Below, piece after piece: positions 1 through 43,148 of a DNA stretch of 43,148 nt; position 1 is the first letter of the stretch; the number at the start of each line of letters is the position of its first letter. A program made the position numbers and the translations under genes. A model generated the notes under the pieces. The model was not told the origin of the DNA and ran no database searches. It worked only from the letters and a program-made list of their open reading frames with translations. The stretch covers positions 1 through 43,148 of IMG/VR virus record IMGVR_UViG_3300044998_000778, one strand, 5' to 3'. Source of the stretch: a virus.

Positions 1-127
1 GCGGTGATGGTCACGTCAGCAACGCACCAGCCGGGCTGGTCGGGATACCAGAGCGCCGTCATCTCTACGCGCAGCGCCGGTGCGGCCACCGTGCCGACCA
101 GAAGCACGCGCAGCGCAGCGCCTTCGC
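1..127. repeat. Terminal direct repeat, left copy (circular overlap)
   Basis: These 127 bases are identical to the last 127 bases of the window (43022-43148). An exact odd-length overlap of 127 is a common maximum k-mer in short-read assembly, so I read it as the closing overlap of a circular contig rather than a biological terminal repeat. The segment lies inside coding sequence: it holds part of the C-terminal half of a small hypothetical protein whose full-length paralogue lies at 3115-3855. About 88 of the 127 bases also match that paralogue exactly. Confidence 0.9.
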
Positions 128-295
128 CGCCGCGAGTTCGCCCATCGCGCCGATGATGTGTCGGCTGACGTTCTCGCGGTAGTCGCCGCGCTGGCCGAAG
201 CGTTGGCGGCACCCCTTGGTGTGCGCCTCGATCCAACGCTTCAGCCCGCAGCACGCGGCGCGCCACTGCTCCTGGTTGGTCAACTCGATCAGCAC
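65..295 (-). pseudogene. 5' part of a nuclease-like phage protein, truncated at the contig junction
   Basis: A GTG start at 295 overlaps the stop of the upstream gene (289-1230). The first ~60 residues read as a plausible phage protein ending in a conserved-looking GAMGELAAAKAL stretch, of the kind seen in small phage proteins with predicted restriction-endonuclease-like folds. I cannot name the family with certainty. After about residue 60 the frame runs into the minus-strand sequence of the repeated cassette, read in the wrong frame, and stops at 65. The real gene is therefore cut at about position 128, which is exactly the edge of the contig-end repeat. Either the gene is truly truncated by recombination or the circular join is chimeric. 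Confidence 0.55.
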
Positions 296-1230
296 CGGCG
301 TTCACCTCGCGACTGCGCCGCCGGCAAGCCATCGGGCAACGTCTCGTTGCAGATGTCGCGCACTTCCGCCGTGCGCTGCCGCATGAGCAACCTGTCGTCG
401 TCGCTCTGCGACCAGACGCCTCGGTTCATGCACTCGGCGGCCAACTGCGCCGGTGACGTGTTTCGGAGGCATGTCCTCAAGGATCTCCAAGACCATTCTC
501 GCGCCTGCTCTTCGTCTTCGAGGCCAGCAGCCAACTTCTTGATCCGCGCCGCGTGTTGTTCCCGAAGGCGGCCCACCAAGTCGTCCGCCACGTCGGCCAT
601 CTTCTGCAACCGATCGTTCAACGGGTCGCCGTCGAACCGCGCCGCCGCACGACGCAATGACTGCGCGGCATCGCCGAGGTCGTGGATACGCGGGTCCTGG
701 CTCGGCGTCAGGTCGGCGAGGAACCGCACCGCGAACGTCTGCTCGCGTTCGTCCTTCGAGTGAGCCAGCGTCCACAGGCGATCGCGCGCCTCGTCGTCGA
801 ACTGCGCCCAGTTCGCGACCATCTTCTCGGCCGCGATCGCGTGCGCTCGCTGCTGCTCGCACAGCCCGACGATGCGCTTGCGCTCCTTCGCCGGCATCGC
901 GTCGAGCAGCTTGCCCACCTTCACCGCCGCCCGCTGCGTCCAGTCCGGTGCCTGGAGCAACGGGTATCGCTCGGCGATGGCGACGTGCTGCTCGGCGTCG
1001 GCCTTCGTGATCTCCTCCATGGCCTGCTCGACGTTGACGGCGGCCTCGGCGAGCAGGTCTTCGTCGGCAGCGGCGTGCGATGCGCGGATCGCGGCGAGCG
1101 CGGTGCGCAAAGTCTCGACGACGCCGGCTTGCGATGGCGTCGCGTTCCCGGAGTTGGCGTCGATGGCGTTCATCGCCTCGATGCGAGCTCGGGCTTCGTG
1201 CAGCAGTTGCCGCCACGGCTTCGCGCTCAC
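289..1230 (-). CDS. Hypothetical alpha-helical phage protein
   Basis: This is a 313-residue protein starting at a GTG (1230) that overlaps the TGA of the Cas4-like nuclease upstream (GTGA overlap), so the two are probably translationally coupled. The sequence is rich in Ala, Glu, Arg and Leu with heptad-like stretches, and its composition is mostly helical. It has no transmembrane segment, signal peptide or catalytic motif that I recognise. The longer open frame extending to 2625 is not used, because the upstream part is out of register with the nuclease gene. It lies in the recombination block, so a DNA-metabolism role is possible but unproven. Confidence 0.6.
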   Translation of the reverse strand: MSAKPWRQLLHEARARIEAMNAIDANSGNATPSQAGVVETLRTALAAIRASHAAADEDLLAEAAVNVEQAMEEITKADAEQHVAIAERYPLLQAPDWTQRAAVKVGKLLDAMPAKERKRIVGLCEQQRAHAIAAEKMVANWAQFDDEARDRLWTLAHSKDEREQTFAVRFLADLTPSQDPRIHDLGDAAQSLRRAAARFDGDPLNDRLQKMADVADDLVGRLREQHAARIKKLAAGLEDEEQAREWSWRSLRTCLRNTSPAQLAAECMNRGVWSQSDDDRLLMRQRTAEVRDICNETLPDGLPAAQSRGERRC

Positions 1231-2036
1231 GCCGGCACCTGCCCGCCGTTCCGGCGCTCGCACTCCCTCCAGAACTCGCAGTAGCGACGGCTGCACATCA
1301 TGTGCGTGCGGTTGGGCAGCCAGTCGCCGGTGCGGAAGGCGTTCTCGATCTGCCGGCGGATCATCCCGGCGCGCTTCAGGAACGCGAACCGCGCGCTGTC
1401 GCTGATCGTCGCGCGGAGCACCTGCGTCTGCGGTTCCTTCGTCGTCGTCAGCACGTGGAACTCGAACGTCGGCAGGTCCGCAAGCAGCGTGTAGGCCGTC
1501 GGCTGCGAGCGGCGCTCGAAGGCGTCCTTGCCGTAGGCACGGCCAGCCGTCTTCAGGTCCGCCGCGACCTCGACGCCGGCGGGATCGGCCGCGCGAAGGT
1601 CGAGCACGCCCTTCAACTCGAACGAGTCGCCGGTCACCGGGTCGACGACGACCTTGGTGATCGTCTGCTGCACCGCGCGCGGCTGCACGAACTCGGCGAT
1701 GCGGTCGCGCCACTTCGCCATCGCCTTCACGCCAACGTCGAGCAGTTCGCCCTTCGACTCGTCGCCCCAATCGTCGACGGCGGCGCTCGCGTAGTCCCAC
1801 GCGGCTGCAAACTGGTCCTGCACGTCCTTCCGCGCCGGCGTCCGCCCGGTCGCCATCTTCGCGCGGTAGACCTCGTTGCTCGTGTCGTCGGCCGCGATGC
1901 CGAACTGCAACGACGCGCGGAAGTTCTCGGGAAGGCGTTCCACGTAGCGGAACGCGAACTGCTGGAGGCACTTCTGCGCCGTTTCCAGCTTCGACGGGCT
2001 CACTCGCCCGATCAGGCCGGTCAACTCCACTGCCAT
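1227..2036 (-). CDS. Cas4/RecB-like PD-(D/E)XK nuclease with probable Fe-S cysteines
   Basis: The product (269 residues) is a predicted single-strand exonuclease of the PDDEXK_1/Cas4-AddB type. The N-terminus has the typical SPSKLETAQKCLQQFAFRY start, where an SxS/KL box is followed by a Cys and aromatic residues. The active site is carried by a GVLDL segment and a downstream DLK triad residue set. The C-terminus ends with the cysteine cluster C-x4-C-x5-C, which with the N-terminal Cys could hold a 4Fe-4S cluster as in Cas4 and AddB. I chose the ATG at 2036 because AAGGAG lies 8 nt upstream. It sits in the recombination region with a second PDDEXK nuclease (YqaJ type) and RecT, so phage recombination is a likelier role than CRISPR adaptation. 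There are no cas1 or cas2 genes. Confidence 0.75.
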   Translation of the reverse strand: MAVELTGLIGRVSPSKLETAQKCLQQFAFRYVERLPENFRASLQFGIAADDTSNEVYRAKMATGRTPARKDVQDQFAAAWDYASAAVDDWGDESKGELLDVGVKAMAKWRDRIAEFVQPRAVQQTITKVVVDPVTGDSFELKGVLDLRAADPAGVEVAADLKTAGRAYGKDAFERRSQPTAYTLLADLPTFEFHVLTTTKEPQTQVLRATISDSARFAFLKRAGMIRRQIENAFRTGDWLPNRTHMMCSRRYCEFWRECERRNGGQVPA

Positions 2037-2096
2037 CGCCAGACTCCTTCCGGTTCGCGAGCAGCTTCCACGCCGCACGCCACCGGATCACGGGTT

Positions 2097-2984
2097 TCAG
2101 TCGCCGGGCGGGTGGTCCGCCGACGACGCTCGAACAGCTACCGACTCGCCGGCGGCCTGTCCATCGCCTGTCACCAACTTTCGCAACGCTGGGCTGTTGA
2201 TCGTGTCGCCGACCTGCACAAGTTGAAGTCCGTAGTCGTTCTGCGGCAGCTTCGCGAGGTCGATGCCGGGCTTCAACTTCAGCGGCGTGTCGAACCGCAA
2301 CCAGTTGTCGCGCACGACGTGCTGCGGTCGCTTGAAGCGTCGCCCGGTCGTCACGACGTAGGGCCAGACCCGTTCGAGCGAGCGAGCCATCCGCAGGCGG
2401 CCGTCGCCCTTGTAGAGCTCGGTCGCGTTGCCGCCCTTCATCGTCATCGTGCGCATCTTCTCGATCAGGAAGCAGGCGAAGGTCGCGCCGCACCACCTGC
2501 ATCGCACCTGCGCGGGGGAGCCGCGGCGGCCACGGCACTGCGTGCAGTTGCGGCGCCGGAAAGTCGTCGGACGCTTCCTGCACACCTGGCACGATCGGTA
2601 CTTGCGGCGGACGATGCCGGCGCATGCCAGCGAGCAGAACCGGCGCGGCTTAGGATCACGGCGCTGCCAGTAGGGCTCGTGGCAGGCAGCGCACAGGGCG
2701 AAGCGCACCCAGCGCACCTGCCCCTGCACCAGCCGGCGGTGCCACGGGCCAGGATCCTCGGGCAGCGGCGAGGCGACGCCAGGCGGCGGGATCGCATCGA
2801 GAGCCAGCAGCACCGGTCGACCTCGGCCGCGGCCGCGTCGCCGGCGCAGCTCGTCGAGGCGCGCGAACCGGCGGCGGGCGTTGACCCAAGCGGCCAGCGG
2901 CACGCCGCGCGTCGGGTCGTAGCTACGGCGCGCCTGCCACTCAGCCAGCGCCTCGATCTGCGCGAGGTCGTCGTCGCCCCGCAC
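2097..2984 (-). CDS. Sigma-region-2-like / zinc-ribbon protein, copy 1, with unrelated C-terminal domain
   Basis: This 295-residue protein starts at GTG 2984, overlapping the stop of the small membrane protein. Residues ~5-50 (DDLAQIEALAEW, SYDPTRGVPLAAW, then an Arg-rich DELRR segment) resemble region 2 of sigma-70 factors (DLxQ...yDPxRGvxF...R). Then come several zinc-ribbon-like cysteine pairs (CAAC, CSLAC, CQVC, CTQC, CRWC; residues ~95-170). A paralogue lies at 41909-42655. The paralogue keeps a final CC-x-SH pair. Here that pair is lost and the protein continues from about residue 177 into ~118 residues with no counterpart, possibly a fused separate gene starting near 2456 or 2447. It may be a transcription factor. 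The sigma similarity is my reading of the motif pattern. Confidence 0.55.
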   Translation of the reverse strand: MRGDDDLAQIEALAEWQARRSYDPTRGVPLAAWVNARRRFARLDELRRRRGRGRGRPVLLALDAIPPPGVASPLPEDPGPWHRRLVQGQVRWVRFALCAACHEPYWQRRDPKPRRFCSLACAGIVRRKYRSCQVCRKRPTTFRRRNCTQCRGRRGSPAQVRCRWCGATFACFLIEKMRTMTMKGGNATELYKGDGRLRMARSLERVWPYVVTTGRRFKRPQHVVRDNWLRFDTPLKLKPGIDLAKLPQNDYGLQLVQVGDTINSPALRKLVTGDGQAAGESVAVRASSADHPPGD

Positions 2985-3118
2985 TAGGCGAGCAGCGCGA
3001 GCAGCACCGTCGCTGCGACGCCAAGCGCGAAGAACACCAGCATGCTCTCGCCGTCCTCGCGCACGCTGCGCGCCGAACGCCCCTGACCGCCACAGAAGAA
3101 CTCGTTCTCCCTGCTCAT
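2984..3118 (-). CDS. Small single-pass membrane protein, copy 1
   Basis: This is a 44-residue protein with a charged N-terminal half and one C-terminal hydrophobic helix (SMLVFFALGVAATVLLALLA). Its ATG at 3118 overlaps the TGA of the gene before it (ATGA), and its TAG overlaps the GTG of the next gene, so the three-gene cassette is tightly coupled. A close paralogue lies at 42683-42811 in the same gene order. The role is unknown. Its position outside the late genes argues against a classical holin. Confidence 0.65.
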   Translation of the reverse strand: MSRENEFFCGGQGRSARSVREDGESMLVFFALGVAATVLLALLA

Positions 3119-3855
3119 CGGATTGCTCCCTGGGCTGCGAGGATCACGTCGGCGATGCGCGGCTGCAGCCATAGCCACGCGATCACCACGCGCACTGTGC
3201 GCGTCTCGGCCGCCGCCAGCGACGTGCCGGCAGGCAGCAAGGCCCAAGGATCGCCGAGCTGGCGCACGATCACGGCGTCGCCCATCGTGATCGCCAGCGC
3301 GCTGGCCAGTGTCACTGCATGGCGCGCAGTGATGGCCACGTCGGCGACGCACCAGCCAGGCTGATCGGGATACCAGAGCGCCGTCATCTCTACGCGCAGC
3401 GCCGGTGCGGCCACCGTGCCGACCAGAAGCACGCGCAGCGCAGCGCCTTCGCGCACGACGTCGCCGAGCGCCAGCGGCGTGCCGCCGACCTGCGGCAAGA
3501 CCCATCCGGCCGGCAACGTGCGCGGCGCTTGTGGTGCAGGGCGCACGACTGGGAGAAAGTGCCCGAGCGCGAAGGACGCCACCGCCCCGGACGGCAGCCG
3601 CGCTCGGGCGTCGACGAGCCAGCCACCCCCTGTGGCCGGCCCGACGACAGAATACTCGGCCAGAGTAGCACGCATCGCGTAGTCGCGGCCGTGCTTCTCG
3701 GGATCCACCAGAACGCCGGCATCCGCCGGCGGGCGCGTGGCGACGACGCGCCGCACCCAGCCGCGCCACTCGTGCGCGCCGGTGTTGCGCAGCTCCATGG
3801 TCTGGGCACACATCGCGCCGCACAGACAGAAGAAGGCTACGCACAGGTGCATCAT
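3115..3855 (-). CDS. Hypothetical exported protein, full-length copy of the duplicated cassette
   Basis: This 246-residue protein has an N-terminal hydrophobic stretch ending in MCAQ (residues ~1-18), which could be a signal peptide. Its cysteine would be compatible with a lipoprotein but lacks a clear lipobox. The rest is beta-rich by composition with many Val, Gly and Pro. The start at 3855 is preceded by a purine-rich AGAGGAAAG segment and overlaps the upstream stop. The last ~105 residues are nearly identical to the partial copy at 42808-43128. The function is not recognised. Confidence 0.6.
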   Translation of the reverse strand: MMHLCVAFFCLCGAMCAQTMELRNTGAHEWRGWVRRVVATRPPADAGVLVDPEKHGRDYAMRATLAEYSVVGPATGGGWLVDARARLPSGAVASFALGHFLPVVRPAPQAPRTLPAGWVLPQVGGTPLALGDVVREGAALRVLLVGTVAAPALRVEMTALWYPDQPGWCVADVAITARHAVTLASALAITMGDAVIVRQLGDPWALLPAGTSLAAAETRTVRVVIAWLWLQPRIADVILAAQGAIR

Positions 3856-4559
3856 GGCTCCGCTTTCCTCTGCAGGATCTCGATGATCTCGTCCTCGTTG
3901 GACTCGAGCGCGTGCCTGGCGACCTCCTGCATCGCCTCCCTGGTCGGCGGGACGCTCTGGTACGCCTCCCACTTCACGCGGTCCTCGAGCCTCGTCAGCG
4001 GGCTCGCCCGCGGGGCGCAGCCTGGGGCCTCCTGCCACAGCAGGCAGGAAGCGCCGTCCACGAAGAGGATCGCGCCGCGGCAATCCCAGTCGTGGTGGCG
4101 CAGCGGCAGCGGCGCGCCGGCATGCAGCAGCACCAGCTCGGTCATCATCGCCGCGATGTCAGGCACGGCCTCGTGCGAGACCGGACGCATGTGCCGCGCG
4201 ATGTGCTCCGCCCACTGGAACACGTCCTCCTCGTACCGATCCGACAGCATCTTGCGCATGCCGAGGTACAGCATGCGCAAGCCCGCTTCATCTCGGAGAG
4301 AGGAAACGACGGCGTTCGTGTTCTTCAGGCCCAGCAGCAGCACCTCGGTGCTCGTCGCAGCGAGACTGACGGCCATCGGGTCGCGCAGCCGCGCGATGCC
4401 ATCGTCCGCTTCGCGGCGCACGATGCCAAGGATCTCCTTCGTCAGTTTTCCGCTATCGCGCAGCTCGAGCTGCGCCGCACGTGCCATGCGGATGCAGAAG
4501 TCTCGCTTTGCGAGCCCGGCGATCTGCGCGCCGGTCTTCGTTGGGGTGATTGCGTCCAT
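3852..4559 (-). CDS. Hypothetical phage protein with predicted leaderless start
   Basis: A 235-residue soluble protein, mainly helical, that I cannot assign to a family. I place the start at ATG 4559. A promoter-like TTGACA / 17 bp / TAGCCT lies immediately upstream (4567-4595) with only 7 nt between the -10 box and the ATG, so the message is predicted to begin at or next to the start codon. No Shine-Dalgarno sequence is visible, consistent with this. It is the first gene of the cassette that continues through 3115-3855, 2984-3118 and 2097-2984. Confidence 0.6.
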   Translation of the reverse strand: MDAITPTKTGAQIAGLAKRDFCIRMARAAQLELRDSGKLTKEILGIVRREADDGIARLRDPMAVSLAATSTEVLLLGLKNTNAVVSSLRDEAGLRMLYLGMRKMLSDRYEEDVFQWAEHIARHMRPVSHEAVPDIAAMMTELVLLHAGAPLPLRHHDWDCRGAILFVDGASCLLWQEAPGCAPRASPLTRLEDRVKWEAYQSVPPTREAMQEVARHALESNEDEIIEILQRKAEP

Positions 4560-4566
4560 GGGAACG

Positions 4567-4595
4567 AGGCTACCCCGGGCGCGACAGCGTGTCAA
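4567..4595 (-). promoter_or_regulatory. Sigma-70-like promoter giving a leaderless transcript of 3852-4559
   Basis: On the minus strand TTGACA (4590-4595) is separated by 17 bp from TAGCCT (4567-4572). The ATG at 4559 follows after 7 nt. The -35 box is perfect. The -10 box matches consensus at 3 of 6 positions but resembles the other putative -10 boxes in this genome. It overlaps the 3' end of the RuvC-like gene. Confidence 0.5.
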
Positions 4596-5055
4596 GCGAT
4601 TTACAGGATGACGCGAGGCAGACGGCTAGCGCGGCTCGGGAGTGGCTGCGGAGTCCGTGCAGTGGTCCGCCCTTGCCGGCAGCATTGCTGCCGCCGTGCA
4701 GAAGCAAGCACGCGGCCCATGCAGTCGCGTCGTTGCGCACCTGCACCTCGCCGAGAGTCGCGGCGGTCAGCGCCCGCTTGATCTCCAGGCGGGTGATCTC
4801 CTTCGGCCCGTACTCGTACAGCCGGCCGAAGAGCAGGCCGGCGATCCACGCGCACTCGACGACCTGTGGCCGCGTCGGACCGTGCGCAACCGGGCGCTCG
4901 ATCGCGATCGTCTCGGCGTCCTGCAGGGCGCGCAGGAACCGTGCGTCGGACGAGTACCCGGACTCAGGGAACATCCCAGCCGCCACCACGCGGCGCGCCG
5001 CCGGGTCGTAGAGGCACCAGCCGCTGGTTGTTCCGGGATCGACCCCGAGGATCAT
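4570..5055 (-). CDS. RuvC-like Holliday junction resolvase
   Basis: The 161-residue product has a RuvC/RNase H-like fold start (MILGVDPGTTSGWCLYD), with the first catalytic Asp in GVDPGT. An IAIERP segment supplies the conserved Glu, and a C-terminal VRNDATAWA segment supplies a later acidic residue. Phage RuvC-like resolvases cleave branched DNA made during recombination or packaging. The ATG at 5055 overlaps the TGA of the upstream gene (ATGA). Its neighbours are the replisome-organizer gene and an unknown gene, consistent with a replication block. Confidence 0.75.
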   Translation of the reverse strand: MILGVDPGTTSGWCLYDPAARRVVAAGMFPESGYSSDARFLRALQDAETIAIERPVAHGPTRPQVVECAWIAGLLFGRLYEYGPKEITRLEIKRALTAATLGEVQVRNDATAWAACLLLHGGSNAAGKGGPLHGLRSHSRAALAVCLASSCKSLDTLSRPG

Positions 5056-5765
5056 CGCTTGCCTGCCGGCGACGCCTTCGCGATCGCGTCGGGGATCTCG
5101 TGACCTGGCCAGCGATGCCGCAGGCTCAGGCAGCGATCGACCACAGCACTCGGGATTGGGCGGCCGGCCTTCTCGCAGGCGACGGCCGTACGCAACGCGG
5201 CCTTGAGTTCGTCGATCTCGGCGCTGTCGGGGCCGGCCGTGGTCGCCGGGATCGGTGCTGCGGCACGGAGAAGTTCCCGGCCTCGAGCAAGGATGGTGGC
5301 GATGTCCCGCTCTGGCACGCCGATCTCGCGCGCGACCTCCTCGGCGGTCGCCCGGTCGCCGTCGATCCGGCAGCGGACGTAGTTCGCCCGGTCGTCGCGG
5401 CACCAGCGATCGACCTCGGCCCTGCTGGCATCGGCGGGGATCCGATCCGGGACCCACCGGACCTCATGCGGCAGCGGACGCTCGACAGCGGACTCCCTGG
5501 CGGCCCTGCGGGCCCGTGCTGCCACGATCTCCGCGAGATCGGCCAGACGTAGCCTTGCATCGCGATCGTCGCTCAGAATCGAAGCCAGGACGGCTGGGCG
5601 GGCGTCCTGATCGCGGACCGTACGCCGCACGTGCTCGGCGAGCGCCTGGACGTCGCCGACGGTGATGCCTGCCGAGAGCAGTCGCCCGGCCAGAAGCCGG
5701 CGTTCGGCAGGGTGGCCCTCGTGGACACGTTCCGCGGCCAGCTCGTCGATGAGGTCATCGATCAT
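5052..5765 (-). CDS. Hypothetical protein of the replication block
   Basis: A 237-residue, highly charged, helical protein between the replisome-organizer gene and the RuvC-like gene, overlapping each by 4 bases. The middle-to-C-terminal segment (EEVAREIGVPERDIATILA) looks like a helix-turn-helix. No ATPase motif is present, so it is not a helicase. By position it could be a helicase-loader or DNA-binding accessory protein, but no family is recognised. Confidence 0.6.
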   Translation of the reverse strand: MIDDLIDELAAERVHEGHPAERRLLAGRLLSAGITVGDVQALAEHVRRTVRDQDARPAVLASILSDDRDARLRLADLAEIVAARARRAARESAVERPLPHEVRWVPDRIPADASRAEVDRWCRDDRANYVRCRIDGDRATAEEVAREIGVPERDIATILARGRELLRAAAPIPATTAGPDSAEIDELKAALRTAVACEKAGRPIPSAVVDRCLSLRHRWPGHEIPDAIAKASPAGKR

Positions 5766-6403
5766 CGCCGGGTCCTCCGCAGGATGCGGCGCGCAACGTC
5801 GCCCGCCCGCTCGGTCGAGGGTCCTGGTACCACGGTACCGTTCCCCTCACCATTCTGCTGCTGATCAGAAGCGGTACCATCCATCCATCCATCCATCTCT
5901 GCTTCTGCTTCTGTTCTGTACTCTGCTTCTGCTTCTGCTTCTGCTTGCGCAACGTTACGGTCATTCGCCGTAACGTTACGCGTAACGTTACGCCTGTAGC
6001 GGCGCATCCTCTCTGCAGCGGTGTAGTCCACGTCGCGGTACCGCGCGAAGTTCAGCACCACGTATCCGCCGTCGACGCGCACGAGGCGTCTGCCATCGAA
6101 CGCCGTCGACCTGCTGTGCGGGTCCGGCTCTCCTAGCCTCCGCAGCGACTGCCATGCATGGTCTTCCGGCACCCTGGAAGCGCGCACGATGCCGCTGCCG
6201 GCCGCGTCCACCCACCCGTAGCGGCCTGGCGGGACGACCCATCCGGTCTCCCGCAGCTCGCGGACGTCGATCTGCGGCATCGGGTGCTTTGTCTCGATCG
6301 GCCTTGCCATCAGGCACGCGGTCAAGAAGACCAGGACATCGGCCGGTTGCGACCAGAGAGAGGACGTGAGGATGTTCTCGTCGAGCTTGAGGAACCCGGG
6401 CAT
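5762..6403 (-). CDS. Phage replisome-organizer-like protein
   Basis: The 213-residue product begins MPGFLKLDENILTSSLW and has the pattern of phage replisome organizers/DnaD-like initiators. A winged-helix N-terminus (residues ~1-125) contains RASRVPEDHAWQSLRRLGEP and a following GRRLVRVDGGYVVLNFARY segment. The C-terminal third is low complexity because the DNA there holds palindromic repeats and a microsatellite, giving Glu-Ala repeats and an MDGWMDG repeat. The ATG at 6403 has no Shine-Dalgarno sequence, but a -10-like TAGACC ends 6 nt upstream. In such phages the origin often lies inside or next to the initiator gene, which fits the palindromes here. Confidence 0.7.
   Translation of the reverse strand: MPGFLKLDENILTSSLWSQPADVLVFLTACLMARPIETKHPMPQIDVRELRETGWVVPPGRYGWVDAAGSGIVRASRVPEDHAWQSLRRLGEPDPHSRSTAFDGRRLVRVDGGYVVLNFARYRDVDYTAAERMRRYRRNVTRNVTANDRNVAQAEAEAEAEYRTEAEAEMDGWMDGTASDQQQNGEGNGTVVPGPSTERAGDVARRILRRTRR
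5877..5946. repeat. Microsatellite: five CCAT units plus TCTGCT-type repeats
   Basis: Five perfect CCAT units (5877-5896) are followed by an interrupted run of TCTGCT/TTCTGC units to about 5946. Both lie inside the 3' part of the replisome-organizer gene. A change in the tetranucleotide count would shift the reading frame. A change in the hexanucleotide count would add or remove Glu-Ala pairs. Confidence 0.85.
5950..5992. repeat. Palindromic GTAACGTTAC repeats, possible replication origin
   Basis: Two perfect palindromes GTAACGTTAC lie at 5970-5979 and 5982-5991, with a partial copy (CAACGTTACG) at 5950-5959. A further perfect copy lies upstream of the same gene at 6451-6460. The clustering inside and beside an initiator-type gene suggests iterons or an operator. 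Confidence 0.55.
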
Positions 6404-6409
6404 GCCATC

Positions 6410-6438
6410 GGTCTACCGCCGGACAAGGCGTAACGCAA
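6410..6438 (-). promoter_or_regulatory. Promoter-like site giving a leaderless start for the replisome organizer
   Basis: On the minus strand TTGCGT (6433-6438), a 17 bp spacer and TAGACC (6410-6415) precede the ATG at 6403 by 6 nt. The boxes are weak alone, but the placement repeats at four other genes in this genome. Confidence 0.4.
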
Positions 6439-6450
6439 GCGTGACGAGCC

Positions 6451-6460
6451 GTAACGTTAC
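6451..6460. repeat. GTAACGTTAC palindrome upstream of the replisome-organizer gene
   Basis: This is the third perfect copy of the 10-bp palindrome found at 5970 and 5982. A hairpin-capable GTCAC / GTGAC pair lies directly next to it (6466-6479). Confidence 0.6.
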
Positions 6461-6573
6461 GTTCCGTCACGGAGGTGACCGCGCCGCCCGTGTTTCATGA
6501 CCGGCGCTCCCAACAAAGCCGGCGTCGCGAGTTCTCCACGCGCACCATTCGGGCGGAACGATCGGTCGCGCAT
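6457..6573 (-). other. Short open frame of doubtful coding value in the early leader
   Basis: A 38-codon ATG frame lies between the early promoter (6643-6671) and the replisome-organizer gene. It has no Shine-Dalgarno sequence, no recognised similarity and an arginine-rich composition typical of chance frames in GC-rich DNA. The rest of 6480-6640 shows no other gene that I can support. Confidence 0.2.
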
Positions 6574-6642
6574 GGGATCACGACGCGACCCGCAGGATCA
6601 TCGCCATTTATGAGGGGCCCGCGCCTGCGCCGCGGCGACCGC

Positions 6643-6671
6643 AGCATACCCCGCGCCTCCAATGTCGTCAA
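6643..6671 (-). promoter_or_regulatory. Early leftward promoter
   Basis: On the minus strand TTGACG (6666-6671), a 17 bp spacer and TATGCT (6643-6648) form a good sigma-70-type promoter pointing toward the replication genes. Its -35 box overlaps one arm of an inverted repeat shared with the divergent rightward promoter. Confidence 0.6.
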
Positions 6672-6700
6672 GCATCCCCCATCCCCGGTCGCTGCTTGAC
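6667..6700. promoter_or_regulatory. Operator-like inverted repeat between divergent promoters
   Basis: GTCAAGCA (6667-6674) and TGCTTGAC (6693-6700) are perfect 8-bp inverted repeats separated by 18 bp. Each arm overlaps the -35 box of one of two divergent promoters. A dimeric regulator bound here could control both directions. The HTH protein encoded at 7024-7281 is the obvious candidate. Confidence 0.5.
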
Positions 6701-6724
6701 AAGCGTGGCCACCGGCCTTACGAT
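6696..6724 (+). promoter_or_regulatory. Rightward promoter in the control region
   Basis: TTGACA (6696-6701), a 17 bp spacer and TACGAT (6719-6724). The -35 box is perfect and the spacing ideal. The transcript would run antisense to the FolE remnant and then into the HTH gene. Confidence 0.55.
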
Positions 6725-6996
6725 GCCCCGCCACAACGCCGGGTTGTTGCTGGCTGTCGTACTCGACGGCGACCACTGGCCGGATGCGGCGTCTCCGCGC
6801 CCTGCTTGCGGATGCCCCGGCAGGCCATGCAGCTGTGCGCCGCGCGCACGACGCAGCCCGCGCCCAGGGGCCGCAGGTGGGCCATCAGGTCGGCCACGAT
6901 GTCGGCCGTCATCCGTTCCTGCACCTGCAGCCGGCGGGCGTGGGCCTCGACGAGCCGGAGCCGGGCGGAGTCGCCGGTCCCTTGACACTCGCTCAT
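6718..6996 (-). pseudogene. folE: Truncated GTP cyclohydrolase I (FolE) remnant
   Basis: Residues ~8-75 align well with the C-terminal half of GTP cyclohydrolase I: RLVEAHARRLQVQERMT corresponds to the SKL-R-v-ARRLQVQERlT region, and RAAHSCMACRGIRKQGAET to the segment holding the last zinc-ligand Cys. The N-terminal half, with the other zinc ligands (Cys-x2-His), is absent, because upstream of the ATG at 6996 the DNA becomes the promoter and coding sequence of the plus-strand HTH gene. After residue ~75 the similarity ends. In phages FolE feeds 7-deazaguanine synthesis for DNA modification. No queC, queD, queE or DpdA homologue is seen in the window, so this looks like a decaying remnant. Confidence 0.65.
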
Positions 6997-7009
6997 CGCG
7001 CGCTAGCCT
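6982..7009 (+). promoter_or_regulatory. Promoter of the plus-strand HTH gene
   Basis: TTGACA (6982-6987), a 16 bp spacer and TAGCCT (7004-7009). The start codon at 7024 follows 14 nt after the -10 box, so the leader would be only about 8 nt. TAGCCT is identical to the -10 box proposed at 4567-4572. Confidence 0.5.
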
Positions 7010-7023
7010 GCCGCCGGCCAAGC

Positions 7024-7281
7024 ATGACCAAGACCAGGGATCTCGTCGCCCTCCACCACCGCCGCGGCCGGACCGTCGGCGAGATCGTGGCCAAAATCGG
7101 AGTCGCACGGAACACGGTCTACTACCACATCCGGAAGCTGTCTCTGCGCCCGATCCGCCGGAGCCCTCTCGCCGGCATCGACGTGCCCGCCCTCGTCGCG
7201 CAGCACGGCCAGGCAGGGGTTGCGCGGATGTTCGGAGTGTCCCGCCAGGCCGTGCATCAGGCCCTGCGCAAGGGGAAGTGA
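7024..7281 (+). CDS. Small helix-turn-helix regulator, possible repressor
   Basis: The 85-residue product contains two helix-turn-helix-like segments: VGEIVAKIGVARNTVYYHIR (residues ~18-37) and a second near the C-terminus (GVARMFGVSRQAVHQALRKG). It is the only isolated plus-strand gene outside the cas operon and sits next to divergent promoters with a symmetric operator-like repeat, the layout of a phage genetic switch. I chose the ATG at 7024 because the sequence before it is antisense to the FolE remnant and a promoter lies just upstream. No Shine-Dalgarno sequence is visible. The lack of an integrase leaves its lysogeny role open. Confidence 0.65.
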   Translation: MTKTRDLVALHHRRGRTVGEIVAKIGVARNTVYYHIRKLSLRPIRRSPLAGIDVPALVAQHGQAGVARMFGVSRQAVHQALRKGK

Positions 7282-7282
7282 G

Positions 7283-7345
7283 GGAAAGGGGAGGAAAGGG
7301 AAGGAAAGGAGAGGGAAGCGCCGCCCCCCACACAAGGGCGGCGCT
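7283..7345 (-). terminator. Hairpin plus pyrimidine tract, copy A
   Basis: A perfect 10-bp stem (7317-7326 with 7336-7345) lies just after the stop of the minus-strand gene 7351-7662. It is followed on that strand by a long C/T-rich tract (7283-7316). The layout is terminator-like, though the tract is mixed C and T rather than pure T. A second copy lies at 7676-7736. Confidence 0.5.
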
Positions 7346-7350
7346 GGCGA

Positions 7351-7662
7351 TTAGCCTCGCGGATCGGGGTCCTGCATTGGGGCCACGATCCCATGATCGG
7401 CCGCAGCCGGATCCAGCCCGTAGGCCTCGATGACCTCAAGGTTCGCGATGCCGCCGTACTTGGCGAACATGCTCACGAACCGCTCGATGGCGCCGGGTTC
7501 CAGCGGCAAGCGCAGCGGGATGTCGCAGGTCGCGCACCGCTGCGGTTCGGGCCACCACTCGCCTTGCGATGCGCCGAACGGGCCGAGCGCCCCGTCCGGG
7601 GCGCAGTGCGGGCAGAAAATCTGATCGCCGCCGATATAAGCTTTCTTGGGATACGACTTCAT
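7351..7662 (-). CDS. Small zinc-ribbon protein
   Basis: The 103-residue protein has two cysteine pairs (CPHC near residue 17 and CATC near residue 43), forming a likely zinc ribbon, followed by a helical C-terminus. It is bracketed by two copies of the same hairpin-plus-pyrimidine element, so it is probably its own transcription unit. A promoter-like TTGACG / 17 bp / GATGAT lies at 7749-7777. No Shine-Dalgarno sequence precedes the ATG at 7662. The function is unknown. Confidence 0.6.
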   Translation of the reverse strand: MKSYPKKAYIGGDQIFCPHCAPDGALGPFGASQGEWWPEPQRCATCDIPLRLPLEPGAIERFVSMFAKYGGIANLEVIEAYGLDPAAADHGIVAPMQDPDPRG

Positions 7663-7675
7663 GGGGGAGGGGGTG

Positions 7676-7736
7676 ACGGGGTTGAAGGGAAGGGAAGGGA
7701 AGGAAAAGGAAGCGCCGCCCCCACACGAGGGCGGCG
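7676..7736 (-). terminator. Hairpin plus pyrimidine tract, copy B
   Basis: An 8-bp stem (7713-7720 with 7729-7736) is followed on the minus strand by a C/T-rich tract (7676-7710). It closely resembles copy A at 7283-7345. It lies between the putative promoter at 7749-7777 and the start of the zinc-ribbon gene at 7662, so it could act as an attenuator as well as a terminator for the late operon. Confidence 0.45.
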
Positions 7737-7748
7737 GCAGACCGAGGA

Positions 7749-7777
7749 ATCATCGCACGCCTCGCGGCCGGCGTCAA
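7749..7777 (-). promoter_or_regulatory. Putative promoter for the zinc-ribbon gene
   Basis: TTGACG (7772-7777), a 17 bp spacer and GATGAT (7749-7754) on the minus strand. The extended -35 sequence GCTTGAC is the same as at 4590, 6666, 6696 and 41789. Confidence 0.4.
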
Positions 7778-7806
7778 GCGATGCCCCAAGAAATCCCGAT
7801 GGCGCT

Positions 7807-7835
7807 CGGTAGTCCTTGTCCCGCAAGCACTACCG
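7807..7835 (-). terminator. Hairpin after the SGNH-domain gene
   Basis: CGGTAGT (7807-7813) and ACTACCG (7829-7835) form a perfect 7-bp stem, 9 bases beyond the stop of 7844-9820. No T-run follows, so termination here would be weak or factor-dependent. Confidence 0.35.
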
Positions 7836-7843
7836 ACAGCCGC

Positions 7844-9820
7844 CTAGATGGCGACGGTGCGCAAGGCGGCGACCATCCTGCGGCCGGTCAGCACCGCACT
7901 CTCCGGCGTCTCGTGGAGACCGTCGTTGCGGTCCCGCTCCAGGTCGTCGACGTCGACGGGCACGAACTGCGGATCCTCTTCCGCGACGTCGGCGAGCGCC
8001 TGGCGCACGATCTCGAGCTGCGCCGGTTGTGCGCCGTTGAACTCCGCCTGCGGTCGCCGCCAGATGATCGGGAACTTCTCGCCGCTCGTTCGCGTGGAGA
8101 AGTCGAGCCACAGGTCGGCGAGGAACCCGCGAAGCTGATCCGCGAACGTCTGGCCGCCGCCGGCGACGACCTGGTCGTTCGTGCCGAGCGACACGAACGC
8201 GCCGCGCACATCCGCCTGCCGCCCCTGCGAGTTGATGTAGGCAACGCAGCGCCCGAACGCCGCCCGCAGCATCGAGTAGTGCTCGGCGAACGCCTTCGCC
8301 CATCTGCCGCCGTTCCCGGTCCCCGGGTCGTAGGCGATGCCGCTGGCGTACATCGTGCTGCCGTTGCTCGCGCGCTTGAGCACCGCGAAGCCGTCCGGGT
8401 GGATGCGGCCGAGTTCCGCCATGATCGACAGATCAGGACCAGCAGTCGCGCTGATCGACCCGAACTGGTTGCTGTTCACCGTCGGGTGGTACGTCTCGAG
8501 AACCGCGCCGACGTCGCTCCAGATGCGTTGATTCGTCGGCCGCAGCAGGCTTCCCGGAGTCGGGCCGGAGATGTCGCGGCTCTCGCTCTTGAGGATCCAG
8601 TCGGCAACCGCGTGGCCGACGAAGATCGAGTCGCCAAGCATCAGGTAGAGCGGGAAGCCCCCAGGCGCAGGGACCGGAACGGGGTTCTGCGTGCGCACCA
8701 TGAGGTCGCAGACGCCGATCCCCATCCTGATGTACTCGTCCTGCGTGTAGTACTTCGGCTCGTCCCCGGGCGCATCGGTCGCGGTCGCGATTCGCGCGCC
8801 TTCCATGTCGTACAGCGACACGAGCCCGTCCTGCCTGGCCACGGACCGCTGCAGACCACGGAAGAAGAGCGCACCGCCAGGCGCGGACGCGGACCACAGA
8901 TCCTGCCGGTGCTGGATCAGCACAATCCGCAGGTCGGCGTTCGAGAACGCCGATCGCAGCCATGCGATCATCTGCTGCAGCCGCGCCTCGTAGACGAGAG
9001 CCAGCAGCGGGTTGCCGATGGCGGCCTCCAGATCTGTCATCGACAGGTCGATCACCACCCACTGCCAGGAGATGGTGTTCCCTCTCGCTGCGGCAGCAGC
9101 ATCGACCCTGGCCTTCTCGGCGAGGAGATTGGCGCGCTGCCCGTCGTTCGGGGCATCGGCCCATCCGAGCGTTACCGCCGTCGTGGTCTGCCACTTCCAG
9201 AAGTGGAAGTACGGCGCGCTGCTGTAGAGCCCCTGGAAGACCCGGCGCACGAAGCCGGCGTCCGGACCTACGCCGTTGCCTACGCTGTAGGGCGTCGAGC
9301 CGCTGCGTAGCGATGGGCTCCCGACCTCGGTGGGGTGCAGCCACCCTGCGACAGGGTGGTAGTCCAGGAACATCCCGACGCCCAGGAAGAACGTCGCTCC
9401 GACCGTCGGAGCCGCCGGCCTGGCCGAGAACGTCAGCGTGTTGCTCGTGTTGCTGGTGATGACGAACCGATCGGCAAAGCCGACGTTCGGCAGTGGCGTG
9501 GCGTTGCGGACGGTGCAGAGGCGGCCGGCCCACTGATTCGTGGTCCACGGCGTCCCCGCGACCGTGATCGTGGTCGTCGTGCTCGCCGTGATGGTGTAGC
9601 TGGTCGAGTCCGCCGCCGGGTCGAACCACGGCCAGCACGACAGCGAGCCGGCGGTCGGGGCGCCCGTGCTCGGATCGTCCGGCACGATGCGCATGACCTC
9701 CCTATCGAGGAGGTTTGAGAGCCGGGTCTGCATGATGCCGTCCGCGACGGCGAACAGACCCGGGTTGCCGCCGGTGGCGTGGAAGGCGCCGATCCACAGG
9801 ATGCCCGGGACGGTCGCCAT
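7844..9820 (-). CDS. Large virion-associated protein with C-terminal SGNH hydrolase domain
   Basis: The 658-residue protein ends the tail-gene block. The C-terminal ~270 residues read as an SGNH/GDSL esterase: YLMLGDSIFVGHAV gives the catalytic Ser, FVSLGTNDQ the conserved Asn, and NDGLHET the Asp-x2-His. The N-terminal half shows a second, weaker pattern of the same type (GILWIGAFHATGG start, YYTQDEYIRMG near its end), which suggests a duplicated, partly degenerate domain, with a Thr/Ser-rich beta segment inserted. Phage SGNH proteins can deacetylate surface polysaccharides. The location fits a tail spike or accessory hydrolase. The cell-surface target is inferred, not shown. Confidence 0.65.
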   Translation of the reverse strand: MATVPGILWIGAFHATGGNPGLFAVADGIMQTRLSNLLDREVMRIVPDDPSTGAPTAGSLSCWPWFDPAADSTSYTITASTTTTITVAGTPWTTNQWAGRLCTVRNATPLPNVGFADRFVITSNTSNTLTFSARPAAPTVGATFFLGVGMFLDYHPVAGWLHPTEVGSPSLRSGSTPYSVGNGVGPDAGFVRRVFQGLYSSAPYFHFWKWQTTTAVTLGWADAPNDGQRANLLAEKARVDAAAAARGNTISWQWVVIDLSMTDLEAAIGNPLLALVYEARLQQMIAWLRSAFSNADLRIVLIQHRQDLWSASAPGGALFFRGLQRSVARQDGLVSLYDMEGARIATATDAPGDEPKYYTQDEYIRMGIGVCDLMVRTQNPVPVPAPGGFPLYLMLGDSIFVGHAVADWILKSESRDISGPTPGSLLRPTNQRIWSDVGAVLETYHPTVNSNQFGSISATAGPDLSIMAELGRIHPDGFAVLKRASNGSTMYASGIAYDPGTGNGGRWAKAFAEHYSMLRAAFGRCVAYINSQGRQADVRGAFVSLGTNDQVVAGGGQTFADQLRGFLADLWLDFSTRTSGEKFPIIWRRPQAEFNGAQPAQLEIVRQALADVAEEDPQFVPVDVDDLERDRNDGLHETPESAVLTGRRMVAALRTVAI

Positions 9821-9823
9821 GGA

Positions 9824-10051
9824 TCAGCGCGGAACGATGGCGACGCTGGCCCGCACCAGCATGCCCTGGTAGTGGTCGGCGTTGGCAGTGCGCTCGCCGA
9901 CAGGCTCCGGCGTGGCCAGGTAGGCGACGATGTCGCAGTTGTGCCGGCGCAGGACCTCGGCGACCTCGCGCCGGCATGCCTCGATGCGCTCGAGCGGCGC
10001 TGGCGGCGCCGGAGGCTGGGCAGGAGGAGTCTCTTCCGGATCGTCGGCCAT
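9824..10051 (-). CDS. Small hypothetical late protein
   Basis: A 75-residue soluble protein with a Pro-rich N-terminus and a C-terminal segment ending RASVAIVPR. The ATG at 10051 overlaps the TGA of the small membrane protein gene before it. No family is recognised. The longer frame upstream is antisense-like and is not used. Confidence 0.5.
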   Translation of the reverse strand: MADDPEETPPAQPPAPPAPLERIEACRREVAEVLRRHNCDIVAYLATPEPVGERTANADHYQGMLVRASVAIVPR

Positions 10052-10194
10052 CACAGCCCTCCCAGCACCATGGCGGCGATGATGATGGCGAACGCGGCGA
10101 AGATACCGGCGGCTGGCGATGCAGTCCGGCGCGGCGGGATCGCGGCGAACAGCTCGTCGCCGTCCGCTCGCTCGGGGTAACGGTAGGGTTCCAT
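10051..10194 (-). CDS. Small membrane protein, lysis-region candidate
   Basis: A 47-residue protein with a charged N-terminus and a C-terminal hydrophobic helix (AGIFAAFAIIIAAMVLGGL). It lies between a lipoprotein-like gene and a small soluble gene at the end of the late block. This resembles a lysis-cassette layout, but no holin family can be assigned. Confidence 0.5.
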   Translation of the reverse strand: MEPYRYPERADGDELFAAIPPRRTASPAAGIFAAFAIIIAAMVLGGL

Positions 10195-10220
10195 GCGTGG
10201 GGATGATAGCACGCCGGGCC

Positions 10221-10661
10221 TCACGCCTTCGCGACCCCGTGCTTGATGCGCGACATGACCCGCGATGCGGCGGTGCCTGCGGCAGCAGCGCCGCCGCTTG
10301 CAAGGTAGACCTCCTCCCTCGATGGCATCGAGCCTAGCTGCACGACAGCGGCGTGGAGGCCCTTGGCCTGCTCCGCGAACTGCGCGCTGGCGTTGGTCTT
10401 CATCTGCGCGATCGCGTCCGCGATCGTCGCGACGGCTGTGGCCGTGGCCTGCACCGTGCCGTCGATGCTGGCGGCCGTCACCTGGAGCTTCGCGAGCGTC
10501 TCCGGCGGCAGCATCGGCGCGATCGCCTCGATGATCGCCGCGGCCGACGCGCCGACAGCACCGATCGCCGCCGCGGTCTGCGCACTCGTCGCGCACGACG
10601 CCGCGAGCGCGAACAGCAGGAGGGAGATGCCGACGAGAATCCACTTGACAGGATCGCGCAT
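10221..10661 (-). CDS. Putative lipoprotein, possible spanin-like or lysis-related protein
   Basis: The 146-residue product starts MRDPVKWILVG and has a hydrophobic signal ending in LAASC, a good lipobox, so Cys24 or thereabouts would be lipidated. The mature part is an Ala-rich helical region that could form a coiled coil. A GGAGG lies only one base before the ATG at 10661, which is unusually close, so an upstream start is possible. Its 5' end overlaps the promoter proposed for the plus-strand csf operon. A spanin or other lysis role is inferred from the lipobox and position only. Confidence 0.5.
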   Translation of the reverse strand: MRDPVKWILVGISLLLFALAASCATSAQTAAAIGAVGASAAAIIEAIAPMLPPETLAKLQVTAASIDGTVQATATAVATIADAIAQMKTNASAQFAEQAKGLHAAVVQLGSMPSREEVYLASGGAAAAGTAASRVMSRIKHGVAKA

Positions 10662-10674
10662 GCCTCCATAGCGT
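10645..10674 (+). promoter_or_regulatory. Putative promoter of the csf (type IV-B) operon
   Basis: TTGACA (10645-10650) and TAGCGT (10669-10674), spacing 18 bp, point toward csf1. The -10 box differs by one base from the TAGCCT boxes at 4567 and 7004. The site sits inside the divergent lipoprotein gene, so the operon carries its own promoter. Confidence 0.4.
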
Positions 10675-10713
10675 GCCGCGCGTCCCCCCCACGCGCAACG
10701 CCGCGAGACCAGA

Positions 10714-11721
10714 TTGCCGGTCCCTTCTGCACTGACGATCATCGCCGAGGCCCTCGGCGTCGCCGGCGACGGCGAAGGAAGCCGCTGCTCGCTCTGCGGC
10801 GACACGCCCTACCCCTCAGCCGGTCGGCTCTCCGCCCTCGGGGAGAAGTTCAGCGCCCACGCGCAGCTCGCAGACCCGGCAGCCGACAGCGTGTGCCGCG
10901 GTTGCGAACGGCTGCTAGCCGGTCGTCCCGGGTCGAAGCCGCCGCCGCTGCGCACCGTCTCGTTCCTCGTCCACGGCGGCGCGATGCGCGAGCTGCGCAC
11001 GGCCGACTTCTGGCCGATCCTCACCGCGCCGCCCGCCGGGGCGTTCGTCGCGAGCTGGTCGGTCTCCAGGCAGGTCCACCACTGGTTGCACGCCCGCATC
11101 AGCACCCACGACCTGCTGCGGATCGGCTCCGATCACGGCACGATCGAGTACCGCCCCGATCGCGACGGCGCCCTGCTCGACGCGGTGCAGTCGCTGCTGT
11201 ACTCGCCGACAGGCACGGCGCCGCTGCTGTCGCGTCGCTCGATCCTCGCCGGCGACTACCACCCCTCGGCCATGAGCAAGTTCGGCCTGGCGCGGCTGCG
11301 GGACCTCGATCGGATCGTCGCACCGCGCCGCGGCGACCCCCTGCTGCCCCTGCTCGTCGCCTGCGCCCCCGTCCACAGCAACCACCAAGAGGACAACGCC
11401 ATGATCGACCCCGCCGACCAGCAGGCAGCCAGACTGCTCGCCTGCATCGCCGCCTCCAGCGACCACCGCCGCAAGGACGGCAAAGCGTTCTGGAGCGGCT
11501 TCTTCCGCCACCGCGTCGAGCGGTTCAAGGACCTCGACCTGGCGCAGTTCATCAGCCGCATGCTCGACGAGTGCTCCTGCTCGGGGCAAGACGCCGTCGC
11601 CGCCGCCAGGATGCTGCGCGAGATGCCCGAGGAAACCATGCGCGCGGTGCGTGCTGCCCTGTGCAACCGCCCGGCGCTGTGCGTCGCCCTGTCCTACGAC
11701 GCCATGACGCAAGGAGCCTGA
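10714..11721 (+). CDS. csf1: Type IV-B Csf1 (Cas8-like) with in-frame Cas11-like C-terminal part
   Basis: Residues 1-229 match Csf1, the zinc-finger large-subunit-like protein of type IV systems. Cysteines are at C25/C28 (CSLC) and C61/C64 (CRGC), spaced as in that family, followed by a compact alpha/beta body. The predicted start is a TTG at 10714; no better start is visible. From M230 the frame continues without a stop into a 106-residue helical segment with the size and composition of the IV-B small subunit Cas11, which is normally a separate gene. A ribosome-binding site (AAGAGG) lies 8 nt before that internal ATG at 11401. The protein may be a fusion, or both full-length and short forms may be made. 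It is the first gene of csf1-csf2-csf3-cysH. Confidence 0.75.
   Translation: MPVPSALTIIAEALGVAGDGEGSRCSLCGDTPYPSAGRLSALGEKFSAHAQLADPAADSVCRGCERLLAGRPGSKPPPLRTVSFLVHGGAMRELRTADFWPILTAPPAGAFVASWSVSRQVHHWLHARISTHDLLRIGSDHGTIEYRPDRDGALLDAVQSLLYSPTGTAPLLSRRSILAGDYHPSAMSKFGLARLRDLDRIVAPRRGDPLLPLLVACAPVHSNHQEDNAMIDPADQQAARLLACIAASSDHRRKDGKAFWSGFFRHRVERFKDLDLAQFISRMLDECSCSGQDAVAAARMLREMPEETMRAVRAALCNRPALCVALSYDAMTQGA
11401..11721 (+). CDS. cas11: Cas11-like small subunit, internal start within csf1
   Basis: The last 106 codons of the csf1 frame begin at an ATG with AAGAGG 8 nt upstream. The product is almost all helical and Ala/Arg-rich, fitting the small subunit that lines the crRNA-Cas7 backbone in class 1 effectors. 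Internal initiation of a Cas11 inside the large-subunit gene is known for types I-B, I-C and I-D. Here the same arrangement would apply to type IV-B. The identity rests on position, size and helical composition, not on a strong motif. Confidence 0.5.
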   Translation: MIDPADQQAARLLACIAASSDHRRKDGKAFWSGFFRHRVERFKDLDLAQFISRMLDECSCSGQDAVAAARMLREMPEETMRAVRAALCNRPALCVALSYDAMTQGA

Positions 11722-11724
11722 CCC

Positions 11725-12627
11725 ATGATCGACACCGTTCGCCTGGTCGCAGAGTCCCCCATCGTGCACTCCGGTTTCGGCGCCGTCGCCGGCAACGCCA
11801 TGCTGCTGCGGCGCATCCGGCTGCCGTCGATCGAAGGAGCGCCGCGCATCCCGTGCGTCTCCGGCAACGCGCTGCGCGGCATCTGCCGGCGCCTGCTGAT
11901 GCGCGAGATGCTCGATCGCGCAGGCGTCTCGCGCGAGACGCTCCACGGTCCGGTGTGGGACCGGCTCTACGGAGCCGTCGTCAACGGCGGTCATCTCGAC
12001 AGCAGCGAGCGGTCCATCCGCCCGGAGGAGATCCGCTCGATCCGCAGCAACCTGCCGCAGGTCTCCGTGTTCGGCGCCGCCTTCTACTCCTGGATGCTCG
12101 CCGGGCATGTGAGCTTCGGCATCCTCTGGCCCAGGTGCATCGAGACGAGCGCTGCCGGCGTCGTCGCCCACGGCCCGGAGATGATCCGCGGCGAGGAGCT
12201 GGTCGAGGAGCTGTCCCAGGTGCGCCTCATCGACCGCGAGCACCAGGATCCCGAGGCTTCTGGCGTCACGCCGATGCCGGTGACGATGGAGGCGATCGCG
12301 CCAGGAACCGTGCTGGAGTCGACCATCATCTTCGCGCCGCACGCTTCGGAACTGGAGCGTTCTGCGGTCGCGCACGCGCTCTCTCTCGTCCAGCACATCG
12401 GCGGCAAGTCGGCGTCCGGCTACGGCCGCGTGCGCATGCTGCGCCCGCCGACGTCGAGCCCGGAGCCCTACCGCGCCATGCTCGAGGAGCAGCAGGATGC
12501 GATCCGCGCAGCGGTGCTGCGCCTCGCGAAAGAACTCACCGCAGCGCCGCCTGCGAAGCCGTCGAAGCGCGGCAAGGCCCCCGCGGCAGAACCGGACCTT
12601 GCTGGGGAGCCCGAGACGCTCCCATGA
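11725..12627 (+). CDS. csf2: Type IV Csf2 (Cas7-family backbone subunit)
   Basis: The 300-residue protein is a RAMP/Cas7 protein. It has the motif IPCVSGNALRGICRRLL (residues ~51-67), matching the conserved SGN-LRG-RR element of Csf2, and a glycine-rich HIGGKSASGYGRVRM near residue 228. Csf2 polymerises along guide RNA to form the effector backbone. AGGAG lies 8 nt before the ATG at 11725, and the gene follows csf1 by 3 bases. The C-terminal ~45 residues are a charged Ala/Pro/Lys-rich tail. It overlaps csf3 by 4 bases. Confidence 0.85.
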   Translation: MIDTVRLVAESPIVHSGFGAVAGNAMLLRRIRLPSIEGAPRIPCVSGNALRGICRRLLMREMLDRAGVSRETLHGPVWDRLYGAVVNGGHLDSSERSIRPEEIRSIRSNLPQVSVFGAAFYSWMLAGHVSFGILWPRCIETSAAGVVAHGPEMIRGEELVEELSQVRLIDREHQDPEASGVTPMPVTMEAIAPGTVLESTIIFAPHASELERSAVAHALSLVQHIGGKSASGYGRVRMLRPPTSSPEPYRAMLEEQQDAIRAAVLRLAKELTAAPPAKPSKRGKAPAAEPDLAGEPETLP

Positions 12628-13295
12628 TCGTCCGCGTGACCGCCGTGCTGCGCACCGAGGTCGCCGCCAGGGAGCAGGTCCACCTCGACTCGATCCTGAT
12701 GGCGCAGCACCCGGATCGTGACCATCACCTCGATCGCCGCTCGCCGGCAGCGGCCATCCGGCAGTTGCCGCTGCCGATCCTGCGCATGGAAGGCGTGCCG
12801 ATGTGCTCTGCCTGGAACCTCGGAGCGCACGAGGCGAGCCTGCAGTACATCGCCAAGCGCAAGGACGCCTACGACATCGACCAGCGCGCCAGGCCGTGGT
12901 CGCCATCGAGCGGCCCGGAGAAGAACTACATGGTGCCGCTGCCGACCGCGCTGGCGGGATCGGTGTGCTGGGACGCGATCGGCTCCCGGCGCGGCATCCT
13001 GGAGCTGCTCCGGTATGTGCGGCAGATCGGATCGGTGCGGCGGCACGGCTACGGAATCGTCGCCTGCTGGACGGCCGAGACCGTCGACATCGACCCGCTG
13101 CAGGTCATCCTCTCGCCGGACGGCCGCGCCCGTCGCTTCCTACCGGCGCGCTGGACGACCAGCGCCGAAAGCATCGAGCGAGGCCCCGTCGCGCCGCCCT
13201 ACTGGCACCCGGCGATGGTCACCGATCGAGTCCGTCCTGGGACCCGCTGCGAACTGCGGCCCGAGATCGCCGAACGCATCCGACAATGCCGCTGA
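12624..13295 (+). CDS. csf3: Type IV Csf3 (Cas5-family subunit)
   Basis: The 223-residue product fits Csf3. The N-terminal VHLDSILMAQ element (residues ~19-28) is typical of that family, and a Gly-containing SVRRHGYGIVACW loop near residue 137 is the RAMP glycine-rich motif. Cas5-type proteins cap the 5' handle of the guide RNA. The ATG at 12624 overlaps the csf2 stop (ATGA), and the gene overlaps cysH by 10 bases, so the operon is tightly coupled. No Cas6/Csf5-type RNA-processing gene follows. Confidence 0.8.
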   Translation: MIVRVTAVLRTEVAAREQVHLDSILMAQHPDRDHHLDRRSPAAAIRQLPLPILRMEGVPMCSAWNLGAHEASLQYIAKRKDAYDIDQRARPWSPSSGPEKNYMVPLPTALAGSVCWDAIGSRRGILELLRYVRQIGSVRRHGYGIVACWTAETVDIDPLQVILSPDGRARRFLPARWTTSAESIERGPVAPPYWHPAMVTDRVRPGTRCELRPEIAERIRQCR

Positions 13296-14176
13296 TCCTC
13301 GTCGAGGAACTCTGGCCGGAGGACATCGCGCACTGGCGCAAGATGGAAGCCCAGGACGCCGCATGGGCCAGAACGCACCGACTTGAGGCGCTGTCGAAGC
13401 GAGCGATCGCCGTCATCGAGGGCTTCGCGGCCAGAGGCCCATGCTATGCCTCGGTGAGCTGGGGCAAGGACTCCCTCGTCCTGGCGCACCTCGTCTGGTC
13501 CATCGCCGAGTCCGGAGGCCCGCTGATCCCGATCGCGTGGTTCCGCGAGGAGCCGGCGACGAACCCGCACTGCTTTCTGGTCCGCGACCAGTTCCTGCAG
13601 TGGCACCAGCACCCCTACATCGAGACGAAGGTCTGGCTAGGATGGTCGGACGGACGCGGTCGCTACGACGAGAACCTGATCGACGAGGAGCGCACCGAAT
13701 CCGAACCGATCATCAGGAGATTCACGAGTGCCACGAAAGAGCGCGAAGAAGGGCGGCGCTGCGATCAGCGGCGGTGGTGGGCAGAGTGGTGGCCGCAAGC
13801 CCAAGAAGGGCGGCTGATCTCCGTCACCGCCCTCGACCCGGACGATGACCGCTGGTCGGTCGGCAGGCTGATGGGCCTGCGCGCCGAGGAGTCCTCCCGC
13901 AGGCGGCGTCGGATGCTCCTCGGCCACACTCTCGGCGACTCATGCTGCCCGATCGGGATGTGGATGGCGCGCGACGTGTTCGCGTACCTCTACGCGCACA
14001 ACCTGCCGGTGCATCCCGCCTACGCGATGACGTTCGGCGGCAGGCTCGACCGTGATCGCCTCCGGGTGTCGCTGCTCGGCGGCGAAGAGGGATCCGGATT
14101 CGGCCGCGAGGAGTGGGAACAGAGCTACTACCGCGAAGCCATCGATCGCGTGCGCCGGCGATCGAAAGCCACCTGA
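13286..14176 (+). CDS. cysH: CysH-like PP-loop protein of the type IV-B locus
   Basis: The 296-residue protein has the PP-loop SVSWGKDS (residues 56-63) of the adenine-nucleotide alpha-hydrolase / PAPS-reductase superfamily. A Trp replaces the usual first Gly of SGGKDS. A later LMGLRAEESSRRRRRM segment matches the GxRxxES-x3-R element seen in PAPS-reductase-like proteins. Classical CysH has a C-terminal redox Cys motif (ECGIH), which is not seen here, so assimilatory sulfate reduction is unlikely. CysH-like genes are a recurrent partner of type IV-B csf operons, with unknown function. The 3' end overlaps the convergent small membrane-protein gene by ~49 bases. Confidence 0.8.
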   Translation: MPLILVEELWPEDIAHWRKMEAQDAAWARTHRLEALSKRAIAVIEGFAARGPCYASVSWGKDSLVLAHLVWSIAESGGPLIPIAWFREEPATNPHCFLVRDQFLQWHQHPYIETKVWLGWSDGRGRYDENLIDEERTESEPIIRRFTSATKEREEGRRCDQRRWWAEWWPQAQEGRLISVTALDPDDDRWSVGRLMGLRAEESSRRRRRMLLGHTLGDSCCPIGMWMARDVFAYLYAHNLPVHPAYAMTFGGRLDRDRLRVSLLGGEEGSGFGREEWEQSYYREAIDRVRRRSKAT

Positions 14177-14259
14177 GCAGGCGTCAGCAAGGCGTAGAGC
14201 AGTGCTGCCGTCGACACCGACCACACCACCCACAGCAGCAGTTGCAGCGTCTGCATCAT
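14128..14259 (-). CDS. Small membrane protein convergent with cysH
   Basis: A 43-residue protein with one hydrophobic helix (LLLWVVWSVSTAALLYALL). The ATG at 14259 overlaps the stop of the gene before it. Its last ~16 codons lie inside the 3' end of cysH on the other strand. They look like antisense of that gene, as if the original C-terminus was lost when the csf operon was inserted. It may be a holin component; family not recognised. Confidence 0.45.
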   Translation of the reverse strand: MMQTLQLLLWVVWSVSTAALLYALLTPAQVAFDRRRTRSMASR

Positions 14260-14534
14260 CGCACCTGATCGATGGTCGGCACGGTGATCGCGGGGTTGGC
14301 GGTCCGCAGCAGGGAACTCCACGACTTCATATCGTTCCTGCCCCAGCGATCCGCCATCTCGCCGTGCTCCAGTCGCTGCAGGCGATCGGCGAGCACCTCG
14401 ATCTTGTGCGCGAGGCTCAGCAGCGTCGTGTTGAGCCACACTGCGCTGCCGATGCCCGTCAGCAGGACGGCGACGGCCGCGCTGATGGTGAGGACCCCGC
14501 GGTCGATGACCTTGCCGTTGCTGTTGCCGTTCAT
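14256..14534 (-). CDS. Small membrane/coiled-coil protein, holin-like candidate
   Basis: A 92-residue protein with one membrane helix (VLTISAAVAVLLTGIGSAVW, residues ~14-33) and then a heptad-patterned segment (LLSLAHKIEVLADRLQRLE). This is a common layout for small phage proteins near lysis or tail-fibre genes. The ATG at 14534 overlaps the stop of the tail-fibre-like gene. A holin or tail-accessory role is inferred from layout and position. Confidence 0.55.
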   Translation of the reverse strand: MNGNSNGKVIDRGVLTISAAVAVLLTGIGSAVWLNTTLLSLAHKIEVLADRLQRLEHGEMADRWGRNDMKSWSSLLRTANPAITVPTIDQVR

Positions 14535-17500
14535 GGCATGAAGACCAGTTTCGCTCCGTAGATGCGGAAGTAGCTGTTCGCCGACGAGCTGTCCCACTGG
14601 TTGGTGATCGAAAGCGTCCAGTCGACGTCGGCCGGAAGCGTGGCATCCCCCGAGCCGAGGCCGCCGTGCGTGGCCGCGAACGCGCCCCAGTCGCCGAATC
14701 CGGACGTCCCGCTCACGGCCTGGGACAGCAGCAGCTCGCCGATGACTCTCTGCTTGTCGGTGGATCCGCGTGGCAACACGAAGATGCGGGCAACGAAGCC
14801 GCGGCGGTTGGAAGACGACGCGAAGCTGTTGGACTTGTCGAAGATCGTCGTCGTCGTAGTGCCGTCGCTGATCTTGATCCGGATTCTCGAGACGTTGCCT
14901 CCGCCGCTGTTCTGGAGGAAATCTCCCCAGATGTGCAGGCACCAGACGCCGGTCGCGCTGCTCAGGGCCGGGATCGTCGCCGCCACCAAGGTCCCCTCGG
15001 CCGTGCTGCTGGCTCCGACCGTGCGCACCGGATCTCCGGACTCGCTCCATTGCGTGTAGTGGACGCCGAGCATGCCTCGGACCTGGGCGACAGTCAGGTC
15101 CTCGGGATCTCCCGTTCCGGAGGTGATGCGCCCCTTGATCGCTGGCGCTGTCATGTTCGCCAGCTTGGCGTTGGTGACGGCATCGTCGGCGATGCCCGTG
15201 GTGCCGATCGTGCCGCTCAGGAGCGTGCGCCACGCGCCGCCGATGGCATCCCAGTGCTCGACGACATCGTTGCTGCCGCTGGAGTTCACGCGAATCGCGC
15301 CTCCGGACGGCGAGGCCGGCCGCTGCGCCGTCGTGCCGCGCGGGATGCGGAGCGCCTGCGTGCCGCCGATGGCGACGTCGATCTCGCCGCTGGACTGGAT
15401 CACCCGAGCCGTCAGGAGGTCGCGCGCCACGCGGCCGCTGTCGAGCTGCCGGACCCTCAAGGTCTGATCGGTCGCGCCGTGGTCCTGGTCGATCGTGACG
15501 GATGCGGCTGCCAGCCCGCCGTCCTGCACTGGCCGGCCGAGGGCCATGGCGACGCCGGGCGCGACGGCGACGAACGACCGGGTCGTCGGGGACAGCACGC
15601 TCGCGGCGTCGCCGAGGCCGAAGTAGTCCGTCAGCTCGAGACCGGGAGGCGTGTAGAGGATGCCGCCGTCGGCCTCGCCGCCGCGCGCCCTGGAAGCGAT
15701 CGGCGTCCGGGCGTAGCGCCAGTCGCCCGTGGCGAGGTCGATCGCACCCCAGGTCCTCACGGCGAGCACCTGCGGTCGCACCGCCTCGTCCCGAACGATC
15801 AGCGAGCGGTCGATGCCCGGGCCGTGCAGGAAGTCGGGCTCGCCGAGCAGGTCGAGCTGCGGCCGGAAGGCGATGCCGGCGAACGACTCCAGCATCGGGT
15901 GATGGATGGCGTAGAGCGCCAGGTCGGCACGGCCAATCTGGCCCACCATCGGTGCGCCGCCGACGCTCGGCCGCGCCGGCTCCGCCCTCCTGGCCCGGTT
16001 GGCTCCGCCGACCCACCACTGCGGATCGTCTCCTGGGCCGCCTGACGGGCCCGGAGACGACGGCGCGAGATCCCCGCCGGTCTCTGGAGCCCCCCCATTG
16101 CCAACGGGGCCTCCTGGGGCCGCTGGGGCCGCTGGCGGGGCTGCGGACGGCCCGCTGCCGCCGCCGGTGATCGGGTAGCCGGGGAACCTGGGGCCGTGCG
16201 GACCCATCGGGTTCGGCGTGATCGGCCGGCTGCCCGGCGGCGGGCTCCCAGCGCCAGGTGCCGGCGGCGCACCGCCGGTCGGGGTCCTCGGCTGTCCACC
16301 GGGCGGCCCTGGCGGCGGCGGAGCCGGCGTCCTCGGCGCTCCAGGCCCCCCCGGTGTCGGCGGCGAGCCCGGGGAGCCGGGAGCGCCGGGGCTGCCTGGC
16401 GTCGGTGGGCGCGGGCGGGGCCGGTCCTCGACGGGCACGTCGGGGCCGAAGTAGGGCACCTCGGCCCACCATCGCCACAGGCCTGCCGCCGTCCCGCCCG
16501 GGTGCGTATGCGTGCTGTCCTTGTCGTAGCCGAGGTAGACCTTCGCCAGCAGCGGCCAGCTCGGCGGATGCGGGTAGTCCCGGCCGAACTCGAGCGGCGC
16601 GTCGTAGGTCGCGTCGCGGAAGAAACAGGCGCGCGTGCTGATGTGCGCGATCTGGATCGGGTGGCCGTCGCGGTCCTCTCCGAGGTGGTGCTTGTCGCCG
16701 CGAAGCGCGCCGCCATGGATCGGCCCGCCGCCTTCCTCCGCGAGGATCGCGATCAGGTGGCTGCCCTTGCGCTCCGGGCTGAACTTCCCAGAGGAGTCGG
16801 GGCCGCTGCCGAGCAGCGCGGCCGAGGAGTCGGCGGCCGAGGCCGCCCGCAGCAGCGATGCGTTCGCGATCGACTCCTGATCCTGACCAGGCATGTCGTC
16901 GCCGAGCTGCAGCGGCTGGCTGCCAGAGGATCCTCCCGGAGTGATCGGCCCGGTGACGGGTCCTGCCGGCGGCTCGCCGCCGCTCCCGGGGCCGCCCGTG
17001 ATCGGACCGGAAGGACCGCCGGACCAGCCACGGATCCAGACCATGCCGAGGCCGGCAAGGTTGTCTACGCCGCCGCGGCCGAAGTTCAGCGCGATCGCGT
17101 TCCCGCCGGACAGGTCGACGTGCCGGCTCGCGCCGTCCTCGAGAGCGACGACGCGGAAGGCGGACTGCAGGCGTGCGTGCCTGCCGCCGATGCCGGGCGT
17201 CCGTGATCCGGCCATGCATGCCTCGCCGGACGGCTGCAGATCGACGACGAGCGTGCCGCAGGTTGCCGGGCCAGCGGTCGACGGAGCGAACAGCCGGTTG
17301 TCGAGGCTGCCCATCACCTCCTGCTGCGAGGTGTCCGATGTCGTCGGGAAGACCGCCACGAGAGTGCCGCGAGGCAGGCGGCTGAACGACCGCGGCCAGC
17401 CGGGGTAGATGCTGGCGAAGCGGCTATCGCTGTTCCAGCCGAACGAGCCCGCCGGCTGCACGGCTGCGTAGTCGCCGGTGATCGGCGCACCGCCGGCAGA

Positions 17501-17788
17501 ACTCATCGCCCGCCCGGTGATCGCCGCGAAGCCCTGCGCCCAGGCTCCGACCGACCGCAGGCCGCGGTCGCGCGTCTGCCAGAGCATCCAAGGATGCACG
17601 GTCCCGATGCTGCCCTGCGTGCCGTCCCTGCCGATCTCGACGCCGAACTGCCCGGACTCGCCGTCTGACACGTCCGGGGAACGCATCACGCGCGCCCCAA
17701 GCACGTGCTTCTTGCCGACCAGCGGCACGTCGGGGTCGTGGTCCTGCAGGGGCAGGATGCCGTCGTTGCGTGAGTCCCAGAGCTTCAC
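14531..17788 (-). CDS. Tail fibre/tip-like protein with collagen-like region
   Basis: The 1085-residue protein (GTG start at 17788) is the largest gene. Residues ~430-590 hold a Pro/Gly-rich tract with Gly-x-Pro style repeats. A smaller Gly/Pro segment lies near residues 255-290. The N-terminal part is tail-tip-like. The C-terminal ~250 residues are Ser/Thr/Gly-rich with a DDAVTNAKLANMTAPAIKGR segment, a sequence type common in phage tail-fibre repeats before the tip domain. It probably forms a trimeric fibre for host recognition. It overlaps its neighbours on both sides by 4 bases. Confidence 0.65.
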   Translation of the reverse strand: MKLWDSRNDGILPLQDHDPDVPLVGKKHVLGARVMRSPDVSDGESGQFGVEIGRDGTQGSIGTVHPWMLWQTRDRGLRSVGAWAQGFAAITGRAMSSAGGAPITGDYAAVQPAGSFGWNSDSRFASIYPGWPRSFSRLPRGTLVAVFPTTSDTSQQEVMGSLDNRLFAPSTAGPATCGTLVVDLQPSGEACMAGSRTPGIGGRHARLQSAFRVVALEDGASRHVDLSGGNAIALNFGRGGVDNLAGLGMVWIRGWSGGPSGPITGGPGSGGEPPAGPVTGPITPGGSSGSQPLQLGDDMPGQDQESIANASLLRAASAADSSAALLGSGPDSSGKFSPERKGSHLIAILAEEGGGPIHGGALRGDKHHLGEDRDGHPIQIAHISTRACFFRDATYDAPLEFGRDYPHPPSWPLLAKVYLGYDKDSTHTHPGGTAAGLWRWWAEVPYFGPDVPVEDRPRPRPPTPGSPGAPGSPGSPPTPGGPGAPRTPAPPPPGPPGGQPRTPTGGAPPAPGAGSPPPGSRPITPNPMGPHGPRFPGYPITGGGSGPSAAPPAAPAAPGGPVGNGGAPETGGDLAPSSPGPSGGPGDDPQWWVGGANRARRAEPARPSVGGAPMVGQIGRADLALYAIHHPMLESFAGIAFRPQLDLLGEPDFLHGPGIDRSLIVRDEAVRPQVLAVRTWGAIDLATGDWRYARTPIASRARGGEADGGILYTPPGLELTDYFGLGDAASVLSPTTRSFVAVAPGVAMALGRPVQDGGLAAASVTIDQDHGATDQTLRVRQLDSGRVARDLLTARVIQSSGEIDVAIGGTQALRIPRGTTAQRPASPSGGAIRVNSSGSNDVVEHWDAIGGAWRTLLSGTIGTTGIADDAVTNAKLANMTAPAIKGRITSGTGDPEDLTVAQVRGMLGVHYTQWSESGDPVRTVGASSTAEGTLVAATIPALSSATGVWCLHIWGDFLQNSGGGNVSRIRIKISDGTTTTTIFDKSNSFASSSNRRGFVARIFVLPRGSTDKQRVIGELLLSQAVSGTSGFGDWGAFAATHGGLGSGDATLPADVDWTLSITNQWDSSSANSYFRIYGAKLVFMP

Positions 17789-20013
17789 GGTGAGCCGTAC
17801 GGTAGCACACCAAGGAGAACGTGCCGAACGCTGTTCGGCAGCATCGCAAACCGGCTGACGCTGTGCGGCTCGATCGAGTACTCGTGCAGCACGATCACTC
17901 GGGACGACGGCGCGGCACTGACGGCGATCGTCGTCGAGGCCATGTTGCCGACGAGGTCGCCGACCTGGTCGCCGAGCGCCGTGGCGACCGTGCCCGTCCA
18001 GGTGTCCGCGAAGCTGGCGATCGCCTCGGCAGCGACCGCGCGGCTGTGCGCCCGAATCTCGCTCTCGTTCACGAGCACATAGCCCGGCAGCGGCCCGTCG
18101 ATGCCTGGCTCGTCGTACGGCTCGCCGTTCTCGTTCACCATCTCGAGGCCGAGCAGGCGCGCCGCGGTGAACCTCGCCACGGCATCGTCATCCCATGCCC
18201 ACCGCGCCGTCGCTTCGCTGGGGTCGACGAAGATCTCCATCGGCGGGCCGGAACCGCCCTGCAGCGAGAAGCTGTCGCGGAACACGTCGTCGATGTCGTC
18301 GCTGCGAACGGTCACCTTGTGGAACTGCCGCTTGTTGTTCGGCGCCGCCGGCACCATCGTCAGCATCGCCATCACGGTGGTCTTGTTGGCGAGCAGGAGC
18401 CCGTTCGCGCCCTCGCGCGTCTTGCCGCCGAGCAGGACCGGCACGTCGATCTGCCGCTCGATGTTGTCGCTCAGACCAGAGAACTGCTCGTTCTCGTCGA
18501 CCAGGTTGCACGGGATGAAACCGTTGCTAAGGCCGTATGGGCTCTCCAGCCAGTCGATGCGGAAGATGCCGACGTCCTCGTCCAGCATCGTGACCGCGCT
18601 CGGCGCTGCAGGCGTGTCGACGGTCTTCTGCCCAAGCTGCGGCAGGAAGTCCAGGTTGATGGTCAGGAACCGGAGTCCGTCCGTGTCCCGCTTGCGCGAG
18701 ATCTGGAACCTGTCGTCGGCGAGCATGCATGCCTTCGCCCACACCAGCGATCGCGCGCGCAGCCCGGTCGCCGGATCCAGCAGCCGCACGCGCGTCGCCT
18801 GCAGCGACCGCACGCGCTGCACGTATCGCTGGTTGATCCGGAACGTCTGCCGGAAGTGCCGGCGAAGCGATGCAACCCGCAGCTCGGGATTCGAGGAGAT
18901 CTCCTGCGTCGGCGTCGACCTGCCGACGTTGCCAAGGCATCCCTCTAGCCCGCCCTCCATCCAGTAGTGGCGGAGGGTTCGGAACGTCCACGGCAGGCTC
19001 TCCTCAGGACGGTCCTCGTCCATGGCCTTGAGCCAGTCGCCGGCCTCGATCCAGGTGCCCTGCCGCACGGTCGTCTCGACTTCCTCGCCGCGCTCGGGCA
19101 GGAACACCTTCACCTGCGTCGTCGGATCGACCGTCGGAATCACGTTCTCGGCGAACGGTGTGTTCTTGCCGGGCCTGGCGCTGGTCTGCCCGCTGTAGTC
19201 GTCGTCGAAGCGCACCAGCACCTCGACCTCGCGCTGGTAGTAGACGTCGATCCTGATCGGCCGGATCTTGTTCTTGCGCACCAGCACCGGATGGTCGCCG
19301 TCCCAGGTTCGTGTCTCCTGGCTCTGGATGCGCTGTTCCGTCTCGCGCAGCGCGGTGCCGTCGAAGATGCAGACCTCGCCGTCAGGCGCGACGAACACCT
19401 GCGCGCCGGGGATGTAACCGAGGATCTGGCCCAGCGCGACGTGCCCGGGATCCCGCAGCAGGATGTTCTGCAGCGAGAACTTGCCCTGCGTGTCGTCGCC
19501 CTTGATCGGCAGCGACAGGATGCGGAACCGCTGGTTCTCCAGCGTGCTGAGCACGTCGCGCAGCAGGTCCTCGGCCGTCCATCGCCTCTTGCCGTCGATC
19601 AGCGAGTACTCGCGGAACTGGTACTCGTCCGCCGTCACGACCATCTCGATCGGGACCGGCCCCTGACCCTCAGGCGCGAACACGTTGCCGGTGCGCTTGG
19701 TGACGTTGACGTCGCGAACGATAAGCTTGTACGGCCACAGCCAGCGGCAGTCGGCGACGACGAAGCTCGCACGGTGCGGACTGTCGCTCGGGCTCTCGTG
19801 CAGGACGTAGACCCGCTCGATCGTCACGGTCTTGCCCCTGGCGTCGGTGATCTTCAGTTGCAGCGGCCGCCCCATCTGGTGGCGGAGCGCGTCCCACTGA
19901 CTGCGATGCACCGACATCGTGGTCACGTAGGGCGCCGTTCCAGTGGTCAACCGCCACTGGATCGCCTGCGTGGCCGCAAGGGGGACGCCGCCAAGGATCG
20001 CCTCGCTCTTCAT
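17785..20013 (-). CDS. Tail hub/baseplate-like structural protein
   Basis: A 742-residue protein starting at ATG 20013, which overlaps the stop of 20010-20642. The first ~280 residues (MKSEAILGGVPLAATQ..., followed by a segment with VRDVNVTKRTGNVF) read as a tail-hub-type beta-rich domain. The rest is mixed, with an extended domain that includes a probable beta-sandwich near residues 490-640. Position after tape-measure-like and tail genes and before the fibre gene supports a baseplate or tail-tip role. No specific family is assigned. Confidence 0.55.
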   Translation of the reverse strand: MKSEAILGGVPLAATQAIQWRLTTGTAPYVTTMSVHRSQWDALRHQMGRPLQLKITDARGKTVTIERVYVLHESPSDSPHRASFVVADCRWLWPYKLIVRDVNVTKRTGNVFAPEGQGPVPIEMVVTADEYQFREYSLIDGKRRWTAEDLLRDVLSTLENQRFRILSLPIKGDDTQGKFSLQNILLRDPGHVALGQILGYIPGAQVFVAPDGEVCIFDGTALRETEQRIQSQETRTWDGDHPVLVRKNKIRPIRIDVYYQREVEVLVRFDDDYSGQTSARPGKNTPFAENVIPTVDPTTQVKVFLPERGEEVETTVRQGTWIEAGDWLKAMDEDRPEESLPWTFRTLRHYWMEGGLEGCLGNVGRSTPTQEISSNPELRVASLRRHFRQTFRINQRYVQRVRSLQATRVRLLDPATGLRARSLVWAKACMLADDRFQISRKRDTDGLRFLTINLDFLPQLGQKTVDTPAAPSAVTMLDEDVGIFRIDWLESPYGLSNGFIPCNLVDENEQFSGLSDNIERQIDVPVLLGGKTREGANGLLLANKTTVMAMLTMVPAAPNNKRQFHKVTVRSDDIDDVFRDSFSLQGGSGPPMEIFVDPSEATARWAWDDDAVARFTAARLLGLEMVNENGEPYDEPGIDGPLPGYVLVNESEIRAHSRAVAAEAIASFADTWTGTVATALGDQVGDLVGNMASTTIAVSAAPSSRVIVLHEYSIEPHSVSRFAMLPNSVRHVLLGVLPYGSP

Positions 20014-20642
20014 CCGAACACCGATTTCGACGCGCGTTTCAGCGCGTTCCATGCCGGTGCGATGAACTCGAAGATCTTCAAGGCGATGACGTCGTCGATG
20101 CTGTTCGTCTGCAGCATCGGGTCGAGCATGATCGCGTTGAGGCCGCGCTGCATGATCTGGTTGTGCCGGAACCTCCAGTTGTAGAAATCGACCGCCTCGC
20201 GGTGCGCTGGCCCTCCTGGACCCTCCCTGCCGAGCTTCTGCATCAGCATCGGTCGGGACTGGAGGTCTGACGCCGCCATGAGCTCGGCGGCGAGGTCGAC
20301 CACCTTCGCGCCGAGGATCTTGTCGCGGAGCACATGCCCCATGTTCGAGAACGAGCGGCCGGACTCGCCGCGGATGATGACGAGGGCGGCGAACACGAGC
20401 GCGTGTAGCGCAAGCCCGACGGCGCCACCGCGGAGGTTCGTAGCCAGGAAGCGGCCGATGCCTGCGAATCCCGCGCCTGCGACAGCCCTCCGCATCGTGC
20501 TTCGCGCCAGGCGCCCAGGGATTCCACGAGTGCGCGCCAACCTTCGCTCGATCGGACCGGAGACCCGCCGAGTCCCTCCGGTGCGCACAGGGTCCCCAAC
20601 GTCGACGTTGACGTGCAGGACGAGGTCGTCGTGCCCCTTCAT
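20010..20642 (-). CDS. Hypothetical tail-region protein with hydrophobic segment
   Basis: A 210-residue, Arg-rich protein with a hydrophobic stretch near residues 70-90 (GGAVGLALHALVFAALVII). It lies between a tape-measure-like gene and the tail hub gene. Tape-measure and tail-tip proteins often carry such hydrophobic helices. No family is recognised. Confidence 0.5.
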   Translation of the reverse strand: MKGHDDLVLHVNVDVGDPVRTGGTRRVSGPIERRLARTRGIPGRLARSTMRRAVAGAGFAGIGRFLATNLRGGAVGLALHALVFAALVIIRGESGRSFSNMGHVLRDKILGAKVVDLAAELMAASDLQSRPMLMQKLGREGPGGPAHREAVDFYNWRFRHNQIMQRGLNAIMLDPMLQTNSIDDVIALKIFEFIAPAWNALKRASKSVFG

Positions 20643-20643
20643 G

Positions 20644-21252
20644 CTAGAACAGCCTGCCCACGGTGTTCTTGACGGACCACTTGACGGCGTTCCAGAGGTG
20701 CTCCCTCCAGTTGGCCGAGATGTCGTCGATCAGCGCCTGCGCGGTGGGCGCGAACTCTCCCGACCTTCGGATCAGGTCTGCGCCGCGCTCCTGCGGCCCG
20801 TAGATGTTCTCGACGTAGTGCTGGAACATCCGGTGCGCGCCTGAAGGGATCGCGTTGGCCCTGCCGGCGATGCGCCCGAAGATGCGGATGATGTCCTCCT
20901 GCGCTCGGTTCTCCGCGCGCACGCTGGCCGGCGCGTCGCCGAGCAGCCAGTGCGACATCCGCGAGCCGAGCAGGCCGCCGACCTGGCCGACGTAGTCGCC
21001 AATGCCTCCGAGCGTTGGGCCGGTGAGGCTGCTCGTGAAGCTGTGCTGGATGCTGGAGACGGCTCCCCCGAAGAAGCCGCCGACCATCCCGGCCACGCCG
21101 GCGCCGACAGACCGGACGCCGGCAGCGACGGGGCTCGACACCGACATGCCGATGGACCGCGCCGCCGAGCCTGCCTCGTGCGTGACCTGGCGCAGATCGG
21201 CCTTTGCTGCCGACGTGTCCAGCCGGACCCTGACCTTCGCCTCCCTGGTCAC
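20644..21252 (-). CDS. Short tape-measure-like protein
   Basis: A 202-residue protein. It begins KVRVRLDTSAAKADLRQV, the kind of N-terminus seen in tail tape measure proteins, followed by a Gly/Ala-rich hydrophobic segment (residues ~40-65) and then helical sequence. At 202 residues it is much shorter than usual tape measures (often over 600), which would mean a very short tail or that it is only a tape-measure fragment. It sits 2 bases after the stop of 21254-22648. Confidence 0.45.
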   Translation of the reverse strand: MTREAKVRVRLDTSAAKADLRQVTHEAGSAARSIGMSVSSPVAAGVRSVGAGVAGMVGGFFGGAVSSIQHSFTSSLTGPTLGGIGDYVGQVGGLLGSRMSHWLLGDAPASVRAENRAQEDIIRIFGRIAGRANAIPSGAHRMFQHYVENIYGPQERGADLIRRSGEFAPTAQALIDDISANWREHLWNAVKWSVKNTVGRLF

Positions 21253-21253
21253 G

Positions 21254-22648
21254 TCAGCCGCCTCCCCCCGGCGTGATGGGTCCGCCGCCGCCCTCGATCT
21301 TCTGGTGCCACCGCTCGACGATCGTCTCGTGCAGGAGCGTGTAGCGGACCTGCTCGCCGAGATCGGCGTCGCCGACGAACATCGGCGTCACCCGGCTCTG
21401 GTTGCTGACGATGTTCCAGCCGTCCCCCTTGACGGCGCCGTCGTGCCGTGCGTCCGGGCCGCTGTCGTCGCCGAGCCGCTCGGTCCATGGCTTCACGATC
21501 TCGCCGGATGCCTTCTCGCCGACGCGCTTGTTCGGCGCCTGCTCGCCGACGGCCATGACGACGCGGTTCCAGATGCGTTCCCGCGTCGCCCAGCCGGCAT
21601 CCGCGAACGCCATGAACTCGCCCTTGCCGTGGACCGGCGTGTAGTCGATGTGCCGGCTCTCCCTGTACTCGACGTCCAGCATGGCCTCGACGATCTTCGA
21701 CCCGCCCTGCACCTGGAACAGCATGCCGAGCCGTGCGCTGAGCTTGTTGGTCGTCGGCTCTACCTCGACCTCCTCCTGCTCGACGGCGAAGACCTGCGGC
21801 GAGAACTCGCTGCGGAACTCCGTCAGCAGCCGGTTGCGGATCTTCGACCTCCAGAGCTGTGCTGCGTCCTTGCCCTTCTTGACCGAGCAGGAGTAGGAGA
21901 GCGTCGCGCGCCGCATCCTGGCGATGTTCTCGATGCCGTCGCCCGGGTGCTCGGAGGTCAGGCGCATGGCGATGCGATGATCCGCGATGTCCTCGTCGTC
22001 CAGCGACGTGCTCTGGTTCGCCAGCAGCTCGACGTAGGTCCGGGAGAACTGGGCGAGGTGGTCGTTCCGATCTGCCTCGACGGACTCCGCGATGAGCTCG
22101 AACGTGCCGCCGCCGCTGAGTCCCGAGAGCACTGCCTGCGCCCGGGAATCGAAGGCCGCGGCATAGCGAGCCGAAGCCTTGGTTCCGCCCTCGCCGGTAT
22201 AGGTGCCGCTCATCGTCACCGTGCGCTGCCCGCTGGCTGCCGTCTGGATCGCGACGCGCAGATCGCGCAGACCCTGCTGGTCGGTCGCCGGCAGGTCGCC
22301 CTCGATCGTGACGCTGTAGGAGCGGGAGAAACCGCGGTCGGTCGCCTCGTCGCCCGACTTCGACACGGTGGCCCTGCTGTTCAGGATGCTCGTGCCGTGC
22401 GTGTAGGTCATGCTCGTCGCCCCCAGCCGGATCACCATGCTCTGGTCCCGCTTGCTGAGGTCGCCCTCGATCGCGAGGCACTCCGCAGCGAGGCCCTCGT
22501 GCGACGAGGCGGTGACGATGAACGACGCCGTGACGCTGATCTGAGAGCTCGACCTCGCGATGGTGTAGGGCCCGTGCAGGATCAGTCCGGTCGAGCCGCC
22601 GATGGTCCGGCTGCCGTAGCTGATCGAGAAGGCGCTGGGGTCTGCCAT
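21254..22648 (-). CDS. Tail structural protein
   Basis: A 464-residue protein rich in Ser, Thr, Gly and beta-type sequence. The start (MADPSAFSISYGSRTIGG) is phage-tail-like, and the C-terminus ends in a Gly-rich tail. It is located between a neck/tail-completion-like gene and the tape-measure-like gene. A tail tube or tail-collar role is likely, but no named family is recognised. Confidence 0.5.
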   Translation of the reverse strand: MADPSAFSISYGSRTIGGSTGLILHGPYTIARSSSQISVTASFIVTASSHEGLAAECLAIEGDLSKRDQSMVIRLGATSMTYTHGTSILNSRATVSKSGDEATDRGFSRSYSVTIEGDLPATDQQGLRDLRVAIQTAASGQRTVTMSGTYTGEGGTKASARYAAAFDSRAQAVLSGLSGGGTFELIAESVEADRNDHLAQFSRTYVELLANQSTSLDDEDIADHRIAMRLTSEHPGDGIENIARMRRATLSYSCSVKKGKDAAQLWRSKIRNRLLTEFRSEFSPQVFAVEQEEVEVEPTTNKLSARLGMLFQVQGGSKIVEAMLDVEYRESRHIDYTPVHGKGEFMAFADAGWATRERIWNRVVMAVGEQAPNKRVGEKASGEIVKPWTERLGDDSGPDARHDGAVKGDGWNIVSNQSRVTPMFVGDADLGEQVRYTLLHETIVERWHQKIEGGGGPITPGGGG

Positions 22649-22651
22649 GGA

Positions 22652-23437
22652 TCAGGGGACGAAGAAGGAGCCGCGCTCGGGGCTGCTGCTGCCCTCGATG
22701 GTGCCGCTGCCGCGGCTGTCGTAGACGGCGAAGACGGTGTAGACCTGGCCGCTGGCCTGGGACCCTACGACCATCGGCTGCGTGCCGCTATAGATGACGG
22801 TGCCGTCAGATGGGCTGGCCGACGGTGACGTCCCCTGCTTGCGGACGAGGCGGTAGCCGGCGAAGTCGAAGCGGTTGGCGCAGGCATCTCCGTCCCACAG
22901 CCAGCGATCGGTCTGGTACCGCAGGCGCTGCGGCGCGGTGTAGAACGGCAGCGCCGTGCAGAGGCACCGGATGGTGATCTCAGCGAGCGCCAGGGACCGG
23001 CCTGGGGCGATCTGCCGCGGCGGCGCGCTGGCCGTCTCCTGCCCGACCATGCGCACGCCGTCGTGCCCGGACAGCGTGCCGGCGGCGTCCCTGACGATCG
23101 CGCACAGCTCGGCGACGCCTCGGCCTCCGGATCGGCCCAACGCAGCAGCGGGGCCGCCAACCAGCGCCTGCTGGCCGGACTGGTCGCCCTGGACATCGGA
23201 TCCCACCACGACCGCGAACTGCTGCTCGAGCAGGTCGGGGTGCTCCTCGTCGGCGGTCGCGTCGAGGATGCCGACCATGGCCCATGGCGTCACCTGGGGC
23301 ACCTGGTCTTCGGTCGGCACGCCGGCGAAGACCTGCACGCGGTTCGACCCGCCGAACACCAACGCCTTGTCGCCGGTCGGCCAGCGAGCGCGCTCCAGCA
23401 GCGAGCGCAACTGCATTGCCACCTGCCGCGGGTTCAC
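22652..23437 (-). CDS. Hypothetical tail/neck protein
   Basis: A 261-residue protein starting MNPRQVAMQLRSLLERARWP. The first half is helical-beta with a hydrophobic core, and the second half (from ~190) is beta-rich and ends SSSPERGSFFVP. It overlaps the membrane-anchored protein gene before it by 4 bases. The layout resembles tail-completion proteins but family assignment is not possible. Confidence 0.45.
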   Translation of the reverse strand: MNPRQVAMQLRSLLERARWPTGDKALVFGGSNRVQVFAGVPTEDQVPQVTPWAMVGILDATADEEHPDLLEQQFAVVVGSDVQGDQSGQQALVGGPAAALGRSGGRGVAELCAIVRDAAGTLSGHDGVRMVGQETASAPPRQIAPGRSLALAEITIRCLCTALPFYTAPQRLRYQTDRWLWDGDACANRFDFAGYRLVRKQGTSPSASPSDGTVIYSGTQPMVVGSQASGQVYTVFAVYDSRGSGTIEGSSSPERGSFFVP

Positions 23438-23889
23438 GGATCACCCCCCAGGGGTCGGTCCGGGGCGGCCTGAGGCACCTCGTGCCTGCCGTTGCGGAAG
23501 ATCCCGGCCATGGTCGGCTGCTGGCGGGCCGCCGGCGTCTGTCGCTGCTGCGAGATCGCGGCGACGGTGGCGATCCGATCGAGAAGCCGGGCCTCGCCGT
23601 CGTCCTCGTCCTGGCTGGCGACAGCCTGCGCCGCCTCGGGGTCACGGACCGACCATCCGACGGCGGCGGCGACGTCGCGGGCGTAGGCGTCGCCGTCCTC
23701 GGCTAGGGCGTCGCGCACGCTCGCCGGCTGCTGCGCGAACCACTGCAACGGCGGCCGCCAGGCGCGTAGCCACTGCCGCCACGTCTCCCGGTCGATCTCG
23801 ACCTGCTCGCTCCCTTGGGATCGTCCGCGCAGCATCATGCCGGCGACGACGCCGACGACGAACGACGCGATTGCGATGGTCTCGCTCAT
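23434..23889 (-). CDS. Membrane-anchored hypothetical protein
   Basis: A 151-residue protein with an N-terminal transmembrane helix (IAIASFVVGVVAGMMLRG), then a charged soluble domain. The ATG at 23889 overlaps the stop of 23886-24452. A membrane protein amid tail genes is unusual; it could be a structural protein with a hydrophobic N-terminus. Function not recognised. Confidence 0.5.
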   Translation of the reverse strand: MSETIAIASFVVGVVAGMMLRGRSQGSEQVEIDRETWRQWLRAWRPPLQWFAQQPASVRDALAEDGDAYARDVAAAVGWSVRDPEAAQAVASQDEDDGEARLLDRIATVAAISQQRQTPAARQQPTMAGIFRNGRHEVPQAAPDRPLGGDP

Positions 23890-24452
23890 TGGGGAAGGTC
23901 CAGGTCGGGAAGCCTGCCAATCTGCGCAATCCTGCCCTGCCCGTCCCGAAGGCACTCGAAGGTCAGCGGGATGCCGAACTCGGCCGAGCGGCGGAACTCC
24001 AGCTCAGCGGCATCCGACCACATGGGAACGGCACGGTAGACCACCATCCCCATGCCGTGGGCGAGATCCTCGGGGACATAGGCGAGGGACACGGACCGCC
24101 CGAGCGCCGTGCGCCCCGCGAACCGGGTGCCGGGGATCACGATCTTCGGGTGCCCAGTACGCTGGCCCTCGGCCGTGTTTCCGCCAAGCAGCAGCTCGAT
24201 CGCCTCGTCGTCGGCGCCGCGCAGGAAGCAAGCGAACGTCCAGTTCTGGCCGGCGTCGAGGATCTCACCGATCTCGCCCGTGCTCTCGTACTGCACCCGC
24301 AGCGGGTCCCCCGATGGCCGCAGCACGCACATGCGCGCCCGCCCGACCGGCTTGCCGCCGTACGGGAAGGAGCCGCCGGCGAACTCCTCCGTCGGTCCGA
24401 CGACGAGCTGCCCCGGCACGCGGAGGGTCCTGGCTGCGAGTCCGTAGGCCAT
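23886..24452 (-). CDS. Hypothetical tail protein
   Basis: A 188-residue beta-rich protein starting MAYGLAARTLRVPGQLVVG at ATG 24452. The size, location after a morphogenesis gene and beta composition fit a tail tube or tail-terminator type protein. No motif allows a firm name. Confidence 0.45.
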   Translation of the reverse strand: MAYGLAARTLRVPGQLVVGPTEEFAGGSFPYGGKPVGRARMCVLRPSGDPLRVQYESTGEIGEILDAGQNWTFACFLRGADDEAIELLLGGNTAEGQRTGHPKIVIPGTRFAGRTALGRSVSLAYVPEDLAHGMGMVVYRAVPMWSDAAELEFRRSAEFGIPLTFECLRDGQGRIAQIGRLPDLDLPQ

Positions 24453-24454
24453 CG

Positions 24455-25036
24455 CTACTTCGCCTCCATGATCTTGACCGCGACGACCTCGTGCACGTCC
24501 TGGATGGTCTGCTCGGTGATGCCGACGAACGGCCTCGGTCGCACCTGGCCCTTGAGGGTGCGGCCGCGGAACTTCCGGTTGAGGATCCAGCCGAGCGCCT
24601 TGCGCCACGGAGCGCCCTCCTGGCGCAGCCAGTCCGCGAGCAGGTCGGCCACGGCATCGGTGATCCTGGCGCTCTCCGTCGGTCCACCGTGATGCATGGT
24701 GCCGGCGTAGGGCAGGTTGCTGCCGACCTCGACGACGTCCTTGCCCACGATCCGGTGCGCGATGGATGCCGCCAGCCGCCCGGTGTCCTGGAGGGCTGGC
24801 CGAGGATCGAACCGCCGGCGGGGCGGACTCTTCTTGCCGGCCGCGAAGTCAGCGATGATCCCGAAGACGTTCGGGACGCGCCGCCCAGGCCACGTCACGC
24901 CGCCGAAGGCCTGCGCCCGGAAGGCCTGCTGCGATTCCGCGACCATGAGCAGGCCGATCTGCTGCAGCGCCAGGCGTGGAGCCTCCAGGTTGCGCTCCCA
25001 CCGTTCGACCTTCGCGCCCTTGGTGACATGCTTCAC
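24455..25036 (-). CDS. Phage virion morphogenesis (Mu gpG-like) protein
   Basis: The 193-residue product starts at GTG 25036, overlapping the upstream TGA. It has the pattern DTGRLAASIAHRIVGKDVVE followed by VGSNLPYAGTMHHGG, typical of the Mu gpG/HK97 gp10-like tail-completion family, where a dTGxLxxSi segment precedes a YAxxHxxG. Such proteins join tail and head. The C-terminal helix is basic. Confidence 0.65.
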   Translation of the reverse strand: MKHVTKGAKVERWERNLEAPRLALQQIGLLMVAESQQAFRAQAFGGVTWPGRRVPNVFGIIADFAAGKKSPPRRRFDPRPALQDTGRLAASIAHRIVGKDVVEVGSNLPYAGTMHHGGPTESARITDAVADLLADWLRQEGAPWRKALGWILNRKFRGRTLKGQVRPRPFVGITEQTIQDVHEVVAVKIMEAK

Positions 25037-25521
25037 GGCTCGTCGTCCCAGTATGGATCGCTCAGTCGGCGGCTGGGAAGCACGCCACGCGCGAAGGACC
25101 GAGGATCCGACCATGGCAGCACGGGGGAGCCGAAGCGCGTTTCCTGACTCGGCTCAAGCTGGCTGTTGGTGCTCGGCGACATGCGCCCCCGCGGCCCGGT
25201 CGCCTGCAGGCGTGCGAGCATGCCTGAAGGCCCGAAGACCTCGCCCCACTCGACGCGGGCCGCCTCGGGAGCTACTCCTCCGCGAGCGCAGAGCATCGCG
25301 ATCACGCCTCGCTTGCCGATCTCGACGTGCGTAGCGTTGCTCGCGTCGTAGTCCGTCTGCGCCCAGACAGGCCAGAGCGCGATGACCGCCTCGGCCGCCG
25401 ACTCGCCGCGCGCCGTGTTCGATGCCGTCGCCGACGGATCGCGGACGTTCGTGAGCTGCGTCAGGATGTCGGCGTCGTAGCTCCCGACGACGGCTGCCCA
25501 GAGGTCCTGTGCTGCTGCCAT
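25033..25521 (-). CDS. Hypothetical head-tail connector-region protein
   Basis: A 162-residue protein, start at ATG 25521. It is Ala/Ser-rich and helical with a Gly/Pro-containing C-terminus. Position just before the gpG-like gene suggests a head-completion or connector role. No Shine-Dalgarno sequence is obvious and no family is recognised. Confidence 0.5.
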   Translation of the reverse strand: MAAAQDLWAAVVGSYDADILTQLTNVRDPSATASNTARGESAAEAVIALWPVWAQTDYDASNATHVEIGKRGVIAMLCARGGVAPEAARVEWGEVFGPSGMLARLQATGPRGRMSPSTNSQLEPSQETRFGSPVLPWSDPRSFARGVLPSRRLSDPYWDDEP

Positions 25522-25525
25522 GGAC

Positions 25526-26851
25526 TCACGGGTCGGCGATCGTTGGCGTTCCGCTGCTCGGAAGGTGGCCAAGCCCCGCCACCCACATCCACCACTGCAG
25601 GACGCCCGTGCCGGGGCTGCCGCCGGTGTCGGTGAACTCCATGGTATCGCGCACCTTCCACGCCACCGGCGTCGCGTGGTTGTTGCGGATGTTCCAGTAG
25701 GTGCCGTCCACGAGATCCCACGGCACGAAGATGGCGTCGTCGACGAGCAGGAAGCCAGACGATCCGCTCGCCCACTCGATCTCGATGCGCAGCGGGTTGG
25801 CCCAGAAGATCAGCGGCCAGCACGATGTGCCGATCGGCACCAGGATCTCCTGCCATCCCGAACCGATGGACGCCAGCGCGGTCGTGACAGTCACCGATCC
25901 GAGCCGCAGCACGAAGTTCCCGCCCGTCGCCGACCCGACGGTCTTGTTGACCATCACGCGCAGGAAGTAGGGCGTGTCTCGATCCAGGCGGTTGACCCGC
26001 ATGTCGTCCAGCGCCTGCCGGATCGTGATCGTCGATCCGCCCCACGTCATCCGCAGCGCCCCGTGCGTCGTGCTCAACGGCGCTCGGGTGTAGAAGTTCG
26101 TGGTGTCCTGCGCCAGCGCGGCACCGCCGGACACCTCCTGCCAGCCGGTGAACTTCGGCGTGCTCGTCGACGAGAAGCTGTCGAAGCTGCTGTTGCGCAG
26201 CAGGCTGCCGCCGCTCGCCGACCCCGCGTGCGCAACACGAAGCTGCGCCGTGCTGATCCCGCTGCCGAACGTCCCTCGCTCGAGCGCGTCCGGAGGCGGA
26301 GCCTGCCCGATCAGCTCGAAGACCTCGGCGAACTCCGTGCCTCCGGTGTTCCGGTCCTGCACGCATCGCAGCGTCTTCGTCTCGACGTGGCACGCCTGGA
26401 TCTGGTACCCGCGCCAGTCCACGGTCAGGCGGCTGACGACGCCGTTCCCGACGTTGTCGGTTCCCGGCGTTGCCGTGGTGTCGAAGGTGATGGCGCGACT
26501 CAGCACGCTCTGGCTGGTCGCGTGCATGTGGTCGTACAGCTCGCGGAACAGCTCGCGGATCGTCGTCGCCCCGCCCTTCGTCAGGATCCGACCGTACTCG
26601 TAGAGGATCGGCGCGATCGCTTCGATCGCCCTCTGCGAGTCCACCAGGCCTGCCAGGCCGGACCGGATGCGCGCCGCCAGGGCGGTATGCGCTCCCGGGG
26701 TGTAGACGCCCTCCAGGTCCTGATGCATCCGGTCGATCGCGTTCCCGCCGCCGACCATCGAGTTGTCCGCGAAGTCACGGATCGTCTCCAGCAGCCGCAC
26801 CGCGTTCAGCCACTGCGCGCGGATCTCGGCTTCGGACGGCGCTCCGCTCAC
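25526..26851 (-). CDS. Virion structural protein with beta-sandwich C-terminal region
   Basis: A 441-residue protein. The N-terminal ~115 residues are helical. The rest is beta-rich with Thr/Ser segments and a GWQEI / WRGYQI style pattern that resembles carbohydrate-binding or jelly-roll modules. Located after the capsid genes, it may be a decoration or receptor-binding-type structural protein. The ATG at 26851 overlaps the upstream stop. Confidence 0.45.
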   Translation of the reverse strand: MSGAPSEAEIRAQWLNAVRLLETIRDFADNSMVGGGNAIDRMHQDLEGVYTPGAHTALAARIRSGLAGLVDSQRAIEAIAPILYEYGRILTKGGATTIRELFRELYDHMHATSQSVLSRAITFDTTATPGTDNVGNGVVSRLTVDWRGYQIQACHVETKTLRCVQDRNTGGTEFAEVFELIGQAPPPDALERGTFGSGISTAQLRVAHAGSASGGSLLRNSSFDSFSSTSTPKFTGWQEVSGGAALAQDTTNFYTRAPLSTTHGALRMTWGGSTITIRQALDDMRVNRLDRDTPYFLRVMVNKTVGSATGGNFVLRLGSVTVTTALASIGSGWQEILVPIGTSCWPLIFWANPLRIEIEWASGSSGFLLVDDAIFVPWDLVDGTYWNIRNNHATPVAWKVRDTMEFTDTGGSPGTGVLQWWMWVAGLGHLPSSGTPTIADP

Positions 26852-27447
26852 TTCTCACTCCACCGGATCCCGGTCTTCGACAGCGGCTCCGGGTAGTACT
26901 CGCCACGGCTCGGGTGATCCTGGTCCTGCACCTCGGCCGCGAACAGGTAGTTCGCCACAGGCTCATCGAGAGGCTCCCGATGGTAGGCATGCGTCGGCAG
27001 CCCAGCCGCCCGGCGTTGCGCGATCTCCTTGGGGGTCGGGACGGTGATCAGCAGACCACGACGGCGACGCGACTGCTCGCCGACGACCGAATCGATCCCG
27101 GATCCTTGCGGCCTTGCGACGGCTTCTGCGTCTTGCTCGGAGCCAGCGAACCGAACGATGGTGCGTGGCAGGCGCTCCGCGAGGAACGCGATGTCATCGC
27201 GCGTCAGCTTCACCAGCGACCCGATCTTCGGCACCCGGCGCGTGTCACCATCCGGAGTCCGGATGACGTGCTCCTGCAGCTTCGGGAAGTGGATGCCGCC
27301 GATGTCCGCGTGCTCGACAGGCAGGCCTGGCAGCGCGCCGATCCAGTACGTGCGGAACGTCAGTTCGCTGGCCGGAGGCAGAGGCGCGGCAAGCGCAGAG
27401 CCTGGAACCGCCAGAGCATCACTCTGGCCCTTCTTCGGAGTCTCCAT
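26848..27447 (-). CDS. Hypothetical head-region protein
   Basis: A 199-residue, mostly polar protein with several Arg/Glu-rich stretches. It follows the major capsid gene, past a hairpin at 27492-27519. No motif is recognised. The start is ATG 27447. Confidence 0.5.
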   Translation of the reverse strand: METPKKGQSDALAVPGSALAAPLPPASELTFRTYWIGALPGLPVEHADIGGIHFPKLQEHVIRTPDGDTRRVPKIGSLVKLTRDDIAFLAERLPRTIVRFAGSEQDAEAVARPQGSGIDSVVGEQSRRRRGLLITVPTPKEIAQRRAAGLPTHAYHREPLDEPVANYLFAAEVQDQDHPSRGEYYPEPLSKTGIRWSEK

Positions 27448-27491
27448 CCTGAGGTCTTTCAGCTTGACAGAGAGGCCGGAGGATCCGCCAT

Positions 27492-27519
27492 CGCCATGGC
27501 CCGGCCGAGCGCCATGGCG
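27492..27519 (-). terminator. Hairpin after the major capsid gene
   Basis: CGCCATGGC (27492-27500) and GCCATGGCG (27511-27519) form a perfect 9-bp stem in the 82-bp gap between the capsid gene and the next late gene. No T-run is seen, so a partial or factor-dependent terminator, or an RNA-processing structure that limits downstream expression, is possible. Confidence 0.4.
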
Positions 27520-27529
27520 GGGCTCTCGA

Positions 27530-28528
27530 TCAGATGTTGATCTTGATCGCCGCGTAGGGCAGGCCGATCCCGTAGCCGGAACGGCTGTCCCACTGGATGT
27601 ACTCCTCGCCGGTCGTGCGAGTGATGTCGCTGTTGTTCTGCCCCTCCAGCGAGGACCGCTCGAGGACCGCCTTGCGCTCCATCTGGAACGTCGGGAGCTT
27701 CGGCGGCGACAGCAGGAACATGTACCACGAGCCGGTCGGGATGCGCGGGGTGCCCCACATCAGGACGTTCCTCGCGGCGTCCTGGATCACGTTGCTCGGC
27801 GTCACGCCGGCGTCCGTGCCGCGGACCATGCCGATGCGGCGCTGCTGGAACGCCTGATCGAACACCGCCTGATCGGCGGCGCTGTGGATCACGAGCGCGC
27901 CGGCAGCGATCGTCTCGGGCGCGAACAGCGGCTGCCCCTTGCCGTCCTGCATCTGCGTCCAGCGGGCGATGCCCTTGTAGTAGTCCGTCTGGACGTCCGA
28001 AGGGTTCGAGACCGTGGTTCCGGTCACGAGGTTGCCGCCGGAGACGCCGAAGCGCGCAGCGCCGGATCCGTCGGTCGTCGCGAAGAAGGCAGCGCCGTCC
28101 GGGGCCGTCGGCAGAGACGGCAGCGTCGTCAACGAGCCGGTGAGAAGGTCGAAGAATGCTCGCTCCGGAAGCAGCCCGAAGCTCTCCCCCGCCATGCGCG
28201 CCGCGTCGAACAGGCTCGCCGTCTGATCATCCTCGCGATCGTTGACGTGCCACTTCACCCGGCGGCCCCAGTTGTGGACCGCGACCGAGAACGCCTTGCT
28301 CGCCATCGCGTCCTGCGGGATCGGGTCGCCGCGACGCCACAGCTCGACGTGCGGAGCCGCGTCGAAGTAGCCGAACGTGTGCTGCCGGGTCGTGGCGCGA
28401 ATCGACAGGTCCATGACCTTGCCGAGCATGCCGCTCGCCTGGCGATTGCGGATCTTGGTGTAGGTGTCCGTGAACTCGGTCCGCAGGCCGGCCGCCAGGA
28501 TTTCGGGTGCGATGATGATGTTGGGCAT
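27530..28528 (-). CDS. Major capsid protein (Mu gpT-like)
   Basis: The 332-residue protein starts MPNIIIAPEILAAGLRTEF and has the AAGLRTEFTDTYTKIRNRQASG-type opening, then HTFGYFDAAPHVELWRRG and WGRRVKWHVNDREDD, as in the Mu gpT family of HK97-fold major head subunits. A hairpin in the gap after its stop may raise capsid expression relative to downstream genes. Its gene order (portal, gpF-like, protease/scaffold, decoration, capsid) supports the call. Confidence 0.8.
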   Translation of the reverse strand: MPNIIIAPEILAAGLRTEFTDTYTKIRNRQASGMLGKVMDLSIRATTRQHTFGYFDAAPHVELWRRGDPIPQDAMASKAFSVAVHNWGRRVKWHVNDREDDQTASLFDAARMAGESFGLLPERAFFDLLTGSLTTLPSLPTAPDGAAFFATTDGSGAARFGVSGGNLVTGTTVSNPSDVQTDYYKGIARWTQMQDGKGQPLFAPETIAAGALVIHSAADQAVFDQAFQQRRIGMVRGTDAGVTPSNVIQDAARNVLMWGTPRIPTGSWYMFLLSPPKLPTFQMERKAVLERSSLEGQNNSDITRTTGEEYIQWDSRSGYGIGLPYAAIKINI

Positions 28529-28535
28529 GGTCGCC

Positions 28536-29375
28536 TCAGCTGTCCGTGTTCTGGATCCAGATCTCGAGGATCACCTGCCCTTCAGCGAAGGCGGTGACCG
28601 CCGATGCCTCGACGCTCAGGAGGCCGTTCGCGGATCCGGTCGAGTTGGCGGTGATGTTCGTGCCGGTGATCTTCGCGCCAAGCGGCGTGCAGTTCGCCGA
28701 GGTCAGAGCCAGCACGCCGCCGGTGACGTCGGTCGTGCCGATCTCGAGGTTCAGCGTCGCCGCACGGCCGCCGGTCGTCACCGGCACCTTCACCGAGGCA
28801 TCGAACCGCACCAGGCGGAAGGCGTGCGGGATCACGACCTCGGTCAGGACGTCCCCGGTCCCTGCGATCGACGCGAGGTTGACAGGGATCGTCAGGCAGT
28901 AGGTGTTGCCGGTGTTGCGCTGTCGCGCGCTGACGGCATCGTGCTCCTCCGGCGTGTAGAGCTTGACGTCGCCGACGCCGGAAGACTTGAAGCGGATCGC
29001 CTGTCCGATCGCGCCGACCATCGAGGTCTGCCCCTTGGCGAAGTCAGCCGGGTTGTCGGTGCTGCAGTAGACGCGCTGCCGAACGTCGCCCTGCACGAAC
29101 GTGCCGGCGATCGGGACATCGACGAGGGTCACGCCCGACACGTCGACGATCGCCTCGACCGGAGGCGTGGCCGACGTGTTGCCGGTCACCGTCTGCGTGC
29201 AGACGCCAATGAACCGGTGCCCCGCGGTGTCCGACCAGCGGTCCAGGAAGCCGTTCTGGTCGAGGCCGACAAGAGCGCCGGCGTAGAGCGTCGTCGCGTT
29301 CTTGACGACAAAGCTGCGGGTCTGGCCCCGCGGCTGCGTGCGCGTGTAGGGGGAAGGTCCAGCGAGGTTCGCCAT
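28536..29375 (-). CDS. Capsid decoration / head protein
   Basis: A 279-residue Thr/Val/Gly-rich beta protein between the protease/scaffold and capsid genes, the usual place for DUF2190-like or other head-decoration proteins. The N-terminal segment FVVKNATTLYAGALVGLDQNG is of the kind seen in DUF2190 proteins. The C-terminal part is an additional beta domain. Confidence 0.55.
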   Translation of the reverse strand: MANLAGPSPYTRTQPRGQTRSFVVKNATTLYAGALVGLDQNGFLDRWSDTAGHRFIGVCTQTVTGNTSATPPVEAIVDVSGVTLVDVPIAGTFVQGDVRQRVYCSTDNPADFAKGQTSMVGAIGQAIRFKSSGVGDVKLYTPEEHDAVSARQRNTGNTYCLTIPVNLASIAGTGDVLTEVVIPHAFRLVRFDASVKVPVTTGGRAATLNLEIGTTDVTGGVLALTSANCTPLGAKITGTNITANSTGSANGLLSVEASAVTAFAEGQVILEIWIQNTDS

Positions 29376-29378
29376 GGC

Positions 29379-29852
29379 TCACTCGTCTCCGTTCTTGTCC
29401 TGCTCATCCCCGACAGAGGGGACGAGGCCCATGTTGATCCGCAGGAACTCCTCCTCCGACCAGCGGGCCAGCCCGGCACGCACAAGTGCCGCGTGAGTCC
29501 GCGACAGCTGCGCGGCTCGCTCCAGGGAGGCGGGGCCGTCCTTCTGGTACCTCAGGACTTCCTGGCTGTGCGTCGCGCCCGAATGCCCTCGGCTGCGGCC
29601 GAAGTGCTCCGGAGCGTCGCCGACCGACTTCTCGATGCCGGCGACGTAGGCCTCGAACGCGGCGAGACCGTGCGCCTTGCAGAAGGCGGTCAGCTGCTCG
29701 CGCAGGTTCGCGCCGAGCGGCTTGCGCGACAGTCGCTGCATTGCGCCGTCGACAGCCTTCGCGGTCTCTGCCTCGGCCTTCTGGGCCGCGAGTTCGGCCT
29801 TGAGGCCGTCGATCTCGCCGCGCAGCGCGGCGATCTCCGTGTTCTTGCTCAT
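29379..29852 (-). CDS. Scaffold protein by internal start (nested in protease gene)
   Basis: A 157-residue coiled-coil-like protein beginning MSKNTEIAALRGEIDG. GGGAGG is placed 7 nt before the ATG, on the same frame as the protease. By analogy with Mu gpZ this would be the free scaffold that guides capsid assembly. Confidence 0.55.
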   Translation of the reverse strand: MSKNTEIAALRGEIDGLKAELAAQKAEAETAKAVDGAMQRLSRKPLGANLREQLTAFCKAHGLAAFEAYVAGIEKSVGDAPEHFGRSRGHSGATHSQEVLRYQKDGPASLERAAQLSRTHAALVRAGLARWSEEEFLRINMGLVPSVGDEQDKNGDE

Positions 29853-30677
29853 GGTGGAACCTCCCGGCGCAGGGGCCGGGTTCTTGTCCTGATCGCTCTC
29901 CTCGGTCTCCTTGGCCTCCGTCTTGGCCTTGATCGCGGCGATGAGAAGCTCGTAGTCGGAGACGCTGATCGTTCCGGCCTCGATCGCGGCGATGACGGCC
30001 TTCACGCTGGTCGCGACGTCGCCTTCTACGGCCTTGTCGCCGACGTCGTCGCCCTTGTCGCTCTCGAGCTTCTCCCCGGACTTCTCATCGTCGCCGTCCT
30101 TCTCGCCGCCATCCGCTCCCTTGTCGAAGCGGAACATCAGCGCCATCGCGCGTCCGCGGCGGAAGCTCGCCGCCACTGGCGCGTTGGGAGTGACCTCGAC
30201 GCTCCTCGCATCGACAGGAACTCCGTCGATCGACTTCAGGAACAGCATCGGCAGCTCCAAGTACGGGGCCTCGTGATCCAGCAGCGCGAGAGAGTCGATC
30301 GACGGCGTCGCCGCGTCGTAGATCTCCACCGAGCGCCACGGCAGGCGCTTCTGGGTGACGTCCACGGCAACCACGCCGTTGGTCAGCACAAGGTCGGCAA
30401 ACACCGCCATGCGCTCTTCGCCGTGGAACATGATCGGGGCCGCATGCGTGATCCGGAAGAATCCCGCAGCGACCACGCCATCATCGCCGTGATGGCGGAC
30501 GTGCAGCGGCGGCAGGTAGCCCTCGGCGGCCCGATCCTTGGCGTGCTGCACAGCGGCCTTGATCCAGTCCGCGTCGAACTTGTGCTCGCCACGCTCGCAC
30601 TCGACGAAGATCGGCACCCCTGCGATCACCATGCCGTCGGGCGTCGTCTTGGCGTCGTATCCAAGCATCGTGGCCAC
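29379..30677 (-). CDS. Mu gpI-like prohead protease/scaffold fusion
   Basis: The 432-residue product has an N-terminal domain (residues ~1-175) with the sequence style of Mu gpI-type head maturation proteases, such as VDVTQKRLPWRSVEIYDAA. After an acidic Lys/Glu/Asp linker (~185-260) comes a helical scaffold domain. A second ATG inside the gene at 29852 with a strong GGGAGG site would make the scaffold alone (157 residues). This nested arrangement is known for Mu gpI/gpZ and lambda C/Nu3. The start is GTG 30677 or ATG 30668. Confidence 0.6.
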   Translation of the reverse strand: MATMLGYDAKTTPDGMVIAGVPIFVECERGEHKFDADWIKAAVQHAKDRAAEGYLPPLHVRHHGDDGVVAAGFFRITHAAPIMFHGEERMAVFADLVLTNGVVAVDVTQKRLPWRSVEIYDAATPSIDSLALLDHEAPYLELPMLFLKSIDGVPVDARSVEVTPNAPVAASFRRGRAMALMFRFDKGADGGEKDGDDEKSGEKLESDKGDDVGDKAVEGDVATSVKAVIAAIEAGTISVSDYELLIAAIKAKTEAKETEESDQDKNPAPAPGGSTMSKNTEIAALRGEIDGLKAELAAQKAEAETAKAVDGAMQRLSRKPLGANLREQLTAFCKAHGLAAFEAYVAGIEKSVGDAPEHFGRSRGHSGATHSQEVLRYQKDGPASLERAAQLSRTHAALVRAGLARWSEEEFLRINMGLVPSVGDEQDKNGDE

Positions 30678-30719
30678 AGCATGCCGGAACCGCCGTCGCA
30701 GGCCGTCGCACTTGCTACG

Positions 30720-30938
30720 CTACTCGTCGCCGGCAAGCTCCATGTCGTCGATCAGCCGCTCGATGCACTCCATGGTCGCCAGCGACGGCCTCGAGACGTG
30801 TCCGTGCAGCATCCGGCTGAGGGTCGACCGATGCACTGGGATCCGCGACGCGAGTTCGGAGACTCCGACCCTCCGGGCAAAGGCCTGCAGCTTCGCCCGC
30901 AGCTCCGGTCGCAGCCCAGAGTCGTCCGCGTCCTTCAT
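30720..30938 (-). CDS. Small HTH protein within the head operon
   Basis: A 72-residue protein with an XRE-like helix-turn-helix (FARRVGVSELASRIPVHRST followed by LSRMLHGHVS, residues ~19-48). The ATG at 30938 overlaps the upstream stop. A DNA-binding regulator inside a late head operon is unusual. Confidence 0.6.
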   Translation of the reverse strand: MKDADDSGLRPELRAKLQAFARRVGVSELASRIPVHRSTLSRMLHGHVSRPSLATMECIERLIDDMELAGDE

Positions 30939-31435
30939 GGGTCGATGCCGATCCGCACCAGGACAATGCCGGCTTCCGTCGGTGCCAGCTCGCCCTCGGT
31001 GAGCAGCACGCCGTAGAGCGCGCCGTCGGACGACAGGAACGGAAGGCGCAGCGTCCCGGCGTCGTAGAGCCACACGTCGGTCGCCATCTCCTTCTTGGCG
31101 CTTCCAGGAAGCGGGATCCGACCGACGAGGCTGCTGCCCATGTCCATGTCGAAGGCGAGCGCAGCGTTGTCCTCGGGAGCCGGCAAGGGGCAGGCGTCGA
31201 ACAGCAGCAGCGCAAGGTCTCCAGTGGTCTCCGCCTCGATGAGCACCTTCGCCGAGGTGACAGTGCCGCCGCTGCCGCACTCGCGGAATCGAAGGACGCT
31301 CCCCGCAGTCGTTCCGATGACGTCGCCGGCGGCGTACGCGTCGTCCGTATCCGGCCGCTGGAACTTCACGGTGCTGACGCTGCGGCGCTGCGTCCTCTGA
31401 CGAGACCGCTTGATGAACAGGTTCGGAGCGATCAC
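30935..31435 (-). CDS. Hypothetical head-region protein
   Basis: A 166-residue protein starting at GTG 31435, overlapping the TGA of the preceding gene. It is beta-rich with Val, Leu and Thr; the N-terminus is basic (FIKRSRQRTQRRS) and the C-terminus resembles an OB- or jelly-roll-type segment. No known family is recognised. The apparent longer upstream frame is a shadow. Confidence 0.55.
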   Translation of the reverse strand: MIAPNLFIKRSRQRTQRRSVSTVKFQRPDTDDAYAAGDVIGTTAGSVLRFRECGSGGTVTSAKVLIEAETTGDLALLLFDACPLPAPEDNAALAFDMDMGSSLVGRIPLPGSAKKEMATDVWLYDAGTLRLPFLSSDGALYGVLLTEGELAPTEAGIVLVRIGIDP

Positions 31436-32181
31436 AGGCACCTCCCGCAGTAGTAGTCGATCCCGATCATGGTCGGGTACGGGGACTCGGAGTTCGGCAG
31501 ACCGGACCCGAACGTCCAGCCGACGGCAGAGAACGCGAAGTCGGGCTCTTCCCAGCGCACCTTGTAGAGGGCGCCGCAGTTCACCTGGATCACTGCATCC
31601 TGCTCGTAGTCCCACATCCACAGGAAGTTCGTGCCGACGCCGGTGAGTTCCTTGCGCGCCTGGCTCGGCTGGCACAGTCCCGACGAGACAGGCGTCGTGA
31701 TGCTCAGGGCCGGCGGCGTGAACGGCGGCGTGGTCTGGCCGAGGGTGCCGTCGGTCATCCCTGTCCACACCATGCGCAGGCGCAGCTCGCAGGGCGTCTT
31801 CTGCTCGCAGTCCGATCCTGGCTTGTGGCACTCGCCAGAGTAGACCCACCAGAACATCTTGCGCAGCGAGACGGTCATCGAGTTCGCGCCGTTGGTGCCG
31901 ACCCGACCTGGCCATGATGGATCCTCGGGATCCACCATCGGGGCTTGCACGACCCCGGATGACGGCTGCGGCTGCTGGTTCGGCTGTCCGGCGATCGGCA
32001 TATGCCGAACTTGCTGGCCGTCGATCGTCAGGTAGCCGGCAGCGCAACCGCGGCACGTCGACCGCAGGTGCGTCTGAAGTAGCGCAGCACTCGGCTGCTC
32101 GTCTGGTGGCACGCTTGCCGGGACCCCATCCGCGATGGTCTTCGGCCAGATGGGCGCAACGTCATCACTGCCGTCAGTCAT
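31432..32181 (-). CDS. Cysteine-containing hypothetical protein
   Basis: A 249-residue protein with about ten cysteines, including a CRGC pair near residue 44 and a final CGRC, so metal binding is possible. Aromatic and Gly-rich in its second half. Located between the gpF-like gene and another unknown gene; role unknown. Confidence 0.55.
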   Translation of the reverse strand: MTDGSDDVAPIWPKTIADGVPASVPPDEQPSAALLQTHLRSTCRGCAAGYLTIDGQQVRHMPIAGQPNQQPQPSSGVVQAPMVDPEDPSWPGRVGTNGANSMTVSLRKMFWWVYSGECHKPGSDCEQKTPCELRLRMVWTGMTDGTLGQTTPPFTPPALSITTPVSSGLCQPSQARKELTGVGTNFLWMWDYEQDAVIQVNCGALYKVRWEEPDFAFSAVGWTFGSGLPNSESPYPTMIGIDYYCGRCL

Positions 32182-33029
32182 GGTCGGAATCCTTCGTCTG
32201 GTCCAGCTCCTGCGGGGATCTGCATCTCGAGGACGCCGCCGTCAGGTCGGAGACGCCCCATGCGCCGCAGTTCCGGGCGCGTGACATGCTCGATGCGACA
32301 GCGGCAGTTGTAGCCAAGAGGCGGCTTCATCCGCTGCCAGTCCGGGTTGTCGACGCTGAGGACGAGACCGTCCGCTGCTGCGTGGTTCGGCCGGGTGTCT
32401 GAGTCGAGCACCGCAACGAACCTCAAGGCGGGGATCACGCCACGGATGTCCGGATCTCTCGCCTGCTCGATCCTGGCCGTGCTGGTGGCCGTAGCGATGT
32501 TGGTTCGGACGCAAAGGGCCGCGTAGGCCTGCGTCCATTCCGCAGCCTTCTTGCGGATCTTGCGCACAGCGTCTCGCACGATCCGACCGGCTTCCACCTC
32601 TGCCCAGCCTTCGCGTACGGCGTCCGCGATGAGGGCTTGAACGCGCTCGGTCACGACCATCGAGGCGCTGCGCGCGAACCCGATGACGTGCTCTCGGGAG
32701 TACAGGCGGGCAATGATCCGGGAGGCCCTTTCGGCAGCATCCCTCACGACGACCGGAGCCCGGCTCGTCAGGTCGGCCGCGGCATCTTCAAGCGCGACCG
32801 GAGCCAGCGCGAACCTCTCTCCGTCTCCAAGCAACCGCGCGGCGGTCCGCAACACAGACAGGGCCGTCGTTGCATGGGACCGCACCATCACGTCGCGCAT
32901 CGCTTCCGCCAGGCGGGCGGTCGAGGCCTCTGCGCCATCCAGGTCGCCGACCGCCTGCATGGCCAGCATGTCGCCGATCGCCTCCGCGTAGGCCTGGATC
33001 GCGCTCTGCGGCTCTGCGGCTACGCTCAT
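32178..33029 (-). CDS. Head morphogenesis protein (Mu gpF-like)
   Basis: The 283-residue product has a C-terminal LDSDTRPNHAAADG segment and PPLGYNCRCRIEHV, the hallmark pattern of Mu gpF / SPP1 gp7-type minor head proteins. The first part is helical. It overlaps the portal gene by 4 bases, the usual neighbourhood of this family. Confidence 0.8.
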   Translation of the reverse strand: MSVAAEPQSAIQAYAEAIGDMLAMQAVGDLDGAEASTARLAEAMRDVMVRSHATTALSVLRTAARLLGDGERFALAPVALEDAAADLTSRAPVVVRDAAERASRIIARLYSREHVIGFARSASMVVTERVQALIADAVREGWAEVEAGRIVRDAVRKIRKKAAEWTQAYAALCVRTNIATATSTARIEQARDPDIRGVIPALRFVAVLDSDTRPNHAAADGLVLSVDNPDWQRMKPPLGYNCRCRIEHVTRPELRRMGRLRPDGGVLEMQIPAGAGPDEGFRP

Positions 33030-34411
33030 GGCCCGAGGCCGGGAAGTCCAGAGCCAGCCGGCAGGCCCGGCAGGCCCGGCAGGCCCATGCCCGGCAGCCC
33101 CATGCCGATGGGGTCGGCACCGGCCGGCGTCGATCGCGGCTGCAGAACCTCGTCGTCGGGGCCGGGCCGGCGGAACCCGATGTGCTCGTAGACCTCGTCG
33201 AGCGCCAGCGGCAAGCCCATCCGGCTCGCGGCCTCGGCGACAGCAACGCGCACCTGAGGATCAAGGTGCTTCTCCTGCCGGATGTTGAACCGCGGGCGAT
33301 CCTCGGCGATGCCCAGATCGACCATGTTCGCCCAGTTGTGGAACCAGATCGCGCCGATCAGGTGCGTCGTCAGGCTCTCCTCCAGGCTCTCACGATCGAA
33401 CTGGATCAGCGCCTCGGTGCTGTTCTCCTGCACCTCTGCCAAGGCGTAGCTGCCGCCCTTGTTCGCTGCGGTCGTGATGTTCGCGCCGAGGATCAGCGTG
33501 TGGATCGTCGTGCGCAGCTCGTCGCGGATGTCGCGCAGGAGCGCGTGCCCTTCGCCGCTCGCCTGGATCACCTCGACCTGGTCGGTCTTGTCGTAGACGA
33601 GGACGTGCTTGGACCGCAGGCGCTCCAGCACCTTCTGCCAGTCCCGGATCAGCTTCTCGTTCGGCAGGCCAGTTGCGGCATCCCTCGCGCCGTCGACCTT
33701 CGCGGCGACGATGCCTTGAGCCAGGCGCTCGCAGGCCGCGAGCGATTCCGCGAACACGTGCTCTTTGGCGTACCACCACCAGCCGAGCGCGTCGAGCAGA
33801 CCGCGGCCGTAGCCCAGCGAGCCCTGCTCGTCCTGGTAGGTGTGCTCGATCACGTCGATGGACTCTTCGACCGTCTCATCGACCCACTGACCGACGCCGA
33901 TGTCGAACCGCTGCCAGGTGGCATGCACCCGCTGTCCGTCGTGGTGCGGGACGATGCGCCGCATGCGCTTGTCGATGTCTTCGAGCCGCACCGGGATCCA
34001 CCACGTCCTCGGCTTGCCGTCGCCGATGCTGAGCGTTGCGGTCTCGGCATGAATGCGGGCGAACCTCTGGCCGTGCAGGAACGCGCCGGCGAGCTGCAGC
34101 CGCGCCTCGGTGAACCGTTGGATGCGCGACAGCAGCGGGCCGCAGACGGCGCGGGCAAGCCGGGCGCGATCCGCGTCCCGGTGGTAGGGATCCTGCACGA
34201 GGTCCCACTGCCTGCCGGCGATCAGGTGCTTGCGGAAGTTGACGGCATGCGCGATGTCGGCGTCGCGCAGCATCTTCTCGAGCACGTCCGGGTCGCGCGC
34301 CTGCCAGACCGAGGGGTCGTAGAGCTGGACGCCGCTCCTGTAGGCGCTGTAGAGCGCGCGGACGTAAAGCTCGCGCGCCTGCGAACGGCCGTGCATCAGC
34401 TCTGATGCCAT
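33026..34411 (-). CDS. Portal protein (Mu gp29-like, DUF935)
   Basis: The 461-residue protein matches the DUF935/Mu gp29-like portal pattern: residues ~25-75 with DPDVLEKMLRDADIAHAVNFRK, and a central YQDEQGSLGYGRGLLDALGWWW. The last ~25 residues are a repeated GLPG/GMGLPG tract. The portal forms the DNA entry ring. A promoter-like TTGCGC / 17 bp / TAGGGT lies upstream inside the terminase gene (34422-34450). Confidence 0.8.
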   Translation of the reverse strand: MASELMHGRSQARELYVRALYSAYRSGVQLYDPSVWQARDPDVLEKMLRDADIAHAVNFRKHLIAGRQWDLVQDPYHRDADRARLARAVCGPLLSRIQRFTEARLQLAGAFLHGQRFARIHAETATLSIGDGKPRTWWIPVRLEDIDKRMRRIVPHHDGQRVHATWQRFDIGVGQWVDETVEESIDVIEHTYQDEQGSLGYGRGLLDALGWWWYAKEHVFAESLAACERLAQGIVAAKVDGARDAATGLPNEKLIRDWQKVLERLRSKHVLVYDKTDQVEVIQASGEGHALLRDIRDELRTTIHTLILGANITTAANKGGSYALAEVQENSTEALIQFDRESLEESLTTHLIGAIWFHNWANMVDLGIAEDRPRFNIRQEKHLDPQVRVAVAEAASRMGLPLALDEVYEHIGFRRPGPDDEVLQPRSTPAGADPIGMGLPGMGLPGLPGLPAGSGLPGLGP

Positions 34412-34421
34412 GCCGCGCCAG

Positions 34422-34450
34422 ACCCTACCACGCTCGGTTCAGTGGCGCAA
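34422..34450 (-). promoter_or_regulatory. Putative promoter upstream of the portal gene
   Basis: TTGCGC (34445-34450), a 17 bp spacer and TAGGGT (34422-34427), 10 nt before the ATG at 34411. It lies at the 3' end of the terminase gene. Weak boxes; support comes from the similarity to the other candidates. Confidence 0.3.
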
Positions 34451-37153
34451 GAGGTGCGCCCGGCCATCGTCCTCCTCCTCGTCCCGCTCCTCCGGGTGGA
34501 TGTCATGGTCTGATGCGGGTCGGTTCGCGCGCGCTTCGACGAGCGGCGCTGTGGCAAAGCCGCGTGTCGCGAGCCATGCCCATGCTCCGGACGTCGCGTC
34601 GACGAGGTCGCACGTCGCTGCGTCGGGAAACCCTTCGACCTCGTCGAGGAAGGCCTGCGTCCAAGGGCCACTGAACAGGCGGATGCCGTCGCGCTGATCG
34701 CTGGGAGACCTGCCGGCGTCCACGCCCCACCATACGGACCCGTTGTTCGGCCCTTCGCCGCGGCGCTGGTAGCCTCGCTCCAGGCACGAGGCTACCGGGT
34801 CGGCCCGGCCAGCCTTGGCGCTGTCGCTCGATCGGTTGTGTTGGAGCATGGGGTTGTCGCCGAGGCCGTCCTGCGGCCTCGCGCCGACTACCCGGTAGCC
34901 CTTCTCCCGCAGCCGGCGCTCGATGGCGAGGAACTGCGCGATGCCGCCGCTGCCGCCCTCGATCTCGAGGCCGACGGTGACGTGGTGTCCGTCGGTCTGC
35001 GCCTGCTGCACGATCAGGTCGTCGCGCCGACCTGGCGTAGCCCGGAAGGCGACGGCGTGCTCGATCGCGTACACACCAGACCGGTGGCGGGCCATCAGCA
35101 CGCCGGCCGTCCTGGCGGCATCGGGCCGCTCGGATGCCGCGAGGTCCCACCACCGCACGCGGACGCAATCCGCGAAAGCCCAGCGGTCGCGCTCGGGGTC
35201 CAGGAGCGGGCCGAACCACTCGCGCCGGAAGTAGTCGCCTGGCTCGCGCGCGCTCCAGTCGCCGCGCAGAAGTTGCGCGCGGACCGTGGGATGCAGCCCC
35301 TCAAGGCCGGCGATGTAGGCCGCGCGATCGATGTGCGGGTTGTCCTCGATCCTCGCCGGCACGTACGGATGCTCGGCACGGATGCCTGCCGCCGGGTCTC
35401 CCACGAACCGGGATCGCACCCAGGAATGCCCGGGACCTCCTGGGTTGCTCGTCGAGAGCGTCCGCAGCGGGATCATGCAACCATGCCGGCGGCGGACACG
35501 GGACAGCCCGATGAACCGATACTGCGACTCGCGCGGAAACTGCGTCAGCTCGTCCCACAACGTCGAGTGGAACTCCGCGCCCTGGTACTGCAGGTGGTCG
35601 TGCTCGTGCGCCAGGTAGCCGAACGCCACCTTGGCCCCGGACGGGAACGTGAACGTCTTCGTCGTCCCGTCCCAGGCCACCCCTCGCGGCACCCACCAGG
35701 AGATCGCCCGGTCCATGATCGCCCCAGGCTTCGCAAGCTCCGCGTACGTGCGCCGGAGCACCAGGCATGAGCACTCCGGGTCGTCGACGTACTGCGCCGC
35801 CGCCATCAGCAGGCAGTCGCTGTTGTGGGTCGGGATCAGGTGCTCGCCGGCGAGGAACAGGCGGTCGGGCGACGACACGCGCAGGCACTTCATCGGGCGC
35901 GCCGGCACCCGCTGCGCGTCGACGATGTAGCGGAACTTCGTGGTCCGCCTCGTGCTCATGCGCTGCCGCTCGAGCTTCCGCGGCAGGCGGAACACCGGCA
36001 CGCGGCAGGTCGCGACGACTCGCCATTTCGGACCGATGACGCGGCCATTCAGCTTCGCGACGCCCTCGCGCACTACTGCCTTGTGGCCCAACGATCGCAG
36101 CAGGTGCGAAACCGCTTCCGCGAGCTCCCGATTGGTGTTCGTGAACTCGACGCCGCCGTCGTCAGCGACGCATCCGTCGGTGTCCATCAGCCCCTGCAAC
36201 AGGGCGAGTCGCTGCTCGCGCGAGGCCCACAGGTAGGCATGTGGCACGTGCTTGTTGCCGAACACGCCGAGCGCGCGTAGCTGCTGGCGGAGACCGAGGA
36301 AAGCGTGCGTTGCAGCCTGCCCCGTCGTCTTCGCCTGCACCGCTCCCCGCTGGAAGCCAGCGGCGTCGAACGCGGCCAAGATCTCCGGATCCATCGTGGT
36401 TATGGAGCCCGCGGTAGTGGTGCCGTCGCCGAGCCAGACGCCGAGCAGGTATGGGTCGAGCGGCAGGTCGCGGTGCGGCAGATCCAGCGGCTCGGCCACA
36501 GGAATCGCGTGGTTGGCCCGCCCGCTCGGCGTGCGCAGCGTCGCCACAATCTCCGAGGTCGTGCGAACGGTGCCCGTTGGCAGAGCGCCGCCTGTTCCGG
36601 CCCTCGCCTTGTTCCTCTGGACGATCGATGCGAGGAACGCCGGAGACTTGTTGCCCAACGATCTGCTTGGCCGACGGGCCCGCCGCGCCGCGCGCCACTC
36701 CTCGTCCTTTCTGGTCAGCGCGGAGAGATCCAGAGCGTCGAACGTCAGCCACCGATGGTCGTCGTTGGCGATCAGATCCGAGCCGTCATCGAACGTGAGC
36801 CTCCAAGCCGCCGCGTGCTGAACCTCTGACTCCGCGAGGATCACGTGCGGCTGCCCATCGCGGCCGAGCACGGCGTCGCCGGGCGCCAGGTCGCGCAGCG
36901 GCACGAACCCCGATGGCGTCGGAATCGGCGTGTCGAGGTCGAGCAGCTTCCCCCCTCCGGCAGCCCCGCCGTAGAGCGCCTCGAATACGCGGCTTTCGTC
37001 GCTGCGCAGGTGCAGGCCGAGAAACAGCTGCTGCGTCGCCGTCGGCCAGTGCGGCAGGAACGGGTTGTCTACGATCCCAGGGCAGACCGCCTCGAAGGCC
37101 GCCAGAAGCCTTCGGCGCGCCTCAGCCTCCCGCTCGTCCGTTGGCGTCGTCAT
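34439..37153 (-). CDS. Large terminase subunit interrupted by an intein
   Basis: The ORF can be read as an ATPase/nuclease packaging motor. The P-loop GGAAGGGK-S lies at its start, a Walker B-like STLWDELTQF segment after the intein, and RWWDLAASERPD is the RNase H-like nuclease start. The unspliced product is 904 residues (ATG 37153, AGGAG 10 nt upstream); splicing would give 529. The intein (35822-36946) sits between the Lys and the Ser of the Walker A motif, so the ATPase cannot be active until splicing. The 3' end of the small terminase gene overlaps it. Confidence 0.85.
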   Translation of the reverse strand: MTTPTDEREAEARRRLLAAFEAVCPGIVDNPFLPHWPTATQQLFLGLHLRSDESRVFEALYGGAAGGGKLLDLDTPIPTPSGFVPLRDLAPGDAVLGRDGQPHVILAESEVQHAAAWRLTFDDGSDLIANDDHRWLTFDALDLSALTRKDEEWRAARRARRPSRSLGNKSPAFLASIVQRNKARAGTGGALPTGTVRTTSEIVATLRTPSGRANHAIPVAEPLDLPHRDLPLDPYLLGVWLGDGTTTAGSITTMDPEILAAFDAAGFQRGAVQAKTTGQAATHAFLGLRQQLRALGVFGNKHVPHAYLWASREQRLALLQGLMDTDGCVADDGGVEFTNTNRELAEAVSHLLRSLGHKAVVREGVAKLNGRVIGPKWRVVATCRVPVFRLPRKLERQRMSTRRTTKFRYIVDAQRVPARPMKCLRVSSPDRLFLAGEHLIPTHNSDCLLMAAAQYVDDPECSCLVLRRTYAELAKPGAIMDRAISWWVPRGVAWDGTTKTFTFPSGAKVAFGYLAHEHDHLQYQGAEFHSTLWDELTQFPRESQYRFIGLSRVRRRHGCMIPLRTLSTSNPGGPGHSWVRSRFVGDPAAGIRAEHPYVPARIEDNPHIDRAAYIAGLEGLHPTVRAQLLRGDWSAREPGDYFRREWFGPLLDPERDRWAFADCVRVRWWDLAASERPDAARTAGVLMARHRSGVYAIEHAVAFRATPGRRDDLIVQQAQTDGHHVTVGLEIEGGSGGIAQFLAIERRLREKGYRVVGARPQDGLGDNPMLQHNRSSDSAKAGRADPVASCLERGYQRRGEGPNNGSVWWGVDAGRSPSDQRDGIRLFSGPWTQAFLDEVEGFPDAATCDLVDATSGAWAWLATRGFATAPLVEARANRPASDHDIHPEERDEEEDDGRAHLLRH
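35822..36946 (-). mobile_element. Intein with LAGLIDADG endonuclease domain, class 3 signature
   Basis: 375 codons between Walker-A Lys and Ser of the terminase. It starts LLDLDTPIPTPSGF, with Leu where classical inteins have Cys/Ser, and ends IPTHN followed by Ser. Block B has NDDHRW (Trp two after His), block F has KCLRVSSPDRLFLAG (Cys where class 1 inteins usually have Asp), and block G has PTHN (Thr). This is the Trp-Cys-Thr set that defines class 3 inteins, which splice by a Cys in block F. Two LAGLIDADG-type motifs (LLGVWLGDG and LLQGLMDTDG) show a homing endonuclease, likely active. P-loop insertion in a terminase is a known homing site type. Confidence 0.8.
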
Positions 37154-37505
37154 CGGCCAACAGCTCCTCGCCAAGGGCGGAGAGCCGACGGATGCCGTCG
37201 AGCAGCTCGCCGCGATCGGGGACTGGAGGACCGGCAGGCTCCTGGGTCACGTGCAGGCGATCGGGCTCGGTGTCGCATAGCCTGTCCAGTAGCAGCTTTG
37301 CCGCATGCACGTCGCCCTTGAGGGCCGCCTTGAGGATGGCCCCGAAGATCGTCCAGATCGTCTTCGCCAGGTCGACGTCGGCCTTCGCGGCCGCGTCGAT
37401 GATGATCCGGCGGAAGTCGAAGCCTCGGGCGCGCCCGTTCGGGTTGCCGGTGCTACCGGGGAGCCAGCGTCCGCGTTCGTCCCGTTGTGGTTTGTAGTCG
37501 TGCAT
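37122..37505 (-). CDS. Small terminase-like protein (DUF5681-type N-terminus)
   Basis: The 127-residue protein has the N-terminal RGRWLPGSTGNPNGRARGF motif of DUF5681, a domain common in phage genes just before the large terminase. The rest is helical. The position directly upstream of the large terminase, with overlap, supports a small-terminase role (packaging-site recognition), though the fold cannot be confirmed. Confidence 0.6.
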   Translation of the reverse strand: MHDYKPQRDERGRWLPGSTGNPNGRARGFDFRRIIIDAAAKADVDLAKTIWTIFGAILKAALKGDVHAAKLLLDRLCDTEPDRLHVTQEPAGPPVPDRGELLDGIRRLSALGEELLADDDANGRAGG

Positions 37506-37516
37506 CGCCGTGCTTG

Positions 37517-37951
37517 TCAGGGAGCATCATGGACCGGCACAGGCCATAGCCCGAGCCTTCCGCGGCATCGGATAGGCTGCTCTAACTTGCGTGCGTTCCG
37601 CAAGATCCATCCGACTGGGCCAAGCCAGTATCTGGCATCGAGATCGTTGAGTTCGCGCCTGCTGGTCACGATGTCGACGACGTCAACGGTCGCGATGATG
37701 GCTCCGAGGGTCAGCCTGCTCTCGTCGATGCCGAACCTTCGGCACAAGGCCGTGTCGGGCCTGCAGGAGGCGTGGATGGCGATGCGGAACGGCAGCGACA
37801 GGCGCGGGGCCCATGTCCTGTTCTCGACGGTCTTCTCGCCGTTGGCGATGAGGGAGGCCCATGGCTCGCGGACGCTCAGGGCGTAGGCGAGCGCCGAGGA
37901 AGGCCTGGGATCGAGGCCGATCGCGTCGGTCCCGTGGGGAGTGTTGTCCAT
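37517..37951 (-). CDS. ASCH-domain protein
   Basis: The 144-residue protein has the ASCH start ALSVREPWASLIANGEKTVE followed by NRTWAPR (residues ~22-50). ASCH folds bind RNA or modified nucleosides, and some are N4-acetylcytidine amidohydrolases. A -10-like TAGGAT ends 6 nt before the ATG at 37951, so the message may be leaderless. It lies next to the proposed DNA-modifying ATPase/acetyltransferase. Confidence 0.7.
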   Translation of the reverse strand: MDNTPHGTDAIGLDPRPSSALAYALSVREPWASLIANGEKTVENRTWAPRLSLPFRIAIHASCRPDTALCRRFGIDESRLTLGAIIATVDVVDIVTSRRELNDLDARYWLGPVGWILRNARKLEQPIRCRGRLGLWPVPVHDAP

Positions 37952-37957
37952 GATGCG

Positions 37958-37985
37958 ATCCTACCACGGTGCCTGACGGCGTCGA
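37958..37985 (-). promoter_or_regulatory. Promoter-like site giving a leaderless ASCH transcript
   Basis: TCGACG (37980-37985), a 16 bp spacer and TAGGAT (37958-37963), with 6 nt to the ATG. Confidence 0.35.
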
Positions 37986-39145
37986 GTTACGGCTCCTTTC
38001 CCTGGCTTGAAGACCCCCCATCGCTTAGGCGGACCGTACCCCGTGACGGTCATCGCCTGTCGGATGTCGGGGTGGGATTGGCCTACGTATTCAAAGCCGT
38101 AACATGGCCTGGCTCCTTGCTTAGGAACGATGTTCTTGGGATTGACGCCTACCCTCTTCCTGGGGTCTCTGACGAGTTTCCAGCGTGGCGATCGCACGTG
38201 GGCTCGAACGAAGCTCGGATGCGCTGGGTAGTTCCGGAAGCGCCAGCCGATGGCCTTGAGCATGGCCCCGATCGAGTCGAGGAGCACGAAGGCGAGGCCG
38301 AGCCCCTGGTAGTCCGGGAGTGTGACGATGCGGCTGACTGCGATCAGGTTCATGGTCACCGGGTGCGGTCGGTAGAGCAAGCCGGCCATGACTGCCAGCT
38401 CGGATTCTGCCCACAGCCCGAAGCATTGGGCGGCCACCGGAAGTTCCGCGCTCAGATAGTGATAGCGAGAGAAGCGGGACCACTCGGAGCGTGGCACCCT
38501 CGCGATCGTGCAGGCGATGCTCGGTCGTCGTTGAAGACACCTCCAGTGGAAGCATCCGCCTGCCCCCATGTCTATCTGCCAGTCGGGCTGCAGCCAGTCG
38601 ATGATGTCCGCGTGGCAGCTCACCGCCACCAGCCGCCCCTGGCTGGCGCGCACGGTCTTCTGGACTGCATGCGAGACGATCTTCGCCACCTGCCGGTCGA
38701 CGACGGAAGTGAACTCGTCGACCAGGACGGTGCTGTCGCCGGCCTCGGCGAGGATCCTTGCCATGTCGGCACGGAACTTCTCTCCGTTCGAGAGCACGTC
38801 GTACGGTCGTAGCCATGCCGGGATTGTGTTCAGGCCGACGGCCGAGCAGGCGGCGACGATGTCGTTTATGGCCATGCCCGCAGGGAAGCAGTCGACCATG
38901 GCCGTCCCAGGCTTCCACTCCGGACGGCGTTCCGCCCCGAAGAGCTTCCTGGCGATCGTCGTCTTGCCGGAACCGCTTGGGCCGAAGATCAGCCCGATCT
39001 TCCATGGCCGCTGCTCGAGAGGGGCCTCGATCTGCCATTCGAGGCGCTGTCTCTCAGAGATCGGAACGTCGTACATCGCCGCCACCTGGCGGCAGCGGAT
39101 CGTGATCGGCACAGAGGACTCGACTACAGCATGAGCGGTCGGCAT
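37961..39145 (-). CDS. ABC-type ATPase fused to a GNAT/Mom-like acetyltransferase domain
   Basis: The 394-residue protein has an ABC ATPase N-terminal half: Walker A GPSGSGKTT (residues ~55-63), signature LSNGEK (~118-123) and Walker B TVLVDE (~139-144). The C-terminal half (~190-394) is a GNAT-like fold with LPDYQGLGLAFVLLDSIG, the acetyl-CoA-binding motif A. COG2401-type ABC ATPases are fused to such a domain. Mom-like GNATs modify DNA adenines in Mu-type phages, so a role in DNA modification with the neighbouring ParB-like protein is possible but not proven. The ATG at 39145 has GAGGG 6 nt upstream and starts inside the ParB-like gene. Confidence 0.7.
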   Translation of the reverse strand: MPTAHAVVESSVPITIRCRQVAAMYDVPISERQRLEWQIEAPLEQRPWKIGLIFGPSGSGKTTIARKLFGAERRPEWKPGTAMVDCFPAGMAINDIVAACSAVGLNTIPAWLRPYDVLSNGEKFRADMARILAEAGDSTVLVDEFTSVVDRQVAKIVSHAVQKTVRASQGRLVAVSCHADIIDWLQPDWQIDMGAGGCFHWRCLQRRPSIACTIARVPRSEWSRFSRYHYLSAELPVAAQCFGLWAESELAVMAGLLYRPHPVTMNLIAVSRIVTLPDYQGLGLAFVLLDSIGAMLKAIGWRFRNYPAHPSFVRAHVRSPRWKLVRDPRKRVGVNPKNIVPKQGARPCYGFEYVGQSHPDIRQAMTVTGYGPPKRWGVFKPGKGAVTRRRQAPW

Positions 39146-39672
39146 TGGTATCCCTCGGATTCGAGCCGCTCGATCAGCCTTGCCTGCTCTGCCTCGTTGC
39201 GGCACTCGACCTGAACCCCGTAGGTCACCTCGAAGGTGTTCGGGGCCTCTTCATCGACTGGTTCCTCGAGAGCATCGCGGATGTCGTCGTCGCTGAGCGC
39301 CAGGAGCTTCCGCACGTCGTCGGGGATGGTCTCCAGGCTTCTGAGGAGGACGTCTTCGTCCCAGTCCGCCAGCTCCGCCGTCCTGTTGTCGGCGATCGCA
39401 TACTGCACGGCGGTCGCGTCCTGCTCGTCGACGACGACGGCGGCGATCTCCTCCCACCCGATGGCCTTCGCGGCCTCGAGCGTCGCGTTGCCGGCGCGAA
39501 CGATCATCCCTGACTTCTGGACGACGATCGGCTTGCGCTGCCCGAATAGCCGCAGGCTGTGTGCTATCGACTCGATGTTCCGCTTCGGGTGTTTGCGAGC
39601 ATTCGCCGGGTCTGGAACAAGGTCCGCAATCCGCAGCATGCGGACCAGCACTGCTGGGTAGCGATCGGTCAT
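39124..39672 (-). CDS. ParB/Sulfiredoxin-like N-terminal-domain protein
   Basis: The 182-residue protein contains the ParB-type pattern LRIADLVPDPANARKHPKRN followed by IAHSLRLFGQRKPIVVQ and VRAGNATLEAAKAIGWEEI, with the GNxTLEAA box near residue 60. Phage ParB-like proteins of this size are often paired with DNA methyltransferases or modification genes, and here the neighbour is the ATPase/GNAT gene. The ATG at 39672 overlaps the RecT stop. Confidence 0.75.
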   Translation of the reverse strand: MTDRYPAVLVRMLRIADLVPDPANARKHPKRNIESIAHSLRLFGQRKPIVVQKSGMIVRAGNATLEAAKAIGWEEIAAVVVDEQDATAVQYAIADNRTAELADWDEDVLLRSLETIPDDVRKLLALSDDDIRDALEEPVDEEAPNTFEVTYGVQVECRNEAEQARLIERLESEGYQCRPLML

Positions 39673-40727
39673 CCTTCGGCGATCTCCTGCTCGCGCGCCT
39701 CGTAGGCGGCGGCGACCGTCTCCGCGTCGCTGCCGGTGAAGTGCTGCCACCGATCGCGCAATGCCTCCAGATCCCGCATGCTCGAGGCGGCTTGGATGGC
39801 CGCGACGGCATCCTCTGCGAGGTCGAAGGGCGCTTGGGTGGCGGCCTGGATCCCCAGGACCTTCCTGGCAGCCGCCGCCCTTGTCGATGGGGCCTCGGCG
39901 CTCGCTGGCGCTTCGGTGGTGGAATCGGCTGGGTCGGCGCTGTCGGTGTCCATCTCGTCGTCCCTCTGTATCGCCCCGGTCATGCCCATGTCCATCGGGA
40001 CCGAGCCCCCGGCCAGCAGGCGGCGCAGGACCGACTTGCGCGCCATGCGCGGGAAGTCCTTGTGCCATGGAGAGTCGCGGCGAGGCGGGCGGCCTCCGTA
40101 GCCGTTCTCGGCGAACCGATACGCCTCCGATCGCTCGCGGAGCGCCAGGATATCGGCCCTGGGCATCACCTCGAAGATGGGGTCATCGGTCACCGCCCTG
40201 GTGCTGTTCGGCTCGGTGATGACGCAGCGGGCGTAGGCCGCGACGACAAGGTCGTCGGACCGGTCGATGTCCATCCGCCAGGCGTGGTGCAGCTTGTTCT
40301 CGCCGGGCAGCCAGTCGAACGGCTCGCCTTCGTAGACGAGGTTGGCCGTGATGCTGTGCACGCGCGGGTGGCGTAGAGCCATCTCCATCAGCCCCTTGTA
40401 GCCGATGATCGACGTCACCTCTGGAGCGCCCCTCCGCTCCCGAGGAACCAGAAAGAACTTCTGGTAGCGAGCGCCGACGAGCAGCTTGCACTGCGCTGCA
40501 TGCAGCAGGCACTGCATGGCGGTTCCTGGAGAGCGCCGGAATGCTTCCGCGAGCTTCGGCTGGGCGGCCACATCCTCGGCCACGGCGGAGATGAAGTTGC
40601 CGACCGGAAGCAGACCCGAGATCAGCTCATACGACAGGGCTCGCTCGATCTGCTGCCGGAAGTGAAGGCACAGGGCCTCGCCAGGGTTCTTCGCCGTCTC
40701 GACGGCGGGCGTGCTTTGCGCGCTCAC
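39669..40727 (-). CDS. recT: RecT-family single-strand annealing protein
   Basis: The 352-residue product shows the RecT pattern: FISAVAEDVAAQPKLAEAF, AMQCLLHAAQCKLLVGARYQ and SIIGYKGLMEMALRHPRV. It binds ssDNA and anneals strands. The ORF starts close to the YqaJ stop (4-base overlap), so the pair forms a typical phage recombination operon. The C-terminal ~100 residues are low complexity and Ala/Glu-rich, then helical. Confidence 0.85.
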   Translation of the reverse strand: MSAQSTPAVETAKNPGEALCLHFRQQIERALSYELISGLLPVGNFISAVAEDVAAQPKLAEAFRRSPGTAMQCLLHAAQCKLLVGARYQKFFLVPRERRGAPEVTSIIGYKGLMEMALRHPRVHSITANLVYEGEPFDWLPGENKLHHAWRMDIDRSDDLVVAAYARCVITEPNSTRAVTDDPIFEVMPRADILALRERSEAYRFAENGYGGRPPRRDSPWHKDFPRMARKSVLRRLLAGGSVPMDMGMTGAIQRDDEMDTDSADPADSTTEAPASAEAPSTRAAAARKVLGIQAATQAPFDLAEDAVAAIQAASSMRDLEALRDRWQHFTGSDAETVAAAYEAREQEIAEG

Positions 40728-41758
40728 GCCTCACCTCCCTCCAGGAACGCCGAAAGGTCGGCGACACGGACCGTTCGCCTCTGCTCCGCGACGGTCTCGG
40801 GAGGCCGTAGGAACGCCTCGTAGGTGCCTCGCTCCTGCTTGCCGAGGGCGGTGGTGTCGAGCTTGCGGAACCGCGCGGCGATCTCCGGATGCGCGGCCTC
40901 GAAGGCGGCGGCGTCGAAGCGGCGGTCGGCTCCAAGGCGCACGATCGTGACGACCTTGCCGGCGGGAGTGCGCTTCACGATCTGCTCCGCATCCTGGGCG
41001 AAGCCCAGTAGCAGGGCCTTGAGGCGCGACTCCTCGGCCTCGCATTCCTCGACTACCTGCCGGCGATACGCCGAGACCTCGGCGAGCGATCTTGCCCACG
41101 CAAGCTGCTCCTCGGTCGCTTCGACGGTCTTGCCGCGCCGCACCAGCCAGCGCATGCGCATGTCGGCCTCGTCGCGAGGGTCCGGCGGGTTCCCTTCGCG
41201 CAGCCTGGCGAGGAACTCCAATGCCTGCTGCTCGATCCGCTCGATCACATCCTCGTCGAGGTGGATCCGGTAGATGGAGGTGCCGGACAGCAGGTTCGCG
41301 GCGAGCAGGCCTTCCTCCGCGGATGCCAGGCCTGGATACTCGTCCTGCCTCCGGCATCGTCGCCACAGGTGCCCCTGCACCTGCACCTGCATCCAGTACT
41401 GCATCGGCACCTGATCCGTGCCGGGATCGCCCCATTCGGGGCTCCGGCTACGGACAGCGTGCTTGACCTCCAGCGGTCCGACGCATCCCTGCCTCAGGCA
41501 CAGGCGGTCGAGATGGCACGACAGCGGGCCGTGAACAAGGCGGCGCTGGTTGCTGGCGGGGTCGATCGCCAGCGAGTACTTCCGCGCGGCGATGCGAGCG
41601 ATTGCGTCCTCGAACTCGCGGCCTTCTTCGAGGACCTCGCTGTCCTCGATCGGCGGCATCTCGCCGCGCATCTGCAGGTAGAGGCCGAGGGGGGAGAGTC
41701 GCGGGTCGCAGCCGATCATGGCGGCAACGCGCGACGCGGAAACGGTGCTGTGATCCAT
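40724..41758 (-). CDS. YqaJ/lambda-exonuclease-type recombinase nuclease
   Basis: The 344-residue protein matches YqaJ-type nucleases: it begins SASRVAAMIGCDPRLSPLGL, then has EEGREFEDAIARIAARKY, and the active site CHLDRLC with PLEVKHA supplies the Asp and the Glu-x-Lys. It degrades the 5' strand of DNA ends so RecT can bind. The ATG at 41758 follows a -10-like TAGACT by 6 nt, without a Shine-Dalgarno sequence. Confidence 0.85.
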   Translation of the reverse strand: MDHSTVSASRVAAMIGCDPRLSPLGLYLQMRGEMPPIEDSEVLEEGREFEDAIARIAARKYSLAIDPASNQRRLVHGPLSCHLDRLCLRQGCVGPLEVKHAVRSRSPEWGDPGTDQVPMQYWMQVQVQGHLWRRCRRQDEYPGLASAEEGLLAANLLSGTSIYRIHLDEDVIERIEQQALEFLARLREGNPPDPRDEADMRMRWLVRRGKTVEATEEQLAWARSLAEVSAYRRQVVEECEAEESRLKALLLGFAQDAEQIVKRTPAGKVVTIVRLGADRRFDAAAFEAAHPEIAARFRKLDTTALGKQERGTYEAFLRPPETVAEQRRTVRVADLSAFLEGGEA

Positions 41759-41764
41759 GCGGGC

Positions 41765-41794
41765 AGTCTACCGCGCCTGCTCGCTGCCCGTCAA
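41765..41794 (-). promoter_or_regulatory. Promoter giving a leaderless YqaJ/RecT transcript
   Basis: TTGACG (41789-41794), an 18 bp spacer and TAGACT (41765-41770), with 6 nt to the ATG at 41758. The -35 context is GCTTGACG, as at 6666 and 7772. Confidence 0.5.
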
Positions 41795-41853
41795 GCAGTC
41801 TACGACTCGCCTCCAGGCCGCGATGCGGCGCGCGCTCGTGCGCTAAGACACGC

Positions 41854-42060
41854 TCAAGCCTTACGAGTAGCCTGCATCAGGTTCGCCTGCACTTGCAGCA
41901 CCGCGCTCTTATTGGCGATCGGCTTCTTCACTCGCGGATGGGATACGAGCTTGTCCGCAGTGTAGATCGTCACCCAGTAGAGACTTTGCAGTTCGCGCAC
42001 CGTCAGCACGGTGTCTAGTTCGAGGGTCAGGACAACGCGCCGCCGCTTCTGCTGTTTCAT
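41854..42060 (-). CDS. Small hypothetical protein
   Basis: A 68-residue basic protein starting MKQQKRRRVVLTLELDTVL. I chose ATG 42060 rather than the upstream in-frame starts because a -10-like TATGCT ends 7 nt before it, and because the upstream codons lie inside the zinc-ribbon gene. It overlaps the 3' end of the zinc-ribbon frame by ~150 bases, so one of the two ends may be wrong. Possibly a DNA-binding protein; no family recognised. Confidence 0.5.
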   Translation of the reverse strand: MKQQKRRRVVLTLELDTVLTVRELQSLYWVTIYTADKLVSHPRVKKPIANKSAVLQVQANLMQATRKA

Positions 42061-42655
42061 GCGTACGAGCATACCACAGCGCCTGCCAGTAGTGCGAACG
42101 GCAGCAGTAGCGTCGCCGCCAGGCATTTGACGGCCAGCAAGAGAACGTCGAGCCGCACCATCGACAGCGCACCTGTGCTGTGCGCACGCGGCGGCCGCGG
42201 CACTGCGCGCAGTTGCGCCGCCGGCCCGTCGCAGGGCGCAGGAGGCACACCGCGCAGGTGGCGTCCTGCCTCCGGTGTGCGACTCCGGCGCAGGACAGCG
42301 AGCAGTAGGGGCGAGGCACCGGCTCGCGGCGCTGCAAGTAGGGCTCGCGGCACGTCGCGCAGAGGGCCGCGCGCACCCAGCGCACCTGGCCGTGCAGCAG
42401 CCGGCGATGCCACGGCCCCGGGTCGGAGGGTGCCGGGTCGTGGATGCCTGGCGGTGCGATCGCGTCGAGCGCGATCGTTGTCGGCCGGCTGCCGCGCCGC
42501 CCCAGCCGGCGGCGCTGCTCGTCGATGCGCGCGAACCGCCGGCGGGCGGCGATCCAGGCCGCTAGCGGGACGCCGCGCGAGGGGTCGAAGCTGCGCCGCG
42601 CCTGCCACTCGGCGATCGCCTCGATCTGCGCCAGGTCCTCGTCGCGGCGAGGCAC
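41909..42655 (-). CDS. Sigma-region-2-like / zinc-ribbon protein, copy 2
   Basis: A 248-residue frame with GTG start 42655. Residues ~5-50 (EDLAQIEAIAEW, SFDPSRGVPLAAWIAARRR) share the sigma-region-2-like pattern and the following zinc-ribbon Cys pairs (CATC, CSLSC, CAVC, CAQC, CRWC, then YCCRSH) with the copy at 2097-2984. The last ~50 residues overlap the small gene 41854-42060 and look non-coding in this frame. The two copies are each preceded by the small membrane protein, showing a duplicated cassette. Confidence 0.5.
   Translation of the reverse strand: MPRRDEDLAQIEAIAEWQARRSFDPSRGVPLAAWIAARRRFARIDEQRRRLGRRGSRPTTIALDAIAPPGIHDPAPSDPGPWHRRLLHGQVRWVRAALCATCREPYLQRREPVPRPYCSLSCAGVAHRRQDATCAVCLLRPATGRRRNCAQCRGRRVRTAQVRCRWCGSTFSCWPSNAWRRRYCCRSHYWQALWYARTHETAEAAARCPDPRTRHRADGARTAKSLLGDDLHCGQARIPSASEEADRQ
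42068..42073 (-). promoter_or_regulatory. -10 box of a leaderless transcript for 41854-42060
   Basis: TATGCT on the minus strand, 7 nt before the ATG at 42060; the same hexamer as the early promoter at 6643-6648. No good -35 box is visible. Confidence 0.35.
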
Positions 42656-42682
42656 GTCACTCCACGCGCGCCTGGCCCTTTT

Positions 42683-42811
42683 TCACGCCAGGAAGGCGAG
42701 CAGCGCGGCCGCGGCAACGGCCAGCGCGAGGAACACCAGCATGCTCTCGCCGTCCTCACGAACACTGCGCTCCGTCCGGCCCTGCCCACCACGGAAGAAC
42801 TCGTTGCTCAT
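42683..42811 (-). CDS. Small single-pass membrane protein, copy 2
   Basis: A 42-residue paralogue of 2984-3118 with the same C-terminal hydrophobic helix (SMLVFLALAVAAAALLAFLA). The ATG at 42811 overlaps the stop of the gene before it (ATGA). Unlike copy 1 it does not overlap the zinc-ribbon gene; the gap is 27 bases. Confidence 0.6.
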   Translation of the reverse strand: MSNEFFRGGQGRTERSVREDGESMLVFLALAVAAAALLAFLA

Positions 42812-43148
42812 CGGATCGCTCCTTGGGCTGCAAGGATCACATCCTCGATGCGCGGCCGCAGCCAGAGCCACGCGATCACCACGCGCACCGTGCGCGTCTC
42901 TGCCGTCGCCAGCGACGTGCCGGCGGGCAGGAGAGTCCACGGATCGCCGCCGTTGCGCACGATCACGGCATCGCCCATGGCGATGCGCAGGGGGGCCTCG
43001 TTGAGCGTCACCGCTCGACGCGCGGTGATGGTCACGTCAGCAACGCACCAGCCGGGCTGGTCGGGATACCAGAGCGCCGTCATCTCTACGCGCAGCGCCG
43101 GTGCGGCCACCGTGCCGACCAGAAGCACGCGCAGCGCAGCGCCTTCGC
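42808..43148 (-). CDS. Hypothetical protein, copy 2, 5' part missing at contig end
   Basis: The minus-strand frame covers ~107 residues (internal GTG at 43128) that are nearly identical to the C-terminal part of 3115-3855. The upstream part is not in the window. After circular closure the sequence before it is the truncated gene 65-295 in another frame, so a complete copy does not exist in this assembly. The signal-peptide half, present in copy 1, is missing. Confidence 0.6.
   Translation of the reverse strand, partial: EGAALRVLLVGTVAAPALRVEMTALWYPDQPGWCVADVTITARRAVTLNEAPLRIAMGDAVIVRNGGDPWTLLPAGTSLATAETRTVRVVIAWLWLRPRIEDVILAAQGAIR
43022..43148. repeat. Terminal direct repeat, right copy (circular overlap)
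   Basis: Exact copy of positions 1-127. It supports closure to a circle of 43,021 bp. Confidence 0.9.

Follow-up and report, generated by a model that had tools for sequence, protein, structure and literature searches.

Class 3 inteins have no nucleophile at position 1 and carry instead Trp at position 12 of block B (B:12), Cys at F:4 and Thr at G:5, the so-called WCT triplet (PMC3196547, PMC5050341, PMC7891396); the chemistry by which they splice is established (PMC4031507, PMC7664689). The junction between Lys and the following Ser or Thr of the P-loop is a "classic" intein site, designated TerL1-a in mycobacteriophage terminases (PMC5050341); that study demonstrated both splicing and cutting for other terminase large subunit (TerL) inteins. 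The combination of this site with this class has already been published (PMC5050341, PMC7664689, PMC3196547). With this in mind, we analysed a viral contig of 43,148 nucleotides (IMG/VR record IMGVR_UViG_3300044998_000778, positions 1 to 43,148), which as a whole is referred to here as the window. From sequence comparison and a structural model we conclude with high confidence that the Walker A motif of a phage TerL is host, between Lys and Ser, to a mobile intein of class 3.

The precursor encoded by the host gene matches the phage terminase large subunit family phrog_979 in its C-terminal part (E 5e-72, precursor residues 445-870), and matches to Terminase_6N and Terminase_6C lie slightly below the Pfam cut-offs. 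The insert splits Walker A precisely at the Lys-Ser junction (GGAAGGGK/LLDLDTP...KCLRV...PTHN/SDCLLM, where slashes mark junctions; in wider context LYGGAAGGGK/LLDLDTPIPTPSGF and LFLAGEHLIPTHN/SDCLLMAAAQ), and the original prediction, which had placed it there at 35822-36946, was exact in its coordinates. Joining the exteins without the insert gives GGAAGGGK-SDCLLMAAAQYV, which matches intein-free relatives such as GGAAGGGKSDALLMAAAQ, and the insert-free TerL reading, GGAAGGGKSDCLLMAAAQYV, likewise resembles them. According to the terminase alignment, both exteins keep their conserved residues, those of the C-extein being intact. GC content is 0.689 in the intein vs 0.696 and 0.704 in the exteins; composition is uninformative here, and the intein does not look recent by this measure. 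The features are collected in Table 1.

Table 1. Features of the intein-bearing TerL gene, in window coordinates; residues are numbered within the intein, and fractions refer to the alignment of 88 inteins.
Feature	Position	Strand	Description
TerL precursor gene	34439..37153	-	One open frame, 904 aa; ATG at 37153, stop at 34439
N-extein	36947..37153	-	69 aa, ending ...LYGGAAGGGK (Walker A through Lys); aligns with intein-free terminases
Walker A, GGAAGGGK	36947..36970	-	Broken before Ser (Ser codon 35819-35821); unbroken GGAAGGGKS in intein-free relatives
Class 3 intein with LAGLIDADG endonuclease	35822..36946	-	375 aa, Leu1 to Asn375, no stop in frame
His64 (B:10)	36755-36757	-	88/88; aligned with 6bs8, 6rix
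Trp66 (B:12), W of WCT (DDHRW)	36749..36751	-	88/88; aligned with 6bs8, 6rix
LAGLIDADG motif 1, LLGVWLGDG, Asp174	36422..36448	-	Asp in 87/88; helix in model
LAGLIDADG motif 2, LQGLMDTDG, Asp257	36173..36199	-	Asp257 in 88/88; helix in model
Cys354 (F:4), C of WCT (KCLRV)	35885..35887	-	Predicted first nucleophile; 88/88; aligned with class 3 DnaB structures
Thr373 (G:5), T of WCT (PTHN)	35828..35830	-	88/88
His374	35825-35827	-	88/88
Asn375	35822-35824	-	88/88
C-extein	34439..35821	-	460 aa from Ser+1; remainder of ATPase domain and RNase H-like nuclease domain

Downstream of TerL, Pfam matches identify, as the next genes, a Mu-type portal (PF06074) and a Mu F-like head protein (PF04233). A DUF5681 protein (37122-37505, minus strand) overlaps the TerL start, and its location makes it a candidate for the small terminase subunit; an ASCH-domain protein (PF04266, phrog_3193; 37517-37951, minus strand) lies between the packaging and recombination genes. 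Adjoining the packaging genes is a 414-aa protein (37961-39205, minus strand) whose N-terminus is of the ABC/AAA ATPase type and whose C-terminal stretch resembles an acetyltransferase; it matches phrog_11143, a family of unknown function (E 4.5e-90). Since ParB-like, RecT-like and RecE-like proteins are encoded at 39124-41758 (minus strand), the phage possesses recombination functions of its own, and these could aid intein homing. Several long frames at 289-23955 (minus strand), for example 14256-17219 (987 aa) and 17785-20052 (755 aa), had no PHROG or Pfam match at the limits used, and a search of GTDB (one genome per species) with the whole precursor returned no close prophage and no host, only three distant matches.

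The class of the intein was assessed in a first alignment with nine other phage inteins and in a larger one of 88 inteins, which comprises the window intein, IMG/VR loci, some isolated phages and one mycobacterial DnaB intein. At least 80 IMG/VR loci had been gathered by patterns derived from the two endonuclease motifs and not from the WCT triplet. The databases covered were IMG/VR, isolated phages and GTDB (one genome per species), and frequencies within the 88-intein set describe the nearest relatives only. Because His64, Trp66, Cys354, Thr373, His374 and Asn375 are each invariant (88 of 88, where the His and Asn counts hold partly by construction, the C-terminal junctions having been set via a His-Asn pattern, and the Thr, Cys and Trp counts do not), conservation of the triplet is not attributable to chance. 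Cys, Ser or Thr occurs at position 1 in none of the 88, the window intein having Leu1, and the +1 residue is split evenly between Ser and Thr (44 each; THN/S in the window). Among solved structures, the class 3 Mycobacterium DnaB inteins 6bs8 and 6rix/6riy come nearest in sequence (E 2e-18 to 3e-17), and W, C and T are in register with them in both alignments inspected (6bs8 and 6rix).

It could be argued that the insert belongs to class 1 or class 2 and has a chance Cys in block F, given that the first residue of class 2 inteins is not a nucleophile either and that some class 1 inteins have Cys at F:4 (PMC3196547). Class 1, however, requires Cys, Ser or Thr where the window has Leu, and this assignment was rejected. 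Every class 2 intein known is a KlbA orthologue that starts with Ala and has Ser at G:6 (PMC4031507), a position occupied by His in the window; together with the full WCT triplet and the class 3 nature of the nearest structures, this led us to reject class 2 as well and makes either assignment extremely improbable.

The structure prediction covered the intein plus ten flanking extein residues on either side; from an alignment with 56 relatives, confined to window and IMG/VR sequences, AlphaFold2 returned a confident model (mean pLDDT 91.8, pTM 0.90). The top Foldseek matches of this model are PI-SceI and other intein endonucleases; I-DmoI was also matched, as were the 6bs8, 6rix and 6riy chains (target TM 0.78-0.84). 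Both LAGLIDADG motifs noted in the original prediction, LLGVWLGDG and LQGLMDTDG, are present with their catalytic Asp kept, and a match to PF14528 (LAGLIDADG_3, E 4e-11) covers the motif 2 part of the intein. At position 362, probably F:13, the window intein has Arg. His is found there in 41 of the 88 aligned inteins, and a His at F:13 helps Asn cyclisation in many inteins. Altogether, the aligned residues and the model show a predicted HINT splicing domain in which none of the class 3 residues is missing, joined to a two-motif LAGLIDADG endonuclease. The assignment to class 3 made in the original prediction thus holds: in the block alignment the F-block Cys and the B-block Trp are both in place, the WCT residues take class 3 positions among the 88 inteins and against the solved DnaB inteins, and a HINT fold is modelled, so that the insert is confirmed, by sequence and predicted fold, as real and as rightly put in class 3.

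On one point the original prediction has to be corrected, namely that a Leu at position 1 is unusual even for class 3. Among the 88 nearest-relative inteins, residue 1 is Ala in 47, Leu in 18, Gly in 7, Gln in 5, Pro in 4, Met in 3, Asp in 2 and Arg in 2, so that Leu is second only to Ala, and within the 32 that follow a GGxxGGGK-like flank it is the commonest residue (11, followed by Ala with 9 and Gly with 7). The intein of an isolated phage, Gordonia phage Verity, also begins with Leu. A tree of the inteins that omits their first five residues calls for at least 14 switches between Leu and non-Leu, several of its branches being weak. As far as these comparisons go, Leu1 is ordinary in terminase class 3 inteins, and the expectation should be that it is common there. 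It also fits the class 3 mechanism, because residue 1 only supplies the amide for attack by Cys F:4.

By this mechanism, Cys354 would attack the Lys69-Leu1 bond to give a branched thioester at block F, the N-extein would pass to Ser+1, cyclisation of Asn375 would release the intein, and an acyl shift would join Lys to Ser, restoring GGAAGGGKS. Since the Walker A loop of the precursor is split, packaging should need splicing, and the precursor would be devoid of ATPase and packaging activity until spliced. The endonuclease would cut terminase genes that lack the intein, at the sequence coding for Walker A, with repair copying the intein in. That the endonuclease is active and that packaging depends on splicing, as originally proposed, we infer from established knowledge. 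One may object that the intein has decayed, retaining its signature after loss of splicing or homing and leaving the terminase dead or fragmented: a class 3 pseudogene is known, Arsp-FB24 Arth_1007 (PMC3196547), and the contig comes from a virus collection, which does not evidence infectivity. Yet that pseudogene has lost Cys F:4 (PMC3196547), which the window intein keeps, and all catalytic residues, both endonuclease Asp, the open frame and the conserved extein residues are intact here, so that we consider decay very unlikely and retain an intact, presumably splicing intein as the preferred reading.

A search with the C-extein, which is independent of the intein, yielded 79 usable relatives (a locus duplicating L024 was not counted; L-numbers label terminase/intein loci, and WIN the intein-bearing locus in the window). 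An intact P-loop is found in 75 of the 79, two carry an intein, and two have an unclear upstream flank. The site is empty in the closest terminase found (L103, 59% identity). Furthermore, L107 is occupied and L106, L104 and L158 are empty, with 83-87% DNA identity to L107 on both flanks. The intein tree joins WIN to L019, L020 and L021 (support 100/99), while by path length in the terminase tree WIN lies nearer L107 and L024. Intein data reject a grouping of WIN, L107 and L024 (p-AU 0.003); extein data do not reject a clade of WIN, L019, L020 and L021 (p-AU 0.108), and because of this latter value, transfer of the intein into the window's own terminase lineage is likely, not proven. Mobility of the intein as such is well supported by these sequence comparisons, namely by the empty closest relative, the occupied/empty pair and the conflict between intein and terminase trees, which show a patchy and apparently non-vertical spread at the same site in related phages.

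Beyond mobility, splicing might act as a regulated switch, holding packaging back until a signal arrives, for example a redox signal sensed through the oxidisable Cys of block F. For mycobacterial DnaB inteins, splicing is reported to be conditional on oxidative stress, reactive chlorine or zinc (PMC6195587, PMC8557812, PMC7360933), and N-cleavage of the MchDnaB1 intein is inhibited by H2O2 (PMC7664689); an intein in the packaging ATPase might respond likewise. However, 75 of the 79 sampled relatives manage intein-free, and a patchy distribution with swapped inteins fits a selfish element, so that we regard such a switch as unlikely and favour a mobile element.

A swap of inteins is seen in four contigs from different metagenome records. 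The terminases of L030 and L048 are 94.8% identical and their inteins 44.5%, with DNA flanks of 92% and 90% identity up to the site; for L035 and L059 the corresponding values are 77.7% and 41.9%. Across these pairs, L030 and L035 share one intein lineage (72.6%) on terminases 31.7% identical, and L048 and L059 the other (69.5%) on terminases 36.5% identical. Grouping L030 with L048 is rejected by the intein data (p-AU 7e-7) and grouping L030 with L035 by the extein data (p-AU 0.001); the pairs were picked after viewing the trees, which makes these p-values optimistic, and the identities are large effects. The two divergent inteins start with Leu or Gly and sit at the same P-loop site. The simplest reading of these sequences is that two class 3 inteins have replaced each other at one homing site. 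We propose, at evenly balanced confidence, that divergent class 3 inteins may compete for the Walker A codons of phage terminases as a homing site, repeatedly displacing one another there, the window intein being one occupant. If true, the four loci would be a case of alleles replaced through homing between terminases that share only about 32-37% identity, and intein residue 1 (Leu or Gly) would be free to vary on a constant extein flank.

Lys precedes the intein in 83 of the 88 aligned inteins. A few class 3 relatives lie at other positions: one, L057, splits a P-loop before SGKT, and four others (L070, L073, L077 and L096) are without a preceding P-loop Lys. In two relatives of the window terminase, from Gordonia phage GMA6 (L012) and Brevibacterium phage Cantare (L013), the P-loop is empty, but farther downstream the terminase gene contains an insert that starts with Cys and looks like a class 1 intein (KFQ or KLQ/C...SGN/S).

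In summary, our analysis contributes a class 3 intein of full length, complete with its endonuclease, from a phage terminase gene that neighbours a Mu-type portal. Intein-free alleles offer natural homing substrates, and the occupied/empty pair together with the swap among the four loci renders homing across distant terminases directly testable. Compared with known systems, the window intein is of a known and common kind, found at the same site in many phages. It resembles the Mycobacterium DnaB inteins (MsmDnaB1, 6bs8; MchDnaB1, 6rix/6riy) in the WCT triplet, the B-block His, the THN end and the insertion after the P-loop Lys (SVGK/Ala1 in MchDnaB1). Those, however, are mini-inteins of about 140 residues that lack an endonuclease, start with Ala and reside in a replicative helicase, whereas the window intein has 375 residues, LAGLIDADG motifs and a Leu start and resides in TerL. 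Like mycobacteriophage TerL1-a, it interrupts TerL after the invariant Walker A Lys, directly before the hydroxyl residue that follows (PMC5050341), but the terminase family differs, that of the window being phrog_979/Terminase_6-like with an adjoining Mu-like portal. Identity to its best relatives from isolated phages is only about 32-37%; the Verity TerL intein (L011), for instance, follows the same P-loop Lys (K/LVAHDTPVPTPTGW...PTHN/S, Leu1, WCT), yet is 32% identical and sits in another terminase. Closest are the inteins of three uncultured IMG/VR phages (L019, L020 and L021), which have 51-58% intein identity, the same site and the WCT triplet, L019 starting with Leu like the window and L020 and L021 with Ala, although their terminases are just 36-40% identical to that of the window.
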